Source: an uncultured Bacteroidaceae bacterium (GTDB lineage Bacteria; Bacteroidota; Bacteroidia; Bacteroidales; Bacteroidaceae). From it: a stretch of DNA of 64,000 nucleotides. The stretch is taken from contig CAJONZ010000071.1 of the NCBI GenBank assembly GCA_905236065.1, forward strand, positions 44,587-108,586. The letters run 5' to 3'. Shown here piece by piece: positions 1 to 64,000 of this stretch. The position numbers and the translations under genes are program-made. Under the pieces are notes generated by a model, which was not told the DNA's origin, did not search any database, and worked only from the letters and a program-made list of their open reading frames with translations. How positions within the stretch are numbered: position 1 is the first letter of the stretch; each line of letters begins with the position of its first letter.

Positions 1-25
1 GTTTTTTGTGGAAATATGTGTGAAA

Positions 26-907
26 ATGAATCTTTTGTTGTTGTGTCTTTCAATAATTCTTATGGCATGTGAGGGTAATCCAATGCCGGAGGAAGAGAGT
101 AATCTTGTGGTTGAAGGATGGATTGAAGACGGTGGATTCCCTGTTGTGTTGCTTACGAAAAGCATTCCTCTATCCAGTGATTATCAGGGGTTAGATAGCT
201 TGAATCAGTATTTGGTGAGATGGGCAAAAGTCTCTGTGTCTGACGGAGACAGCACTGTCGTTCTTACAGGCATGTACCAAAAGGACTGTTACCCACCTTA
301 TATCTATACCACAGGACGAATGCGTGGCAAAGCGGGCAAAACTTATAGCCTGACCATTGAGTATGGTGATTACAGAGCTACAGCTTCCACTAAAATTCCC
401 ATTAGTGTACCTTTGGACTCGGTTGTGGCTACTCCTATTGCAGAATCGGACACACTTTTCTTGGTTGATGCATATTTCATGGACTCGCCTGACACACATG
501 ATTACTACATACTATTCACTAGTGTGAATACACGAAGTCGTCAGTCCCTTATCAGTTATATGGGCTACATAGATGACACACAGCTTTCAGGAATCCATGT
601 CAAGTTGCCTGTGTATCGGGGTAGTGTGTTGTCTGACGATGACTATATTCCGTATTTTACTAAAGGGGATATTGTGGAGGTGAAGTTAGCTCATGCGGAT
701 GCAACAGCATTCAATTTTTGGAATGATGTGCAGAATTCTGTATCTTTCTCCACCAATATGTATATGCCAGTGATGACCAATGTGCGTACAAATATAACGG
801 GTGGTATTGGCTATTGGTTAGGTTACGGGGTCTCTCGTAAATACGTTGTGGTAGGTGAGAGTGATTTGTTTTTTCCTTTCTTCAATATGGAATCGACTAC
901 AAGATAA
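26..907 (+). CDS. DUF4249-type lipoprotein
   Basis: ORF; internal Met gives lipoprotein signal MNLLLLCLSIILMAC; LVVEGWIEDGGFPVVLLTKS resembles the DUF4249 N-terminus. Confidence 0.72.
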   Translation: MNLLLLCLSIILMACEGNPMPEEESNLVVEGWIEDGGFPVVLLTKSIPLSSDYQGLDSLNQYLVRWAKVSVSDGDSTVVLTGMYQKDCYPPYIYTTGRMRGKAGKTYSLTIEYGDYRATASTKIPISVPLDSVVATPIAESDTLFLVDAYFMDSPDTHDYYILFTSVNTRSRQSLISYMGYIDDTQLSGIHVKLPVYRGSVLSDDDYIPYFTKGDIVEVKLAHADATAFNFWNDVQNSVSFSTNMYMPVMTNVRTNITGGIGYWLGYGVSRKYVVVGESDLFFPFFNMESTTR

Positions 908-1085
908 TGCTTAATATTTTGAACTGTGGTGAATTTCTCAAACAGGTCTTAGTTGCCCTCAAAGAGATTTCAGCAGATATTGTTTTTTTCTTGTTTTTTC
1001 AATGAAAAATATCTGCTATTTTGGGAAAATTTATTTCTGCTTAATAAAAACTTCCGAAAACATAGCGATTTTGTGTAAAAAGCTG

Positions 1086-1093
1086 TACCTTTG
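1086..1093 (+). promoter_or_regulatory. Bacteroidetes -7 box TACCTTTG
   Basis: Matches TAnnTTTG; upstream of structured non-coding region. Confidence 0.55.
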
Positions 1094-1094
1094 C

Positions 1095-1419
1095 CTCCGA
1101 CTCGATTAGCCCGAAAGGGAAAAAGGGTCATGACATATTGTTTATAGGACGTTTACGAACGTTATCTTCGACATCCGAATCTCGCAAGTTCAGCAATGTC
1201 TCAGAAGAAACGCAACGGGGCGTCCGCGTTGGGTGTATTATACCCTGCCTGTTTTATTATATATGTACGTGCGATACGTATGTGTATATATAAATGGTGG
1301 CTTTCTGTATAATATCTCACGACGTGGGCTAACTCGAGTTGCTTATCCTGAGACAAGGCAATGCGAGAGCCTGGATGTGGGATAAGCGAGAAAAGCAGAG
1401 AGACTCCCACGTCTTTTTT
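1095..1419 (+). ncRNA. candidate structured ncRNA or leader ending in an intrinsic terminator
   Basis: No convincing ORF; hairpins CAACGgGGcgtCCgCGTTG (1213-1231), GGGTgtattatACCC (1231-1245), closing stem GACGTGGG (1321-1328)/CCCACGTC (1406-1413) followed by T6, inner stem GCTTATCC (1341-1348)/GGATAAGC (1380-1387). Confidence 0.5.
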
Positions 1420-1487
1420 GTTGGCAAATATCTTTTTTGCATATTCTCCGCATGTTCTTCCGTCCGAATACATTGCATGTCGTCTCA

Positions 1488-1697
1488 ATGATTAGCATCG
1501 GTGAACAAATAAAGGCAGAGCTCAATTCGCAGGAGCGGGGAGTTTCTTGGTTTGCGAACAAATTAGGTTGTTCGCGCATGGCTGTTTACCGAATTTTTGA
1601 GAAAAACAGCATTGACACGGCTGTCTTATATAGAATTTGCAAAATTCTTAACCGTAACTTTTTCAATGACTTATCAAACGATTTGGAAAATGTGTAA
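1488..1697 (+). CDS. small helix-turn-helix DNA-binding protein
   Basis: MISIGEQIKAELNSQERGVSWFANKLGCSRMAVYRIFEKNSIDTAVLYRICKIL is HTH-like; internal start preferred over 1437. Confidence 0.6.
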   Translation: MISIGEQIKAELNSQERGVSWFANKLGCSRMAVYRIFEKNSIDTAVLYRICKILNRNFFNDLSNDLENV

Positions 1698-1763
1698 CAT
1701 GTTTGTTACAGAGATGTAACATCTGTGTATCACCGTTTCCTTGTGGGAGTTGTTATTTATTGT

Positions 1764-1771
1764 GAACTTTG
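1764..1771 (+). promoter_or_regulatory. -7-like box GAACTTTG
   Basis: Upstream of 1846 CDS; imperfect match to TAnnTTTG. Confidence 0.4.
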
Positions 1772-1845
1772 CACCCGAAAAGCTAAACAAATGCAAATTT
1801 TATTGCAAGTTTTTATTATTAACAACTTAAAAAAACGTGAAAATT

Positions 1846-2490
1846 ATGAAGAAGATTATTATCGCTGCAATCGCAGTACTCGGTTTCACAACTGCAAATG
1901 CTCAGTACACCGCTGAGAAGGGTGACTTCCAGACTTCTATTGACTTCCGTCCGTTTAAGTCTAGCGGTGACATGTTCTCTAATGAGGTTGGCAACACTGT
2001 AGGTGTAAATTTCTCTTACTTCTTGGCTGATAAGCATGCTCTCCGCCTGGGTTTGGGATTTGATACAAACTCAACGAAGGATGCATCTTCTGACGGTAAA
2101 TTTGGTGTTAATCTCGGTTATGAGTACCACTTCAAGAGTTATGAGCGCGTTGATCTCTTTGCTGGTGCTCAGGTTGGCTTTGCTACAGCATGGGGTAAGA
2201 CAAAGCAACAGACTTACAATAATGCTGGTGAGCCAAATGGTACCGTTGATGTGAAGGCTGCTGGTCTTCCACGTGAATTCTCTGTGGGTGTTTTCACAGG
2301 TGTCAACTACTACTTCTATAAGAAGCTCTATGTAGGTGCTGAAGTGCAGCTTGGCTACGCACATACAAGCTACAGCAAAGGCCAGTCTTATGATGGTGAA
2401 AAGGTTATTGACAACAAAGAAGCTGCTCCAGGCAAGAACAAAATTGGCTTCAATGTTCTTCCTGCCTTCCGTCTTGGTTGGACCTTCTAA
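1846..2490 (+). CDS. secreted outer-membrane beta-barrel protein
   Basis: Signal peptide MKKIIIAAIAVLGFTTANAQ, alternating barrel strands, C-terminal aromatic GWTF. Confidence 0.8.
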   Translation: MKKIIIAAIAVLGFTTANAQYTAEKGDFQTSIDFRPFKSSGDMFSNEVGNTVGVNFSYFLADKHALRLGLGFDTNSTKDASSDGKFGVNLGYEYHFKSYERVDLFAGAQVGFATAWGKTKQQTYNNAGEPNGTVDVKAAGLPREFSVGVFTGVNYYFYKKLYVGAEVQLGYAHTSYSKGQSYDGEKVIDNKEAAPGKNKIGFNVLPAFRLGWTF

Positions 2491-2505
2491 TCGAACGTAA
2501 AAAAT

Positions 2506-2524
2506 ATCACGGCATATCCGTGAT
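2506..2524 (+). terminator. hairpin downstream of OMP gene
   Basis: ATCACGG-catat-CCGTGAT followed by TTCTTC. Confidence 0.6.
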
Positions 2525-2548
2525 TTCTTCAAAATCTAAATAATTTTC

Positions 2549-2578
2549 AATCGGATTCGTTGTGAAACGAGTCCGATT
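2549..2578. terminator. second hairpin downstream of OMP gene
   Basis: AATCGGATTCGT-tgtgaa-ACGAGTCCGATT with one G-U pair. Confidence 0.45.
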
Positions 2579-2665
2579 GTTGGATATATACACCGTCTGT
2601 ATTTGTGAAACAGTGTTCTTGAAATCTTTTTCCTCCTAATTGTTTGTTTTCAGGTGAGATTTGTG

Positions 2666-2673
2666 TAACTTTG
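2666..2673 (+). promoter_or_regulatory. -7 box TAACTTTG
   Basis: Matches TAnnTTTG upstream of 2803 CDS. Confidence 0.55.
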
Positions 2674-2802
2674 CGGCAGAAAAAATAGAATCGTTAAAGA
2701 AAACCGTTGAAAACGACGTTGTTCTGACCAACGGGATAATTATAGACGTTCCAGCCCGATTGGTCAGGGATGTAAATAATAACGTGGTGTGGTAAACAAA
2801 GT

Positions 2803-3936
2803 ATGACCTCTAATAATAATAGTATAGAAGCCTTTTTCCTGCTTGTCAGAGCGGGATTGTTTGGTCGTACAGAGGTCATAGAGGGTTTCCTGCCAGATGA
2901 TGTGGATTGGCAAGAGGTTTTCCGGTTGGCTAAGGAACAGAGCGTTATCGGTTTGGTTGCAGAGGGCATAGAACTTGTTCGGACGGAGTGGCCCAAGACT
3001 CACGGCACACCGCTTGTGCCGAAACAATGGGCATTGAAGTTTGCCTCTGGAACATTGAGACTGGAACAGCGCAATCAGACCATGAACCGTTTTGTTGCCA
3101 AATTGATTAGCTGGTTGCGTGAAAAAGGCATCTACGCATTCTTGTTAAAGGGGCAGGGTGTGGCTCAATGCTACCAAAAGCCCCTTTTGAGGACATGTGG
3201 GGATGTAGATTTGCTTTTGAGTGAAGAAGATTATCAGGCGGCAATCAATTATTTACTTCCATTCGCATCTTTTTCAAAGGCGGGAAATGAGTATAAGAAA
3301 GATTTCGCCGTAAAGATTGTCGGCTGGTTGGTAGAGCTGCATGGTCGCCTTCGTTGCGGTTTTTCGTCGCGCATAGATAGGGAACTTGACAAGATGTATG
3401 ATGACACTTTCTCTGGTGAAAATGTCAGGTCATGGATGAATGGAAATGTACAGGTGTTCATGCTTGGGGAAGAGAACGACATCATCTTTGTTTTTGCTCA
3501 TCTCTTAAATCATTTTTATAAAGGTGGTGTGGGAATCAGGCAGGTTTGTGACTGGTGTCGCATGTTGTGGACATTTAGGGATTCCCTTGACTTAGACGTA
3601 CTTGAGTCCCGTCTGAAGAAGATGAAGCTGATGAGTGAGTGGAAGGCTTTCGGAATGTTTGCGGTGGAATATTTAGGTATGCCCAAGGAAGCGATGCCCT
3701 TCTACAGCGAAGACAAAAAATGGAAACGCAAGGCGAAACAGATACGTGCTTTTATCCTGAAGACTGGAAATCTGGGCTCTAACAGGAAGGGAGAGGTGGT
3801 TGGCTCTTTGCTGTCAAGAAAGATGAAATCTTCGAGACAGCGGTTTTGTGATTTGGCAAACCATTTCACTATTTTCCCGCTGGACACATTACGGTTCTTT
3901 CCGAGCATCTTTCTCAATGGATTGTATCAAAAATGA
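2803..3936 (+). CDS. nucleotidyltransferase family protein (PF14907-like)
   Basis: LLKGQGVAQCYQKPLLRTCGDVDLLL motif. Confidence 0.75.
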   Translation: MTSNNNSIEAFFLLVRAGLFGRTEVIEGFLPDDVDWQEVFRLAKEQSVIGLVAEGIELVRTEWPKTHGTPLVPKQWALKFASGTLRLEQRNQTMNRFVAKLISWLREKGIYAFLLKGQGVAQCYQKPLLRTCGDVDLLLSEEDYQAAINYLLPFASFSKAGNEYKKDFAVKIVGWLVELHGRLRCGFSSRIDRELDKMYDDTFSGENVRSWMNGNVQVFMLGEENDIIFVFAHLLNHFYKGGVGIRQVCDWCRMLWTFRDSLDLDVLESRLKKMKLMSEWKAFGMFAVEYLGMPKEAMPFYSEDKKWKRKAKQIRAFILKTGNLGSNRKGEVVGSLLSRKMKSSRQRFCDLANHFTIFPLDTLRFFPSIFLNGLYQK

Positions 3937-3962
3937 TAAGGGCAATCCGCTATGGTACCAAA

Positions 3963-4004
3963 AACATTCCCTGACTGCCAAGTGTGTGACGGTCAGGGAA
4001 TGTT
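3963..4004. terminator. bidirectional terminator between convergent genes
   Basis: Perfect 13-bp stem AACATTCCCTGAC/GTCAGGGAATGTT between convergent CDSs. Confidence 0.65.
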
Positions 4005-4025
4005 GATTTTGTGTGCTATCAATGC

Positions 4026-4745
4026 CTACTTCCTTTTCGGCGTCGTAGGCGTTGAGTAGTTGAGGAAGAAGTCGTTCCACACCTTCAGCATACTGCTTTT
4101 GTTGGTGGAGATGATTTCCGCCTGTCGGGTGTAGTTGCGGTATTCCTTCTTTCGTTTGGGGTCGATGTGGGCAAGGATGTTCCGCTCTGTGGCCTCGAAA
4201 ATCTCCCCATTCAACTGATAGTAGAAAGTGTTGACCAGTGGTAGGGGAAGTTCCTCCTCGTTGACGGAGGCATTGGCATCCGAGAGCTGTGCGCCCCATG
4301 CTCCGAGGTTGAGGCTCGACTGCTGCAGGTTCTGTGAGTTGTTCATCAGTTCCACGGCTCGTTTATCCACGGCATTCTGATCTACGGTGTGGACGAACAG
4401 CACACGGGCCACCTTACCGTTGATGGTGTCTTGACGGAGAATCTTCCCGAAGCTGCCGCTCTCGCCCACTGGCATGAACGTGTCGCCGTTGGGAAATTCC
4501 ACACGCAGGATGCTACCGGGAATGGCCTCCATCAGCGTGTCGTTGCGTGAAAACCAGAGCGTCTGCTTGCCCAGATGGATGTTGCAGGGCACTTGCGTCT
4601 TCTTGATGGAGAAGAACCCCGAATAGATAGTGGCCACACGGAAAGCCTTGTATTCAAAAGGCCATGTGCCGATTGGCTCCCAGTCTTGTGCCTGTAGCGG
4701 ACAGACTGTTAGCAGGAGGAAGAGGTATGACAGAAGTTTCTTCAT
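4026..4745 (-). CDS. hypothetical secreted protein
   Basis: Signal peptide MKKLLSYLFLLLTVCPLQAQ; last gene of rsmI operon. Confidence 0.6.
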   Translation of the reverse strand: MKKLLSYLFLLLTVCPLQAQDWEPIGTWPFEYKAFRVATIYSGFFSIKKTQVPCNIHLGKQTLWFSRNDTLMEAIPGSILRVEFPNGDTFMPVGESGSFGKILRQDTINGKVARVLFVHTVDQNAVDKRAVELMNNSQNLQQSSLNLGAWGAQLSDANASVNEEELPLPLVNTFYYQLNGEIFEATERNILAHIDPKRKKEYRNYTRQAEIISTNKSSMLKVWNDFFLNYSTPTTPKRK

Positions 4746-4765
4746 CTTGTGTTTGTTTTTAAGGT

Positions 4766-4807
4766 GCGTTCCCCTCCCTTTTTAGGCGTATGGGGGAAGG
4801 GGAACGC
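4766..4807. terminator. intercistronic hairpin
   Basis: GCGTTCCCCT/AGGGGAACGC inverted repeat. Confidence 0.45.
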
Positions 4808-4821
4808 ATGTTCGGTTTGTC

Positions 4822-5700
4822 TTATTTCGTGCGAACGACCAGATACTTGCTGACGCTCCAGAACTTCTTCACGTCGATGATGCGGAGGGTAACCTCACCG
4901 TTCGACGCATCCTTCATCAGGGTGTAGGAATCAGAGGGGTGGTTCGTCAACAGTTCTGCGCTCTTGGAAGAGAATGGAATGGTTGTGGTCTGACGGATGT
5001 CAATCTCCGTGAAGTAGCTCTTGTTGAAGTCACCATTCTGCACACGGCTCTTCTGGAACACGTTACCGCCGCTGATGATGCCGTTCTTCTTCAGTTCCTT
5101 GCCAGTGCCATACACATACCATGCCTTGTTGAGGCTCACATCCTGCTGACGTGCCAGCTCCTGGCTTTCGTCGCGTTGCTGCTTCACCGTGGCATTCTCA
5201 GCTGTCAGGATAGACACGTCGGCATTCAGCACGGCAATCTCCACATCCTTGTCTGCCAACTGGGCGCGGAGTTCTTCCAGCTCTGCGTTCTTGGCCTCCA
5301 ATTGCTTCAGGAGCGACTGGATGGTCTCCTTCAGCTTCGCATTGTAAGTGTTGCTGCTGTTGAGTTTCTGCTCCAGTTCCGTGATTTTCTGCTTGTTGTT
5401 GGTCAGCGTCTCCTGAATGAAATCCAGGTTCTCGCGCAACTCATTCTCCGACTTCTTTGCCTCGCCGTTCTTCTTGATCAGATTGACACGTCCCGCAGCC
5501 TGGTTGATTTGTGCGAAACTCTCCTGAATCTCGTTGAACTGTTCAAGCATCTCGTTGAGTTCGCCGTCCCTTGTGTCGAGGGCCTTCTGAAGGGAGTCAC
5601 GCTCGTTTTGCAGTTCCTTGGCGCTTTGGCCGTTTCCACACGAAGTGAGCATTGCAGCAACAACAGCTGCTAAAAAAAGAATTTTTTTCATACGATTCAA
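4822..5700 (-). CDS. coiled-coil lipoprotein
   Basis: MKKILFLAAVVAAMLTSCGNG lipobox then long heptad region; 4-nt overlap with rsmI. Confidence 0.75.
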   Translation of the reverse strand: MNRMKKILFLAAVVAAMLTSCGNGQSAKELQNERDSLQKALDTRDGELNEMLEQFNEIQESFAQINQAAGRVNLIKKNGEAKKSENELRENLDFIQETLTNNKQKITELEQKLNSSNTYNAKLKETIQSLLKQLEAKNAELEELRAQLADKDVEIAVLNADVSILTAENATVKQQRDESQELARQQDVSLNKAWYVYGTGKELKKNGIISGGNVFQKSRVQNGDFNKSYFTEIDIRQTTTIPFSSKSAELLTNHPSDSYTLMKDASNGEVTLRIIDVKKFWSVSKYLVVRTK

Positions 5701-6476
5701 TGTTTATATTTGTTCTTTGATTTACCTTTACCCATGACGACCGACTGGAAATCCGTCGCCTCCGTACCTTCCGCCACACGCTCGGTACCTTGGCCCTTGT
5801 CCTTTCCGCCTTCTTCCACACCGCCCAGCAGGACGACCATTTCGCCCAGCGGCTCGTGGTGGAGGAAATGGCTATGTACCTCGGCCAGAGTGCCCCGCAC
5901 ATGCTCCTCATGCACCTTTGAAATCTCCCTCGACACACAGACCCGGCGTTCCGCACCGTAAGCCTCGATAAACTCCTCCAACATCCTCACCACCCGTCGT
6001 GGCGATTCATAGAACACGACCGTCCGCTCCTCGTCCCGAAACAAGTCAATGCGAGTCCGACGTCCCTTCTTCTGGGGCAGGAAGCCCTCGAACACAAAAC
6101 GATTGCACGGCAGGCCACTGCTCACCAAGGCCGGGACGAAAGCCGTGGCTCCCGGAAGGGTCTGCACCTCGATGCCTGCCTTGGCCGCCTCGCGGGCCAA
6201 GAGGAATCCTGGGTCGCTGATACCCGGCGTACCCGCATCGCTGATGAGGGCAATGTCCTCGCCGGCTTGCAAACGCGACAACACGCTCTCCACCGTTCCA
6301 TGCTCATTGTATTTATGGTGGGAAAGCAGGGGCGTGTGGATGTCGAAATGCGAAAGTAGCACACCCGACGTGCGGGTATCCTCTGCGAGTATCAGGCTCA
6401 CCCCCTTCAGGACACGGATGGCTCGCATCGTCATGTCCTCCATGTTGCCGACAGGCGTTGGTACGATATACAACAT
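5697..6476 (-). CDS. rsmI: 16S rRNA (cytidine(1402)-2'-O)-methyltransferase
   Basis: MLYIVPTPVGNMEDMTMRAIRVLK, LAEDTRTSG, ALISDAGTPGISDPG motifs. Confidence 0.92.
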   Translation of the reverse strand: MLYIVPTPVGNMEDMTMRAIRVLKGVSLILAEDTRTSGVLLSHFDIHTPLLSHHKYNEHGTVESVLSRLQAGEDIALISDAGTPGISDPGFLLAREAAKAGIEVQTLPGATAFVPALVSSGLPCNRFVFEGFLPQKKGRRTRIDLFRDEERTVVFYESPRRVVRMLEEFIEAYGAERRVCVSREISKVHEEHVRGTLAEVHSHFLHHEPLGEMVVLLGGVEEGGKDKGQGTERVAEGTEATDFQSVVMGKGKSKNKYKH

Positions 6477-6480
6477 TGTG

Positions 6481-6488
6481 CAAAAATA
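6481..6488 (-). promoter_or_regulatory. -7 box TATTTTTG abutting rsmI start
   Basis: Minus strand TATTTTTGcacaATG. Confidence 0.4.
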
Positions 6489-6552
6489 TGAATTAACCCC
6501 AACTTGACGAAAAAAAACCGGGAAAAACAACTTTTTTTCACATTTTTATATC

Positions 6553-6560
6553 TATCTTTG
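6553..6560 (+). promoter_or_regulatory. -7 box TATCTTTG
   Basis: Upstream of AI-2E transporter gene. Confidence 0.55.
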
Positions 6561-6616
6561 CACAGAATCCGACAAATGCCAAACGTGAAGTATCAAACAC
6601 CTGCCCACCGGATGGC

Positions 6617-6644
6617 ATTCTTCATTTTTCATTCTTCATTCTTC
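6617..6644 (+). repeat. 7-bp tandem repeat (ATTYTTC)x4
   Basis: ATTCTTC ATTTTTC ATTCTTC ATTCTTC directly upstream of ATG 6651. Confidence 0.8.
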
Positions 6645-6650
6645 GTTTAA

Positions 6651-7745
6651 ATGAAAACCAAGGAAATAACATTCGACCGATTTATCCGTGCCCTGATAGC
6701 CCTCATCGGTCTCGTCATCGTCTATCTCCTGCTGAAAAAACTGCAGGCCGTCCTCATTCCCTTTTTCGTAGCCTGGCTCGTGGCCTACCTGCTCTATCCC
6801 GTAGTCCGCTTCTTCCAGTACAGATGCCGGCTGCGCTATCGCATCCTCAGCATCATCGTCACCCTGCTTATCCTCGTCGGCCTGCTCGCCGCCATTTTCT
6901 TCGTAGCCGTGCCGCCAGCCATCGAAGAGATTTCGCGGCTGAAAAGCATGGTCGTGGAATACGTAACCACCGACAGCACCGTGACCCAAGTTTCCGCCGA
7001 AGTGGAACGGTTCATGAAACGGAACATCGACATCGAGCAAATCGTCAGCGCCATGTCCGTCAAGGACGTATCCACCCTCATCGAGCGCAGTCTGCCGCAA
7101 CTCGTCAACCTCATTTCCAACTCCTTCAACACCCTGGCCGCCCTCGTCGCCTCCCTGGTATCCATCATCTACCTCTTCTTCATCCTGATGGACTACGAGC
7201 GCATGTGCCACGACATCATCCACATGGTGCCGCCTACCCGCCGCACCATCGTGCGAAACGTCCTTAAAGATGTGGAGCACGGCATGAACGGCTACTTCCG
7301 TGGCCAGAGCCTTATCGCCCTCTGCGTCGGCATCCTCTTCTCCATCGGCTTCCTCATCATCGACTTCCCCCTCGCCATTCCCCTCGGACTCTTCATAGGC
7401 GTGCTCAACCTCGTCCCCTACTTGCAGACACTGGGCTTCATCCCCACTGTCATCCTCTCCCTCCTGAAAGCTTACGACACGGGCGAGAACTTCTGGGGAA
7501 TCCTGCTGGCCGCCCTCATCGTCTTTGCCGTTGTACAGACCATCCAGGACACCATCCTCACCCCGCGCATCATGGGGAAGGTCACCGGACTCAGTGCCGC
7601 CGTCATCCTCCTCAGCCTCTCCGTCTGGGGCTGTCTGCTCGGTTTCATCGGCCTGATTATCGCCCTGCCACTCACCACACTCCTCATCTCCTACTACAAA
7701 CGCTACGTCCTTGAGGAAACCGACGAGCCGCAAAAAAAACTGTAA
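6651..7745 (+). CDS. AI-2E family transporter (PerM-like)
   Basis: Multi-TM; GLFIGVLNLVPYLQTLGFIP and DTILTPRIMGKVTGLSAAVILLSLSVWGCLLGFIGLIIALPL motifs. Confidence 0.88.
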   Translation: MKTKEITFDRFIRALIALIGLVIVYLLLKKLQAVLIPFFVAWLVAYLLYPVVRFFQYRCRLRYRILSIIVTLLILVGLLAAIFFVAVPPAIEEISRLKSMVVEYVTTDSTVTQVSAEVERFMKRNIDIEQIVSAMSVKDVSTLIERSLPQLVNLISNSFNTLAALVASLVSIIYLFFILMDYERMCHDIIHMVPPTRRTIVRNVLKDVEHGMNGYFRGQSLIALCVGILFSIGFLIIDFPLAIPLGLFIGVLNLVPYLQTLGFIPTVILSLLKAYDTGENFWGILLAALIVFAVVQTIQDTILTPRIMGKVTGLSAAVILLSLSVWGCLLGFIGLIIALPLTTLLISYYKRYVLEETDEPQKKL

Positions 7746-7769
7746 AAGAGTACACAAAATCGGTGCTTT

Positions 7770-7803
7770 GCGTAAACAACCCCCGTTTGTTTACGCTTTT
7801 TTT
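7770..7803 (+). terminator. intrinsic terminator
   Basis: GCGTAAACAA/TTGTTTACGC stem followed by T run. Confidence 0.75.
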
Positions 7804-7834
7804 GCGTTGTGAAAAATTTTTTTTGCGGAAACCT

Positions 7835-7842
7835 TACCTTTG
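7835..7842 (+). promoter_or_regulatory. -7 box TACCTTTG
   Basis: Upstream of receiver-domain gene. Confidence 0.6.
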
Positions 7843-7891
7843 CATCGATTATTTGCACGACACGGCAAACGAGTTAAACCCTTAACGAACA

Positions 7892-8299
7892 GTGAACCCC
7901 TACATCAAACCCGGCATCGAGACAGACAAGGTGAAAATCCTCGTCGTCGAAGACGTCCCCATGACGCTCCACCTGCTCAAGTCCCTGCTCTCCTGCTACA
8001 CCTTTCAGTTGCAGACTGCCAGCGACCAGACGGAGGCCATGTCGTGCATCGAGCACGACACACCCCACCTGCTCTTGCTCGACACCGTCCTGTTCGACGT
8101 GGAAACCCTCGGACTCATCCAACACCTCCGTGCCCACGAAGAGACCCGCCGACTCCCCATCATTCTCATGGCTTCTTGCCACGAAAACGACAAGATTACC
8201 CGCGCACTGGAACTGGGTGCCAACGCCTACGTCTGCAAACCCTTCGTCGTCGATCACCTCTACAGAACCATCGCCGACCAAATCAACTCCCTTTTTTAA
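7892..8299 (+). CDS. stand-alone response-regulator receiver protein (GTG start)
   Basis: KILVVEDV, LLLLDTVLFD, LGANAYVCKPF receiver motifs; codon at 7892 is GTG. Confidence 0.75.
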   Translation: MNPYIKPGIETDKVKILVVEDVPMTLHLLKSLLSCYTFQLQTASDQTEAMSCIEHDTPHLLLLDTVLFDVETLGLIQHLRAHEETRRLPIILMASCHENDKITRALELGANAYVCKPFVVDHLYRTIADQINSLF

Positions 8300-8384
8300 T
8301 TTCGACCCACGCATTGCCGCCCATTCCCTGCGACAAAACGGAAAACAACCTGAGAAAAAAGACTTTCTAAAGAAAGATTTTTCT

Positions 8385-8428
8385 CACGCTGGGCTGTTCA
8401 CATCTTCACGCTGAACTGTCCAAAATTA
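8385..8428 (+). repeat. 22-bp-unit intergenic element, copy A (two direct units)
   Basis: CACGCTGGGCTGTTCACATCTT CACGCTGAACTGTCCAAAATTA. Confidence 0.65.
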
Positions 8429-8508
8429 TTCTCGGCGAGAATAAAAAATATATCGACGCCATATTTAATATTCTCGACGAGAATAAAAGATATATCGCCG
8501 AGAATATT
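8428..8508. repeat. paired palindromic sites in 28-bp direct repeat, 42-bp spacing
   Basis: ATTCTCGGCGAGAATAAAAAATATATCG (8428-8455) and ATTCTCGACGAGAATAAAAGATATATCG (8470-8497), then CGCCGAGAATATT. Confidence 0.75.
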
Positions 8509-8636
8509 TTCTTTCACTTCGGCGTGAGGAAATGTTTAGAGCTTTGTGGGGAAAAATTCAGGTTTTTGGGGAGGAAAGGGTGGGGGTGTGTGCCTTAAAA
8601 AAATGTAATAAATTTGTTTTTTCGTGGAGTTATGCG

Positions 8637-8644
8637 TACCTTCG
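8637..8644 (+). promoter_or_regulatory. -7-like box TACCTTCG
   Basis: TTATGCGTACCTTCGC, identical 16-mer at 25154-25169. Confidence 0.5.
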
Positions 8645-8710
8645 CCGCTAATTTGTTGAAAGTGGGCATGGTTTGCCCCGATGGATACATGAACACAAAA
8701 CAATTGACGG

Positions 8711-9535
8711 ATGGGAAAGAAATCTCTGAATGTGGTATTCCTGATTGCCGGCAGTGAGCCGTTGGGCAGTGCGGGGATGCAGGCTGACATCAAGGCGGTA
8801 ACGGCTTGTGGCGGCTATGCTGCGTGTGCGGTGACGTGTGTGGTGGATGAGGACACGCGGCGTGTGAAAAGTATCTTCCACTTGCCTGTGGATTTGATTG
8901 TGTCGCAGGCGGAGTCGTTTTTGGGCGACATAGCCACGGGATGCATCAAGACGGGTGTGCTGCCGACGGAGGAAATCATCAGGGGCGTGGCGGGTGTGCT
9001 GCGCAAGTTCAGTCAGGTGCCCGTGCTGGTGGATCCGGTGATTGTGGATTCGCTGGGGCAGAAGTTGGTGGCCGACGATGCCATCGAGGCGTACAAGCGG
9101 GAGTTGTTTCCGCTGGCTACGCTGATTACGCCCAACCGCCGCGAGGCGGAGACCTTGCTGGGACGCCCCATCGGGAATGTGCAGGAGGATGTGCGTGAGT
9201 TGGGACAGTGGGGCTGTTCGGTGATTGTCAAGTCGATTGAACGTGGAAAGATGCTGGCGGACGTGTTCTACGATGCCGGGACGGACAGGGTGCGTGAGTT
9301 TGTGAAACCGCGCATCCTTACGCGCAACGTGAACGGTACGGGCGACTCGTTCTCGTCGGCCATTGCGACGTATGTGGCGACGGGATATTCGTTGGAGGAA
9401 GCCGTGGAGAAGGCGGAGGAGTTCATCAGCCGTGCCATCAGCCTGGGTGCGGAGTATGAGTTTGGCCACGGCTATGGCCCTGTGCATCCGTGTTTCATGG
9501 AGGACAAGAGTGTGCATCAAAGAATCTATAATTAG
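8711..9535 (+). CDS. thiD: hydroxymethylpyrimidine/phosphomethylpyrimidine kinase
   Basis: IAGSEPLGSAGMQADIKAV, VDPVIVDSLGQKL, LITPNRREAETLLG, NGTGDSFSSAIA. Confidence 0.82.
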   Translation: MGKKSLNVVFLIAGSEPLGSAGMQADIKAVTACGGYAACAVTCVVDEDTRRVKSIFHLPVDLIVSQAESFLGDIATGCIKTGVLPTEEIIRGVAGVLRKFSQVPVLVDPVIVDSLGQKLVADDAIEAYKRELFPLATLITPNRREAETLLGRPIGNVQEDVRELGQWGCSVIVKSIERGKMLADVFYDAGTDRVREFVKPRILTRNVNGTGDSFSSAIATYVATGYSLEEAVEKAEEFISRAISLGAEYEFGHGYGPVHPCFMEDKSVHQRIYN

Positions 9536-9549
9536 TCCCCATCCCCCCA

Positions 9550-9577
9550 TTTTAACTTTTAACTCTTAACTTTTAAC
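9550..9577 (+). repeat. 7-bp tandem repeat (TTTTAAC)x4
   Basis: TTTTAAC TTTTAAC TCTTAAC TTTTAAC just upstream of ATG 9582. Confidence 0.8.
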
Positions 9578-9581
9578 TGAT

Positions 9582-12500
9582 ATGAAAATCCTTAGACGAA
9601 TGGTGTGTGGCTGCGTGATGATGGTCGCAGCAGGTAGTACGTGTTTGGTGGCAAATGCGATGGAGGGCGCTCCGGCGGTGAAAGCCAAGGTGCGTACTAT
9701 CAAGACGGTGGAGGCCGTGAGCGTAGCGTCGCCGGTGGGCACGGTGCCCCGCCTGCCTTACCAGTTGTGGGTGACTTATTCTGACGGCTATGGGGAGTGG
9801 CGGCAGGTGCGCTGGATGAACTCCCTGCTCAGTACGGAGCAGCAGCAGGCCAATGCGGAGTTGTACCCCGTGGGAAAGGAATACACGGTGAAAGGTTTTG
9901 TCATCGGCGACAACACGACGGACAACGGCTACCCCGTGGAGGCGAAGGTGAAGGTGGTGGCCGGTGGCTATCAGACACCTTCCAACCAGCTGAAGGCTAC
10001 GCCCCTGCCGTTGGGGAGTGTAAGGATTGTCGGCAAGAACCGCCTGACGAACAACCGCGACTTGGACATCCAGACGCTGTTGGCACTGGATGTCACCCAG
10101 CAGCTGTATAATTACCGTGACACGTATGGCCTGCCCACCGAGGGCTACACGAAGTCGGATGGCTGGGACTCACCGACGACGAAGTTGAAGGGGCACGGAA
10201 CGGGTCACTATCTGAGTGCGCTGGCCTTTGCGTATGCTTCGGCGGAGGACAATCAGACGAAGTTGGCCCTTCGCAACCGCATTGAGCGGATGGTCAATGA
10301 GTTGAGGGAATGCCAGGAACGGACGTTCGTGTGGGACAGCACCCTGAACCGCTATTGGGAAGCCCGCGACTATGCCCCGGAGGAGGAGTTGAAGCAGATG
10401 AAGGGCAGTTGGGCGGCTTTCGACGAATACAAGAAGGACTACAAGCATTACGGCTATGGTTACCTGAATGCCATCCCGGCGGCGCATCCGGCACTGATTG
10501 AGTGTTACCGGGCGTACAACAACGAGGAATGGGTGTGGGCACCCTACTATACGATTCACAAGCAGTTGGCGGGATTGATAGACATTGCCAACGTGATGCA
10601 TGAGGGTTCCTTGTTCCTATTGGACGAGCCCATCAATGGGAAAAAATATCTTGATAATGGCGAGATTGGTAGGAAGGCGTTGCAGATTGCCAAGGACATG
10701 GGGCTGTGGGTGTGGAACCGCCTGCACTACCGCACGTATGTGAAGACGGACGGGACGAAGGCGGAGCGTCAGGCCAAGCCCGGCAACCGCTATGAGATGT
10801 GGAACATGTACATTGCCGGCGAGGTGGGCGGCATGGCCGAGTCGTTGGCCCGTCTGTCGGAGATGGTGGATGACGCAACGGAGAAGGCGCACCTGTTGGA
10901 GGCTGCCAATTGTTTCGACGCGCCGGCGTTCTTCGACCCGGTGGCCCGGAATGTGGATGACATCCGCACACGCCATGCCAACCAGCATATCCCGATGATT
11001 ACGGGTGCGTTGCGCAGCTATCTCGGCAACGGCAATCCGTATTATTACAACCTGGCCTACAACTTCTGGAACCTGATACAGGGTCGCTATGCCTACGCCA
11101 TGGGCGGTGTGGGCAACGGTGAGATGTGGCGTCAGCCGTATTCACAAATGTTGTCGATGAACACCAGCGTGATGAGCGACCACCGAAGGAACATGTACCC
11201 GAACCCAGACATCAACGAGACGTGTTGCGCCTACAACCTGGCCAAGCTGACGAAAGACCTGAACTGCTATGACCCGGACAATGCGGCCTACATGGACTAT
11301 TACGAGCGGATACTCTACAACCAGATTGTGGGCAGCGTGAATCCGAAGGAGTGGGGCGTGACGTATCAGTATGCGGTGGGCATGAATGCCCGGAAGCCGT
11401 TTGGCAACGAGACGCCGCAGAGTACGTGCTGTGGCGGTACGGGCGTGGAGAACCACGTGAAGTATCAGGAAGCGGCGTATTTTGTGAATGAGAACACGGT
11501 GTGGGTGGCACTGTATATGCCGACAGAAGCCTATTGGGATCGTCCTCATGTCACTATTAAGCAGGATTGTGAATGGCCCGCTGAGAAAAGTGTGATTACG
11601 GTGTCTTCGGGCCTGAATGATGAATCCCTTAAGCCGTTCACGATGAAGCTGCGTGTGCCTTACTGGGCAACCAAGGGCTTTGACGTGAAACTCAACGGAA
11701 AGTCGATTGCCAAGACCTATCAGCCCGGCAGCTATGTGGAAATCCCGGAACGGATATGGAAATCAAGCGATAAGGTGGAGGTCATCATGCCATTTACGGC
11801 GCATATCAACTGGGGCCCGGACAAGATGGACTTGGCGGCGACGGGCAAGAACGAGATTCGCACACCGTTCAACCCGCAGTGGGTGGGTGCCTTGATGTAC
11901 GGCCCGCTGGTGATGGCTACGCCGGAGATTCACGAATGGAAAGACGCAGAGTTCACCTTGGCCTCGAACCTGTCGGATGTTCAGCTGAACGGTGCGACGG
12001 GTGACGACGGTACGGGCGGGCGGCTCTATACGCTGACTTTTGCGGGCAAACAGTTCCAACCAGACTACTATCAGACGGGGAACGAGACGCACTACCTGAG
12101 ACTGAACGTGGAGACGGGTGGCAAGCAGAAGGCGCGGAAGGGTATCGACAAGACGAACCTGGAGCAGGTGGTTGAGATAGCCAAGGAACGTGTGCAGGGT
12201 CAGCAGGCGTGGGAGTCACTGACGGTGAAGGTTCCGGCCTTCTCTCCGTGGGCTCCGAACGGCTACAAGCGTCTGCTGGAGCAGATGAAGCAGGCGGAGC
12301 AGGTGCTTGCCAAGGAGAAGAAGGCGGTGACGCAGGAAGAAATCAACAAGGCTGCCTCGGCCCTGAACATGGTGATTAACACGATGCGTCCGGGTAACCT
12401 GGCTGAGCCGGAGGACTTGAACGAGTTGTTGCCGCTGGTGACGGAGTCGAAGAATATCCGCGACAAATCGACCGAGTTGCGGGAAGCCATCAACTATGCC

Positions 12501-12605
12501 GACATGGTGGTGCAGTACGTGAACGATGGTTCGGGAACGCATGACTTGATTGAGAAGGCAATGAAGAGGCTGAAGGAGGCATTGAAAATGAAGAGTGAAA
12601 AATGA
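9582..12605 (+). CDS. GH127 (DUF1680) beta-L-arabinofuranosidase-like protein with C-terminal helical FIVAR-like region
   Basis: GHGTGHYLSALAFAYAS, YTIHKQLAGL, SDHRRNMYPNPDINETCCAYNLAKL, STCCGGTGVENHVKY. Confidence 0.87.
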   Translation: MKILRRMVCGCVMMVAAGSTCLVANAMEGAPAVKAKVRTIKTVEAVSVASPVGTVPRLPYQLWVTYSDGYGEWRQVRWMNSLLSTEQQQANAELYPVGKEYTVKGFVIGDNTTDNGYPVEAKVKVVAGGYQTPSNQLKATPLPLGSVRIVGKNRLTNNRDLDIQTLLALDVTQQLYNYRDTYGLPTEGYTKSDGWDSPTTKLKGHGTGHYLSALAFAYASAEDNQTKLALRNRIERMVNELRECQERTFVWDSTLNRYWEARDYAPEEELKQMKGSWAAFDEYKKDYKHYGYGYLNAIPAAHPALIECYRAYNNEEWVWAPYYTIHKQLAGLIDIANVMHEGSLFLLDEPINGKKYLDNGEIGRKALQIAKDMGLWVWNRLHYRTYVKTDGTKAERQAKPGNRYEMWNMYIAGEVGGMAESLARLSEMVDDATEKAHLLEAANCFDAPAFFDPVARNVDDIRTRHANQHIPMITGALRSYLGNGNPYYYNLAYNFWNLIQGRYAYAMGGVGNGEMWRQPYSQMLSMNTSVMSDHRRNMYPNPDINETCCAYNLAKLTKDLNCYDPDNAAYMDYYERILYNQIVGSVNPKEWGVTYQYAVGMNARKPFGNETPQSTCCGGTGVENHVKYQEAAYFVNENTVWVALYMPTEAYWDRPHVTIKQDCEWPAEKSVITVSSGLNDESLKPFTMKLRVPYWATKGFDVKLNGKSIAKTYQPGSYVEIPERIWKSSDKVEVIMPFTAHINWGPDKMDLAATGKNEIRTPFNPQWVGALMYGPLVMATPEIHEWKDAEFTLASNLSDVQLNGATGDDGTGGRLYTLTFAGKQFQPDYYQTGNETHYLRLNVETGGKQKARKGIDKTNLEQVVEIAKERVQGQQAWESLTVKVPAFSPWAPNGYKRLLEQMKQAEQVLAKEKKAVTQEEINKAASALNMVINTMRPGNLAEPEDLNELLPLVTESKNIRDKSTELREAINYADMVVQYVNDGSGTHDLIEKAMKRLKEALKMKSEK

Positions 12606-12640
12606 AGAATCGTGAGAAGGAAGAATGAAAAATGAAGAAT
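12590..12640 (+). repeat. 7-bp repeat (GAARAAT)n overlapping 3' end of GH127 gene
   Basis: GAAGAGT GAAAAAT GAAGAAT cgtgagaag GAAGAAT GAAAAAT GAAGAAT; reverse complement matches 6617-6644 family. Confidence 0.75.
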
Positions 12641-12690
12641 GCCCCTTTTCCCTGGAGGGTGAGGGGCTGAATAACACACCGATATGATTT

Positions 12691-14154
12691 ATGAAATTAG
12701 GATTTGACAACGAGAAATATTTGAAGATTCAGTCGGAGCATATCCGCGAAAGAATTGCGAAGTTTAACGGAAAGTTGTATCTGGAGTTGGGCGGCAAGTT
12801 GTTTGACGACCATCATGCCAGCCGGGTGCTTCCGGGTTTTCAACCTGACAGTAAGTTGCGGATGTTCTCCCAACTGAGCGACAGCATTGAGATTGTGATT
12901 GTCATCAGTGCGGAGGACATTGAGAAGAACAAGGTGCGGGCCGACCTGGGCATCACCTACGACGAGGATGTGCTTCGTCTGCGTGAAGAGTTCATCGCTC
13001 GTCAGTTTAAGGTGGGTTCGGTTGTCATCACCCATTACGACGGCCAGCGGACGGCAGACACGTTCCGAATGCGTCTGGAAAGGATGGGCATCAAGACGTA
13101 CATCCACTATCTGATTGAGGGCTATCCGCATAACGTTCAGCTGATTGCCAGCGAGAATGGCTTTGGCAAGAACGACTACATCGAGACGGAGCGTCCGCTG
13201 GTGATTGTCACAGCCCCTGGCCCTGGTTCGGGCAAGATGGCTGTCTGCCTCAGTCAGCTGTATGGGGAAAACCGCCGTGGCATCCATGCCGGTTATGCCA
13301 AGTTTGAGACCTTCCCCGTGTGGAATCTGCCGCTGAAGCATCCCGTCAACATTGCCTACGAAGCTGCCACTGCCGACCTGAACGATGTCAACATGATTGA
13401 CCCGTTCCATTTGGATGCTTACAATAAAATTGCCGTTAACTACAACCGCGACATCGAGATTTTCCCGGTGCTGAACGCCTTGTTCGAAGGCATTTATGGC
13501 GAGAATCCCTACAAGTCGCCGACCGACATGGGCGTGAACATGGTGGGTTTCTGCATTTCGGACGATGAAGTGTGTTGTCGCGCCAGCAAGGATGAGATTG
13601 TGCGTCGCTACTACGATGCCACCAACAAATTGGTCGATGGGGCTTGCAACGACTCGGAGGTGAGCAAGATACAGTTGCTATTCAATCAGGCGAAAATCAC
13701 GACCGACTATCGCCGCACAACGGTTGCAGCGAAGAAGCTGCGTGAGGAGTGTGGACACACTTCCGCTGCCATCGAACTGGCCGACGGCACCATCATTACC
13801 GCCCATTCCTCACCCTTGTTGGGTTGCTCGGCGGCTTTGATTCTGAATGCCACCAAGCATCTGGCACGTATCAACCATGAGCTGAAGCTGATTCCGCAGT
13901 CGATGATAGAGCCGATACAGAAGACCAAGATTGACTATCTGGGTGCCCGCAACCCCCGTCTCCACACAGACGAAGTGCTGGTTGCCCTCTCCGTGCTTTC
14001 CCAACGCGACGAGAATTGCCGCCGTGCGTTGGAACAACTGCCTGCCCTGCGTGGCTGTCAGGTGCATTGCACCGTGATGCTGAGTGAGGTTGACCGAAAG
14101 ATTTTCAAGAAACTCGGCGTCGGCCTTACGTGCGAACCTTATAAGAAGAGATAA
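12691..14154 (+). CDS. DUF1846 family protein
   Basis: MKLGFDNEKYLKIQSEHIRERIAKFNGKLYLELGGKLFDDHHASRVLPGF, APGPGSGKMAVCLSQLY. Confidence 0.88.
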   Translation: MKLGFDNEKYLKIQSEHIRERIAKFNGKLYLELGGKLFDDHHASRVLPGFQPDSKLRMFSQLSDSIEIVIVISAEDIEKNKVRADLGITYDEDVLRLREEFIARQFKVGSVVITHYDGQRTADTFRMRLERMGIKTYIHYLIEGYPHNVQLIASENGFGKNDYIETERPLVIVTAPGPGSGKMAVCLSQLYGENRRGIHAGYAKFETFPVWNLPLKHPVNIAYEAATADLNDVNMIDPFHLDAYNKIAVNYNRDIEIFPVLNALFEGIYGENPYKSPTDMGVNMVGFCISDDEVCCRASKDEIVRRYYDATNKLVDGACNDSEVSKIQLLFNQAKITTDYRRTTVAAKKLREECGHTSAAIELADGTIITAHSSPLLGCSAALILNATKHLARINHELKLIPQSMIEPIQKTKIDYLGARNPRLHTDEVLVALSVLSQRDENCRRALEQLPALRGCQVHCTVMLSEVDRKIFKKLGVGLTCEPYKKR

Positions 14155-14203
14155 GTCGAAGATTGTCTGCAGCAATAAGTACAACCTAAAAACCTTACAA
14201 CCT

Positions 14204-16981
14204 ATGAGAAAGATTTTTTCGCTTTCCATCCTCTTCCTTGTCACAATGGGAATGCAGGCGCAGGCTCCCGTGTGGCCTGAAACGAATATACAGACACGGC
14301 CTGGTGCCCGTTGGTGGTGGCTGGGTTCGGCGGTCGATGATGACAACCTCACTTCCTTGATGAAGGAATATGCCGAGACGGGCATCGGCACGTTGGAAAT
14401 CACGCCGATTTATGGAGTACAAAATGCCAGGAACAACATCACTTACCTGAGTACGGAGTGGATGGACAAACTGAAAAAGGTGGAAAGTTTGGGAACGGAG
14501 TACGACATGCAGATTGACATGAACATGGGTACCGGCTGGCCCTTCGGTGGGCCGTGGGTTCCCCTCTCCGAGGCTGCTGGAAAGTTGGTCTATACCAACA
14601 AGGACTTTACCGTCTCTGCCTCTGCGCCGACCATCACCTACGACGTCACTCCGGTGGCCAACAGTACGCTCAACTGTGTCATGGCTTATCCACTGTCCAT
14701 TGCAGGTGCCGACACGGTCGATGTCACGGGCTTTGTCACCAATAAAACACTCAGTTGGACACCCGAAAAGACCGGGCGTTGGCGCATCATTGCCGTCTTC
14801 AACGGTCACACCATGCAGATGGTGAAAAGGGCGGCTCCCGGTGGTGAGGGCTATGTGCTCGACCACCTTGACAGTGCTGCCGTGGCTCATTACATCAAGC
14901 ACTTTGAGGATGCCTTTGCCCGAAACGGCAACCCCTATCCCACGACCTTTTTCAACGACTCCTACGAGATTTTCGGTGCTGACTGGTCGCCTCGTTTCTT
15001 CGAAGAGTTTGAGCGGCGTCGTGGCTACAAGTTGCAATACCACTTGCAGGAACTCTTTAAAATGACTACCGACTCTAAGTCGCAAGTCCGCTCCGACTAC
15101 CGTGAAACCATGGCTGACATGTACCTTGATAACTTTATCAAGCCTTGGAACGACTTTGCCCATCGCCATGGTGTCCTGACTCGCAACCAGTCGCACGGTT
15201 CCCCTTCCAACCTCATTGACACCTACGCCTCGGTCGATATTCCTGAGATTGAGGGTTACGGCATGACACCGCTCAACATCAAGGGACTGCGTCGAGACGA
15301 CGGCTTTACGGCCAAGAACTCCAGTGACTTCGCCACCCTCAAGATGGCTTCCAGTGCCGCCCACGTCACAGGCAAGAAATGGACATCGAGCGAAACCTTC
15401 ACTTGGTTCACCGAACATTTCCGCACATCGCTCTCGCAGATGAAGCCCGAAATGGATCTCATGTTCCTTGCCGGTGTCAACCGCATGTTCTTCCACGGTA
15501 CAACCTACTCTCCCAGAGAGGCTGCGTGGCCTGGCTATAAGTTCTATGCCAGCATCGACATGTCGCCCACCAACAGCATTTGGAAAGACGCCCGAAACTT
15601 CATGGAGTACGTGAACCGTTGCCAAAGTTTCCTGCAATGGGGACAGCCAGACAACGACATCCTTGTCTATTTTACCTGCTACAACTCTTGGCACACTGCC
15701 GGTACCGACTGGCTACGCCTCTGTGCCATCTCCGACTTTCCCAATCAGTACGGAAAACTCGACCGTGCCGTCGATTCGCTCGATGTCTATGGCTATGGTT
15801 GCGACTACATTACCGACCGCATGATTGAACAGTTGCGTTATGAGGATGGTGTGTTCATCACCGAGGGAGGCGCACGTTACAAAGCCTTGCAAATCCCTGT
15901 TGACCAGTATATGCCTGCGCAGACCAAGGCACGGCTTGACTCCTTGGCAGCTTTGGGGGCAAACATCATTGTCAATAAACGTGACGAGGCCCTTTTCACG
16001 GCTATTTGCCAGCCTGAACCCATGCGCCGCCAGTTAGGTCTGCGTTACATCCGTCGCTCTAATCCCACGGGGCATCACTATTTCATTAGCAACCTCACTG
16101 CCAACGATGTGGCTGACTACGTTTCGCTGGCTGTCGATTTCCAGTCCGCAGCCCTCTTCAATCCTGCCGACGGAACCATTCGCCAGGCTTTGGTCAACGA
16201 CGAGGGAAAAGTCTATCTGCACCTTTGCTCCGGTGAGTCCGTCATCCTGCAGACCTACGACTACGACATCGCTTCGGCATCCCTGCCGAAAGACTGTGAG
16301 TTATCGACGCTCACCGTTCAGGAAATACCCCTCACTGGCTCTTGGACGCTGACCTTCAACGAAGCAGCCTTGGCCGACAATTCCACCTATTCACATACCT
16401 ACACCCTCGCAGCACCGCAGACATGGGAAACCCTCGACGACCACACCGCCCAGCTGATGGGTACCGGCGTCTATGAGACCACGTTCAACCTCACAGCCGA
16501 GCAACAGGCCACTTATCAGCAGTTTGAACTCCTGTTGGGCGACGTTCGTGAGTCTGCCAACGTCTATGTCAACGACCGCTATGTGGGTTGTGCCTGGCAT
16601 GTCCCCTTCGTGCTCGACTGCACCGATGCCCTTCAAATTGGCGACAACACCCTCCGCATTGAGGTGACAAACTTGCCTGCCAACCGCATCCGCCGCATGG
16701 ATCAAGACGGCACACCGTGGCGTATTTTCGAGGACGTCAACATCAGCACCATTTCTTCGGGCAACAACGTCGGCACTACTGCCAACAGCTTTGCCGCCTG
16801 GGCCTTGGTTCCCTCGGGCCTGAACGCCGCCGTCAGCCTCCGTGCCATCCAAGGGACGGGTACGACACCACAAAAAATCTCCTTACAGGAAATCCGGCAA
16901 GCGATTGCCGACTACCTGAAAGGAGATGCTTCCGTGAGAATCACTGACATCATGCAGAAAATCAGCGATTACTTGCGATAG
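14204..16981 (+). CDS. GH106-like alpha-L-rhamnosidase
   Basis: RPGARWWWLGSAVDDDNLTSLMKEYAETGIGTLEITPIYG, MFLAGVNRMFFHGTTYSP; signal peptide at MRKIFSLSILFLVTMGMQAQA. Confidence 0.82.
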   Translation: MRKIFSLSILFLVTMGMQAQAPVWPETNIQTRPGARWWWLGSAVDDDNLTSLMKEYAETGIGTLEITPIYGVQNARNNITYLSTEWMDKLKKVESLGTEYDMQIDMNMGTGWPFGGPWVPLSEAAGKLVYTNKDFTVSASAPTITYDVTPVANSTLNCVMAYPLSIAGADTVDVTGFVTNKTLSWTPEKTGRWRIIAVFNGHTMQMVKRAAPGGEGYVLDHLDSAAVAHYIKHFEDAFARNGNPYPTTFFNDSYEIFGADWSPRFFEEFERRRGYKLQYHLQELFKMTTDSKSQVRSDYRETMADMYLDNFIKPWNDFAHRHGVLTRNQSHGSPSNLIDTYASVDIPEIEGYGMTPLNIKGLRRDDGFTAKNSSDFATLKMASSAAHVTGKKWTSSETFTWFTEHFRTSLSQMKPEMDLMFLAGVNRMFFHGTTYSPREAAWPGYKFYASIDMSPTNSIWKDARNFMEYVNRCQSFLQWGQPDNDILVYFTCYNSWHTAGTDWLRLCAISDFPNQYGKLDRAVDSLDVYGYGCDYITDRMIEQLRYEDGVFITEGGARYKALQIPVDQYMPAQTKARLDSLAALGANIIVNKRDEALFTAICQPEPMRRQLGLRYIRRSNPTGHHYFISNLTANDVADYVSLAVDFQSAALFNPADGTIRQALVNDEGKVYLHLCSGESVILQTYDYDIASASLPKDCELSTLTVQEIPLTGSWTLTFNEAALADNSTYSHTYTLAAPQTWETLDDHTAQLMGTGVYETTFNLTAEQQATYQQFELLLGDVRESANVYVNDRYVGCAWHVPFVLDCTDALQIGDNTLRIEVTNLPANRIRRMDQDGTPWRIFEDVNISTISSGNNVGTTANSFAAWALVPSGLNAAVSLRAIQGTGTTPQKISLQEIRQAIADYLKGDASVRITDIMQKISDYLR

Positions 16982-16984
16982 TTT

Positions 16985-17566
16985 TCACGGTTCATTTAGA
17001 TACGCCTGCATATTCTTCTTCTCGCTACTGGAAAAGGCTGGCAGAATGAAGTCGTCGATGCGCCACTCGCCCTCCTCTTTCACCAAGGGGAGGGTGACTC
17101 TTTCTGAGGAACCGCAGTTTGTGATGGTAATGTAGCACGTGGCACGGCTTCTGCTTTCCACCTGCACGGAGTCAATTCGCATGGCGAGGTCTTTGTCCCA
17201 GTCCTGTCCCATAATCCAGTGGTCGCTGTCGAAGAAGCCGATGTCTTCCTGCAGGCTGTCTTTCTCCAGAATCTGCTCATACAGCTTCATATAGGAGGCA
17301 GACAGGTAGCCGCAGGTATCTGCATAGAAAGGCAGGTCGGTAGCAAGGTACTGACCGAAAATGTGGTCGTAGATGGCCGTGATGCGTTTCCTTACGTCTG
17401 CTTCCACCTCTGAGTCCACCGTTTCTTCTCTTATTGAAGGATTATCCACCACTTCTTCCTTTGCCAACGTGTCATTGTCAACGTGGCGGTTTGGGGTATT
17501 GTTGCCACAGGCCATCAGCAAAAGTGCGGATAGCAGGTACCATCTGAAATGTGAGGCTTTTCTCAT
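16985..17566 (-). CDS. lipoprotein of unknown function (possibly DUF3828-like)
   Basis: LLSALLLMACGNN lipobox. Confidence 0.6.
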   Translation of the reverse strand: MRKASHFRWYLLSALLLMACGNNTPNRHVDNDTLAKEEVVDNPSIREETVDSEVEADVRKRITAIYDHIFGQYLATDLPFYADTCGYLSASYMKLYEQILEKDSLQEDIGFFDSDHWIMGQDWDKDLAMRIDSVQVESRSRATCYITITNCGSSERVTLPLVKEEGEWRIDDFILPAFSSSEKKNMQAYLNEP

Positions 17567-18198
17567 ATCGCTTGTGTGAGTCTTTCCATCAAGTCCTTTG
17601 TCCAGTCTTCGTTGTTTTGGGGACAGAGCGTCTGGATGCCCATCTGCTCCGCTGCCTGGCAGTTGGCCGGACTGTCGTCGATGAACAGGGTCTCTGAGGG
17701 CAGTGCCTGTTCACCGCTCAACATTTTTTCAAATATCCTGCGGTCGGGCTTCATCACGCCGCATTCGTAGCTGAGGTAGAGTGCGTCGAAGTAATGGTCG
17801 ATACCGTGTCCCTCGCCGTCGAAGTCCGTACTCTGTGCCCACTGCATCATGAAGGGGTTGGTGTTTGACAGGAGGCAAACGCGGTAGCCTTTCTTTCGCA
17901 GGGTCCGTAGAGCCAATAGGTTTTGTTTGGGAACGGCCAGCACATAGCCATGCCAGGCATGGTAGCAATCCTCCTGTGTGAGTTCTTTGCCCACAAGTTT
18001 GCTCAGTTCGTCCCTGAAAGTCTCGGTAGAGATTTTCCCTTCTTCCAACAGACCAAAGATGCCCGTCTGGTGGAATACGTCTAAATGCTTACGGGCATCC
18101 TTCAGGCCAATCTTCTCGAACTGCTGGACGGCCTGCTCATAACTGAGGTGGATAACGACTCCACCCAAGTCGAAGGCGATGGTTTTGAACATTTTCAT
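17563..18198 (-). CDS. HAD-superfamily hydrolase (YihX-like)
   Basis: IAFDLGGVVIHLSYEQAV, CLLSNTNPFM, MKPDRRIFEKML, LFIDDSPANCQAAEQMG. Confidence 0.88.
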   Translation of the reverse strand: MKMFKTIAFDLGGVVIHLSYEQAVQQFEKIGLKDARKHLDVFHQTGIFGLLEEGKISTETFRDELSKLVGKELTQEDCYHAWHGYVLAVPKQNLLALRTLRKKGYRVCLLSNTNPFMMQWAQSTDFDGEGHGIDHYFDALYLSYECGVMKPDRRIFEKMLSGEQALPSETLFIDDSPANCQAAEQMGIQTLCPQNNEDWTKDLMERLTQAI

Positions 18199-18205
18199 GA
18201 GTCAA

Positions 18206-19660
18206 TCAGTGATTGCGGAAATTCCATTTTGAGTTGTCGCTGCTAAAGTCGTACTCGGCAAGGGTAGGGGTACTGTCGGCGGCTGAATAGAGGCAAAGCC
18301 GGGTGTTGACGCTGTCGCTACCAGGAATGCGCTTGGGCAGGAGACGGAAGGTGCCGTCGGTAAGTTGCTCAATGCGCCACAGCTGTTCGTCGGCCCCTGT
18401 AAAGGTTGGGGCGGTGGTCAGTTCCTTGTTGGCAGTGGCGGCCAGGGCGCGATCGGTGCCTTCGATGAGGATTTTGAAATAGGGGTTGCTGAGGTAGCCG
18501 CCTGCTTCGGGTACGGGTACGACCGTCCAACGCTGGTGGGGACGGAACATGTAGTCGCCGCAACGCAGGGCAATTTCTCCGGTGGGCCATGTGCCGATGA
18601 CTTCCTGTAGGGGCTGGTTGGGAATGGACTTCAGCGGTTTCGACAAATCCATCTGCCAGAAGCGTTCGCGCTCTTGCTGCATACGGACGAAATCGACGGC
18701 CAGTTCCAAGGCATAGCCTCGACGCTCGGACTCAATTTCAAAGGTGCCGCCCTTGAAGGATTCTCCAGCCACGGGCCAATCGTTTTTCCAGAGTAACGGA
18801 CGGATGCCGAGCACGGAGCGGCCACTGCGCTCAAAGTCTGCCTCATAATGGCACGACATGATTTCCACGCCCTCGTCGATGATGGTGCGTCCGAAGTGGC
18901 CGGGGCCGCAGACACGGTCGCCGGCGGCAATGACCATGCGTCCGCCGCCGTGGAACATGTCACGTCCCACGTTGTCGAGATAGGGCCCGGTTACTGAGCG
19001 GGAACGCCCCACGACGATGTTGTAGGTAGAGTTCACGCCGTCGCAACAGGTACCGTGGGTGCCCAGCAAGTAATACCAGCCGTTGCGGTAGATGAGGTCG
19101 GTGGCTTCACAGTCGATGGCGATGTCTTTCTCCTTGTTGCCTTTCTTGCGGAAACCCGTCTTGGGGTCGAGTTCGATGAGGCGGATGGTGCCGAAATAGG
19201 TGCCGTAGCTGACCCAAAGGCGCCCCGTGGTGGGGTCGAGTAGCATACCAGGGTCGATGGCGTCCTGGTCTTCCATGCCGTCACTGGCGCAGACTTCTAC
19301 GGCCTCCGTGAATTTGAAGTCGGGCGATTTGGGGTCGAGGGTCTTGTTCCACATGGTCAGGATGCGGCCATTGTGTCCGCCACCCAGTCCTCCGCCCGTG
19401 GCTCCATATATAATAAGGTAGCGGTCACCGATTTTCAGCACGTCGGGAGCCGCACCGCCGCCGGGACGCTCCGCACCACTGTGCCACGACCAGCCGTCGT
19501 CGCTGATAAGGCCGCCTCCGCCTGTGCCGAAGGTATAATACTTACCGTCGCACTCGGCAATGGTCGAGGGGTCGTGGATGTAGGGTGTGCCGGTTTGGGC
19601 CGAAAGATCCAATGTGTAGGTGTAACTATATAATAATAGAAGAAGAATATGCTTTTTCAT
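18206..19660 (-). CDS. GH43-type arabinanase/arabinofuranosidase
   Basis: YIHDPSTIAECDGKYYTFGTG, DAIDPGMLLDPTTGRLWVSYGTYFG, DCEATDLIYRNGWYYLLGT. Confidence 0.83.
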   Translation of the reverse strand: MKKHILLLLLYSYTYTLDLSAQTGTPYIHDPSTIAECDGKYYTFGTGGGGLISDDGWSWHSGAERPGGGAAPDVLKIGDRYLIIYGATGGGLGGGHNGRILTMWNKTLDPKSPDFKFTEAVEVCASDGMEDQDAIDPGMLLDPTTGRLWVSYGTYFGTIRLIELDPKTGFRKKGNKEKDIAIDCEATDLIYRNGWYYLLGTHGTCCDGVNSTYNIVVGRSRSVTGPYLDNVGRDMFHGGGRMVIAAGDRVCGPGHFGRTIIDEGVEIMSCHYEADFERSGRSVLGIRPLLWKNDWPVAGESFKGGTFEIESERRGYALELAVDFVRMQQERERFWQMDLSKPLKSIPNQPLQEVIGTWPTGEIALRCGDYMFRPHQRWTVVPVPEAGGYLSNPYFKILIEGTDRALAATANKELTTAPTFTGADEQLWRIEQLTDGTFRLLPKRIPGSDSVNTRLCLYSAADSTPTLAEYDFSSDNSKWNFRNH

Positions 19661-19662
19661 GG

Positions 19663-21699
19663 CTATTGAATCGTATAATTGGTTACAGGATTTCCTTTTT
19701 CGTCAACAAAGCGGACGCAGAAGTCGCTCAGACCGGGGCCGTTGATGACGGCACAGCGCAACACGTTGCGGCCTTTTTGAAGGGTGAGACGCGGAGATAC
19801 GCCGTCGTCCTCCACCATGCGGCGGTCACCTTCGAGCAACAGGACCTTCTCGCCGTTGAGCCACCACTGGGAGGCACCATTCGAGCCGACGGCCAGACGG
19901 ACATTGGGCATGTCCTCCGGGCAATCGATGACGGTCACGGCCCAGAACAACGAGCCATAAGTCTGTTGCCCGTATTTCTCGGCAAAGCGGAAGAGCTTGA
20001 CGTTATAGTTCTCACTGTCCAAGGCATGCCATTTCAGCGTCTGACTTCCCACTTTCGTCTTCTGTCCCTCCTTGGGCAGCAAAGTGAGTTGGTCTTTGAA
20101 GTAAGTCTTTGAGAAAGCTTCGCCGAGCCAAGTGTTGGTGAAGACAACGTTGGAGCGGATGTCCTGCTTGATGGGCTCCAGTAGCATCCAGCGGCGGATG
20201 AAGCCCAGTGCGTCGGGACGCATCGGCGAGGCGCCAGCCGGAACGACCGTGAAATACTTGGGGCGATTCTTGAACTGTACCCAGTCGATGCAGATGCCTT
20301 CGCCTTCACAGGTGACGACGAGGTTGGTGATTCCCTTCGGCGTATATTCCAATGGTGCGGTCAATGTGAGCCACTGTTCACTCATGTCGCGGCGGAAGGG
20401 GCCGTTCTCGCTTTTCACCGTCATGGTTACCTTGGCGATGACCTTTCCTTTGGCACTCTTTTCCCGTACAAAGAATTCCGTGTTGGCGTTGGCCTTGGCA
20501 CAAACGACCAAGTAGCCATCGGTGATGGTGCTGAAATCCACGTCGTTGTACTGAATCCAGCTACCTTTCCGGGGAAGCGATGCCTGATAGCTTCGGAACG
20601 TGTTGACCGTATCTATCAGTTGTGTGGTGATATCAGTCGAGGCTACGCTATAGCGGTCAATCTCAATCTTCTCCGTCGCCTTGTTCACACCCACGCCGCG
20701 CATTGTGGGCTTCACTTCCCGGATGGTGCCGTCGGCGTTGAATGTCACCCGTTCGATGCAGACAGAGCGGCGTTTGTCGTCCCGTGGCGAGAAGTCGTTG
20801 TGGTGGTAGAAGAGGTACCACTCTCCCTTGAATTCTACCAGGCTGTGGTGGTTCGTCCAGCATCCGTTGCTGTGTTCGGCCATGATGATGCCCTTGAAGT
20901 CCCAAGGGCCCAGTGGCGATTTTGACATGGCGTAGGCCAGCGTCTCGGTGGGGTTCTTTCCGTTGCTGGTGTCGCCACGAACCCACGGGAAGGTGAGGTA
21001 ATACCAATCGCCACGGCGGAAGACGAAGGGGCCTTCCTTGAAACCGTCGGGCAGACCTTCCATCTGTTGTCCGCCCACGAGCATCGGCGGCATATCCGGC
21101 TGTCCCTCACGACGTGGCATTTTTACCTCTTGCAGTCTTCCTTCCAGTTCCTTCATGTTGTCCTTCAGCCGGGCACCGCGAATACCCATGCCACTCCAGT
21201 AGATGTAGGCTTTTCCGTCGTTGTCAATCAGTACGCAGGGGTCAATGCCCGATACGCCCTTGATGGCCTCCGCTTCCGGCGTGAAAGGGCCTTCGGGATG
21301 GTCTGCCGTGGCCACGCCGATGGCGAAGCCGCGTCCCGACTTCGGTGCGTTGGGGTAGTAGAAATAGTACTTTCCGTTTTTCTCCACACAGTCTGGTGCC
21401 CACATGGAATAGCCGTCAGCCTTTCCCCAAGGCACTTGCTCCTGCGAGAGAATCATGCCGTGGTCAGTCCACTCGGTGAGGTTTTCCGACGAGAAAACGT
21501 GGTAGTCCGCCATGCAGAACCAATCCTGCCGCTGTCCTTCCGGCGGAACAATGTCGTGGGAAGGGTAGAGATACACCTTATTATTAAATACACGAGCCGT
21601 CGGGTCGGCGGTGAACTGGTCGCGGATAATAGGGTTCTGTGCCGTGGCTACAGTCGTAGTCAGGCACAGAACAATATTGAATAAGGGAGTTTTTCTCAT
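19663..21699 (-). CDS. GH43-type glycoside hydrolase with C-terminal beta-sandwich modules
   Basis: FTADPTARVFNNKVYLYPSHD, GIDPCVLIDNDGKAYIYWSG, KEGPFVFRRGDWYYLTF. Confidence 0.83.
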   Translation of the reverse strand: MRKTPLFNIVLCLTTTVATAQNPIIRDQFTADPTARVFNNKVYLYPSHDIVPPEGQRQDWFCMADYHVFSSENLTEWTDHGMILSQEQVPWGKADGYSMWAPDCVEKNGKYYFYYPNAPKSGRGFAIGVATADHPEGPFTPEAEAIKGVSGIDPCVLIDNDGKAYIYWSGMGIRGARLKDNMKELEGRLQEVKMPRREGQPDMPPMLVGGQQMEGLPDGFKEGPFVFRRGDWYYLTFPWVRGDTSNGKNPTETLAYAMSKSPLGPWDFKGIIMAEHSNGCWTNHHSLVEFKGEWYLFYHHNDFSPRDDKRRSVCIERVTFNADGTIREVKPTMRGVGVNKATEKIEIDRYSVASTDITTQLIDTVNTFRSYQASLPRKGSWIQYNDVDFSTITDGYLVVCAKANANTEFFVREKSAKGKVIAKVTMTVKSENGPFRRDMSEQWLTLTAPLEYTPKGITNLVVTCEGEGICIDWVQFKNRPKYFTVVPAGASPMRPDALGFIRRWMLLEPIKQDIRSNVVFTNTWLGEAFSKTYFKDQLTLLPKEGQKTKVGSQTLKWHALDSENYNVKLFRFAEKYGQQTYGSLFWAVTVIDCPEDMPNVRLAVGSNGASQWWLNGEKVLLLEGDRRMVEDDGVSPRLTLQKGRNVLRCAVINGPGLSDFCVRFVDEKGNPVTNYTIQ

Positions 21700-21707
21700 T
21701 TTTCGGT

Positions 21708-24425
21708 TTATTTAAACTGCCACCAGTCAAGGCGCACGTCGCCCTGTGTCTGGCTGAAACAGATGTACAGGTCGTGAACGCCAGTGGCTTGTTTTACTTT
21801 TGCTGTGAAGGCGCGGTACTTCTCAACGTTTCCGGTACTCTTCACGGTCATGGTGCCAATCACCGGGCCGTCGGTGCTGTCGAGGTGCAGGGTGACGGTG
21901 GCCGTGCCTGTAGCGGCGGCAGTCAACGCAAACTGCTTGGCACCTTTCTCTCCGAAATCGACGCCTCGCAGACGGATGTATTCACCGTCGTTCAAATCGA
22001 AGACGTACATGTTGCGGCGTCCCGTGGAGGCTGGCATGTCCTTCACCACGCCCGTGTTCTCGATGCCCATCTTGGCAGACATGAGCCCAAAGCCCCATGC
22101 CATGGTCTCAGCCTCGACACGCTGGTAGGGATTCAGCCAGTGCAGCTGCTTCATGGGCTGTTGGTCAAGCCAATAGGGAACCTCCTGAATAGTTCCGTCG
22201 GCGTTGTAGGTGATTTCTGTAGCTGACACACTGCGGCGCTCATGGTGGGTGAATGTCTCCAGGTGCATCAGGTCATAGTTCTGGCCAAATACGTATGAGT
22301 GTCCCTTGTAGTCGCAAATGCCGGGATGGTTGCCACGGTCGCGGGGCGTGGGGCGCATGATGTAGCCCTTAGCCTCCCAGGGGCCTTCCGGCGAGTCGCT
22401 CATGGCATAGCCCAATGCCTCGGGACAGCAGGTCGAGGCGTAGGCCAGGTAGTAGTGTCCGTTGCGCTTGTAGAGCCAGGGGCCTTCCTGATAGTGTTCA
22501 ATGTGTGGCAGTTTCGTCACCGGGCTCGTCACCGAGGTCATGTCTTCTCCTAGTTTTGCCCAGAAAGTGTGCGGATTGCCCCAGTACATGTAAGCCTGTC
22601 CGTTGTCGTCGGTATAGACCGTGGGGTCAATGTCGAACCAGTTGCTCTTGTCCCATACCAGTGGCTTGCCGAGTGGGTCTTTGAAGGGGCCGTAGGGCGA
22701 GTCGCTGACCAGTACGCCGATGCCGTGTCCGTGCAAGGGGGCATAGAGATAGTACTTTCCGTTCCGCTCCACGGTCTGGATGGCCCATGCACCATTCTCA
22801 CGGCTGCGCCACTCAAAGTCTTTCAGCGAGGCCACGGCACCGTGCTCCGTCCAGTTCACCATGTCGGTGGTGCTCCACAGCAGCCAGTCGTACATGAAGA
22901 AACCAGCCGACGAACGTTCGTTGGCGTCGGGGATGTCCTCTGGCGAAGCATCGTGCGAAGTATATAGGAATAAGGTGTCGCCCACCACCAGCGGTGAGGG
23001 GTCGGCAGTGAATTTTGTCTGGAAGAGTGGCATGTTCACCTGCTCCAGTCCGCGCATTTCCCACCAGTCGAAGTTGAAGAGCTTGGGTCCCTTGCGGCCT
23101 GTAAACACAAAGTACAGGTCGTGGCTGCCTGTGGTGAAGGCTGTCAGGTCGATGGTCAGCGTCTGCCACTTTTCCCAGCCTCCCGTGCCGGGAACCTCCA
23201 TGCGGCCCAGCATCTTGCCCTGAAGGCTGTCGATGCGCACCTCAATCTGTCCGCCGCGCAGACCGCTGGCCACGCGGGCTGAGAAGGTGCGGGGAATCTT
23301 GTTGCCGAAATCCACGTTCTGCAACTTGATGAAGTCGCCATTGTGAATCTCTGTCACATACACGCCGATTTCGTCGTTCTGGTCCGTCTTCACGCCCCGG
23401 CTGAAGGCCATCGTCTCTGCCTCCACCTTGCGGTAGGGGTTGAATGCCCCGATGGGCTTCACGCCCTCGTCGGTGGGCAGAATCGTTGGGAACGATCCGT
23501 CGGCATTGTACTTGAACTCCTCCACGGCCACGCTGCGACCAAAACCGCCGCCATTGGGCAATTTGCCCGTATGGTAGAAGAAGTAGGAATGACCCTTGTA
23601 GTCGGCCACGCCGCAATGGTTGGTGAACGATTTGGTGTCGCTCAACGGCATAATCTCGCCTGCATACTTCCAGGGGCCTGTGGGCGAAGGTGCCGTGCTG
23701 TAGGAGATATGCTCCGGCACACCGCCGGCGGCATACAGCAGCTGATACGTGCCGTTGCGCTTCGACAGCCAGGGGCCTTCCACGTAAGAGTCCTTGTATT
23801 TCTTGTTCTTGTCACGCTTGCTCATGATGGGGCCGCCAAATGCCTCCTCCGTCATGTCGAGCCGTCCCAGTTCACCACTGTATGAAATCATGTCGCGGTT
23901 CAGCTTCAGGTAGTAGCACTGCGGATTGCCCCACATCAGCCACGCCTGTCCGTCGTCGTCAATCAGCACCGTCGGGTCGATGTGATCCCATGAGCCGTTC
24001 TCAAACAACGGTTTGCCAATGGCGTCGCGGAAGGGCCCCGTCGGGCTGTCAGCCACGGCCACGCCGATGGCCATGCCGTTTGACAGCATGGAGTGGGCAC
24101 AGATGTACCAGAAAAATTTTCCGTCGCGCTCCACACACTGGCTGGCCCATGCGCGGTCGTCCGCCCACGAGAAGCTTTCCAGGGCGAGTGGCGTACCGTG
24201 GTCAAGCCAGTTCACCATGTCTTGGGTTGAATACACGCGCCAGTCCTGCATCCAGAAGAAATCGGCGCCATCCTCATCGTGACCCGTATAGACGTACATC
24301 GTACCGTCGTGAACCATGGGTGCCGGGTCGCTCGTACACCATGTCTGCACAAATGGGTTTTGTGCCATGCTGCCCATGGCTATCGTCAGGGCAGCGGAGA
24401 GTATCATTGTTTTTTTCATCATCAT
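21708..24425 (-). CDS. GH43-CBM6-like-GH43-CBM6-like dual-catalytic protein
   Basis: Two GH43 modules: TSDPAPMVHDGTMYVYTGHD/DPTVLIDDDGQAWLMWGNP/VEGPWL and TADPSPLVVGDTLFLYTSHD/DPTVYTDDNGQAYMYWGNP/QEGPWL. Confidence 0.85.
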   Translation of the reverse strand: MMMKKTMILSAALTIAMGSMAQNPFVQTWCTSDPAPMVHDGTMYVYTGHDEDGADFFWMQDWRVYSTQDMVNWLDHGTPLALESFSWADDRAWASQCVERDGKFFWYICAHSMLSNGMAIGVAVADSPTGPFRDAIGKPLFENGSWDHIDPTVLIDDDGQAWLMWGNPQCYYLKLNRDMISYSGELGRLDMTEEAFGGPIMSKRDKNKKYKDSYVEGPWLSKRNGTYQLLYAAGGVPEHISYSTAPSPTGPWKYAGEIMPLSDTKSFTNHCGVADYKGHSYFFYHTGKLPNGGGFGRSVAVEEFKYNADGSFPTILPTDEGVKPIGAFNPYRKVEAETMAFSRGVKTDQNDEIGVYVTEIHNGDFIKLQNVDFGNKIPRTFSARVASGLRGGQIEVRIDSLQGKMLGRMEVPGTGGWEKWQTLTIDLTAFTTGSHDLYFVFTGRKGPKLFNFDWWEMRGLEQVNMPLFQTKFTADPSPLVVGDTLFLYTSHDASPEDIPDANERSSAGFFMYDWLLWSTTDMVNWTEHGAVASLKDFEWRSRENGAWAIQTVERNGKYYLYAPLHGHGIGVLVSDSPYGPFKDPLGKPLVWDKSNWFDIDPTVYTDDNGQAYMYWGNPHTFWAKLGEDMTSVTSPVTKLPHIEHYQEGPWLYKRNGHYYLAYASTCCPEALGYAMSDSPEGPWEAKGYIMRPTPRDRGNHPGICDYKGHSYVFGQNYDLMHLETFTHHERRSVSATEITYNADGTIQEVPYWLDQQPMKQLHWLNPYQRVEAETMAWGFGLMSAKMGIENTGVVKDMPASTGRRNMYVFDLNDGEYIRLRGVDFGEKGAKQFALTAAATGTATVTLHLDSTDGPVIGTMTVKSTGNVEKYRAFTAKVKQATGVHDLYICFSQTQGDVRLDWWQFK

Positions 24426-24429
24426 GGCT

Positions 24430-24437
24430 GCAAAATT
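24430..24437 (-). promoter_or_regulatory. -7 box TAATTTTG abutting GH43 start
   Basis: Minus strand TAATTTTGcagccATGATGATG; TTGG about 20 bp upstream. Confidence 0.5.
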
Positions 24438-24553
24438 ACGAAAAATCCGAGAAACCAACCTTCTGTCATGTCTCTCGGATTTTTTCTCATGTTTCATCCT
24501 GTTTATCGGGTGTATCTCAGCGTCCCCTTCGGGGCTTTCAGCAATGGTAATAA

Positions 24554-24604
24554 AAAAGAAGAAATTGACGGTGGCTACAGCTCTTCCGTCAATTTCTTCT
24601 TTTT
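24554..24604. terminator. long hairpin, likely terminator for tRNA-Pro transcript
   Basis: AAAAGAAGAAATTGACGG/CCGTCAATTTCTTCTTTT 18-bp stem flanked by A and T runs. Confidence 0.75.
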
Positions 24605-24611
24605 CTTTGAG

Positions 24612-24684
24612 TCGGGATGAGGCGACTCGAACGCCCGACCCCTACGTCCCGAACGTAGTGCGCTACCAACTGCGCTACATCCCG
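24612..24684 (-). tRNA. tRNA-Pro(CGG)
   Basis: Minus CGGGATGTAGCGCAGTTGGTAGCGCACTACGTTCGGGACGTAGGGGTCGGGCGTTCGAGTCGCCTCATCCCGA; full cloverleaf. Confidence 0.95.
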
Positions 24685-24707
24685 ATCTCTTTTCCTGCTT
24701 TTCAGCA

Positions 24708-24763
24708 TTTACGATGTACGTTCGCGGCGGGATGCTCCCCGATGTCGCATCGTACATCGTAAA
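24708..24763. repeat. inverted repeat between tRNA-Pro genes
   Basis: TTTACGATGTACG/CGTACATCGTAAA perfect 13-bp arms. Confidence 0.7.
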
Positions 24764-24773
24764 AGTGTTTTTG

Positions 24774-24847
24774 TCGGGATGACCAGACTCGAACTGGCGA
24801 CCACACGCCCCCCAGACGTGTACGCTAACCAACTGCGCTACATCCCG
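24774..24847 (-). tRNA. tRNA-Pro(GGG)
   Basis: Minus CGGGATGTAGCGCAGTTGGTTAGCGTACACGTCTGGGGGGCGTGTGGTCGCCAGTTCGAGTCTGGTCATCCCGA; loop CTGGGGG. Confidence 0.93.
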
Positions 24848-24876
24848 AACTTTGCCTCTGTAGCTGAAAGCGGGTG

Positions 24877-24884
24877 CAAAGTTC
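24877..24884 (-). promoter_or_regulatory. -7-like box GAACTTTG for tRNA transcript
   Basis: Minus TAGTGAACTTTGCACCC upstream of tRNA-Pro genes. Confidence 0.45.
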
Positions 24885-24957
24885 ACTATTTTTTTTGAGA
24901 CATGCAAACATTTCGCAGACTATTTGCAAAAAAAAAGAGTTTTGCAGACCGTAAAGT

Positions 24958-25067
24958 CACGCAGAACTCTATCGGAGATCACGCAGAACTCTTCTCGACT
25001 TCACGCAGAACTGTATTCGTTTGTAGAGTTCTTCTTCATCGCGGCTTCAGTTCGCCGTGAAATCCAC
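24958..25067. repeat. 22-bp-unit intergenic element, copy B (3 direct + 2 inverted units)
   Basis: CACGCAGAACTCTATCGGAGAT CACGCAGAACTCTTCTCGACTT CACGCAGAACTGTATTCGTTTG TAGAGTTCTTCTTCATCGCGGC TTCAGTTCGCCGTGAAATCCAC. Confidence 0.8.
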
Positions 25068-25098
25068 TTCAGCGTTTGTTGAATGTAAGGCGTTCAGT

Positions 25099-25134
25099 GT
25101 AAAATGGTTAATGGAAAATGAATAAATGGTGAAT
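25099..25134 (+). repeat. degenerate 7-bp repeat (GGWWAAT)n
   Basis: GTAAAAT GGTTAAT GGAAAAT GAATAAAT GGTGAAT. Confidence 0.55.
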
Positions 25135-25160
25135 GATTTGGTGTTTTGCCTGCTTATGCG

Positions 25161-25168
25161 TACCTTCG
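25161..25168 (+). promoter_or_regulatory. -7-like box TACCTTCG
   Basis: Same 16-mer TTATGCGTACCTTCGC as at 8630-8645. Confidence 0.5.
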
Positions 25169-25196
25169 CAGGCAAAAATCAAAGCATTGCAAGAAT

Positions 25197-25343
25197 ATGA
25201 CTTACGAAGAAGCAAAGGAAATGGCCCTGAGTATGCCGGAGGTGGCTACACGGGGGCCGCAGTATGTGGAAGAGTTTGTACAGGGTTTCCTGGAGGCCAT
25301 GAACAGCGGGGAACCGCTTGATGGCAGAAAAGCGGAGGCTTGA
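25197..25343 (+). CDS. small conserved-looking hypothetical protein (48 aa)
   Basis: MTYEEAKEMALSMPEVATRGPQYVEEFVQGFLEAMNSGEPLDGRKAEA; promoter-like box upstream, next gene 4 bp away. Confidence 0.55.
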   Translation: MTYEEAKEMALSMPEVATRGPQYVEEFVQGFLEAMNSGEPLDGRKAEA

Positions 25344-25346
25344 CCC

Positions 25347-25700
25347 ATGGGGCAGGAACGTAACGAGCCGCTCACCCTTGCGGAGGCGCAACGCAGGGTG
25401 GATGAGTGGATAAGGACGTATGGGGTGCGCTACTTCTCGGAACTGACGAACATGGCCGTGCTCACCGAAGAGGTGGGCGAGTTGGCCCGTGTGATGTCGC
25501 GGAAGTATGGTGACCAGTCGTTCAAGGCGGGCGAGTCGCAAGACCCTGCCGACGAGATGGCCGACGTGCTGTGGGTACTGCTCTGCTTGGCCAACCAGAC
25601 GGGCGTTGACCTGACGGACGCCTTCCATAGGAATTTAGAAAAGAAAACGCTGCGCGACAAGGAACGGCATCGGAACAACCCGAAGCTGTTTACGGCTTAG
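25347..25700 (+). CDS. MazG-like nucleotide pyrophosphohydrolase
   Basis: LTEEVGELARVMSRKYGDQ..., DPADEMADVLWVLLCLANQTGVDL. Confidence 0.85.
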   Translation: MGQERNEPLTLAEAQRRVDEWIRTYGVRYFSELTNMAVLTEEVGELARVMSRKYGDQSFKAGESQDPADEMADVLWVLLCLANQTGVDLTDAFHRNLEKKTLRDKERHRNNPKLFTA

Positions 25701-25931
25701 TTAGTCATCTACCGTTGTTTTTCCCATTTCCAACACTTCGCGGGCGCGTTGCAGGTCGTCTTCATAGACGAGGACATCCACGCCGCTGAAACCGGAAATG
25801 ACGTTGAAGTAGAGGTTGCTCATGTTTTCGTTGTGCAGCACGGAGGTGATGCCTTCGGCTTGGAGAGCCCCTTGCAGGATGTGGGCCTCGTAGCTGTTGT
25901 TGCAGGTGGTAAGTCTTACGATTTTGTCCAT
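25701..25931 (-). CDS. DUF2007-type putative signal-transducing protein
   Basis: SYEAHILQGALQAEGITSVLHNENMSNLY...GVDVLVYEDDLQRAREVL. Confidence 0.82.
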   Translation of the reverse strand: MDKIVRLTTCNNSYEAHILQGALQAEGITSVLHNENMSNLYFNVISGFSGVDVLVYEDDLQRAREVLEMGKTTVDD

Positions 25932-25997
25932 GGAACGGAGGAATATTGTCCCTTTCCCCAGGCCCCAAAAGGGGAAATGAGGGGAAAGGTTATGAGG

Positions 25998-26039
25998 ATT
26001 TAACTTATAATTTCTAACTTTTAATTTTTACCTTTAAAC
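25998..26039 (+). repeat. degenerate 7-bp repeat (TTTTAAC/T)n
   Basis: TTATAAT TTCTAAC TTTTAAT TTTTACC TTTAAAC. Confidence 0.6.
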
Positions 26040-26041
26040 GT

Positions 26042-26605
26042 CTAAAAGGCGTGTTCGTCAATCTTTTTCTGGATGTCTCGGGTACGGCGTGTGCGGGGTG
26101 ATTCGTGCTCGTCGGTGTAATAGCCTTTTTGTGCCGAGGTTCCATCCACGGCCTGCTTGATGCCTCTGTTTGAACGGGCCTGTTCGTTCCAAAGGTCCTC
26201 GTAGTCGCGCACGTAGTCGGCACTGGGGACAATGTTGGTGTCGAATTCGAGGACGATGGCTGTGGTGTCGGCAAAATTGCCGTAGCAGTAGATGTAGTGG
26301 TGGACGTAGCCCGTGTTCTTGATGGTGTTGAAGGTGAGGTTGAGCGTGGCCTTCTTGTGGGGCAGGATGGTGATGGGCAGCGTTTCGCGGGGAACGATGC
26401 ACCCACAGCTGGTCTGCACCTCCTGAATGAAGATGGGGTTGTCGGTGGTGTCCTCCATTTCGTAGGAGATGATAAGCGGCTCGCCTTGCACGACGGGGTA
26501 GTAGTGGCGGATGGGGTCGTTCACTACCAGGCCGCCGGGCTCCAGCCGCTTTTCGCAGGCCGTGAGGAGGAGAAGGAGGAACGTGAGAAGTGTGAATCTA
26601 TTCAT
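26042..26605 (-). CDS. DUF1573 lipoprotein
   Basis: IIQEVQTSCGCIVPRETLPITILPHKKATLNLTFNT-type region; TFLLLLLTACEKR lipobox. Confidence 0.85.
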   Translation of the reverse strand: MNRFTLLTFLLLLLTACEKRLEPGGLVVNDPIRHYYPVVQGEPLIISYEMEDTTDNPIFIQEVQTSCGCIVPRETLPITILPHKKATLNLTFNTIKNTGYVHHYIYCYGNFADTTAIVLEFDTNIVPSADYVRDYEDLWNEQARSNRGIKQAVDGTSAQKGYYTDEHESPRTRRTRDIQKKIDEHAF

Positions 26606-26622
26606 GTGTCATTGGTTTGCCG

Positions 26623-28341
26623 TTATTTGAAACCCTCTATTTCTTCGATGCCAAAGCCACGGACGGAGTCATTTTCGCGGAGAAGACGAACCTCACAGCT
26701 GGCAGGAAGGGAGGCGGGCAGGGTGAACTCGACAAAGGCGTGGCCTTCGGCATTCGCCAAGGGATGGGGAACGGCACGTGCCACCTCGCGTCCGTTGACC
26801 GTGAGGGTGACCGCACTGGGGAAGTCGAGGCGGAAAAGGGAATTGCGGGTGAGGCAAACGCGAAGGGTGCGCATTCCGGGTGGGCAGGGCACGGAGAGGG
26901 TGATGCCGTTGCCGTAGGAGGAGATGACGTGTCCACAGTGGTAGTTGGAGGGCAGGGCCAGCAGGCCGTCGGTGAGGGGCATGAGGTTGGTATATTCCTC
27001 GTCGAGCGGGGTGAGTGCCTTGACGAGCTGTCCGCGCAACAGGTTTTCGTTGTCCGTCTTCTCCGCATGTCTCAGCATGAACTCGTAGTCGTTGATGTAG
27101 GATTGCAGGGTCCAGCAGGCTTCGCTGTAAATCTTGATGTTGTCGGCAATGCAGTCAGCGAGGCGTTTGAGCATGGGACGTGCCTGCGAGGTGTCTCCGT
27201 GGTGGCGCATGATTTCAAGGCGGGTGTATGCCAAGGCGTTGCAGAGTAGCTTTACTTTTTTGTGCTCGGCTCCCGTGGTTTGGGGTAGGAGCTCGATGAG
27301 TCCGTCGTGGAAGGTGATAAATTCGTTTTCAGGCAGGTAGGAGTTGAGCACGTCAGCGATGCCGCCATAGATGGGTATAATTTGCTGCTGCGTGAATATC
27401 TTGATTTCTTGTTTAAGGATGAAGTTGGCGATGAGTTTCCCGGTGACGGGGTAATGCTCCGTGCAGTAGTCGTTGAGCAGGTTCATCCAGTTTTCTTTTG
27501 GATTGCGGCAGAGGGCGGCGTAGAGATTCGTCTTGATGTCGCTGAACGTGCTGTAGTCGTAGCTGCTGCCGTTGAGGAAAATTCCCTTGGCACCCGCGTC
27601 GGCATATAGGCTCAGGCGGTTTTGCATGATGGTGAACAGGGGACAGGGGGTGAAATAGTCGTCGAAGTTGTTGATGTAGTCCCAGACATAGACGTGGCTG
27701 GACTTTTCGCTCCATTTCTGAAGGATTTCGACGAAGTTTTTCTCCCGCTCGCTGTAGGTGAAGCCCAGGTAGTAGTCTATGGCGCTGACCAGTACGCCAC
27801 CGTTCTGGGGCAGGGGCTTCTCGGGAATGCTTCGGGTCGTGGAGTAGTAGGAGGTGAAGAAATAGTGGTCGGGGAAACGGTCGCACAGGCGTTCAATCAT
27901 GTAGCATACCGACGGGGAGGCATCCTTGGCCGTGTTGCCCATGCGGACGCAGGTGGCACACTGGCAGACAATCCCGTTGTCGTTGGGGAGAATGGCAAAG
28001 CGGGTGCCGCCGTCCTCGCCGTAGTTGTCGATGACGTATTGCTCGATGCTGCGGTAAAGTTCCTCGGACGTGAAGCAGAATTGCTTGTCGGTGCGGGCTT
28101 TTCCCGTAGAGGCATAGATGTGCTTGGAGACTTTTCCTGTGATGGCGACAGAAAGGTTGTGGCCCCAGATGCCCCAGTCGTTCTCCACATTGTCCAGACT
28201 CAGGTGCTCCGCCTCTCCGTTCAGGTTTTCAGGGAGGTGGATGTCGCAGTATTCAAATGTGCCGTTGCCCGTGGTGCCTCCTGATAGGCCACAGGCAGTG
28301 ATGAGGGGCAAGAACGTGACGAAAAGTAGTTGATGAATCAT
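26623..28341 (-). CDS. DUF4838-type lipoprotein (GH-like TIM-barrel candidate)
   Basis: ILPNDNGIVCQCATC, DYYLGFTYSEREKNFVEIL, YVWDYINNFDDYFTPCPLF. Confidence 0.72.
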   Translation of the reverse strand: MIHQLLFVTFLPLITACGLSGGTTGNGTFEYCDIHLPENLNGEAEHLSLDNVENDWGIWGHNLSVAITGKVSKHIYASTGKARTDKQFCFTSEELYRSIEQYVIDNYGEDGGTRFAILPNDNGIVCQCATCVRMGNTAKDASPSVCYMIERLCDRFPDHYFFTSYYSTTRSIPEKPLPQNGGVLVSAIDYYLGFTYSEREKNFVEILQKWSEKSSHVYVWDYINNFDDYFTPCPLFTIMQNRLSLYADAGAKGIFLNGSSYDYSTFSDIKTNLYAALCRNPKENWMNLLNDYCTEHYPVTGKLIANFILKQEIKIFTQQQIIPIYGGIADVLNSYLPENEFITFHDGLIELLPQTTGAEHKKVKLLCNALAYTRLEIMRHHGDTSQARPMLKRLADCIADNIKIYSEACWTLQSYINDYEFMLRHAEKTDNENLLRGQLVKALTPLDEEYTNLMPLTDGLLALPSNYHCGHVISSYGNGITLSVPCPPGMRTLRVCLTRNSLFRLDFPSAVTLTVNGREVARAVPHPLANAEGHAFVEFTLPASLPASCEVRLLRENDSVRGFGIEEIEGFK

Positions 28342-28422
28342 TTTTGTATGTTTTTCTGTTTTTGATAACATGGTCGTCGAAAGTTTGAAGTATAAGATGC
28401 TTTTCCTATAATAAATAATGTG

Positions 28423-31206
28423 TCAGAAGGCTACGTGGAGTTGCAGCGTCAGACTGTAGATGTTTCGGTAGTTGTCGGTAAGTTGTTCGGTCTCACTGAG
28501 GCGGACGGGCTCATAGCAGGTGTTCCAACTGCCTGTCAAGCCCAGATAGAAGTTGTCGGTCAGCATGTATTGCAGGTCGAAACCAATCATGGTGTTGAGG
28601 TGGGAGACGTTGCGCAGGGCGGTCTGCTCAAAGAAGGTCAGTTCGGGGAAGGAACCGAATCCGCAAATGAGAGACACGGAGGAAATGTTGTCGTCGTTGA
28701 TGAACAGTTTCCCTTTCAGTCCCACGTTGTAGTAAAGGCTGGTTTTCAGCCAAGAGAGGTCGGTTGAGAGCGTCGCCTTGATGCGTTCCCACGATTTCTC
28801 CACGGAAGGCGTGAGGATGAAAAGGTTGTATTTGTTCTGGTTGGCAATGGCGTTGGGGCCAATGTAGAGATAGGTCTTGGGGGTGCGGCGGTAACCGAAG
28901 CGCAACGAGGGAGTCCATCCACGGTTCATGGAATAGCTGACGGCAATGTTCGCACCGATTTTGTTGAAAAACTTGGTGGACCATGCGGCATTGATCAGGC
29001 CACTCCAGCGATGATTGAAGGTGTGTTCCCACTGGCCCATGAGCTGGATGCCCGTGCCGCCCGCTTCGCTCTCGTCCTCAATGTGGTAGCCGTCGATGCC
29101 TTTGTAGCTGACTTCTCCCGTGTAGGTGTTCTTTTTCCCTATCCGACTGTATGCGACGGAGGCGATGGAATAGAGGTGGGCCGTAGTGGCTAACTCTTTG
29201 TTGCGGTTGTCGTAGATGGCATGGGTGTAGCTGGCGTCGATGTGGTTCTTGAAACTCTTGTAATGCAGCCAGCGTACATGTTGGTAGAACTCCAACTGTT
29301 CAGCGTTGTTGGGCACATAATTCTGCTTCTGATAGGTGTAGGCCTGGGCAAAGTCTTTCAGCTGCTCATAGATGCGCCCCCTCGTGTAGAGCAGTTCCTT
29401 GTTGTTGGCATCGAAGACCAACGCCGAATCGACCACGGCCAAGGCAGCTTCGTACATGCGGTTTTTCAGGAGAAGGTTGGCATACTCTTCGCTGATGCCT
29501 GAGCGGGCGGCAATCAGCATCGGGTTGGCATAGCCCTGTTCGTCAATGCGCGGATAGACCAGTGCAATGGCTTCTTCTTCTTTTCCCTGCCGTTGCAGGG
29601 CGATGGCCTGCTTGACGATGAAGTAGGGAACGTCGGGATAGTTCTTGTAACCCAACTGTGCGTATTTCAGGAAGTCCTGCTCCTTTTTCAGCGTCTCGCT
29701 CATGTTGATGCAGCAGCGCAAGGTCACCTCGCTGTTGGGGATGAGTCGAAGGAGCGACTGCGCTTCCTTGAAGGCAGTTTGGTAGTCTTCCTCTTCAATC
29801 AGATAGCGCAGGCGGTTTGCCACAATCTCTTCGTATGCAGAGGCGTAACGCGGCTGATTCTTTGGGTCGATAGCCACGGCACGGCGGTATTGCGACCGTG
29901 CTTCCGCGTATTTTCCCGTATGGCCCAGGCAGGCAATCAGCTTGGACATGGTTGCCGGCCACACCTCGCTGTCGATGAGCAGCAGGTCGAGCGCATGTTG
30001 CAGGTGGGTGCTGGCATCCTGCCACTGCATCACGGAGATGTCCCTGTTTGCCATGTTAATCAGTTGCAGGGCATAGTCGTCTATGATTTCCTCGTCGTCG
30101 GGATTGGTTTCGTACAGTTCCTGAAGCAGTTTCCATGCAGCCTGCTCATTCCCAGTGCGTTTTTCCAGTGCATACAGCTTGCTAAGCAGATTGGCCGTGC
30201 GACCGTTGAGCCGCATCGACTCGTTCAGGTAGAAACGTGCGTCGTCATAGTACCCTCTTGTCAGGGAGGTGTTCAGCAGGTACGTCAGTGCGTCCTTGTC
30301 ATGCGTCTGGGCATAGAGTCGTGCGTGTTGGTCGTAGGGGTCGTTCAGGCGGGAAGCGTCGGCTGCGGCCTGCATGGCATATTTATAGGTCTTGGAGCCC
30401 GTTCCGTTCCGCTTGGCATAGGCAATGGCCTCCGTGAAGCGTTCCATCTCTATCAACATGCCTGTTTTTTTGTCGATGAGGGTCTGGTTGTGGGGAAAGT
30501 GGCCGAGTGCCCGGTCGATGACGGCCAGTGCCCGCTCCCGTTCTCCCATTTGCTGATAGAGGCCGATGAGTTCGAGGTAGTACTCAAAGTTCCCCGGCTC
30601 ACTGTCAATCCATTGTTCCAACTGCTCGGCAGCGTCCCGGTAGCGGTTTTTCTGAACGAGTTGGTTGAAGTTCTGGTGATTGCGTCGGTGATTCTCTGCC
30701 TGTACGACCGAGTCGTTCGGATAGATGCGGGCCAGACGCTCCAAGGCGGCATCGGCTTCCACCTGGTCGCCCAGTTTGCGGTAGAGGCCGATTTTCCGTC
30801 GCCAAAGGTCACGGTCGTAAGGCTGGAACTCCAGCAGCTCGTTGATGTAGCAGATGGCACTGGAGTAGTGTTTTGTGTTGTCTTCCACATCCACCAGCAG
30901 GCGTTTTGCCTTGAAGTGATGGTCTTGTACCTGAACGGCACGTACCAGGTTGTAACGGGCCTGATTGTAATGTCCTGTCACGTAGTAGAACTGTCCGTTC
31001 ATGTAGCGCAAGTCCGGGTCGTCGGGATAGAGGGCCAGTCCGTCATCAATCTCACGTTTAGCCTGTGTCCAGGCCTGCGACTGGATGTAGCCTTCCGCAT
31101 GTGACACGTAGTAGCGCGACGTGTGGTATTCCTGCGCAGACAATGCCACGGGCATGAGCCATGCGCAGAGTAACAGGATGAGTATGTCAGTTCGTCGTTT
31201 TTCCAT
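28423..31206 (-). CDS. TPR protein with C-terminal YaiO-like outer-membrane beta-barrel
   Basis: Signal peptide, multiple TPR motifs, C-terminal strand-rich region ending SLTLQLHVAF. Confidence 0.77.
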   Translation of the reverse strand: MEKRRTDILILLLCAWLMPVALSAQEYHTSRYYVSHAEGYIQSQAWTQAKREIDDGLALYPDDPDLRYMNGQFYYVTGHYNQARYNLVRAVQVQDHHFKAKRLLVDVEDNTKHYSSAICYINELLEFQPYDRDLWRRKIGLYRKLGDQVEADAALERLARIYPNDSVVQAENHRRNHQNFNQLVQKNRYRDAAEQLEQWIDSEPGNFEYYLELIGLYQQMGERERALAVIDRALGHFPHNQTLIDKKTGMLIEMERFTEAIAYAKRNGTGSKTYKYAMQAAADASRLNDPYDQHARLYAQTHDKDALTYLLNTSLTRGYYDDARFYLNESMRLNGRTANLLSKLYALEKRTGNEQAAWKLLQELYETNPDDEEIIDDYALQLINMANRDISVMQWQDASTHLQHALDLLLIDSEVWPATMSKLIACLGHTGKYAEARSQYRRAVAIDPKNQPRYASAYEEIVANRLRYLIEEEDYQTAFKEAQSLLRLIPNSEVTLRCCINMSETLKKEQDFLKYAQLGYKNYPDVPYFIVKQAIALQRQGKEEEAIALVYPRIDEQGYANPMLIAARSGISEEYANLLLKNRMYEAALAVVDSALVFDANNKELLYTRGRIYEQLKDFAQAYTYQKQNYVPNNAEQLEFYQHVRWLHYKSFKNHIDASYTHAIYDNRNKELATTAHLYSIASVAYSRIGKKNTYTGEVSYKGIDGYHIEDESEAGGTGIQLMGQWEHTFNHRWSGLINAAWSTKFFNKIGANIAVSYSMNRGWTPSLRFGYRRTPKTYLYIGPNAIANQNKYNLFILTPSVEKSWERIKATLSTDLSWLKTSLYYNVGLKGKLFINDDNISSVSLICGFGSFPELTFFEQTALRNVSHLNTMIGFDLQYMLTDNFYLGLTGSWNTCYEPVRLSETEQLTDNYRNIYSLTLQLHVAF

Positions 31207-32656
31207 TTTCAGCGGGTTTTTCAGTCTGTTGTTTTTTCTTCACGCCACGTCGGGCAATGGGCTTCCATACGGAACCCGTGTTGAACAGGAACTGGCTGTA
31301 GCCTATCACCGAGCAATAGGTAATGATGGGGTGATAGACGAAGGGCTCAACCAATGCCCCCAGGGCCAATCGCAGGTAGTTGCGTTTGGTGCCATGCCAA
31401 TTGACGGCCTGTGCGCTGTAGTCGAAGTAGAGCACACAGACGGCCATGAAGATGGCAAACGTGTAAATCATCAGGAAGATAATCCATGCCGTGTCCCAAC
31501 TGATGCCGCCAGCGAAGAACAGCCATACCATAAAGAGGAAACCGTTGGCCTCAATTACCGGGGCAATGAACTCGAACATAAAGATATAGGGGAGTGTGTA
31601 GGCTCCAATCGGCCCGTAATGCGGATTGAAGAAGAGCTTCCGGTGGTGGGAAACAATCTCAAACAAACCACGGGCCCAGCGGGTACGTTGGCGGTAGAGC
31701 GGTTTCAGGTCGCTTGGTCCCTCTGTCCAGCAACACACCTTCGGCACCTGGGCCACACGGAAGTCCTGTCCGCTGTTTTTCATGTACGTCACCATTCGCA
31801 ACAGCATATCCACGTCCTCTGCCATACTCGTTTGGTCGTAGCCGCCCGACTTTACCACGACGTCGGTGTCGAACAGGCCGAAACCTCCCGAAATGTTGGG
31901 CAGGGCATTGATGGTGGACCAGCCTAACTTACCAATCAGGAACGAGCGCATATACTCCAGCTGCTGGAACAACGGGATGGGGCGCAGCGAAACCGCAGCC
32001 TCTGCCACACGCCCGTCTTCCACCGTACAGCCGTTGCTCATCAACATCGTGGCACTCACGCCAATCATTGGCACGGGGCTCGTCACGACCAGCCACATCA
32101 TGCGGTAGAGCGCCATCGGCTCAACGATACAGTCCACGTCGGTACACACAAAGTACTTGTGGCTGCACACGTTGATGCCCGCATTCGAACCGTCACTCTT
32201 TCGTCCGCCGTGCTCCTTATCGACCACCACCAGCTTGCTGTAGCGTTCGTCCGTCGATTTCAGCACCCGCTTGATGGGCTTCGAGGGCACCTTCATGGCC
32301 ACGTCGTAGGGAATCTCCACCAGGTTGAAGTTCTCGATGAGCAGTTCCATCGTGCGGTCGGTACTGGCATCGTTCACAATGACAATCTCATAGTTCGGAT
32401 AATCTATCTGCATCAGCGAGTGTACGTTATCGATGATGGTCACCTCCTCATTGAATGCCGGCGCAATGATGGATACACCCGGCGTCAGCGGCGAGCCTTG
32501 CAGGGCGTATTTGATGGAGGAGTCATCTGGCATGTCGATTTTCAAGTGCCGCTGTGCCCGGTAGCTTTGCACCACCAGGAACAGGTAGCTCAACAAAATC
32601 AGCATTGTGTAGCCGAAAACGATATAGCTGAATATGTAATAGATGGTTAGCCACAT
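31187..32656 (-). CDS. processive GT2 glycosyltransferase (PgaC/BcsA-like)
   Basis: APAFNEEVTI, VNDASTDRT, TDVDC, AEDVD, RQRTRWARG; flanking TM helices. Confidence 0.9.
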   Translation of the reverse strand: MWLTIYYIFSYIVFGYTMLILLSYLFLVVQSYRAQRHLKIDMPDDSSIKYALQGSPLTPGVSIIAPAFNEEVTIIDNVHSLMQIDYPNYEIVIVNDASTDRTMELLIENFNLVEIPYDVAMKVPSKPIKRVLKSTDERYSKLVVVDKEHGGRKSDGSNAGINVCSHKYFVCTDVDCIVEPMALYRMMWLVVTSPVPMIGVSATMLMSNGCTVEDGRVAEAAVSLRPIPLFQQLEYMRSFLIGKLGWSTINALPNISGGFGLFDTDVVVKSGGYDQTSMAEDVDMLLRMVTYMKNSGQDFRVAQVPKVCCWTEGPSDLKPLYRQRTRWARGLFEIVSHHRKLFFNPHYGPIGAYTLPYIFMFEFIAPVIEANGFLFMVWLFFAGGISWDTAWIIFLMIYTFAIFMAVCVLYFDYSAQAVNWHGTKRNYLRLALGALVEPFVYHPIITYCSVIGYSQFLFNTGSVWKPIARRGVKKKQQTEKPAENGKTTN

Positions 32657-32678
32657 AGTGGGGCTGAGAATAAGTTCC

Positions 32679-32706
32679 TTTTAACTTTTAATTTTTAACT
32701 TTTAAC
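32679..32706 (+). repeat. 7-bp tandem repeat (TTTTAAC)x4
   Basis: TTTTAAC TTTTAAT TTTTAAC TTTTAAC between EPS genes. Confidence 0.8.
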
Positions 32707-33993
32707 TTAATAAGACAGGTTATACACCGTCTCGATGGACGGGTGGTATGCCTGCTCCTTGTCGAGCCTGATTTTCTCAAGCGTAATCGGGTTGTGGAAG
32801 AAAGCGAAGTACTTCTTCTCACTCTCCGTCGCCTCCGCCTCCGTCTTGTGGAAGAGGGCACGGCCTTCCTCGCCATAGTTGTACATGCAGCGCAGAGCTT
32901 CGAACCGCACGTGCGGATTCACCGTGTTGTGGAAACCGTCGCTCATCAGGTCCAGTTGCTTGCCGGTCGCCATGCGGGTCACGGCGTGCAGGATGGCGAC
33001 CTTTGTGTCGTCGGGTTGCATCAGGAAGGTATCGACCAGCAGCTGTTCCCCATCCACATAGTGCAGGTAGCCCCACGTGCGTGAGATTTCCTCAATCAGC
33101 TTCTTATGCTTGCTTTCCTGGAAAAGGTTCCTCAGCTGGTCGCAGTTTTCATCCTGATTGAACCGCCGCATCAGGCGCACGAACACACACTGCGTGGCGG
33201 GGTTCTTTTGCATATACGCCCAGCGGGCCAGGTTGGGCAGGCGCAGTCCGCGTGAGCGGCGACGCTGCAAGGCGTAGGCCAATTCTATCTCGTCATATAC
33301 ACAGCAAGTCTTGTCAAAGAATTCACTCTCAAAATAATCCATGTCGCTGTCCGAACTGTTCGACACCGAGGAGTACATGGCCAGTCGGCGCACGGTAATC
33401 CATTTTGAGTTTATCAGTTTGTTGATGACCCATAGACTGATGGGCAGTTTGAACACACGGATGGCGTTCATCGCATGTACCTTGTAGTGCATTCCGGCGG
33501 TGCTCACCTCGTTCTCCAAAAAGGACGGGATGGAGAAGATTTCCAAGATGTGTGCCAGGTTCTCGTGCCTTCCCTTCACGTTGGTGTAGGTAAAACGTAG
33601 GTCGCGCAGCAGTTTGGCAAACAGCCGCTTCTCTTTTGTGCTTTTCAATAGAACCTTGTGCTGTGCCAGGTCTTCCTCAATGCCCAGTTTCTTAATGACT
33701 TCCTGACGTGTCATCTTCGGCGAGGATTCTGCCGACAAGCAGTACGAAATGCCCTCCGCAAACCGCTCGTTCAGGTGGTGCCATATCTGCTCCTTCTTCT
33801 TCCTAAAATGTGCTTTCAGCAAAAGGGCCATGCTCACTACAAAGATGGCCATGAACATCGCAGTGGTGAAGAAGGCCGATACTTGCACGACGAAGGGATA
33901 GTCGGCAAACAACTGGATGAAATACAGCCAATAGTAGCTAATGTACGTTGAGAATAGTTCGTAATAATATGTGAGCCAAAAGATGGAATCCAT
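32707..33993 (-). CDS. membrane-anchored HEAT-repeat-like protein
   Basis: N-terminal TM segments followed by helical repeats (VRRLAMYS, VRFEALRCMYNYGEEG). Confidence 0.62.
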   Translation of the reverse strand: MDSIFWLTYYYELFSTYISYYWLYFIQLFADYPFVVQVSAFFTTAMFMAIFVVSMALLLKAHFRKKKEQIWHHLNERFAEGISYCLSAESSPKMTRQEVIKKLGIEEDLAQHKVLLKSTKEKRLFAKLLRDLRFTYTNVKGRHENLAHILEIFSIPSFLENEVSTAGMHYKVHAMNAIRVFKLPISLWVINKLINSKWITVRRLAMYSSVSNSSDSDMDYFESEFFDKTCCVYDEIELAYALQRRRSRGLRLPNLARWAYMQKNPATQCVFVRLMRRFNQDENCDQLRNLFQESKHKKLIEEISRTWGYLHYVDGEQLLVDTFLMQPDDTKVAILHAVTRMATGKQLDLMSDGFHNTVNPHVRFEALRCMYNYGEEGRALFHKTEAEATESEKKYFAFFHNPITLEKIRLDKEQAYHPSIETVYNLSY

Positions 33994-34039
33994 GAGTCAT
34001 TGTCGGAAAAGGATGATGCACATCAATCCTTTTATAACA

Positions 34040-34047
34040 CAAAAGTA
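34040..34047 (-). promoter_or_regulatory. -7 box TACTTTTG for EPS operon
   Basis: About 47 bp upstream of 33993 start. Confidence 0.55.
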
Positions 34048-34172
34048 CGACAATTTCCTTTCGTTTTCCAAATTTTAGGCTGTTTTATCGGTCTGTACGG
34101 TGTTTTTTTAACAATCACCTCTTTAAAAAACGATTTTATATTTTCCCGACACGGTAATTCGGGATTTTTATA

Positions 34173-34180
34173 TAACTTTG
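34173..34180 (+). promoter_or_regulatory. -7 box TAACTTTG
   Basis: Upstream of pectinesterase gene. Confidence 0.6.
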
Positions 34181-34226
34181 CCTCAGCTTTTGGAAGTGGA
34201 TGCCTTTGCGCATTGGCAAATTACAC

Positions 34227-35207
34227 ATGACGAAAATGAAACATTTATTCAGCATGACCCTCCTGCTTTTGTGGGCCGTAGGCGGTTGGGCACAGAACAA
34301 GTACGACAATCCCGACACCATCGTGGTGGCTCGCGACGGCACCGGCGAGTTTCGCAACGTGGCCGAGGCCATCGAGGTCTGCCGGGCCTTTATGGACTAT
34401 CACAAGGTCATCTACGTGAAAAACGGGACGTACAAGGAGAAGCTGGTCCTGCCCCAGTGGCTGCAAAACATTGAGATTTGCGGCGAGAGCGCGGAGCATA
34501 CCATCATCACCTACGACGACCATGCCAACATCCTCTGGCCCGAGACGGGCAAGCCGATGGGCACCTTCCGCACCTATACGTTGAAGGTGGAGGGCAACGA
34601 CATCACGTTCAGAAATATAACGATTGAGAACAATGCTGCCCGCCTGGGTCAGGCCGTGGCCCTCTTCACCGAGGGCGACCGCCTGCGCTTCGTGGGTTGC
34701 CGCCTTCTCGGGAATCAAGACACCGTCTATACGGGCACTGCCGGTTCCCGCCTCTATTTTAGCGACTGCCTCATCAGCGGAACGACCGATTTCATCTTCG
34801 GCCCCGCCACGGCCTGGTTCGAGAACTGCACCATCGAAAGCCGTGCCAACTCCTACATCACCGCCGCATCCACCCCTCAGAACCAGCCCTTTGGCTACGT
34901 CTTCAACCACTGCCGCCTCATTGCCCAGGCAGGCGTCACCAAGGTTTATCTGGGCCGTCCCTGGCGCGATTACGGCTACACCCTCTTCATGAACTGCGAA
35001 CTGGGCGCCCACATCCGTCCCGAAGGTTGGCACCACTGGGAACAGCATCGTGAGCAGACCGCCCGCTATTCGGAGTACAATAACCACGGCCTCGGTGCCG
35101 ACACCCAAAACCGTGTTGCCTGGAGCCGTCAACTGACCCGGAAAGAGGCCGAAAAAATCTCGCCCGCCGTTGTCTTCAAAACCGAAAACAGCTGGCTGCC
35201 CTATTGA
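34227..35207 (+). CDS. CE8 pectinesterase
   Basis: GNQDTVYT, SGTTDFIFGPATAWFENC, YLGRPWRDYG motifs. Confidence 0.92.
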   Translation: MTKMKHLFSMTLLLLWAVGGWAQNKYDNPDTIVVARDGTGEFRNVAEAIEVCRAFMDYHKVIYVKNGTYKEKLVLPQWLQNIEICGESAEHTIITYDDHANILWPETGKPMGTFRTYTLKVEGNDITFRNITIENNAARLGQAVALFTEGDRLRFVGCRLLGNQDTVYTGTAGSRLYFSDCLISGTTDFIFGPATAWFENCTIESRANSYITAASTPQNQPFGYVFNHCRLIAQAGVTKVYLGRPWRDYGYTLFMNCELGAHIRPEGWHHWEQHREQTARYSEYNNHGLGADTQNRVAWSRQLTRKEAEKISPAVVFKTENSWLPY

Positions 35208-35295
35208 CAGCATCCATGAAAAAAGGCTTCCAGTTCCACCGTCTGACTTTGTTTTTTCTCGTGCTTCTGTAAGGTATTGCTTTTGTGAGCATAAA

Positions 35296-35334
35296 GTAGG
35301 AGGTAAACACCTTTGACGGGCGTTTACCTCCTAC
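35296..35334. terminator. bidirectional terminator
   Basis: GTAGGAGGTAAAC/GTTTACCTCCTAC then gcagTTTTTT. Confidence 0.7.
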
Positions 35335-35357
35335 GCAGTTTTTTGTTGTTGCAGGGC

Positions 35358-36728
35358 TTATTCCTCGATGGGTTCTGGCTCTGCTTCAGCGGTATCTTTC
35401 TTTTTGGCCAGATAGTCTGGGAGGGCGAGTCCGGCCTGGTCGAAGAGTTCGTTGAGTGGAGGAACGGACTTCATCAAGCCACTCAGAAAGTTGGCTGTGG
35501 AGCCTTTTCCGTCGGCGGAGTTGCCACTGTCCCAAACGGTTACGTGGTCGATGTTGATGCCCTTGACGGCCTCGACCTGTGTCTTGACAAGGTCTGGCAG
35601 TTTTTCGAGCAAGAGGAGCATGTATGCCTTGGTGGCGTCGCCGCCTGCGGCCTGAACCATCTTGTCGTAACCTTGTGCCTGGCGGGAGAGGATTTCGAAG
35701 AGACCACGAGCCTCGGCTTCCATCTTGGCATAGACGGCGTCGGCCTCACCCTTTGCGTTGACACGGATTTTCTCTGCCTCTGCCTCTGCCTCGATGATTT
35801 TACGCTTCTTTTCAATCTCCTGACTGACAAGGACGTTGGCGGCCTGTGTGGCACGTTCGCGGTCGGCACGAGCCTCTTCGGCCAGTTTCTCAGCGGAGTA
35901 GGCCTCCTCCAGGGCTTTTGCCTGAGCGACCTTCTCGGCGGCTGTTGCCTTGCGCAATGCCTCGGCCTCACGCTCACGGCGCACGGCGTCGGAGTTGGCT
36001 ATCTGTACCTTAGCCTCGTTCTCACCTTGTACGGCCTGTGCGTTGGCCTCTGCGGTACGGATACGGGTTTCACGGTTGGCCTCGGCCTTACCGATTTCAC
36101 CGAATTTTTCCTGCTCTGCCACGCGCACCTTGGCTTCGTTGATGGCCTTGGCTGCGGCTTCCTGTCCGAGGGCCTCGATGTAGCCGGATTCGTCGTTGAT
36201 GTCGGTTACGTTTACGTTGATGAGTCGCAGACCGATTTTCTTGAGCTCGACTTCGACGTTGCTGGAGATGGCCTCCAGGAATTTGTCACGGTCGGAGTTG
36301 ATTTCCTCAATCGACATGGTGGCGATGACGAGACGAAGCTGACCGAAGAGAATATCGCGGGCCAATTCCTGAATCTGACCAGGGCTGAGACCGAGCAGGC
36401 GCTCGGCTGCGGCCAACATGCTGTCGGGGTCGGTGCTGATGCCGACGGTGAAGCGGCAGGGCACATCGACACGGATGTTCTGACGCGAGAGGGCGTTGGT
36501 CAGGTTGGCATCAATGCTGATAGGGGTCAGCGACAGGTAAGCGTAGTCCTGAATGATAGGCCAGACGAACTTACCACCACCATGTACACACTTGGCGGAC
36601 TTGTTGCCAGAGGTTCCGTAAATGACCAGAATCTTGTCCGACGGACAGCGGCGGTAGCGGTTGATGATGGCCATGAATGTGATAATGCCAGCAACCACAA
36701 GCACCGCAATGATAATGAATGGATCCAT
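35358..36728 (-). CDS. flotillin-like SPFH protein
   Basis: TM + SPFH domain + long Ala/Glu-rich coiled coil, YDKMVQAAGGDATKAYMLLLLEKLPDLVKTQVEAVKGI. Confidence 0.92.
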   Translation of the reverse strand: MDPFIIIAVLVVAGIITFMAIINRYRRCPSDKILVIYGTSGNKSAKCVHGGGKFVWPIIQDYAYLSLTPISIDANLTNALSRQNIRVDVPCRFTVGISTDPDSMLAAAERLLGLSPGQIQELARDILFGQLRLVIATMSIEEINSDRDKFLEAISSNVEVELKKIGLRLINVNVTDINDESGYIEALGQEAAAKAINEAKVRVAEQEKFGEIGKAEANRETRIRTAEANAQAVQGENEAKVQIANSDAVRREREAEALRKATAAEKVAQAKALEEAYSAEKLAEEARADRERATQAANVLVSQEIEKKRKIIEAEAEAEKIRVNAKGEADAVYAKMEAEARGLFEILSRQAQGYDKMVQAAGGDATKAYMLLLLEKLPDLVKTQVEAVKGINIDHVTVWDSGNSADGKGSTANFLSGLMKSVPPLNELFDQAGLALPDYLAKKKDTAEAEPEPIEE

Positions 36729-36764
36729 AAAATGCAGATTGTTTTAAGAGTTAGTATTGAATGA

Positions 36765-36800
36765 TTATGAAATAGCTACTTTCAGTGAGGCATCACCTGT
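36765..36800 (-). pseudogene. remnant of NfeD 3' end
   Basis: Minus ACAGGTGATGCCTCACTGAAAGTAGCTATTTCATAA (TGDASLKVAIS*) resembles NfeD end DGGLLKVVIS*. Confidence 0.65.
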
Positions 36801-37348
36801 CACTTGACGTTGATGCCGGTCACGTTCACGTTGATGAGTCGCAGACCGATTTTCTTGAGCTCGACTTCTACGTTGCTGGAGATGGCCTCCAGGAATTTGT
36901 CATGGTCGGCGTTGATTTCCTCAATCGGCATGGTGGCAATGACGAGACGGAGCTGGCTGAAGAGAATATCGCGGGCCAATTCCTGAATCTGGTCGGAGCT
37001 GAGACCAAGCAGGCGCTTGGCTGCGGTCAACATGCTGTTGGGAGCAGTGCTGATGCCGACGGTGAAGCGGCAATCCACATCGACACGGACGTTTTGACGC
37101 GAGAGGACGTTAGTCAGGTTGACATCAATGCTGATAGGGGTCAGCGACAGGTAGGCGTAGTCCTGGATGATAGGCCAGACGAATATACCGCCACCATGTA
37201 CACACTTGGCGGGCTTGTTACCAGAGGTTCCGTAAACGACCAGAATCTTGTCCGGTGGACAGCGGCGGTAGCGGCTGATGATGGCCAAGAAGAAGATGGC
37301 ATAAACCACAACCACCGCAATGATTGTAATGATAATGTACGGATCCAT
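36800..37348 (-). CDS. truncated flotillin duplicate (TM + partial SPFH only, 182 aa)
   Basis: Near-identical to the first ~180 aa of 35358..36728; ends LINVNVTGINVK*. Confidence 0.85.
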   Translation of the reverse strand: MDPYIIITIIAVVVVYAIFFLAIISRYRRCPPDKILVVYGTSGNKPAKCVHGGGIFVWPIIQDYAYLSLTPISIDVNLTNVLSRQNVRVDVDCRFTVGISTAPNSMLTAAKRLLGLSSDQIQELARDILFSQLRLVIATMPIEEINADHDKFLEAISSNVEVELKKIGLRLINVNVTGINVK

Positions 37349-37369
37349 AAGATGCTAGCGTTGGTGTTA

Positions 37370-37954
37370 TTATGAAATGACAACTTTCAGTAAGCCACCG
37401 TCTATCACCTCCACCACACGCACATGGGTGCCGCTGGCAAGTTGCTCGCCGTCGGTGACTGCGGGAAACTCATGAACGGAGCCGTGCAGGCTGATTTGCA
37501 CCTTTCCCTGTCCGGAACGTTGGCCGGGAATGCGCAGATAAACCTCGCATGCTTTGTTGAGGCACTCGTTGATGTTGATAGTGCCGTCGGACTCCAGGCG
37601 CTTTGTCTGTTTGCGAATGAAGAAGAAGAGGCATACAAAGCAAATGCCTACTATGACGGCAATGATATAGAGCAACCACTTCTGAGTGATGAGGTTGCTG
37701 AACGCAATGCCCGCCCAGCCGAAGCCGAGGAAGAAATTGATGATGCTGCGCATGGAGAAGAGCGAGAGGCCGCCTCCAAGGTCCATGGTGTCGCTGTCGA
37801 GGTGGTCGCCAAAACTAAAGTCGAGGTCGTGGTCCATGCCTATCAGCGTGAGCAGGGCTTGTACCAGGAATATGAGGGAACTGACGCAGGCGCATCCCCA
37901 GAATATTTGCATCGTGGCGTCGAGCGAGGTAAACCAATTCAAGATTGCTTCCAT
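37370..37954 (-). CDS. NfeD-like membrane protein (OB-fold C-terminus)
   Basis: Several TM segments; GKVQISLHGSVHEFPAVTDGEQLASGTHVRVVEVIDGGLLKVVIS. Confidence 0.78.
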   Translation of the reverse strand: MEAILNWFTSLDATMQIFWGCACVSSLIFLVQALLTLIGMDHDLDFSFGDHLDSDTMDLGGGLSLFSMRSIINFFLGFGWAGIAFSNLITQKWLLYIIAVIVGICFVCLFFFIRKQTKRLESDGTININECLNKACEVYLRIPGQRSGQGKVQISLHGSVHEFPAVTDGEQLASGTHVRVVEVIDGGLLKVVIS

Positions 37955-38095
37955 AATAATATATATATGTGTTAATAATGGTTTCAGGTACACAAATGTA
38001 CTTCTTTCTATCCATCTAAAACGGAAAAGGGGGCGAAAAAGATATATTGTTAATCTTTTTTTGCACTTGTTGGTCGTTTTGTCGTGAAATTTGGC

Positions 38096-38103
38096 TAATT
38101 TTG
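38096..38103 (+). promoter_or_regulatory. -7 box TAATTTTG
   Basis: 28 bp upstream of 38131 start. Confidence 0.6.
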
Positions 38104-38130
38104 CAACTTGATTTCACAAAACGTCGGTGT

Positions 38131-39432
38131 ATGTTGCGCATGGTATCTTTCATGTTCTTTCTTTTTACCCTGTTCCCCTCTTGTCGGGCAGGGGAAGCGG
38201 ACAGTCTGCAAGCGCAGGCCGATACGCTTAGGGAAGATTCTGTGGCAACCGTTCCGCCCACCTTGTCTATCGCTCCGCTTGAAAGACAGGAGAATCGGGT
38301 GAGGAAATCGAAATGGAGGGAATTCAGCTATGTGCCCGTGCCGCTGATTGTTTCTTCGTTCATTGTGAAGACAAGGAAAGACGACTTTCGGGGAGCCCGC
38401 AACAACTTCATCCCGCATTTTCACTATGAACTGGATAATTACATCCAGTACAGTCCGTTTGCCCTGACGCTTGCCCTGAAGGCCGCTGGCGTGGAGGGGC
38501 GCAATCAGTGGGGACGGATGTTGGTCAGCAGTGCCCTGTCGTATGCGGCTATGGCGGCACTTGTCAACGGAGCCAAATACACCATCAAGGAGGAGAGGCC
38601 CGACGGCAGTTCCCGCAACTCTTTCCCTTCGGGACATACGGCCACGGTGTTTGCTTCGGCCACCATCCTACACAAGGAGTACGGACTGACCCGCTCGCTG
38701 TGGTATAGTGCGGCAGGATATGCCATTGCCACGGCCACGGGCGTGATGCGGGTGATGAACAACAGGCATTGGGCCAGCGACATTTTGGCGGGTGCCGGCA
38801 TCGGCATCTTCTCTGTTGATCTCGGCTATTTCCTGAGCGACATCATGTTCAAGGACAAATATACCTTGCGACAGAACCAGAAAGAAACCAACAATTTCCT
38901 TACCTCGCCTTCTTTCTTCAACCTGAATATCGGTTTTGGCCTGCTGAAGCACCACATGGACATCGGAGACAAAAGGATAGAGGGAAGTAAAAGCATTCAG
39001 GCACAAGCGGAGCTGGCCTATTTCATGACTCCCAACGTGGGTGCCGGCCTGCGATTGGGCATTGCAGCCCCGACTGTCAGCTTTGAGAACTACAACGACA
39101 ACATGGGACTTTATTCGCTTGATGCAGGAGCATACGTGCAAATTCCCCTCACGCCTCGTTTTGCCATTGGCGGCAAATTGTTGGCAGGTAGAATGGCCAT
39201 GAGCGGTTTCAGCTTTGAGAATGTTTTATCTGTGGAGAAAAGCTTCTGTTTCACCTACGGAATGGGCTTTAGCGCCTCTTATGCCTATCGCAACAACATT
39301 GCTTGGCGACTGAACGCCGATTACGACGGTTGTAACATGCCTGTTCATGCTACTTACAAGGAACGTCGGTTTTCAACCCACAAGCCGATGCATCAAATTA
39401 CGCTTTCAGGCTCCATGAGCGTCATGTTTTAG
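38131..39432 (+). CDS. PAP2 phosphatase with C-terminal outer-membrane beta-barrel
   Basis: KYTIKEERP, SFPSGHTA, RVMNNRHWASDILAG; then barrel-like strands to the C-terminus. Confidence 0.85.
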   Translation: MLRMVSFMFFLFTLFPSCRAGEADSLQAQADTLREDSVATVPPTLSIAPLERQENRVRKSKWREFSYVPVPLIVSSFIVKTRKDDFRGARNNFIPHFHYELDNYIQYSPFALTLALKAAGVEGRNQWGRMLVSSALSYAAMAALVNGAKYTIKEERPDGSSRNSFPSGHTATVFASATILHKEYGLTRSLWYSAAGYAIATATGVMRVMNNRHWASDILAGAGIGIFSVDLGYFLSDIMFKDKYTLRQNQKETNNFLTSPSFFNLNIGFGLLKHHMDIGDKRIEGSKSIQAQAELAYFMTPNVGAGLRLGIAAPTVSFENYNDNMGLYSLDAGAYVQIPLTPRFAIGGKLLAGRMAMSGFSFENVLSVEKSFCFTYGMGFSASYAYRNNIAWRLNADYDGCNMPVHATYKERRFSTHKPMHQITLSGSMSVMF

Positions 39433-39474
39433 CAAAAAACTCCGTTTTTATTTGGTCATTCCCTAAAAACTCCG

Positions 39475-39482
39475 TACCTTTG
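39475..39482 (+). promoter_or_regulatory. -7 box TACCTTTG for tRNA-Lys
   Basis: TTTGG upstream at 39451 with about 20-bp spacing. Confidence 0.65.
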
Positions 39483-39514
39483 CACTCGCTTTCGGAAGGA
39501 AAGCTCAAAAGGTT

Positions 39515-39587
39515 GATCCGCTAGCTCAGTAGGTAGAGCACAACACTTTTAATGTTGGGGTCTTGGGTTCGAGCCCCAAGCGGATCA
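39515..39587 (+). tRNA. tRNA-Lys(TTT)
   Basis: GATCCGCTAGCTCAGTAGGTAGAGCACAACACTTTTAATGTTGGGGTCTTGGGTTCGAGCCCCAAGCGGATCA; full cloverleaf. Confidence 0.96.
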
Positions 39588-39589
39588 CG

Positions 39590-39636
39590 AACCAAGACCG
39601 CAAACAGCTACATCAGAGTTGTTTGCGGTCTTGGTT
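39590..39636. terminator. bidirectional terminator
   Basis: AACCAAGACCGCAAACA/TGTTTGCGGTCTTGGTT 17-bp perfect stem between tRNA-Lys and convergent GT2 gene. Confidence 0.75.
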
Positions 39637-39643
39637 TATGTGT

Positions 39644-40678
39644 TTAACGGGGCAGTTGGTCGAAGGTTTTGCGTCCCCGTAGGTAGTATTGCCAAAGGAT
39701 TGAGTAGGGGGTGCGTTCCGGGATGTATGGCACTTTGCGGGCGGACTGGATAGCCTGACGGATGGGGGCGTATTCAGCCTTCATGCGTTGAAATTCGCGG
39801 CGTGCCTTGCAGATGGCTTTCATGTTGCCGAAGTCTCTTTTCAGCAGGAACTGCAGGGCGGCAAGGTAGTCGAGCAGGGTACGGATGCGCAACGTGCTGG
39901 TAAGTTCCTGTTCAGGCAGGTTCTTGTAAAGCATGAGCAGGTTGTTGCGGAAGTTCAGGAAGGTCTTTCGTGGATTGCCTTGGTTCAGGGTGGCTCCTCC
40001 CAGATGGTAGGCGGTGCTTTGCGGCAGGCAGACGATGTTTTTACCTTGGGTGCGCAGTCGCCAACATAGGTCTATTTCCTCCATGTGGGCGAAGAAACGG
40101 CTATCCAGGCCACCACTGGATTTCCAGTCAGTAGCGCGGCAGAGTAGGGCGGCGCCTGTGGCCCAGAGCACGGTGCAAGGCTCGTCGTACTGCCCCTTGT
40201 CTTCCTCTACGGTGTTCAGGATGCGACCTCGGCAGAAGGGGTAGCCGTAGTGGTCGAGAAAGCCGCCGGCACAGCCTGCATATTCAAAATAGCGTGAGGA
40301 AGCCGTTGTTCTTCTCAAGTCCAAAAGCTTGGGCTGGCAGGCGGCGCATTCGGGGTGTGCGTCCATGTAGTCAGTTAGCACCTGATCCCAGCCCTGCTGA
40401 CGGATTTCCACGTCGGAGTTCAGCAGCATGTAGTACTCGTAGTCGGGCAGTTGGGCAAGCGCACGGTTGTAACCTTCTGCAAAGCCGTAGTTGCGGTCGA
40501 GTGCAAGGGTCTTCGTGTCGGGAAATTCCGTGGCAAGCATCTGTAGCGACTTGTCGGCCGAGGCGTTGTCGGCGACGAAGACTTCTCCCACGGTGGAATG
40601 GGCAATGACAGATGGCAGGTATTTTTGCATCATCTCACAGCCGTTCCAGTTTAATATGACAATGGCCAGTTTGTTCAC
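39644..40678 (-). CDS. GT2 family glycosyltransferase (rhamnosyltransferase-like)
   Basis: AIVILNWNG, VADNASADKS, RNYGFAEGYNRAL, LLNSDVE. Confidence 0.9.
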   Translation of the reverse strand: MNKLAIVILNWNGCEMMQKYLPSVIAHSTVGEVFVADNASADKSLQMLATEFPDTKTLALDRNYGFAEGYNRALAQLPDYEYYMLLNSDVEIRQQGWDQVLTDYMDAHPECAACQPKLLDLRRTTASSRYFEYAGCAGGFLDHYGYPFCRGRILNTVEEDKGQYDEPCTVLWATGAALLCRATDWKSSGGLDSRFFAHMEEIDLCWRLRTQGKNIVCLPQSTAYHLGGATLNQGNPRKTFLNFRNNLLMLYKNLPEQELTSTLRIRTLLDYLAALQFLLKRDFGNMKAICKARREFQRMKAEYAPIRQAIQSARKVPYIPERTPYSILWQYYLRGRKTFDQLPR

Positions 40679-40688
40679 GAATTTGCTA

Positions 40689-40928
40689 TTATAAACGCCG
40701 CATGATAGCTATAAAATCAGTTCTTGAAATTTGCATGTCTTTGAGGGTGGAGCGAACAATCCGTTCAGGAACAGGATCAATATGTGTTTGAATGATGAGT
40801 GAACGTGTACATCCTGCAAGTTTCCATTTTTCATGTCCGCCATTTATTCCAATACGTGTACACCCTGCTTCAAAAAGAAATCGGCGAAATTTTGCTAAAG
40901 AAATGTTCGAGAGGCTAAAAGTGTTCAT
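40689..40928 (-). CDS. hicA: HicA-like mRNA interferase toxin
   Basis: FRRFLFEAGCTRIGINGGHEKWKLAG; small ORF 4-nt overlapping hicB-like gene. Confidence 0.75.
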   Translation of the reverse strand: MNTFSLSNISLAKFRRFLFEAGCTRIGINGGHEKWKLAGCTRSLIIQTHIDPVPERIVRSTLKDMQISRTDFIAIMRRL

Positions 40929-41284
40929 GCCAAATATGGTAAGGCGACATTATATCTTCTATATTCTTTATTTTCATCCGAAACGATATCTTTGAGTTGA
41001 CTACCTTTTACTCTGTACATAGCATTGAACGAGGGGGCAGTAATTACATCATTTTCAATGAGCCACCCGTGTTCCTTCAAATCATCGAACAGCGTACCTT
41101 GTTCCATTTGGTCATTGATGTATTCAGATAATACATACTGGAAATCTTTCTGTGCAGAAGCTGGGGTTTTGTCATATCCACACAAATTCAGTGACGGACA
41201 ATAAGCAACATAGCAATTTGCGTTTTTGTCACGATAGAGATAGACGGATAATTTGATGTCCTGTATTTTCTTGTTTGATTCCAT
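40925..41284 (-). CDS. hicB: HicB-like antitoxin
   Basis: LYRDKNANCYVAYCPSLNLCGYDKTPASAQKDFQYVLSEYI. Confidence 0.75.
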   Translation of the reverse strand: MESNKKIQDIKLSVYLYRDKNANCYVAYCPSLNLCGYDKTPASAQKDFQYVLSEYINDQMEQGTLFDDLKEHGWLIENDVITAPSFNAMYRVKGSQLKDIVSDENKEYRRYNVALPYLA

Positions 41285-41302
41285 AGGTCATTCTTTATGC
41301 TG

Positions 41303-41323
41303 CAAAGGTACTATTTTTAGTAC
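41303..41323 (-). promoter_or_regulatory. hicBA promoter with overlapping operator-like inverted repeat
   Basis: -7 box TACCTTTG (41310-41303) overlapped by GTACTA-tttt-TAGTAC (41308-41323). Confidence 0.6.
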
Positions 41324-41363
41324 TATATGCAAAGCATTTTATTATTTTATTGAGATATGATGG

Positions 41364-41398
41364 AAAAAAGAAGGGCGAGCCTCATTATGAGGTTCGCC
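41364..41398 (-). terminator. intrinsic terminator of secreted-protein locus
   Basis: Minus GGCGAACCTC-ataat-GAGGCTCGCC followed by CTTCTTTTTT. Confidence 0.75.
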
Positions 41399-41430
41399 TT
41401 TTTAAATAGGTTTTATGTGTAAGTTATTTC

Positions 41431-42099
41431 TTACTTAACGTAAACTTTCTGAGTTGTGCCGTTAGCATACTTCACGATGTTGATACCTGGCTGGAGACCA
41501 TTCTGCTGTACACCGCTTGCGTTGTAGTAAGTAGCACCCTCTGCGTCAGCGCTAACACCGTTGATGCCAGTAACTGCACCATTCTCGTATGTGAAAGTAA
41601 ACTCCTTTGCAGGGCAGATGTACTTGTCAACAGCGTTGAAGCAGATAGAATAAGGCATACTGATAGTGTATGTGCCATCTGCAATTTCACCGCTGATGAA
41701 GAATGTTACAACCACACCTTCTGTTTCCTTCAGAGCCTTTGTTGCTGAAGAGTTAACACCGATGAAGAAGCGTCCAAGGTTCTCACCTTCAACCTTTACA
41801 ATACCTGGAGTGGCTGAGTGAGTATATGAACGTCCAGCCTTACATCTTTCGTCAGCAACAACAACTGCGTCGCTGATAATTTTGTCATTGCCACCTGAGA
41901 AATCGAAATAGCAGTCCATACCCACGATGCTTGCCGTAGGGTTAGTAAGGCTTACATTGACAACGATGTCACCCTCATCAACGCCATCCACTGTAACGTC
42001 AATGCTGTTATCGTTGCCTGCTGCACCGATTTCGTAGATTTCTGCATTTGCTGCTACAGTAAGAGCAAGTGCTGTTAAAAGAGAGAAAATCTTTTTCAT
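41431..42099 (-). CDS. secreted cohesin-like beta-sandwich protein with Prevotella-type C-terminal tail
   Basis: Signal peptide; YYNASGVQQNGLQPGINIVKYANGTTQKVYVK tail. Confidence 0.65.
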   Translation of the reverse strand: MKKIFSLLTALALTVAANAEIYEIGAAGNDNSIDVTVDGVDEGDIVVNVSLTNPTASIVGMDCYFDFSGGNDKIISDAVVVADERCKAGRSYTHSATPGIVKVEGENLGRFFIGVNSSATKALKETEGVVVTFFISGEIADGTYTISMPYSICFNAVDKYICPAKEFTFTYENGAVTGINGVSADAEGATYYNASGVQQNGLQPGINIVKYANGTTQKVYVK

Positions 42100-42139
42100 A
42101 TTGCTAATAATTGATTTTTAATGTTAAATACCTATGTAA

Positions 42140-42826
42140 TTATTCACCCAGGATGATGTTGTAGATAGTTGTAGCATCCTGACCGTCAATAGCACCGTCC
42201 TCGTTGACATCTGGGAGGACAGGGTTGTTCTCGCGGATAGTACCATTCAGGATGTCATCATACAGTACTGTTACGTCCTGACCATCAACTGATTGGTCTG
42301 CGTTCAAGTCACCAAGAGCTCTTGACAAGGCGTTGTATGCGAGGTCATTGAGTGTAGCGGCAACGTTGCCTTCCTTAGAGAGGTCAATCTTGTTCACAGC
42401 TGCCTCAAGAGCCTGACCTTTCTCAAGTGAAGCGTCAGCCTTGATGGGAACGTAAACAACCGGAGCCTCCTCAGTCTTGAGGATGTTAGAGATGCAAGCA
42501 ACCTTGTATGTGCCGTCGTTCTGAGCAGCGCCTACGAGAATTGCATAGTTGCCCTTGAAAGTGTCGTCAGACAACTGCGAGAGGTCTGTTACGACTGCGG
42601 TGCCTGTTGGGAAGTTGGCTGACATCGGAGTGGCAGTGTCCACGGTGATGCCTGCTGGCAGTGTCATAGAGAAGCCAGAAGCCAAGAGGGTGCTGGTCTC
42701 AGCAAACTTCACTGCTACAACCGATGATTTCCCTGGCACGACAATCACGTCATTCACCTGCATGGTCTGAGCCGATGCTGTCATTCCTGCAACGAGCAGG
42801 AGAAGAGAGGAAAAAATCTTCTTCAT
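42140..42826 (-). CDS. secreted protein, cohesin-like domain + two dockerin-type repeats
   Basis: GDLNADQSVDGQDVTVLYDDILNG and PDVNEDGAIDGQDATTIYNIILG. Confidence 0.78.
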   Translation of the reverse strand: MKKIFSSLLLLVAGMTASAQTMQVNDVIVVPGKSSVVAVKFAETSTLLASGFSMTLPAGITVDTATPMSANFPTGTAVVTDLSQLSDDTFKGNYAILVGAAQNDGTYKVACISNILKTEEAPVVYVPIKADASLEKGQALEAAVNKIDLSKEGNVAATLNDLAYNALSRALGDLNADQSVDGQDVTVLYDDILNGTIRENNPVLPDVNEDGAIDGQDATTIYNIILGE

Positions 42827-42855
42827 AGTGATTTAATTTTTTGTTTTGGTTCGCT

Positions 42856-42884
42856 CGCTAAGGGGATGTTTCTCCCCTTTAGCG
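42856..42884. terminator. intercistronic hairpin
   Basis: CGCTAAGGGG / CCCCTTTAGCG with one bulge. Confidence 0.45.
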
Positions 42885-42933
42885 GGCGGAAAGTTAATAA
42901 TAAGAATATCTGTTAATTATTTTCGTTGAGTGA

Positions 42934-45696
42934 TTATTTGGCGTATTTGCCGATGGCTTCGGTAATCTTGTTGATAGTTATCGTTCCGCCATTAATGTAT
43001 TCCTTGATGAGTCCCTTGATGTTGTCCAGTTCGTTCGCCTTTCCTTCGGCAGCAGCCTTGTCTTCGTAGTACTTCTCGGATGGGCCACAATAGCGAAGGT
43101 GAACAGAACCGATACCGTAAGCGTTAGGAGAGTAGGTGCAATATTCACCTGTGTCGTGGTTGAGACCAGCGTTCATACCATCGAGACCGAATTTCAGGAC
43201 TTCCTCGCCGTCGGTAGCCTTGTCGTAGCCGATGGTGTATTTCCATGGTGTGTAGTCGCCAATCACAGTTTGGCCGTCCTTCACGCCTGTGTAAATCTCA
43301 ATGGAATCCTGAGCGGCTGCGGCTGCCGAACCGAATACGAGGTAGATACCTGTGTAGTAGATGGTGTCGCGACCCACTTCGATATTCATCTCTTCCCATT
43401 CTTCAGTCTCTTCATTGTAAACAACCTGTGTTTCGGTCTTCACGTTGACGGTGCGGAATGTCATGCCGTGAGAGTCGTCGGTGATACAGTATGCCTGACA
43501 AACGAAGTCGTAGTGACCAGCCTTGGTTACGGTGACTTCCTGATAGAGAGAACCCTTTGGATTACCTGTGTAACCACGCCACATACCTGCACGGTTCACA
43601 TCCTCGAAGAGGTATTCACCATCAGCATTCTTGCCACCATCGCCTACGCGGAAGTAAGCCTTTGAGTCTGTTGTGTTGGAAACCCAGCCCGTGTGGTTGG
43701 TTGCGTCGTTCCAGTAAGTAGTCGTACCACCGGCGATGTTGCCACTCTTTGCGGAGAAGTCACCGTCCACGATGGCTACCTCTGCGGGTGCGCCATAGGA
43801 AGCACCACTCTCATAGAAGGCATCCAGTACGTCGCTGAGTGCGGAGAACATGTCAGTGTATTCGTCAAACTGGTTTGTTGTAGAGAGAGCGGCCAACAGT
43901 TCTTTTGCTGCATCAAGCGCAGTGTTCAGCTCGTCTGGGTCGCAGCTTGCATAGTCTGGATTGACGAGCGCAGCCTCAGTCTCGGCAACCTTGGCTACCA
44001 AGTTTTGGTATGGCTTGTTCTGTGCGGCTACGAAGTTGTTTGCCCACTGGAAGTTGCGAACGAGCTGGAACTCCAGACGGGTCACACCGTCTTCACCGTA
44101 GAGCTCAACACCTGTATATTTAGCCCAGTCTTCCAGTTCCTCGTTGGTAGCCACGCGGGCATCCTCGCCGTCCTCGTTGAACCAGCCAGCTGTGAGCACA
44201 GCCTGATAGTAGCCGTCCCAGTTGGTCAGGGCGTTGGCGATGGAGTCCTGCTCCCATGGGTAGTCCTTGTTGCCCTGCTTGGCGATGAGTGCATCGCGCT
44301 GTGACTTGGCGGCGTTCCACTGTGTCAGGAAGGCATTCCAGAGTTCCTTGCGGTGGAGCTTCTCCTCAACGGTTTCGCCCTCTTCTGCGTTGATGGTACG
44401 CACTTCAAGGTTCGTAACCTGGAAAGTCGAACCAGCGGTGTGGCCTTCCCACCAGAAACCAGCCTCGAAGGTTTCGCCTTCTTTCAGCTCTGCGATGTAG
44501 TAGAATTTCTGCCAGTCCTCACCCTTGATGATACCGAGGTCGAGGGTATCGCTACCAATGAACATCTTCACGTTCTTCTCCAGAGTGTAAGTCCAGTTGT
44601 AGTTCTTGTCGCAGTTTGCATTGCGGATTTCACCTGCGATGTAGTATTTGCTGCCAGCTGGTAGGTTTTCGTTGTAGAGTGCTATAGAACCTGCGTTATT
44701 TGCGTAGCTGCCCTGAATCTGCTTGTTGAAAAAGTTTGCTCCATCGGAATGCAACCAGTTATCGCCACGGAACATGAAGCCTTTGAGCAACTGACCGTTA
44801 CTGATAGTACCTCGGTTGTATTTGCCAAAGTTCGTAATGCCAATGGTGGAGAAGTAGCTTGCAAGGTTAGAAGATTTCTGATCCAAAAAGCCCGTGAAGG
44901 CATCGTCCAACATGGCCTGGAACTCTTCCATTTCCTGCTTGTTGTCGGCAGCACCTTCCTCTACCATGCCGAGGTATGTCTCAATCACCTCGTTCAGTTC
45001 AGTAGCGTCGCCTTCGCTGAAATTCGGGTCGACTTTCAGGCGCTCGATGTACTCAATCTTCTTGTCCATGATGCGGGTGTCATACACCTCTGCAACCTCA
45101 ACAACCTCTACGTCAGCAAGGACGGTATTGGTGGTGAGACGACCGAATACGACGTTGAGGTAGTGTGCCTGTGGCGTTTCAACGTCTGGCTGGGTGAGGG
45201 AGTCAGCATCGGTGAAGGAGAAAGAGATAGTTGTCCACTCGCCGTTCAGAATGGTGGCGGTGGTGGCAACCTGTGTGTAGTCTGTGCCTGCTGTGCCTAC
45301 ACGAACACCGTCGGCAGAAGGTGCTCCGTTGGTAATGAAAGCGTTAAGCTCGTTCTGTGCGCCCGGAGTCACAGAAGAGGTTGTTTCGTTTACACCTTTA
45401 ATCTTGAAGGTTACGATGTAAGTGGAACCCCAAGTGAGAGGAACGTTTGTGAAAAGCAATTGTGCGCCCTCGCTACCGTCCAGGCTCTGGAGGCAGTTTT
45501 CGGTGGCATCTTCCTCCTGATAGGGAGACCAGATGTCCACATCTAATGCGTCGCTCCAAGCGTTCAGTGGTTGAACCAGGTTTTGGCTGGCCACCTTGAA
45601 CTTAGCGTTAGTTGTATAAATGTAGTCGCCTACTTCGTATGCGAAGGAGGCCGTGGCTACCATTACAGCTAAGATTGAAAGTAGAAATTTCTTCAT
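42934..45696 (-). CDS. large secreted protein of unknown function (920 aa)
   Basis: Signal peptide MKKFLLSILAVMVATASFA; beta-rich N-terminus resembling carbohydrate-binding modules. Confidence 0.68.
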   Translation of the reverse strand: MKKFLLSILAVMVATASFAYEVGDYIYTTNAKFKVASQNLVQPLNAWSDALDVDIWSPYQEEDATENCLQSLDGSEGAQLLFTNVPLTWGSTYIVTFKIKGVNETTSSVTPGAQNELNAFITNGAPSADGVRVGTAGTDYTQVATTATILNGEWTTISFSFTDADSLTQPDVETPQAHYLNVVFGRLTTNTVLADVEVVEVAEVYDTRIMDKKIEYIERLKVDPNFSEGDATELNEVIETYLGMVEEGAADNKQEMEEFQAMLDDAFTGFLDQKSSNLASYFSTIGITNFGKYNRGTISNGQLLKGFMFRGDNWLHSDGANFFNKQIQGSYANNAGSIALYNENLPAGSKYYIAGEIRNANCDKNYNWTYTLEKNVKMFIGSDTLDLGIIKGEDWQKFYYIAELKEGETFEAGFWWEGHTAGSTFQVTNLEVRTINAEEGETVEEKLHRKELWNAFLTQWNAAKSQRDALIAKQGNKDYPWEQDSIANALTNWDGYYQAVLTAGWFNEDGEDARVATNEELEDWAKYTGVELYGEDGVTRLEFQLVRNFQWANNFVAAQNKPYQNLVAKVAETEAALVNPDYASCDPDELNTALDAAKELLAALSTTNQFDEYTDMFSALSDVLDAFYESGASYGAPAEVAIVDGDFSAKSGNIAGGTTTYWNDATNHTGWVSNTTDSKAYFRVGDGGKNADGEYLFEDVNRAGMWRGYTGNPKGSLYQEVTVTKAGHYDFVCQAYCITDDSHGMTFRTVNVKTETQVVYNEETEEWEEMNIEVGRDTIYYTGIYLVFGSAAAAAQDSIEIYTGVKDGQTVIGDYTPWKYTIGYDKATDGEEVLKFGLDGMNAGLNHDTGEYCTYSPNAYGIGSVHLRYCGPSEKYYEDKAAAEGKANELDNIKGLIKEYINGGTITINKITEAIGKYAK

Positions 45697-45781
45697 ACGG
45701 TTGGTTTTTGGTTAAATTAAATAGGTTATTGATAAAAAGTATGCTCTTTTGCTGTTTTATTACAATTATACAATTTGGGCA

Positions 45782-45789
45782 CAAAATTA
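45782..45789 (-). promoter_or_regulatory. -7 box TAATTTTG
   Basis: Upstream of 45696 start. Confidence 0.55.
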
Positions 45790-45956
45790 GTGTAATTTTT
45801 TGATAAACCTAAAATAGTTTGAGGAAAAAATAAAAAAAAGTTGGAAAAAAATCTTTTTTGGCTGTTTTTGGGTGCTAAAAAGGCATTTTTGAGGTAAGGG
45901 AGCCTGTTCCGTCTGTCATTTGCCCGTTTACGTTTTCCCTTTTTCGTTACAAAAGT

Positions 45957-46066
45957 GACGCAGAACTCTATCGGAGATGACGCAGTACTCTACAAAAGAT
46001 GACGCTGAACTGTATTCGTTTCTACAGTTCAGCGTCATTTTCGATGCAGTTCAGCGTCGTTTTCGG
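45957..46066. repeat. 22-bp-unit intergenic element, copy C (3 direct + 2 inverted units, 110 bp)
   Basis: GACGCAGAACTCTATCGGAGAT GACGCAGTACTCTACAAAAGAT GACGCTGAACTGTATTCGTTTC TACAGTTCAGCGTCATTTTCGA TGCAGTTCAGCGTCGTTTTCGG. Confidence 0.88.
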
Positions 46067-46092
46067 ATGAAGGGCTTGTGCCCTCCGTGCGT

Positions 46093-47961
46093 CTATTTCT
46101 TGAAGGGCAGGTACCAGTTCTGCTCGATGGCAAGGGACTTGACGGGGGCGTTGTCCTTCACCTTGTCGGCCAGCCATGCGTTGCCGGGGAGGCCGGCACG
46201 GTTCTTATGGCGGGCAAAGCGCATGAGGTCGTACCAACGGGTTCCCTCGAAGCAGAATTCCATGGCCTCTTCGTCGCAAAGCAACTCTTCCATGGCCATG
46301 ATGGTGTCGGCCTTGGTGGTCGTGGCAGCTGTGAGACGGTTGGCCAGGCCGGGATAGAGGGCGGGGTTCTCGGCCAGCTGGGTCAACTTGCGGCCAATCT
46401 CTGCGGCAAACTGATAGGGCGAAGAGCCTGGGTAGTTACCGTCGGCGGTGACGCCGGCTCCACGCTGGTGGATGGGCTTGGAACGCTCGTAGAAGATGTC
46501 GCCGTTCTTTTCGTTGAGGAAGGTGTTGCGGAAGAAAGCCTTGCCCTTGTCGGAAAGCCAGGTGTTGGTCTGGGCCGTGTCGTTGGCGGTGATGCCCTCT
46601 TTGAGGAAGGCGAAGGCCACGTCGGGCATCTCCATGCGGTTGAGTGCCTCGCAGAGGTGCAGATAGACGGTGGCAGTGCGGTAGAGGATGATGTTTCCGC
46701 TCTGGAACTTGTTGATCCACTCTATTTCCTCTTCCTCGCCCGCAGTGGATTGCTGGGAGCTGTTGCGCATGATGGCCAGTGAGCGCATGTCGCCGTAGTT
46801 GCCGGAGGTGATGTCCTTGCCGAGGAGGCCGCCGAGCACATTCTCATAATAGTAGTAGGGCAGGCTTTCGGTGAGGGTCTTGTAGGCATCGGAGGGCAGC
46901 AGCTGGATGTCCTCTCGCCAGCAGTCGCGGGTTGTGAGAGCATAATAGTCGTAGCCGAAGGTGTAGGGAACGGCGGTGACGGTTCCGCGCACACGGCTGA
47001 CGGACATGGGGATGTAGCTGACGATGTCGGTCGTGTTGTTATTGGCAAAGAGATTGTTGTAGGCTGGGCTGCTGGCGATGGTTGCACGCATGTTGGTCGG
47101 CACGGGGTCCTCGTCGCTGCGGAGACGGAACGGCGCAATCACGGAGGGAGCGGTCGTCTCGGTCGTGGTCAGGTAGTTGATGAAGCTGTTGGCCGCCTTC
47201 TCGTACTGTCCGCTCTCCAGATAGAGGTCGCCGAGAATGACATCGACGGGAATGAAGCAACGGCGTGTGTCCATTGACTTAGACTGGTTGAAATTGGTGG
47301 TTCCGCAGGGAATATTCGTTCCGTAGTTAGGTACGGGAACGCCCGCGTACTGCTCCAGGTCGGGGCAGAGGGCGGCGGCAATCTCGTTGATGCCGTAGGA
47401 AGGGAAGTTGTTGTCGTCAATCTGAGAGATGGTGACCAAGGGCTCGGTGAAGAAGGGCACCTGGCCGTAGTTGCGTACAAGCTGCAGATAGGCCCAGGCA
47501 CGGTATGCCTTCACGGCGGCGTATTCGGGTCGTGTCACCTTGGTGGCGCCTGTGAGCAGGGTGGTGTCGCGGTGGGCGAGGTAGTAGTTGCAGTTGTTGA
47601 TGACGCTGTAATAGACGTAGGCGCTGTCGTACTTGTTGCTCAGGTCGGCGCTGAAGTTGGCCAGCTGGCGCAGGTTGTTGTCGGTGTAGTCGGTGGTCTT
47701 TACCAGCTCGCCGCGCATTTCGCCCTGGAAGAAGTATTGGTCGGCCAGTTGCTGCATGGCCTGTGCGATGCCGAACGCATAGAAGACGGAGTCGGTCTTC
47801 TCGCCCATTTCCGGGTTGAAGTTCTGGCGGTCGCTGTCGGCATCCATCATGCCGGAGCAGGAGGATAGGGTTGAAAGTGAAAAGTTGAAGGCGATGAAGC
47901 CCAGCAGGGTCAGGGTTGCACTTTTCATCTTTCCGATATGATTGTTCATTATTTTCATCAT
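46093..47961 (-). CDS. SusD/RagB-like lipoprotein
   Basis: Lipobox LSTLSSCSG; AYRAWAYLQLVRNYGQVPFFTEP; CFEGTRWYDLMRFAR. Confidence 0.92.
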   Translation of the reverse strand: MMKIMNNHIGKMKSATLTLLGFIAFNFSLSTLSSCSGMMDADSDRQNFNPEMGEKTDSVFYAFGIAQAMQQLADQYFFQGEMRGELVKTTDYTDNNLRQLANFSADLSNKYDSAYVYYSVINNCNYYLAHRDTTLLTGATKVTRPEYAAVKAYRAWAYLQLVRNYGQVPFFTEPLVTISQIDDNNFPSYGINEIAAALCPDLEQYAGVPVPNYGTNIPCGTTNFNQSKSMDTRRCFIPVDVILGDLYLESGQYEKAANSFINYLTTTETTAPSVIAPFRLRSDEDPVPTNMRATIASSPAYNNLFANNNTTDIVSYIPMSVSRVRGTVTAVPYTFGYDYYALTTRDCWREDIQLLPSDAYKTLTESLPYYYYENVLGGLLGKDITSGNYGDMRSLAIMRNSSQQSTAGEEEEIEWINKFQSGNIILYRTATVYLHLCEALNRMEMPDVAFAFLKEGITANDTAQTNTWLSDKGKAFFRNTFLNEKNGDIFYERSKPIHQRGAGVTADGNYPGSSPYQFAAEIGRKLTQLAENPALYPGLANRLTAATTTKADTIMAMEELLCDEEAMEFCFEGTRWYDLMRFARHKNRAGLPGNAWLADKVKDNAPVKSLAIEQNWYLPFKK

Positions 47962-48025
47962 TGTGTCTATCGTTTTTTATGGCTAAACGCTATAAGTGCC
48001 GAGTTGCCGTATTTAAACTTTCTGC

Positions 48026-48039
48026 TTATAACTTTTAAC
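48026..48039 (+). repeat. short (TTTTAAC) repeat
   Basis: TTATAAC TTTTAAC between SusD and SusC genes. Confidence 0.4.
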
Positions 48040-48042
48040 GGA

Positions 48043-51000
48043 TTAGAGGTTAATCTTTACGCCAAGGAGGAAGGAGCGTCCCTGTGCCAGGTTTCCGGCA
48101 TCGATGCCCTGGTAGAGCACGCCGTTGGCAATGCTAAACTCTGGGTCGGCACCGAGATACTTGGTGAGGGTGAAGACGTTGCGTGCCTCGGCCCAGACAG
48201 TGAGTCCTTGCAGCCATGACCAGGAGTTGGGCACGGGAATGCGGTAGGAGAGGTTGACGGCCTTCAGGCGGAGGTAGCTGCCGTCCTCAATCCAGCGATC
48301 GCTGAAGCGGTTGTTGCCCAGCGGGTCGCCGTAGTTGAGGCGTGGAATGTCGGTCTGCTGTCCCTCGTAGCGCCAGTGGCCAGTCTCGGCCACCTGCTGG
48401 TTGTAAAAGTTGCTTCCAGAGTTGAGGATGGAGCGCTGGTAGTTGTAGATGTCGTTGCCCAGGCTGTAGCTGAAGTTGAGGCCGAGGGTGAGGCGCTTGA
48501 AATTGAGGGTGGCGAAGATGTTGCCGTAGATGTCGGGGTTGGGGTCGCCGATGACGGTCTTGTCGCTCTCGTTGATGATGCCGTCGCCGTTGAGGTCGAG
48601 GAAGTGGATGTCGCCGGCCTGATAGTCGATTTTCTGTCCGGCGGCATTCTCCATGTAGAGATAGGTGGTCGTCTGGCCGTCGGCGTTGATGTGCTCCTTG
48701 CCGTATCGGGCTGCTTCCTCAGCGTTGGCGAAGACGCCTGCGGTCTGGTAGCCGTAGAAGACGCCGACAGGGTTACCCACGGCGGTGAGGACGTTGTTGT
48801 CGCCATAGACGGAAGAGGTGAAGTCGCCGTCGGGCAGGGCTGTCACCTTGTTCTTATAGTGGCCAAGGGTTGCGCCCATCTCGAAGTTCCAGCTCTTTTT
48901 CACAATCGGCTTGAAACTGAGGGTGGCCTCGAAGCCCACGTTGCGCAGGGAGCCGCCGTTGGTCCAGTATTTGTTGATACCTCCGATGGGGTTCTCAAAG
49001 GTCTTGAGCGTGAGGATGTCGCTGGTGTTGTGAATGTAGTAATTGAAGGCGAAGGAGATGCGGTTATCGACGAAGTTACCCTCCAAGCCGGCGTTGAACT
49101 TCTTGGTGAGTTCCCACTTGATTTTGTCGTTGCCGATGTTGGTAAGCTTGGAACCGATGGTGTTGTAGTTGTAGCGCACGGCAGTGTAGGAGGTCTGTGC
49201 GGCATAGTTGGAGATGTGGTCGTTGCCGCTGGTGTCGAAGCCCACGTTGATGCGGAGGTAGTTGACACCCTTGTTCTTTTGGAACCACTTCTCGTTGGTG
49301 AGCACCCATCCGGCCTGTATGCTTGGGAAAAAGGCCCAGCCCACGCCGAACATCTTGGTGCCGGCTTTGGCTCCGAAACGGCTGTTCGATTCAGCCAAGA
49401 GGGAGAGGGTGGCGAAGAAGCGGTTCTGGTAGTTGTAGTCGGCGTTGGCGTACCACTGTATCTGCTTCCAAACGTCGGCAGCACCCGTCGAGGTGGGATA
49501 GCCGGACGAGGAGGAGAGGGTGGGGTTCTTGTCGGGAGTCTCGGAGGTGTATTCCGTTGCCAGCACAGAGCTGTCGTAGGAGAATCTGTTGAAGCGGAAT
49601 CCGCCGAACAGCTTGATGTAATGGCTTCCGTAGAGGTTTTCCCAGTCGATGCGGGTGTTGCTGACAATGTTGTTCTCCTTGGCCTGGAAGGAGCTGACCT
49701 TTGAATAGACGGTTCCGAGGTCGCTGATGGTGTAGCTGGGCACGCCGGTGAAGGGACGGAAGTAGCGCTGTGAGTTGCGGATGAGGCTGTAGCTGATTGT
49801 CTCAGAAATCTTCAGGTGCTTGTTCACCTCCCAGGTGGGGGCGAGCAACACGTTGAAGTAGGTGTTCTCGTTCTTGTTCTTGTTGTCGCCCTTTCCGTGT
49901 ACGAGGATGGATGTGGGGTTGGCCAGGGACTGCGCTGTGCCCAGGGAACTCTGTACCTGATTGAGCTGCTCAAAGATGTCGTCGTAGCCACTGAGGATGC
50001 TGGAGTAGTCCTTGATGATGGCATTGTACTCATAGGGTGCCACGAGCGGCGACTTGATGAGCGAGAGGAAAGTGGGCGAAGTGATGGTTCCCTGTGTGAG
50101 GTCGGCGGGAATGGCCATGTCGAACACGTTGCTGTTGATGCGCGAGATGGAAAGGTCGAACTTTGTCGTCACCCGCTTGAAGACCTCAATGTCGGTGTTG
50201 AAGCGGATGTTCATGCGGTCGAAGTCGTTCTCCTTGGCGGTGTTCTTGGCCTTCATGTAACCGAGTGAGAGGTTGTACATGCCGACGTCGTCGCCACCCT
50301 GCACGTTGATGTTGTAGTTCTGGGTGATGGCGTTGCGGTAGGTCTCCTTGCTCCAGTCGGTGTCGTTATGGTAGGTGTTGTAGTAGTAGCCGTTGGGGTC
50401 GTCGTTGAGGAAGTTGAACGGGATGCTCTTCACATAGTTCTGCTGTGCCATGACGGTGCCAATCATTTCGGTGGCATAGGTGCGGTACTGGCTGGCGTTC
50501 ATCATGGTCGGACTGGCTGGAATGAGCTGGATGCCGGCGTAGATGTCTGCATCGATGCGTGTGGCCATGGAGTGGCCGCGCTTGGTGTTGATGAGGATGA
50601 CGCCGTTGCCTCCGCGTGAACCGTAGAGGGCGGTGGCGTTCTTCAAGACCTCGACGCTCTCGATGTCGCTGGGCGAGAGGTTTGCCAGGATGTTCATGAA
50701 CTGTCCGCTGTGCAGGGCACCACGGTCGAGCATCATGTCCTGCTCGATGCCGTCAACGACGATGAGGGGCTGGGCGTTGGCGTTGAGCGAGTTCAAGCCT
50801 CGGATGAACATGGAGGCTCCGTTCTCGATGGCCCCTGAACGGGTGATGGCCCGGATGTCGCCCTGAAGCTGGCGGGTGATGTCGCCGTCGATGGTGGCGT
50901 AGTGCGACTCAATCTCGGCCTTCTTGGATGCCGTGTAGTTGGTCTGGTCGCCGTACATCTTTGCAAAGTGGTCGCTCAACATTTTGACGTTGATGCTTGT

Positions 51001-51375
51001 GAGCGTGTCGTCGGGGTTGATGGCCACCTGTTGGCTCAGGTACTCTGGTGAATAGACGTAGAGGGACGTGATGAATCGGGGCACCTTTATGGTGAAGTTA
51101 CCCTCCTCGTCGGTCAGGGCTGTGTATTGCTTGTTGCCCAGCGCCTGGATTTGCACACCGGCGAGCGGTGACTGGGTGCCGAGGTCGATGATGTTGCCAC
51201 GGAGTGTGACGGTGGGGTATGTCTTTTTTGCCTTGACAGCCTTGGCGGGCTTGTGCTCCGGTGCTTTCTCCTCCGCTTCGTCCTGGGCAAATGCGGCTGT
51301 GGCAGAGGCCATCATGAATGCAAGGAGGGACAGGCGCAGGCCCTGGCGTTGTATGGTTGAAAATATCTTTGTCAT
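48043..51375 (-). CDS. SusC/RagA-like TonB-dependent transporter
   Basis: Carboxypeptidase-regulatory-like domain, plug PLIVVDGIEQDM...VLKNATALYGSRGGNGVILINTKRG. Confidence 0.93.
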   Translation of the reverse strand: MTKIFSTIQRQGLRLSLLAFMMASATAAFAQDEAEEKAPEHKPAKAVKAKKTYPTVTLRGNIIDLGTQSPLAGVQIQALGNKQYTALTDEEGNFTIKVPRFITSLYVYSPEYLSQQVAINPDDTLTSINVKMLSDHFAKMYGDQTNYTASKKAEIESHYATIDGDITRQLQGDIRAITRSGAIENGASMFIRGLNSLNANAQPLIVVDGIEQDMMLDRGALHSGQFMNILANLSPSDIESVEVLKNATALYGSRGGNGVILINTKRGHSMATRIDADIYAGIQLIPASPTMMNASQYRTYATEMIGTVMAQQNYVKSIPFNFLNDDPNGYYYNTYHNDTDWSKETYRNAITQNYNINVQGGDDVGMYNLSLGYMKAKNTAKENDFDRMNIRFNTDIEVFKRVTTKFDLSISRINSNVFDMAIPADLTQGTITSPTFLSLIKSPLVAPYEYNAIIKDYSSILSGYDDIFEQLNQVQSSLGTAQSLANPTSILVHGKGDNKNKNENTYFNVLLAPTWEVNKHLKISETISYSLIRNSQRYFRPFTGVPSYTISDLGTVYSKVSSFQAKENNIVSNTRIDWENLYGSHYIKLFGGFRFNRFSYDSSVLATEYTSETPDKNPTLSSSSGYPTSTGAADVWKQIQWYANADYNYQNRFFATLSLLAESNSRFGAKAGTKMFGVGWAFFPSIQAGWVLTNEKWFQKNKGVNYLRINVGFDTSGNDHISNYAAQTSYTAVRYNYNTIGSKLTNIGNDKIKWELTKKFNAGLEGNFVDNRISFAFNYYIHNTSDILTLKTFENPIGGINKYWTNGGSLRNVGFEATLSFKPIVKKSWNFEMGATLGHYKNKVTALPDGDFTSSVYGDNNVLTAVGNPVGVFYGYQTAGVFANAEEAARYGKEHINADGQTTTYLYMENAAGQKIDYQAGDIHFLDLNGDGIINESDKTVIGDPNPDIYGNIFATLNFKRLTLGLNFSYSLGNDIYNYQRSILNSGSNFYNQQVAETGHWRYEGQQTDIPRLNYGDPLGNNRFSDRWIEDGSYLRLKAVNLSYRIPVPNSWSWLQGLTVWAEARNVFTLTKYLGADPEFSIANGVLYQGIDAGNLAQGRSFLLGVKINL

Positions 51376-51396
51376 ATTCTTGATGCTTTTATGGGG

Positions 51397-53238
51397 TTAC
51401 TCTTCATCTTTAAGGTACTTGTCGTATTCAACAGGGCGCAGGATGATGGCGCAGACACGCAGGGTGCGGTCGAAGGCTGCGGAATGCCCCCTGGAGGCAA
51501 GTGTGCTGAATGTTGAAGGTATGGTCACCTTGATGTTGGGGTAGTAGTCGCCAATGCCTGCATAGCAGCAGGGGAAGGTGAACTCTCCGAGGAAGAGGGT
51601 ATCGACCTTGGTGGTGTCGTTGAAGAAGTCGGTGTTGGCGATGTTGGTCTTCACCTCGGCTCCCGTGTTCTGATTGTAGGTGATAAGCTGGCTGCCAGCG
51701 ACGAAGTTGCTGTTGGTGAAGGGATAGTCGGTCAGCTTGGAGTTCCTGGGGTTGAAATAGTTAAGCGTGAAGTTCAGCCAGTTAGGCTTCACGACCGTCG
51801 TCGTGTCCGTGAGGTCCACGTCGGCAGGCGGAATGACGGCATAGATGCGGTAGGTGCCTGAGAGCACGTTGGGCAGGTAGTAGTCAACCTCTGGCTTACC
51901 GAAGGAAGAGGTGGGCTCAACCTGAATGAAGGAAAGCTGTGTGCCGTCGGTCAGATCGACCATGGAGCTGTCGGGGTAGTTGACCCGAATGTTTGAGCGT
52001 GTGCCACTGAGGGTACGGCAAGCCTGAATGCCCCGGACGGTGCGCTCGGGATTGAATGTCTCCCACGACTTGAACATCATGGAATCTACGACCACGGCCT
52101 GACCGTTGGAGAGTTTCACCTTTTCAACCGTGTGTTGCTCGGAGAAGAGGTTCTCGGGCTCGGAGAAGAGGTTGCGATAGGTGGAATAGACACTGTCCTT
52201 GGGTTCGCCTACGCCCCGGTAGGGATAGGGAATGCCGTCGAAGAACTTGGCATTGTACTTGTTGTTGTGGCTATAGGCAAGGTTGTTGACAATCTGACGA
52301 CGGATGAGGGAGTCTTTCAGATAGGACATGTCCATGGAAGGAGCGGTCAGCGCCGTGTAGGAGCCGTTGACGCCGGCAGAGGTGGAGTTCTCCACGTCCT
52401 GTGCCTGCAGGCTTGCTGCGTAGGTGTAGAGAGAGGCAATTTTATCATACATTTTCTTATAAGCCTCGTTGTTGGGCAGCAACATGGTGTAGGTGGAGTC
52501 CTCGGAGTCGAGTTTTGCACGGATGCTGTTGGTCATGTCGTTATAGGTAATCATGACGGAGTCGATGTAGGTCTGCTTACCATTGACCATCGGGCCTGGA
52601 ATGGACTTATCCTCGTCGAGGCGGGTCAGCTCGTACTTCTTGAAGTAGTTGGCGATGGAGTCGATGCCTGCCACCATCCAGATGTTCTGATAGGCGTTGG
52701 GCAGGAAGGGCGATTTGTCTTTCAGGATGTGGAGGGTACCGTTGACGCTTGGAATGTTGCGGCTGATAATCTCCACATCGTTGAATTTGTAGGTGCCATT
52801 CTCGCCTGAGAAGTCGTATGCCTTGTCGTTGAGGGTATGGATGCGCTCTTTGATGTATCCTGTGGCCTGATGGTTGTACTCAGCGACGTGGTTATAGACA
52901 AACTGGTTGACAATGGCATTGTGGTCGAGCGCAAGGATGGAGTCGCGCTGGGCATCGGTCAGGACGGGTGCCCACATGGTGTAATATTTGTTGGCACTCA
53001 GTTCGGAGCCCAAGCCTGCGGTCTCGATGATTTGCTTGAAGTTCGACAGTTGGGGATTTTCGGACAGATTCTCCCACAATGTCTTGGTTGCGGTCACGTC
53101 GTCGCCTGTCTGTACTGTGTTCCAGTCGTTCCAGTCGGAGCAGGAGGTGGCCGCTAAAAGTGAAAAGGTGCAAGTTAAAATGCCCAGCCGGGTCAGGGTC
53201 GTCCTTTTCATTTTCCCTTTATTTTTGTTGTTATTCAT
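51397..53238 (-). CDS. fasciclin-domain lipoprotein
   Basis: Lipobox SLLAATSCSD; LSNFKQIIETAGLGSELSANKYYTMWAPVLTDAQRDSI. Confidence 0.78.
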   Translation of the reverse strand: MNNNKNKGKMKRTTLTRLGILTCTFSLLAATSCSDWNDWNTVQTGDDVTATKTLWENLSENPQLSNFKQIIETAGLGSELSANKYYTMWAPVLTDAQRDSILALDHNAIVNQFVYNHVAEYNHQATGYIKERIHTLNDKAYDFSGENGTYKFNDVEIISRNIPSVNGTLHILKDKSPFLPNAYQNIWMVAGIDSIANYFKKYELTRLDEDKSIPGPMVNGKQTYIDSVMITYNDMTNSIRAKLDSEDSTYTMLLPNNEAYKKMYDKIASLYTYAASLQAQDVENSTSAGVNGSYTALTAPSMDMSYLKDSLIRRQIVNNLAYSHNNKYNAKFFDGIPYPYRGVGEPKDSVYSTYRNLFSEPENLFSEQHTVEKVKLSNGQAVVVDSMMFKSWETFNPERTVRGIQACRTLSGTRSNIRVNYPDSSMVDLTDGTQLSFIQVEPTSSFGKPEVDYYLPNVLSGTYRIYAVIPPADVDLTDTTTVVKPNWLNFTLNYFNPRNSKLTDYPFTNSNFVAGSQLITYNQNTGAEVKTNIANTDFFNDTTKVDTLFLGEFTFPCCYAGIGDYYPNIKVTIPSTFSTLASRGHSAAFDRTLRVCAIILRPVEYDKYLKDEE

Positions 53239-53292
53239 GTCTTACGTTTTTACGTTTGTTGTTTTTTACGTTTTCCGTTTTTGGAGTGGGGG

Positions 53293-55392
53293 TTACATCC
53301 AGTCTTCCTGATATTGGTCGTTGTTGATGATGTCAACGGGAACCAGTTCGATGAAGTCGAGCTGCCATTTCAGGTCGGAGTCGTCGGAAATCATGTTCTT
53401 GAATCGGAACCAGTAGTCCTCGCTTTGTTTGAACACCATCGGGTCGAACAGTTTGCGGAGGGTGATGGTACCGTCGGTGCGGCAGTTGCCTGCGCCGGTT
53501 TTGCCTTCGTCCACAGTGTCGGGGTGACCACGGAAACTGTAGGGAGCACGCATGTAGCCACGGTTGCGAAGGGCTTTGTCGCTGGCAATACCCTGATCTT
53601 CTTCCTCGCTGGCGTCGGTCCAGCCGATACGCTCGTCGCGTCCGGGAACACGCACGTCAAGCGGCAGCCCGAGCACCTGCATGGTCTGTACGTTCTTGCT
53701 GGTGCCGAGATAGAACTGCATGAAGCCGCCGTGATCCATTGGTGAGTAGAAGAGGCGAAGTTCGTAAGTTCCTGTGGGAACGTGGGGGAACTTGATGGCC
53801 ACGTCATATTGTCCCCATCCTTGGAAAGCGTTTGCCTGATAGGCACGGTAGTCACCGTTTACGTTGTAGCGCACCTTGGTGTCTTCGCCGTTGTAACAAT
53901 AGACGTTGTCGAAGTAAGTGACGGGGAATGCGATACGTGCGCCAGAGCCGCCACCGTTCATGGCAGACATCTGGGCCATGGTGTTGTATCGGAATCCGTT
54001 GTTGATGAACTCTACGAGGAAGGTGGTTGCCTCGAAACGCAGACGCTCATGCAACACACCGTTGGGAACGTTGGTGTCATAGACTAACATGCCGTTGAGG
54101 GCGTGGATGTAGCCGTTATGGGCGGCCTTGTTGAGCGACTGGTCGATGCGAACGCCCTGTTTCTGCATGGGGTGCATGTCGCTGGTGCCGCGTGTGCCCA
54201 CCTCGTTGGTCAGCGTGTTGTTTAGTTTCCACCTATTTATATATAATGTGGTACCGGGCTGTGGCTCCCAAATCTTAATCAGCGTGTTGGGCAGCATGGT
54301 CTCATAGTAGTCGTAAGGCTCGCCACCGCACTGGTCCACGTTGTAGTTCCACTTGTTGCCAGAACGTTTCTCGAAAACCATCTGGTCTTTCGACATGCCG
54401 GCATAGAGAATGTGGTAGGCGACGAACATGTTCAAGGCGTTGTTGCGGAGCTTGAAGTCGTCATTGGTCGTGCCGGTGTTGACGGTCAGGCCCTTCTCGT
54501 TGAGATAGTGGTACCAGTTTGCGGCGTTGCGATATTGTCGGTTGGCGTATGCCACGAGGTCATCGAAGGAGTTGATACCCGCATTTGCCATCACTGCGTC
54601 GGACTCGGCGAAAATGGTGTAGCGGATTTTACAATCTGTCGGGCTGTATAGTTCACTGCCGTTGGTGTCGGTCTTGTCCTTCAGCGAGTAGGTGATTCCC
54701 TTGTCCTTTTTCAGCACGGAATCGCAAAGGCCGGTTTTCACTAAAGCCTCGTAGAAGATGGAGTAGTTGGTCAAACTGTGCAGCACGTCGGGTAGCAGAC
54801 GGGTGTCGCGGCCAATGACATTGTCCAGTTTGTGGAAAATGCCATTGACAGCCTCGTTGTCCGGGCTGACGATGTGTGCCACGTCGTTGAGGGTGGTGCG
54901 TCCCTGGGCGTCAATGGAGGTGGATACGGGATAGCCCAGCATCGTGTTGAGGGTCTTGCCACCTCCGCCACCTTCCTCACTGGTCAGGTCTATGACGTTG
55001 CTGATGCCAGACAAGAGGTGGTACTTGGCAATATCGTTGCAAAGGCTGTCGTTGAGGCCGTCCATGGAGTTGCTGCTCAGTCCGTTGTGCGGAATCGGGG
55101 AGTTGGTGTCGTTGTACAGGCTATCTATGTAGGCTACGATGCCCGCATTGGATGGCGCAAAACAGGTGTATTGACCGTAGGCTGCAAGCGATTTGTCCAG
55201 CTCCACGTGTTGCAGAATCTGATAGAAGTACGAAAGGTCGGGGTCTTCCGTAATGTAGTCGGTAATGGTCTTACCGGTTGACGTGTAGAGGTCTTCTCCG
55301 TCTGGCTCATTACTACAGGAAGCAAGAGCTGCCACTGCCAGTGTGGCCACAGAGAGTGTCTGTATCTTATTGAATAGTCTGTTCTTTTTCAT
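53293..55392 (-). CDS. fasciclin-domain lipoprotein
   Basis: Lipobox VAALASCSN; LSYFYQILQHVELDKSLAAYGQYTCFAPSNAGI. Confidence 0.8.
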   Translation of the reverse strand: MKKNRLFNKIQTLSVATLAVAALASCSNEPDGEDLYTSTGKTITDYITEDPDLSYFYQILQHVELDKSLAAYGQYTCFAPSNAGIVAYIDSLYNDTNSPIPHNGLSSNSMDGLNDSLCNDIAKYHLLSGISNVIDLTSEEGGGGGKTLNTMLGYPVSTSIDAQGRTTLNDVAHIVSPDNEAVNGIFHKLDNVIGRDTRLLPDVLHSLTNYSIFYEALVKTGLCDSVLKKDKGITYSLKDKTDTNGSELYSPTDCKIRYTIFAESDAVMANAGINSFDDLVAYANRQYRNAANWYHYLNEKGLTVNTGTTNDDFKLRNNALNMFVAYHILYAGMSKDQMVFEKRSGNKWNYNVDQCGGEPYDYYETMLPNTLIKIWEPQPGTTLYINRWKLNNTLTNEVGTRGTSDMHPMQKQGVRIDQSLNKAAHNGYIHALNGMLVYDTNVPNGVLHERLRFEATTFLVEFINNGFRYNTMAQMSAMNGGGSGARIAFPVTYFDNVYCYNGEDTKVRYNVNGDYRAYQANAFQGWGQYDVAIKFPHVPTGTYELRLFYSPMDHGGFMQFYLGTSKNVQTMQVLGLPLDVRVPGRDERIGWTDASEEEDQGIASDKALRNRGYMRAPYSFRGHPDTVDEGKTGAGNCRTDGTITLRKLFDPMVFKQSEDYWFRFKNMISDDSDLKWQLDFIELVPVDIINNDQYQEDWM

Positions 55393-55413
55393 AATGTTTC
55401 TTACTCCTTTTTG

Positions 55414-57195
55414 TTAGTAATTCTTTTCCCATTTGTCGGATGAACTATAGACCGGGTTCTGTTTGAGGGCGGGGTTCACTTCCAGTTCCCCCTCTCGGAT
55501 AGGCATGTATAAGTAAGGCTCGGTCGGCATCTTTGAGATAAGCGCATCGGGAGAGTCTATCTTACGGGCCATCAGGGTCAGCATCTGGCGGTAGTTCGTT
55601 GGGAAAGTGCCGCCTTGGTCGGCAAGGATGACGTTATAGTTTACTCCGGTCGTGTGGCGATAGTTGTAACGCAACAGGTCGTACCAACGCTTCCCCTCGA
55701 AGCAGAGTTCACGCAGGCGCTCTTCCAACACCAGTTCCTCGAATCCGGCCTTGGTGTTAATTTGGTTACCTTGAACGCTTTTGGAAGCTGTGAAACGGAG
55801 CGAGTCTGACAACAAACCCTCTGGGTGGGCGCGGTCGTTGACGGCCTTAACGATGTTATAAGCCTGGCGGAGTCTGATGTCGTCGTCTGCAACGACCAAC
55901 TGTCCCATGGCCTCGGCCTTCATCAGCATTACATCCGTCATGCGATAGATGATGTAATTCTGGGCAAACCTTTCGTTGCTGCGGTCTGCGATACGCGACT
56001 GCCCGTTGCCTGTTGGCGCAGTGTAAGAGAAAGTAGAGGGCGTAATCATCTTGCGCACATCGTATTGCTCTGCATCGGTGTTGGCAGCGAAGATGTATTT
56101 GATTTTCCGGCCATCATACTGCTGAGGAAAGACAGCGTTGCTGGTTCCCTGTGTGCCAAACATCTGCGGTGCCCTGAGATAGCCGTAATTGGCCGAATTG
56201 CTGTTGTATTTGTAGAGCATGGAGCATAAGCCCGAATTACCCATTTCTTTGTTGTTTACAACATTCTCTGAACCATTGAATTGCAATTCAAAAATGCTCT
56301 CCTCGTCGTTCTGGGTGATGAACAGGTTGTTGTAATCATTCTCATACTTGGCCAAAGCGGGGTAGGGATTGTTGGCATCGATGATTTCCATCGGCCCATA
56401 GCGGTGTGAGCTGTTCTTTGAGTTGATGACCAAATCGCAATATTCGATACATCTCTGATAGTCAGCGGCGGAGTTGTAGTTCGGGTCGTTGTGGTGTACC
56501 GATGCCTTCCAAAGATAGATGTCGGCCAACAAAGCATAGACAGCATCGCGGTTCAGCCAGCCTTTGCTTTTCCAGTCGTCGTAGGCTGTCGGGTCCATGA
56601 TGTGATTAGCCGCCTCCAACAGGTCTGCGATACATCCGTTGAGCACAACCTCCGGGGCACTTTGCGGGATGCTCATTTCCTGACTGTTCTCCATGTAACC
56701 CTCTGTTACGTAAGGCACGTCGCGGAACACACGCACCAAATAGAAATAGCACAAGGAACGTAGCGTCTTCATCTGTGCGATGTCGTTCAGGTAGTCTCCC
56801 TGCGTGTAATTGGGGTCTTCGCCCATCACGTCGCCAGCCTTCTTGATAACGATGTTGCAATAGTTGATAACTGAATAAAGCGATTGCCAGTTTGTGTATT
56901 GGTTGGTTGTCTCAATGTTTGCCGCACCAACCTGTCTTAATGCCTCGTAGATGCCTCCGCCTGTAATGCTGGAAGTCTGTACCAATTCGTCACTGCGGAA
57001 GTCTCCCCATACAATGAAGCGGGTAATCACATCGCTGGTAAGCATGTTGGCGTATGCACCATTCACCATGAGTGCCACGTCCGCTTTCGTCTTCCAAAAG
57101 TCCTCGTCAACCGTCTTGTCGGTTGGTGGCAAGGCTGTGTCAACACAAGAAACCGTGAGAAGTCCCGAAAGAATGATATTTAGATATTTTTTCAT
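55414..57195 (-). CDS. SusD/RagB-like lipoprotein
   Basis: Lipobox LLTVSCVD; LRSLCYFYLVRVFRDVPYVTEGY; CFEGKRWYDLLRYN. Confidence 0.93.
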   Translation of the reverse strand: MKKYLNIILSGLLTVSCVDTALPPTDKTVDEDFWKTKADVALMVNGAYANMLTSDVITRFIVWGDFRSDELVQTSSITGGGIYEALRQVGAANIETTNQYTNWQSLYSVINYCNIVIKKAGDVMGEDPNYTQGDYLNDIAQMKTLRSLCYFYLVRVFRDVPYVTEGYMENSQEMSIPQSAPEVVLNGCIADLLEAANHIMDPTAYDDWKSKGWLNRDAVYALLADIYLWKASVHHNDPNYNSAADYQRCIEYCDLVINSKNSSHRYGPMEIIDANNPYPALAKYENDYNNLFITQNDEESIFELQFNGSENVVNNKEMGNSGLCSMLYKYNSNSANYGYLRAPQMFGTQGTSNAVFPQQYDGRKIKYIFAANTDAEQYDVRKMITPSTFSYTAPTGNGQSRIADRSNERFAQNYIIYRMTDVMLMKAEAMGQLVVADDDIRLRQAYNIVKAVNDRAHPEGLLSDSLRFTASKSVQGNQINTKAGFEELVLEERLRELCFEGKRWYDLLRYNYRHTTGVNYNVILADQGGTFPTNYRQMLTLMARKIDSPDALISKMPTEPYLYMPIREGELEVNPALKQNPVYSSSDKWEKNY

Positions 57196-57241
57196 GTTAG
57201 TTCTTAAGTTTTTGAGTTCCTAAGTTGTTACGTTCTCGCGA

Positions 57242-60200
57242 TTAGAATCCGATGTTCACAGAAGCTGTGAATTGCTTTGAACGTGGAGTTCTTGAGTTGT
57301 CTGTCGCTACGCCCCAGCCACCGATGGAAACCTCGGGGTCAACACCGCTGTACTTGGTCCAGCAGTAGAGGTTGTTCATGGAGAAGTAAAGCGAAAGGTT
57401 GCTGATGCCCAGCTTCTTGAGTGGCTTCTGCGGGAATGAGTATGAAATCTGCAAGTTTTGGAAACGCAGGAACGAACCATCTTCCACGTAACGGCTTGAG
57501 CCTTGCCAGTTGTAGCCAGTCGAGTGGAGTGCCCGTGGAATCGGAGTGATGTCTCCGTCCTTGCGCCAGCGGTAATTCACGGTTGAAGTCTGGTTGTTGG
57601 TTGTGTACATGTTTTCAAGATTCATGCGGGCTGCATTGATAATCTTGTTGCCTGCACGGTAGTTGAAACGTGCCACCAGTTTCCAGCGTCCATACTTGAG
57701 CGTCAGGCTGAAACCACCATTTACTTTTGGCATGGCATTGCCCAGATAGACTACGTCGAGGGCGTTGATTTGTCCGTCGTTGTTGATGTCCTCATAGATG
57801 GCGTCACCACCGTTGAACTCGTAGGTAGGTGCTCCATTCTCATAATTATAGACCATACGCTGTGGCGCTCCCTGGTTCGTCATCAGCACATGCCCCTCAT
57901 TGTCAAGGGCAACCGGGAAGGTCTTGCCTTCGTCCAACTGCTGATTAATCCATGCACGGTATTCCTCGGTCGTGAGGTTGTTCTCTTTTCGGTAATTCTC
58001 CAGATAGGAATAGGTATATTGATAGACTCCCTTGTATCGGAAGCCATAGATGGAACCCAGTGGGTTGTTCTCCTGAATGCGGTTCAGGTAGGAACCTCGG
58101 CTCGAAGCAGCCCACTCAGAGTTGATGCTACTCAGCACGCGGTCGTCCATCTCTTTGATGTTGTTTACGTTCTGTGCGATGTTGAAGCTGGCACTGACTG
58201 AGAACTTCTTGCCCACCTTGATGAAATCCTTACCGCTGATGTTCAATTCCCAACCGTCGTTGGTCATCTGTCCCACGTTGTACCAAGACAATGAGCTGTA
58301 ACCCGTGGAGGTAGGAATGCCTACACCCGTCATCAACAGGTCTTTCGTGTTCTTGCGGTAATAGTCGAAATCAATGGTCAGTCGGTCGTCAAAGAAATTC
58401 AAGTTACCACCCAGGTTGATGGAGGTGGTCTTCTCCCAGCGCAGGTCATCCAGTCTCATGCCATCTACGCTGCCATAGCGCACGGCACTTGCTCCCTGGC
58501 CATAGGAACCGGCACTTGTATTATATTTATTAAAGTAGAGATAGTCGGTAGAAGGGGCACGTCCGTTGATACCGTAACTGGCACGGAAGGCCAACATGGT
58601 CACCACTTCAGGCATCCAGCTACGGATAAACGGCTCGTCAATAATGTTCCAACGGCCTGAGAAGCCGGGGAAGGTGGCCCATTTGTGGGCAGGGCCGAAC
58701 TTCGAGTTACCGTCCATACGCACACTCACGCCCAGGCTGTAGCGGCTCTTGTAGGACACGTGTGAATTGAACAAGATGTTTTCGTCTGCACTGCGGCTCG
58801 TGGAGCTCGACATGGATGAGTAGGCTCCCTCGGCAGTTGTGGAGACGATGCCTGGAGGCAACTCGTAGAGCTTGACCACATGGCTGTTGCTCTTGGAGGT
58901 ATGCATCTGATAACGAAGCATGGCCATGGCCGACCAATCCTCATTGTTGAAGTGCGGGGTGAAGGTCAGCTTACCCTCCGCACCAATCTTGAAGCGGTTG
59001 CTTTCCGAGTTGGTACTCTCGTTGTACGTGCTTTGGTTCCAGCCCGTACCCGCACTTGAGCCTGTCGTAAGCGAGGCCGGATACCAGGTCGGCGAACTGT
59101 TGGCATAGATGTCGAAATCCACGTTGGCCGACAACGTCAGGCGGTGGTGGTCTGCATCCTTGCCCAACAACTCATAACGCAGCGTGAAGTCAGGGACGAT
59201 GCGGTAGGTCGATTCCTTCTTCCATGCCTCGTTGGCGATGGCCACGGGATTTCCGAGTCTCAGCACAGGGGAAAGGTTCGTGGAAGAGAAGTTTCCTGCG
59301 TATGGGTTGCCCGACGGATTCATCTTGTAATATTCGTTGGTGTCCGTACCGTCGGCATTCTGTCGATACACGGCCATGTTCGGTGCCAGCTGTTGGGCAA
59401 TGGCAAGCAAGTCGCTATAGTTCTTGTCGTTGTTGGTATATGTGAGTGCAAAATTGGTCGAGAAGCGGATGCGGTCGCTCACGTCGTAGTCCAACGTCAA
59501 GCGGGTCGTCAGACGGTCGAGGCGCTGCTTGATGATGGAACCCGTTTGGTTGTCGTAGCTACCAGAGATACGGAAACGTGCCTTCTCGCCACCACCTGTG
59601 ATGTTCAAGTTGATGTTATGCAACTTACCGAAATCCGAAACCTCCTTCACCCAGTCTGTGTTGTTGTTCCAGTTCTCGTATTCAGCCCATGAGCGGTCGT
59701 AGTTCAGCTCGGCCATGTTCTTCGTGGCTGTTGAACTTTGGGTGGGGTTGTAGAATTCCTCTTTCATCAGCATCGTGTAGTCGTCACCATTCAGCAGGTT
59801 GTAACCTTTCGGCATCCACGTGCCCGTAAACTTGTAAGAGAGATTCACTTTCGTCTTACCCCGCACACCGCGCTTCGTCGTAATCTGGATGACACCGTTC
59901 GCACCGTAGGCACCCCAGACAGCCGTCGCAGCGGCATCCTTCAGTACGTCAATCTTGGCAATATCGTCCACGTTGACCGAAAGCAACGCTGCATATTGCT
60001 CTTCCGAAGCATTCTGGAAGTCGAAGTTCTCGTCCGGGTTGTCGAAAATCTTGTCATCCACCACGATGAGTGGGTTTGCATCGCCGTTGATGGTCGTCAC
60101 ACCACGCAGGCGCATCTGTGTTCCTGCACCCAGGTTTCCTGAGTTTGCCACGATGTCGAGACCGGCGATTTCACCTTGCAGGGCTTCGTCGGCACTGGTG

Positions 60201-60649
60201 AACGACAGACCTTCCACGTCCTCCATGTTGAACGTCTGTGTGGCGACGGTCATTTCTCGGACAGGAATGCTCAGACCGCCGACGTCCGACTTCTTCTCAG
60301 CCTTCACCACGACTTCTTGCAGTTGGGTTTCCGACTCCATGAAGACCTGAAAGACCTTTTTCGTGCCAATCACCTGGTTGAAGGTCTTCAGACCCACGTA
60401 GGAGATGACCAGCCTGTTCTTCGTACTCTTGATGGCCATGGCAAAGTTTCCGTTGAAGTCGGTCGTCGTGGCATTGATGATACGGTTGTTACCGTCTCGC
60501 TCCACGACGTTGGCCATCATGACGGGGCCCATGTCGTCTGTAACCGTACCCGAGATGCGTGTTCCCTGGGCCATCACGACCGTCGGAAGCAGGCTCATCA
60601 GCGCGGTAATCAGCAGGGCTCCAATCTTCTGTGTGAATATATTGTTCAT
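57242..60649 (-). CDS. SusC/RagA-like TonB-dependent transporter
   Basis: ISGTVTDDMGPVMMANV, PLIVVDDKIFDN, VLKDAAATAVWGAYGANGVIQITTKRG. Confidence 0.95.
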   Translation of the reverse strand: MNNIFTQKIGALLITALMSLLPTVVMAQGTRISGTVTDDMGPVMMANVVERDGNNRIINATTTDFNGNFAMAIKSTKNRLVISYVGLKTFNQVIGTKKVFQVFMESETQLQEVVVKAEKKSDVGGLSIPVREMTVATQTFNMEDVEGLSFTSADEALQGEIAGLDIVANSGNLGAGTQMRLRGVTTINGDANPLIVVDDKIFDNPDENFDFQNASEEQYAALLSVNVDDIAKIDVLKDAAATAVWGAYGANGVIQITTKRGVRGKTKVNLSYKFTGTWMPKGYNLLNGDDYTMLMKEEFYNPTQSSTATKNMAELNYDRSWAEYENWNNNTDWVKEVSDFGKLHNINLNITGGGEKARFRISGSYDNQTGSIIKQRLDRLTTRLTLDYDVSDRIRFSTNFALTYTNNDKNYSDLLAIAQQLAPNMAVYRQNADGTDTNEYYKMNPSGNPYAGNFSSTNLSPVLRLGNPVAIANEAWKKESTYRIVPDFTLRYELLGKDADHHRLTLSANVDFDIYANSSPTWYPASLTTGSSAGTGWNQSTYNESTNSESNRFKIGAEGKLTFTPHFNNEDWSAMAMLRYQMHTSKSNSHVVKLYELPPGIVSTTAEGAYSSMSSSTSRSADENILFNSHVSYKSRYSLGVSVRMDGNSKFGPAHKWATFPGFSGRWNIIDEPFIRSWMPEVVTMLAFRASYGINGRAPSTDYLYFNKYNTSAGSYGQGASAVRYGSVDGMRLDDLRWEKTTSINLGGNLNFFDDRLTIDFDYYRKNTKDLLMTGVGIPTSTGYSSLSWYNVGQMTNDGWELNISGKDFIKVGKKFSVSASFNIAQNVNNIKEMDDRVLSSINSEWAASSRGSYLNRIQENNPLGSIYGFRYKGVYQYTYSYLENYRKENNLTTEEYRAWINQQLDEGKTFPVALDNEGHVLMTNQGAPQRMVYNYENGAPTYEFNGGDAIYEDINNDGQINALDVVYLGNAMPKVNGGFSLTLKYGRWKLVARFNYRAGNKIINAARMNLENMYTTNNQTSTVNYRWRKDGDITPIPRALHSTGYNWQGSSRYVEDGSFLRFQNLQISYSFPQKPLKKLGISNLSLYFSMNNLYCWTKYSGVDPEVSIGGWGVATDNSRTPRSKQFTASVNIGF

Positions 60650-60667
60650 AGTTGATGTATTTTAGGG

Positions 60668-63607
60668 TTATTGAATGTTTTTGCCAGCCTTCCTGACTGC
60701 TGCGGCTTTCGTGCGGGCTTTAGCTCCGGCCCATGCAGCATCGTAACGCTTGTTGCTGGTGTAGTAGAAAGGTTCGGTAATCTCGTGAATCGCACAGAAC
60801 GAAGAGGTTGCAATGGATGTGGCATTCTTTCGCTCCGTGTTCAGCCAGTAGTCGCGGGCCATCAGGTTTGTCTTCTTCGTTGCGTCATTGGCATTGAGCG
60901 TGTGTCTCACACCGGCCAGGTCCGTTACGACCATTTGGTCGCCACCGCCAGTCACCTTCAATTCCTGCGCCAAACCGAAGGTGTTGGTACAAAGTGTCTG
61001 ATACGTACCCCCCTCCACGGTGTTATCCACGTAGAGCGACGTGTTCTGGAAGTGGTAGCGAGTGAACTGTTTCAACGCCTTCACCTTCTCCAGCAGGATG
61101 CTCTTTTCGGGTTCGGGGCATCCCGAAGGGTTCGTGGGCGACAGGGTTTCAAACACCTCCGTAATTTCTTCCCAGCTGGGCAGGCCGGCAGCGTAAGCAA
61201 TGTCCATGGCATCGTTGTTCGGCGCATATAGCGTGTAGTTATACGTGTTGAACATCTTCACGTTTCCGTCCACATCGTCCAGCGAACTGTATTCTCCGTC
61301 GCTTTGGGTGAAGATTTTATATTGGTCTTGCTTGGTTCTGTGGAATTCATCCTCCTCGTCCGAAATGCCAATCCACGACATCAACTCGGCATTTGAGAAA
61401 CCGCCACAGGCTTCATGGAATTTTGAGAAGTTGGGGTTTTCGCGTAACACCTCTGCCACACTCTTCAGCGTGGGCTGGATGATGCGGTCGATGCGATAGG
61501 CCGTACCGTTGGCCTGGCTGAAGTAGGATGCCTTACCCGTGCTGCTGTCATAGGTCTTTGCCTCCTCAAACCCGTTGTCAATGGCGCCGCCGCTCTTGAT
61601 GCGCAGGCCGTTTCTGGGGTTCGTGCCGTAATCCACGTAGATTTCGCCACCATGCTTCGTCTTGTAGTAATGGTTTAGGTTGGTGATGCCGATGGTGTCG
61701 CCCCTGTTGAGTACCACGGTGTGGTAGTTCAGAATGTCGGTCAGTGCCGACTTGATGCGGGCGTTCGGGGTGCCCACACTACCTATCTCTACGGTTCCTA
61801 TGCGCTCGCCCACCGTGTTGCTGGCCAGGTCATAGCGGAACGACTCTGCCTGAATCTTCGGCTCGCTTCGTTTCGTTTTGTCATAGTAGATGTGCAGCAC
61901 CTCTGGGTAGTCGTGCCCCAGGGTGGTGGGGTCGATGTAATAATAGTCGAAAGCCTCGTCGTCGGGTATGAAGAAGGCGTAGTTGGCCTTCATTGCCAAC
62001 AGGAAGTACTTGAAGTCGAGTGAGAGGTAACTTGTTGTCGATGAGGAGTGCCAATCCTGCACTGCCCAGTTCATCGTGAGCATGTCCTGATAGGTCGATG
62101 ACGGAGCCAGCACGGCACTGTATTCGTCCGGTGCAATCATCGTGTTCAGCTTATAGACCACACCATTGTTGGCAATCTTGATGTCGTAGCCGCCCTCCGG
62201 CTTCACCTGCAGCTTTCCCTTGTTCATGCCCAGATTCTCACTGGCGTCGTTGATGATGGACTCAAATTTGCTGGGTACGGTGCTCACGAACGATGCCTGT
62301 TGCAGGTTGCGCACAAATGCCGTGAGAATCTGTGGACGGGCCGCAAACAGCGTGTCCAGGTTCTCCACCAAGTTCTCCTTCGTGTTCGGCTTCTTGCCAT
62401 ACACTTCCATGATGTACTCGCCCGCACCGCCCGGCAGGAAATAGCGCTCGAAAGCCTCGTCCGTCGGAACGAACATGGCTGCGATGTCTGAAAGTTGGTT
62501 CTGGTCGCCCGTCAGGTTGTAGGCCGAGCTGGGGTAATATTCATTCCATCCCGGATCATATCTGAGCACCTCCGTCGTCGCCTTGCTCGCACCGTTCGGG
62601 TCAACGTTCAGTGCGGCACCCTGCGAGCGTGAGCTCAGGTAGCGCATTTGCATCACCACATCGTGTTGCACATAACCGTTCTGTGCGGCCAATTGCCCGT
62701 TCTGTTGCACCCAGTCGTTATAGTTCTTTGTGGTCGCAGCGTCCTCGTAAGGACCGGCGTAGTAGTCAAGCACATGGCTGAAATACTTCGTGTTCTCCTG
62801 CTTGGCAATCACCTGTGCCAGGTTGCCCGGCTGCACCAGTACATTCTGCACTTGGTGGATGTAACCGTTCATGCAGGTCACGTCCGACTTGATGACTTTG
62901 TTGTCGAAGATATAGACGTTGTTGGCCTCTGCGTCATACTTCTCGCCCGTCAGAATCTCGAAGTCCGAGCCTTCGCCCGTCGTCGTGATGCCGTTGTTTA
63001 CCATGTGCTCACGAGTGAAGTGGACAATCATCGGCGTGGTGTTGTCCCTCACCACATAGACTCCCTTTCCGGCATCTCGCCACTCGTCCCAATACTTGTT
63101 GTTCTTGGGCATGTCGGCTGGTGCGATGTACTGAATGGTGTCAATCACACTGATGTTGGTCGGATGCTTGATGGCCACACCCTCGGCAATGATGTTGCCG
63201 GCACTGGCATTGGACAACATCCCAATCAGCAGCGCATTGTCCAGCATCGAACTGTAAAGCAACAGCTTCTTCTGGGCATACGTCAGCTCCTCATACGACG
63301 ATACGCCCCATTCGTTCTTGGCGAAGAAGCGGGCAAACGCCTCGTCGTTGGCCGGGAAAATGGTTTTGCTACCCGTGCGGTTTAACGTCTCGGCATATCC
63401 GAGGTCGTCAATCAGCCGCAAATAATTAGAGAAAGTACCCGTCAGCTTGCCGCCGTCAGGGTTTTGCAACTCAGAGTAGATGCTTCCTCCGAGCCACGCA
63501 GGCGTTGACTCTTCGTCCACGTCGCCATAGATATCCTTGAACGTGTTCTCGCAAGAATACAATAGCAACGAACCGAAGAATACGGCTCCAATAAAACTTT
63601 TTTTCAT
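60668..63607 (-). CDS. multi-fasciclin-domain lipoprotein (979 aa)
   Basis: Lipobox LLLYSCENT; repeated FAS1-like cores TIFPANDEAFARFF, AMFVPTDEAFERYF, AFFIPDDEAFDYYY, TLYAPNNDAMDIAY. Confidence 0.85.
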   Translation of the reverse strand: MKKSFIGAVFFGSLLLYSCENTFKDIYGDVDEESTPAWLGGSIYSELQNPDGGKLTGTFSNYLRLIDDLGYAETLNRTGSKTIFPANDEAFARFFAKNEWGVSSYEELTYAQKKLLLYSSMLDNALLIGMLSNASAGNIIAEGVAIKHPTNISVIDTIQYIAPADMPKNNKYWDEWRDAGKGVYVVRDNTTPMIVHFTREHMVNNGITTTGEGSDFEILTGEKYDAEANNVYIFDNKVIKSDVTCMNGYIHQVQNVLVQPGNLAQVIAKQENTKYFSHVLDYYAGPYEDAATTKNYNDWVQQNGQLAAQNGYVQHDVVMQMRYLSSRSQGAALNVDPNGASKATTEVLRYDPGWNEYYPSSAYNLTGDQNQLSDIAAMFVPTDEAFERYFLPGGAGEYIMEVYGKKPNTKENLVENLDTLFAARPQILTAFVRNLQQASFVSTVPSKFESIINDASENLGMNKGKLQVKPEGGYDIKIANNGVVYKLNTMIAPDEYSAVLAPSSTYQDMLTMNWAVQDWHSSSTTSYLSLDFKYFLLAMKANYAFFIPDDEAFDYYYIDPTTLGHDYPEVLHIYYDKTKRSEPKIQAESFRYDLASNTVGERIGTVEIGSVGTPNARIKSALTDILNYHTVVLNRGDTIGITNLNHYYKTKHGGEIYVDYGTNPRNGLRIKSGGAIDNGFEEAKTYDSSTGKASYFSQANGTAYRIDRIIQPTLKSVAEVLRENPNFSKFHEACGGFSNAELMSWIGISDEEDEFHRTKQDQYKIFTQSDGEYSSLDDVDGNVKMFNTYNYTLYAPNNDAMDIAYAAGLPSWEEITEVFETLSPTNPSGCPEPEKSILLEKVKALKQFTRYHFQNTSLYVDNTVEGGTYQTLCTNTFGLAQELKVTGGGDQMVVTDLAGVRHTLNANDATKKTNLMARDYWLNTERKNATSIATSSFCAIHEITEPFYYTSNKRYDAAWAGAKARTKAAAVRKAGKNIQ

Positions 63608-63743
63608 GATTATAAGTTAGTAAATACTATATATTTCAGTAGGTTCTTTAGGTCTTGTCTTTGTCCAACGGGCTGGTGTATTATATATAATGTGTAGCAT
63701 CGATTACAACACATTTTTTTACCATACACCTATCTAAACTGCG

Positions 63744-63751
63744 CAAAATTA
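63744..63751 (-). promoter_or_regulatory. -7 box TAATTTTG for SusCD/fasciclin operon
   Basis: About 137 bp upstream of 63607 start. Confidence 0.55.
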
Positions 63752-63941
63752 GCATTTTTTATATTTCCCCAACCGAACATGCTTGTTAAATATACTTAAA
63801 ATACGCATTCCTTTCCACGTATCGCCCTTCATGGTAGAAAATACCCCATCTAAAAATCAAATTCAAGTCACGTACACAAACCTCATTCCACGTTCTTCAT
63901 CTTTCCTTCAACAATATGATTATCCGCTATTGTACCCCCAG

Positions 63942-63991
63942 GACGCTGAAGGCGTCTCCGCTCCGTAACCGTAGGTCGGAACGACCTGCGG
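63942..63991. repeat. GC-rich compact hairpins at window edge
   Basis: GACGC-tgaag-GCGTC and CCGTAGGTCG-gaa-CGACCTGCGG. Confidence 0.5.
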
Positions 63992-64000
63992 ATGGGATGC

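Follow-up and report, generated by a model that had tools for sequence, protein, structure and literature searches.

A species-restricted, helically phased intergenic repeat with unusually even spacing in an uncultured Bacteroidaceae bacterium

The draft genome of an uncultured Bacteroidaceae bacterium (G000, 2.73 Mb) contains at least 91 elements of one design on 59 contigs, as found by a profile scan of fetched stretches. Two of them lie in the stretch of 64,000 nucleotides that we analyzed as a whole (the window). The safest statement is that these elements constitute a species-restricted, dispersed intergenic mosaic repeat, the layout of which is unusually rigid and helically phased and the spacing of which along the chromosome is unusually even. 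Cooperative protein binding at the DNA level combined with past copying in trans is the likeliest mode of action, and we give it a probability of roughly one half. Together with the arrays of related species, the repeat suggests a mobile or chromosome-organising system that has not been described before.

The array occupies positions 24950..25067 of the window on the + strand. Read in this canonical orientation, its left end is followed by three direct units, and past an 8-bp gap come an inverted fourth unit and a degenerate, inverted fifth unit. The direct units are 13 bp long and spaced by exactly 22 bp, about two helical turns: unit 1 (ACGCAGAACTCTA, given also as the array core) at 24959..24971, unit 2 (ACGCAGAACTCTT) at 24981..24993 and unit 3 (ACGCAGAACTGTA) at 25003..25015, all on the + strand. 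Beyond the gap (25016-25023) unit 4 lies on the - strand at 25024..25036 with two mismatches to the core, followed by unit 5 at about 25046..25058, also on the - strand, with three. When up to two mismatches are allowed, the core ACGCAGAACTSTA has 15 matches in the window, where 2.2 are expected, and none of 100 shuffles reaches 15. With the units located and the core in excess over shuffled sequence, the array that the original prediction had placed at 24958-25075 is real, and the tRNA-Pro gene and the small ORF it had described beside the array were confirmed. On the left side are tRNA-Pro(GGG) (24773..24847, - strand) as the direct neighbor and tRNA-Pro(CGG) (24611-24684). On the right side lie an ORF of 65 aa without a Pfam match (25146..25343, + strand) and the gene of a MazG-domain protein (PF03819; 25347..25700, + strand). 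In genomes G063 and G004 (L122, L128) the two tRNA-Pro genes and MazG enclose another gene where the array would be, which we take to resemble a very-short-patch-repair endonuclease gene.

A further copy with the same 3+2 layout is found at 45949..46066 (+ strand, units within 45958-46057), and the ORF downstream of it presumably resembles SusD. This resemblance and a tRNA region that matches records of Bacteroides, Phocaeicola and Prevotella mark the genome as Bacteroidales-like. The array at 24958 had been regarded as the second copy of this single partner, a view that cannot be kept for one element of at least 91. Over 99 bp the window copies agree at 74% of positions, which places them at the 52nd percentile of all copy pairs, and both have closer relatives at other places in the genome. 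They are thus an average pair, and neither was specially copied from the other. The first tail that they have in common, TCGGAGA, is found in 54 of 91 copies as the consensus of the family and hence does not single them out as specially related. What stands of the earlier idea is that the whole element, the units together with their ordered linkers, is the copied entity; a special copying event between the two window arrays does not.

Across the genome the core has 314 matches at up to one mismatch, against 6 for a reversed control. A covariance model run over the whole genome gave scores for only 150 of 760 candidate places, with both strands of the same copies counted, and 91 is therefore a lower bound. 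Because the profile used to find the copies was gapless, diverged or indel-bearing copies are under-counted and part of the conservation reflects ascertainment. The common design (->->-><-) consists of three direct units, the 8-bp gap, an inverted unit and then decaying inverted units. In the 91 copies the consensus order is u1-TCGGAGATG-u2-TTCGATTTC-u3-loop-u4, with the canonical left end CCAAAAAT(C/G) ahead of unit 1 and with units 5 and 6 decayed. An exact fit to ACGCAGWACTSTW is seen for units 1 to 6 in 56, 88, 89, 73, 12 and 0 of the 91 copies, respectively. Forty aligned copies, of equal length by construction, are gapless across 118 columns (alignment A1 excludes L019 and L027), and the best-strand matches of an indel-tolerant model are nearly all exactly 118 nt long. 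Within the same copies the mean majority fraction is 0.90-0.94 in the units versus 0.69-0.84 in the linkers and loop. The outer ends are themselves inverted units, the left border being sharp at -72 and the right border gradual. The unit is non-palindromic and the 8-bp loop asymmetric; relative to the three-unit side, the loop is oriented one way in 43 copies, the opposite way in 23 and otherwise in 25. Subfamilies have linkers and extended tails in common at unrelated places, which, together with the non-orthologous positions described below, counts in favor of spread by copying.

The elements are evenly spread along the chromosome. The 32 gaps between neighboring copies have a minimum of 8.9 kb and a coefficient of variation (CV) of 0.42, while random placement on the same contigs gives a CV of 0.86 and reached the observed evenness in none of 20,000 simulations. 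Gaps under 8 kb were not observed at all, against 13.3 expected. Elements near contig ends are about twofold enriched (21 observed versus 10.5 expected within 1.5 kb), and assembly effects thus contribute something. After removal of the elements less than 3 kb from a contig end there were still no short gaps, with 6.5 expected (P 0.0002).

The repeat in this form belongs to one species. The exact core occurs 148 times in G000, none of 60 relatives has more than two occurrences, and the model scores no higher than 24.1 bits in 44 congeners versus 128 bits in G000. The tandem-unit pattern was found in one unrelated stretch of an 84,980-species collection, from which records near G000 may be left out, and was absent from the viral contigs searched. 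This single match outside the genus is in a Patescibacteria MAG (L097 3786-3820), where two direct ACGCAGAACTSTW units stand at 22-bp spacing between different flanks, possibly by chance. No match to the tandem pattern of family F2 turned up in 89 genomes that span the order and include G000 as well as another genus of its family.

Congeners carry arrays of like geometry built from different units, as revealed by a search for architecture only. In 638 kb of G000 the finder recovers 88 of the 91 known copies and reports a single site besides these, and it returned no arrays on shuffled controls of nine stretch sets. The unit GTCCCCGAC has 292 matches in G062 and 379 in G032, and further array units are present in G010, G019, G024, G034, G035 and G068, while the stretches of G026 and G027 gave few or no convincing arrays. 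Several of the congener units are near-palindromes. Many congener elements have the common ends CCTCAAAA...TTTTGAGG, and 5 of 11 elements located by these ends are exactly 81 bp long. G019 also has three AT-rich arrays that are almost the same in sequence (TTTTATAAAATTCAACTTAAA, with a period of 21 bp), at L205 1227, L206 5221 and L208 13584. In another family, Prevotella sp. oral taxon 299 has 22-bp-phased arrays of a AAAAGCATTGCTTTT-like unit; in NC_022111.1 200001-1000000 (L260-L275) they lie in two regions, and long stretches are empty. Arrays in the sampled pairs of genomes are mostly at non-orthologous positions. Arrays upstream of MazG in several species had hinted at positional conservation with turnover of the unit, an idea that failed in an orthology test, in which relatives had an array at 2 of 55 gene ends facing a G000 array versus 6 of 54 opposite ends.

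Over-dispersion recurs in some of these genomes when all unit families are pooled: in G010 (13 gaps, CV 0.32, P 0.0001), in G062 (24 gaps, CV 0.48, P 0.0002; G062:C13, with one array and no gap, was excluded) and, after curation, in G034 (7 gaps, CV 0.20, P 0.0001). For G034 the curation removed a tandem repeat that looked coding and an array rich in AT; removal of AT arrays alone gave a CV of 0.24 (P 0.0003). By eye, all 13 consecutive gaps of G010 join arrays of different unit families. No significant over-dispersion was detected with the 6 gaps of G068 (P 0.46) or the 4 gaps of G019 (P 0.36), and the arrays of Prevotella sp. oral taxon 299 are clustered rather than even over 800 kb (CV 1.48, P 0.008; four finder or seed matches resembling terminators or chance are omitted from this count). 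Evenness is thus a feature of this genome and some congeners rather than of the class at large.

The reading that we prefer takes the element as a probably REPIN/BIME-like, species-restricted, dispersed non-coding intergenic repeat of ~100 bp. The array would be a fixed set of helically phased putative binding sites, three direct and one inverted, and a protein would bind these units in a cooperative manner, on the same face of the helix throughout. We infer further that the array may spread as a mobile but non-autonomous sequence, with an enzyme acting in trans to copy it, and that copies settling too near an existing array would be lost or never formed, leaving arrays ~20 kb apart. Counted against this reading are that the genome parts and neighbors examined yielded neither a binding protein nor a transposase, that target-site duplications and an empty site were not found, and that the spacing is not even in G068 and G019 and is clustered in Prevotella 299.

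A plain non-autonomous transposon (MITE), in which the units are transposase sites, the spacing reflects target immunity and there is no host function, is possible but on balance unlikely. Mu and Tn7 ends carry several ~22-bp transposase sites each, and target immunity would space their copies. The unit size and spacing of the array resemble such end sites, the over-dispersion fits target immunity, and the common ends and recurrent 81-bp length of the congener elements as well as the species-restricted amplification speak for a MITE. However, several other marks of transposition were not found. The original prediction had suggested a search for target-site duplications, and none emerged at any pair of boundaries in the 91 copies: the best signal (z 5.0, 5 copies) came from tens of thousands of tests and is no convincing excess. 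The empty-site search suggested alongside it, with about a quarter of the own genome in the comparison, also found none. By eye, the element ends have no terminal TG..CA. A related autonomous element was seen neither in 638 kb of the 2.73 Mb nor among the neighbor proteins listed, and among the top 25 families listed for 111 neighbor proteins no function or transposase family recurs (111 of 119 candidates were aligned, 80-520 aa; 8 were omitted). The even spacing in G010, where neighboring arrays are all of different families, moreover argues against a purely unit-specific target immunity.

The same observation leads to a more doubtful reading, a sequence-free, geometry-conserved chromosome-spacing system of one Bacteroidales genus with arrays of helically phased sites every ~10-20 kb, whose families exclude each other as if they were interchangeable. 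In this reading, species would differ in the sequence of the units and in where the arrays lie, but would keep the lattice (22-24 bp, mixed orientation) and the even spacing. Selection would then act on the presence of an array per chromosome stretch, for instance as a topological or nucleoid anchor, and not on its sequence. The Noc, SlmA and MatP systems use dozens of dispersed single short chromosome sites and offer a possible functional model. The elements described here are dispersed like those sites; they differ in being ~100-bp arrays whose unit sequence changes between congeners.

Much less likely is that the arrays are a transcribed RNA element, a terminator or an mRNA stabiliser. Units 3 and 4 are able to form a hairpin, and folding is strong for the 45949 copy (z -6.7 on one strand and -6.1 on the other), but weak for the 24950 copy (z -1.6 and -1.7), and an Rfam scan of the window at gathering score returned three tRNAs only, with no match at the array. 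The arms do not covary: the closing pair of the unit 3/unit 4 stem is matched in 26 of 91 copies, where 45 are expected by shuffling, the loop-centre pair is depleted too, and a few inner pairs are mildly in excess (z 2 to 4). An RNA function of the 24950 copy is thus unsupported by Rfam, folding or pair statistics. The orientation to genes is not fixed either. Predicted genes, called with a simple home-made ORF model, contain none of the 91 copies, and elements occur in all four gene-orientation contexts; the neighboring genes are divergent in 26, convergent in 20 and co-directional in 37 of the 83 cases with both neighbors known, the other 8 elements lying at contig ends with one neighbor gene in view. 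Strand switches account for 46 of 83 gaps with an element, a higher share than the 37 of 114 among gaps of 100 bp or more that lack one (P 0.002). With respect to replication there is no trend, 49 of 91 copies agreeing with GC skew. In the congener G062 half-sites of two kinds mix inside units (41 mixed and 24 self-palindromic among 65 units). Judged from the sequences, paired arms without the covariation of an RNA stem make it most likely that the element acts at the DNA level.

It is highly improbable that the arrays are sites of a tyrosine recombinase. Lox/FRT sites and the TnpI site of Tn4430 have 13-bp arms about an 8-bp spacer and accessory direct repeats, and the array matches this geometry with its 13-8-13 arrangement plus two more direct units. 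In addition, the stop codon of a 340-aa tyrosine recombinase gene (L038 2688-3710) falls inside unit 1 of one array; several congeners have homologues (identity up to 54%), and three of these homologues are within about 500 bp of an array. This reading is attractive in G000, but proximity of arrays is no commoner at recombinase loci (4 of 12) than at loci of the unrelated marker MazG (5 of 15). Moreover, G010, G007 and G035 have arrays and no homologue, the spacers are variable, and a chromosome with 91 active, randomly oriented sites would be scrambled.

A single Y1 transposase is encoded in the genome (PF01797, 147 aa), with an array ~0.9 kb away. Its gene is IS200-like (L020 3900-5000; G000:C10:11900-12993) and adjoins a cluster of a different repeat, GGTTACGGAGCGATGACGC...; sequence like this repeat is also present near some arrays (L042, L084). 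Least probable of all is a REPIN/RAYT system in which this enzyme moves the units as REPs: high copy number, intergenic location and inverted units fit, but the repeat next to the gene is not the array unit, the unit of G000 is no palindrome, the score with the NCBIfam RAYT model is 25 bits against a cut-off of 80, and mobilisation by a RAYT is disfavored by the lack of a PF01797 match in seven array-bearing congeners (G062, G032, G068, G007, G010, G011 and G035).

BIMEs have a role in gyrase binding. The array shares with them a mosaic of short repeats in alternating orientation and an intergenic location, but the available sections of the GTAG/CGTC study report neither a fixed 22-bp lattice nor even chromosomal spacing for REPs or BIMEs (PMC3733652). 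The same sections describe CGTC-type REPs, reported in Bacteroidetes, as lacking a dedicated transposase and as mostly head-to-head dimers of 20-40-bp palindromes, unlike the array. REPINs and RAYT-associated REPs, as far as the accessible text of PMC3116915 describes them, are like the array in their inverted pairs of short conserved sequences, intergenic location, many copies and lineage specificity, and are unlike it in that the array has three direct and one inverted non-palindromic unit at helical spacing and is present in congeners without a Y1 match. Closest by taxonomy is the BrickBuilt MITE of Porphyromonas gingivalis, which in the part of PMC4596501 available has 1-22.8 tandem direct 23-nt units with a leader and a tail, IS5-like terminal repeats and 19 copies. 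Both it and the array belong to Bacteroidales, are always intergenic and species-restricted, have units of ~22-23 nt and lack an internal transposase; by comparison with that text, the array differs in its fixed 3+1 layout at 22 bp, inverted units, absence of leader and tail, at least 91 copies, lack of target duplication and even spacing. The accessible portions of the openly licensed papers searched (including PMC5771137) hold no description of this array.

Short dispersed repeats of bacteria are usually viewed as what transposition has left behind, in clusters or at random. In the present species at least 91 rigid arrays stand at strikingly even intervals, and relatives build the same lattice from other sequences. 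Were the spacing due to target immunity across families, it would be an unusual trace of transposition control. If it is functional, it would expose a chromosome-organising layer in Bacteroidales, one that would be invisible to sequence-based searches because the unit sequence differs from species to species.

Follow-up and report, generated by a model that had tools for sequence, protein, structure and literature searches.

What is an intergenic element of 110 bp that consists of exactly five 22-bp units, three direct and two inverted, and is it read as RNA, moved as a repeat or bound by protein? The element lies at positions 45957-46066 of the window (the whole 64,000-nt stretch of DNA that was analyzed, from the genome of an uncultured Bacteroidaceae bacterium). 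It is one instance of a genus-wide class of helically phased arrays, and its family in the host genome probably represents REP/MITE-like dispersed operator arrays for a putative oligomerizing DNA-binding protein. The units of the element, and the two related elements of the window, are as follows:

45957..45978, plus strand: unit 1, direct, GACGCAGAACTCTA then the 8-bp spacer TCGGAGAT
45979..46000, plus strand: unit 2, direct, GACGCAGTACTCTA then CAAAAGAT
46001..46022, plus strand: unit 3, direct, the left dyad arm, GACGCTGAACTGTA then the central 8-bp spacer TTCGTTTC
46023..46044, minus strand: unit 4, inverted, the right dyad arm, TACAGTTCAGCGTC then spacer
46045..46066, minus strand: unit 5, inverted and weaker, TGCAGTTCAGCGTC then spacer
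24958..25059, plus strand: second family member of the window, three direct units with degenerate inverted units at 25024 and 25046
8385..8420, plus strand: probable degenerate remnant, two direct units at a 22-bp step, weak enough to be a chance occurrence

The five units given in the preliminary description fill 45957-46066 and match letter for letter, and the arms at 46001-46014 and 46023-46036 are indeed perfect reverse complements with 8 nt between them, a perfect dyad that is a peculiarity of this copy and not the family norm. The upstream gene was correctly taken to be SusD-like (PF07980, E 3e-8), and its stop codon is about 27 bp from the element. A scan for sigma-70-like promoters, which does not cover those of Bacteroidetes, gave none between the element and the gene that follows, and Rfam at gathering thresholds returned only tRNAs in the window, the array having no match to a known structured RNA family. 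Eleven matches to the unit (two mismatches or fewer) occur in the window compared to 2.35 expected, a number reached in none of 100 shuffles. The element at 24958, described previously as related, is a full relative that shares the lattice, while the relationship claimed for 8385 stands for the two direct units at 22 bp but is reduced to that of a weak remnant. Directly after this remnant (8428-8515) there are two to three more palindromes, ATTCTCG[GA]CGAGAAT, with AT-rich stretches between them. The inverted unit ACAGTTCAG fits the LytTR consensus; LytTR-type sites were considered and rejected, as the window element gives just two matches (units 3 and 4), and the other units break the consensus.

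Genome-wide, there are 236 exact copies of the unit ACGCWGAACTST and 105 tandem pairs, with none for a reversed-pattern control. A profile built from 77 copies found 86 matches in the 2.73-Mb host genome, each at E 3e-11 or better, bearing out the expectation of a repeat family with further copies, and no matches in 44 congeneric genomes. A looser tandem-pair pattern gave 200 pairs in the host genome, whereas 399 further genomes of the taxonomic family had none, and a GTDB-wide scan of 85,488 species produced eight isolated single matches, all in unrelated phyla. Plasmid, phage and viral-contig collections, from which records very near the host genome were possibly left out, gave no match. The copies studied number 81 (DNA around 79 family loci, plus the two copies in the window); the genomes compared are drafts, and genes were called with a simple home-made caller.

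A position-weight scan with no spacing rule placed all detected units of the 81 arrays on a 22-bp lattice, and the register is kept in every copy; the preliminary description had made its family interpretation depend on this register being kept elsewhere. Most often an array has three direct units and a single inverted one, while some copies have two of each or five units in total. When copies are averaged, the lattice runs on in both directions: a fourth direct unit is weakly present, and inverted units two and three become progressively weaker but stay on the lattice (family-wide z of 20 and 10, respectively). Because the averaged lattice extends to these weak outer units, a complete array has a layout of roughly 3+3 and is strong at the center and to the left of it. 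Gapless alignment of 77 copies is possible over 110 columns, with a mean pairwise identity of 80% in the 80-bp core, and the spacer TCGGAGAT that follows unit 1 recurs in most copies. Array edges are AAAAT/ATTTT-like, and the flanks otherwise carry only decaying weak units. At two loci (L093:2878-2980 and L078:2870-2960), locus-specific extra 22-bp units (TTCTTAACCGTTG..TCCG and CTCCTTCTCCACCG, respectively) adjoin the canonical array and keep its phase, as would be seen if arrays were extended locally by 22 bp at a time.

The changes found inside units differ in kind from those found between them. Within units, 273 of 324 changes (84%) are strand swaps (A/T or C/G) and 20 are transitions, whereas the three core spacers have 237 transitions among 444 changes and keep the base-pair type in 32%. 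The copies were first collected by patterns that need intact units, so that apparent unit conservation is inflated, a point against the operator-array reading; unit 4, which was mostly spared this bias, shows the same pattern anyway (66 of 81 changes are strand swaps, two are transitions). Both the spacing of the arrays and their base-pair identity are constrained, and the lack of any indel in 77 copies, together with the contrast in substitutions between units and spacers, argues for selection on sequence and spacing. If indels are rare, however, common ancestry without function would likewise leave copies alike in sequence and register.

The preliminary description had proposed a search of relatives for the unit: its sequence is absent in all those searched, but the architecture is present with other units. 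A period search of 1.13 Mb from 29 other congeneric species (three consecutive similar units, periods of 16-40, low-complexity filter) detected 13 arrays at 22 bp, 23 at 23 bp and four each at 21 and 24 bp, with none at any other period not divisible by three. All 36 arrays of 22-23 bp are intergenic, while those with periods of 18, 27, 33 and 36 bp are coding, with one exception. As a control, five second-order Markov replicates of a first 0.82-Mb subset were searched with the threshold relaxed slightly; together they contained six arrays with periods of 17-28, including one at 22 bp. The density in the congeneric sample is one array per 31 kb, compared to one per 32-34 kb for the window family in its own genome. 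A 240-kb sample of other families of the order contained three arrays at 22-23 bp, too small a number for placing the boundary of the class. The occurrence of arrays of the same design with other units in related species suggests a dispersed family of putative protein-binding arrays.

Units vary by species, and many are palindromic, 12-17 bp long. Only G004 and G063 have the motif TGGTAA-N4-TTACCA at 22 bp, GGAGGAYT-NN-AGTCCTYC is found mainly in G023, and GGTSTGASTCASACC is abundant in G068 and G036. In 20 sampled regions that carry the palindromic GGTSTGASTCASACC unit, G036 and G068 have steps of 24 bp without exception, and G032 has steps of 23 bp with one exception. Convergent arrays of other units with AAAAT/ATTTT-like edges occur at L222:591 (3+1) and L236:6097 (2+1), and a convergent array at L156:2355 has one direct and three inverted units. 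In G036 and G068, the inverted edges CTTCCA-NNN-CCTCAAAAWC and GWTTTTGAGG-NNN-TGGAAG bound three-unit arrays (L239-L252), one sub-lineage of which reaches on to GTACAAAATGACC ends. Two loci of G004 are also worth recording. At L174:7558, the 22-mer TGTGACAACAGTCCCGATGCTT is present in five perfect copies between convergent genes, suggesting that it expanded recently by exactly 22 bp. At L143:5570-5741, GCACAGTTCTCCC units form a convergent 4+3 array with a 22-bp period, and a Y1 transposase lies about 450 bp away; the core of this unit, AGTTCT, resembles the unit of the window, and the unit is almost absent elsewhere in the 215-kb sample of G004.

The spread of the family within the host genome can be followed in 130 pairs of copies whose cores are 92.5% identical or more. 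Left-flank identity is at background (0.25) within about 10 bp, and right-flank identity reaches the 25% background within about 20-30 bp, with only scattered weak-unit positions alike. Because identity drops to background beside near-identical cores, copies share the array and not its surroundings, and dispersal of the family is well supported; some sub-lineages have longer flanks in common, as expected for copying. The REP/MITE-like dispersal offered earlier as an alternative is also upheld, and is compatible with protein binding. Not one of the 81 copies is inside a gene, though 76% of the sampled DNA is coding. These precise edges in unrelated flanks, the strictly intergenic placement, the sub-lineages with longer flanks and the likeness to BrickBuilt of Porphyromonas gingivalis (23-nt repeats in 19 intergenic MITEs, PMC4596501) could all be explained by a selfish or neutral MITE or minisatellite of that kind, moved by some transposase, serving no host function and inheriting its register from a founder. 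We consider this explanation rather unlikely, although it is the strongest of the alternatives. Selection is implied by the 77 gapless copies at 80% mean identity and by the substitution contrast between units and spacers, and independent unit families all hold 21-24 bp. Direct repeats of 2-8 bp, as expected for target-site duplication, are not in excess at the flanks for any boundary offset, and no transposase linked to the family was found; the former counts against a MITE, and both count also against the operator-array reading. A composite transposon was rejected, since neighboring copies on a contig are kilobases apart and none bracket a single gene. For orthologous empty sites, the relatives (about 66-76% DNA identity) gave a match that broke at the element and no clean empty site.

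The inverted units raise a second alternative, a hairpin of RNA or single-stranded DNA that acts as a bidirectional terminator, 3' UTR stabilizer or cruciform. The window copy folds strongly (z -7.1), one terminator-like match is present on the minus strand, and copies are found near gene 3' ends (median distance 91 bp, compared to 293 bp for 5' ends) and between convergent genes (26% of copies, whereas such regions make up 10% of the remaining intergenic bases sampled). However, the dyad arms do not covary across copies, pairing being 85.2% versus 85.4% in shuffled arms, and nor do the outer arms. Of 77 copies, 36 have a complementary outermost arm pair in the dyad and 24 a complementary loop-closing pair; in another count of the latter, 25 were complementary, below the 40 expected by chance. 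Mismatches between half-sites are common also in the GGTSTGASTCASACC family of G036, G068 and G032 (complementary in 25 of 60 units versus 32 expected by chance), a T-rich right edge occurs in only about half of the copies, and array orientation shows no bias relative to co-directional genes (16 versus 12). Replication-strand bias is likewise absent (37 of 75 agree with GC skew). The role as a transcribed RNA that the preliminary description had allowed for, or as a hairpin, is therefore improbable, there being neither covariation nor a strand bias relative to genes. Because the arms do not covary and the changes in units swap strands, a reading of double-stranded DNA is preferred to a hairpin; changes that preserve the base pair irrespective of strand would be expected of such a reading, for example via the minor groove.

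A third alternative is that the arrays are REP sequences mobilized by the single RAYT-like Y1 transposase of the host genome (C10:12640-12987), the sole Y1_Tnp gene of the genome being about 0.9 kb from a family copy (L044/L142). At one array per 34 kb, however, such proximity would arise by chance in roughly 6% of cases (an estimate), and Y1_Tnp genes of congeners each have their own, different palindromes. The gene is more closely flanked by another tandem repeat (CGGTTACGGAGCGATGACGC...), and because this flanking repeat is different, a RAYT/REP pair is unlikely for the window family; mobilization by this enzyme is, in our estimate, highly improbable. Beside the gene (L142:4700-5560) are four tandem repeats of about 90 bp with CGGTTACGGAGCGATGACGCTTCCAGCGTC, and an inverted copy of this repeat also lies near it. 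In G061 and G029 (L150 and L152), Y1 transposase genes are flanked by long perfect palindromes, e.g., TGGATAATCAAGGGGTCAGACCCCTTGATTATCCA, which are apart from the 22-bp arrays. Finally, an ordinary transcription-factor regulon with tandem operators upstream of its targets, as the operator-like sites at two-turn spacing might indicate, has hardly any likelihood given the share of copies between convergent genes and away from gene starts, the functionally unrelated neighbors (167 Pfam families over 149 proteins, the most frequent counted three times) and the absence of the sites from every relative searched.

The operator-array reading gives the following picture. The core would be a set of DNA sites in fixed helical register, in which the three direct units point toward one strong inverted unit, followed by up to two weaker ones, at steps of 22 bp that correspond to two helical turns. 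A sequence-specific protein may nucleate at the head-to-head center and oligomerize outward along one face of the DNA, an arrangement that would keep spacing and base-pair identity but not hairpin pairing. Copying into tolerated sites outside genes and promoters would account for the spread of the arrays. One-face protein binding, already suggested in the preliminary description, is the best reading. A role at the ends of transcription units (roadblock or insulator) or in chromosome organization is possible, as is purely selfish maintenance of the arrays. More speculatively, species across the genus might each carry chromosome-wide, phase-locked operator arrays (about 90 per genome by density) with their own units and a fast-evolving partner protein, the step of 22, 23 or 24 bp being set by the geometry of the oligomer. 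If true, bacteria would have a site-and-reader pair whose members are replaced from species to species within a conserved architecture. Intergenic repeats in bacteria are usually explained by hairpins; here, helical phase is the conserved quantity, and the sharp peak at 22-23 bp over 29 species with changing units predicts a specific kind of protein. A non-exhaustive literature search found no earlier description of such a peak and no account of phase-locked arrays in Prevotella or Bacteroides.

Among known systems, cooperative tandem operators (lambda OR-type; 22-bp iterons, e.g., of R6K) have short sites at two-turn spacing, in some cases including an inverted pair, to which proteins bind along one face of the DNA; each is a single control locus next to the gene of its own regulator or initiator. 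The arrays likewise repeat short sites at a fixed two-turn spacing, but are dispersed over the chromosome with no linked regulator and, unlike plasmid or phage iterons, were not found in the plasmid and phage collections searched. Nor do they resemble the pattern of a regulon, as they do not mark promoters of functionally related genes and their neighbors share no common function. With MITEs in general they share a common core in unrelated flanks, seen in the 130 pairs, and differ in having no target-site duplication. REP, REPIN and BIME elements with RAYT transposases (PMC2817692, PMC3116915) are similarly short, dispersed, high-copy intergenic repeats, direct and inverted, that avoid genes. 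REPs are 20-40 bp hairpins tied to RAYT, whereas in the arrays pairing is not selected, palindromes are not maintained by it, spacing is fixed at two turns, and the Y1 transposase of the host genome is flanked by other repeats. The closest described element is BrickBuilt of P. gingivalis, with 23-nt tandem units in 19 intergenic MITEs, in a paper that does not mention palindromes or helical phasing (PMC4596501). It comes from the same bacterial order (if the host is Prevotella, the genus named in the preliminary description), and like the arrays is dispersed, strictly intergenic, nearly species-restricted and composed of imperfect tandem units of about 23 bp, each with a conserved first part and a variable second part. 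BrickBuilt has 1-23 direct units, none inverted, with 0-6% indels, and is bounded by 'leader' and 'tail' segments and IS5-like terminal repeats (GAGACCTTTGCA) (PMC4596501); the arrays have 4-6 convergent units, no indels and no such ends, and are present in about 86 copies compared to 19.
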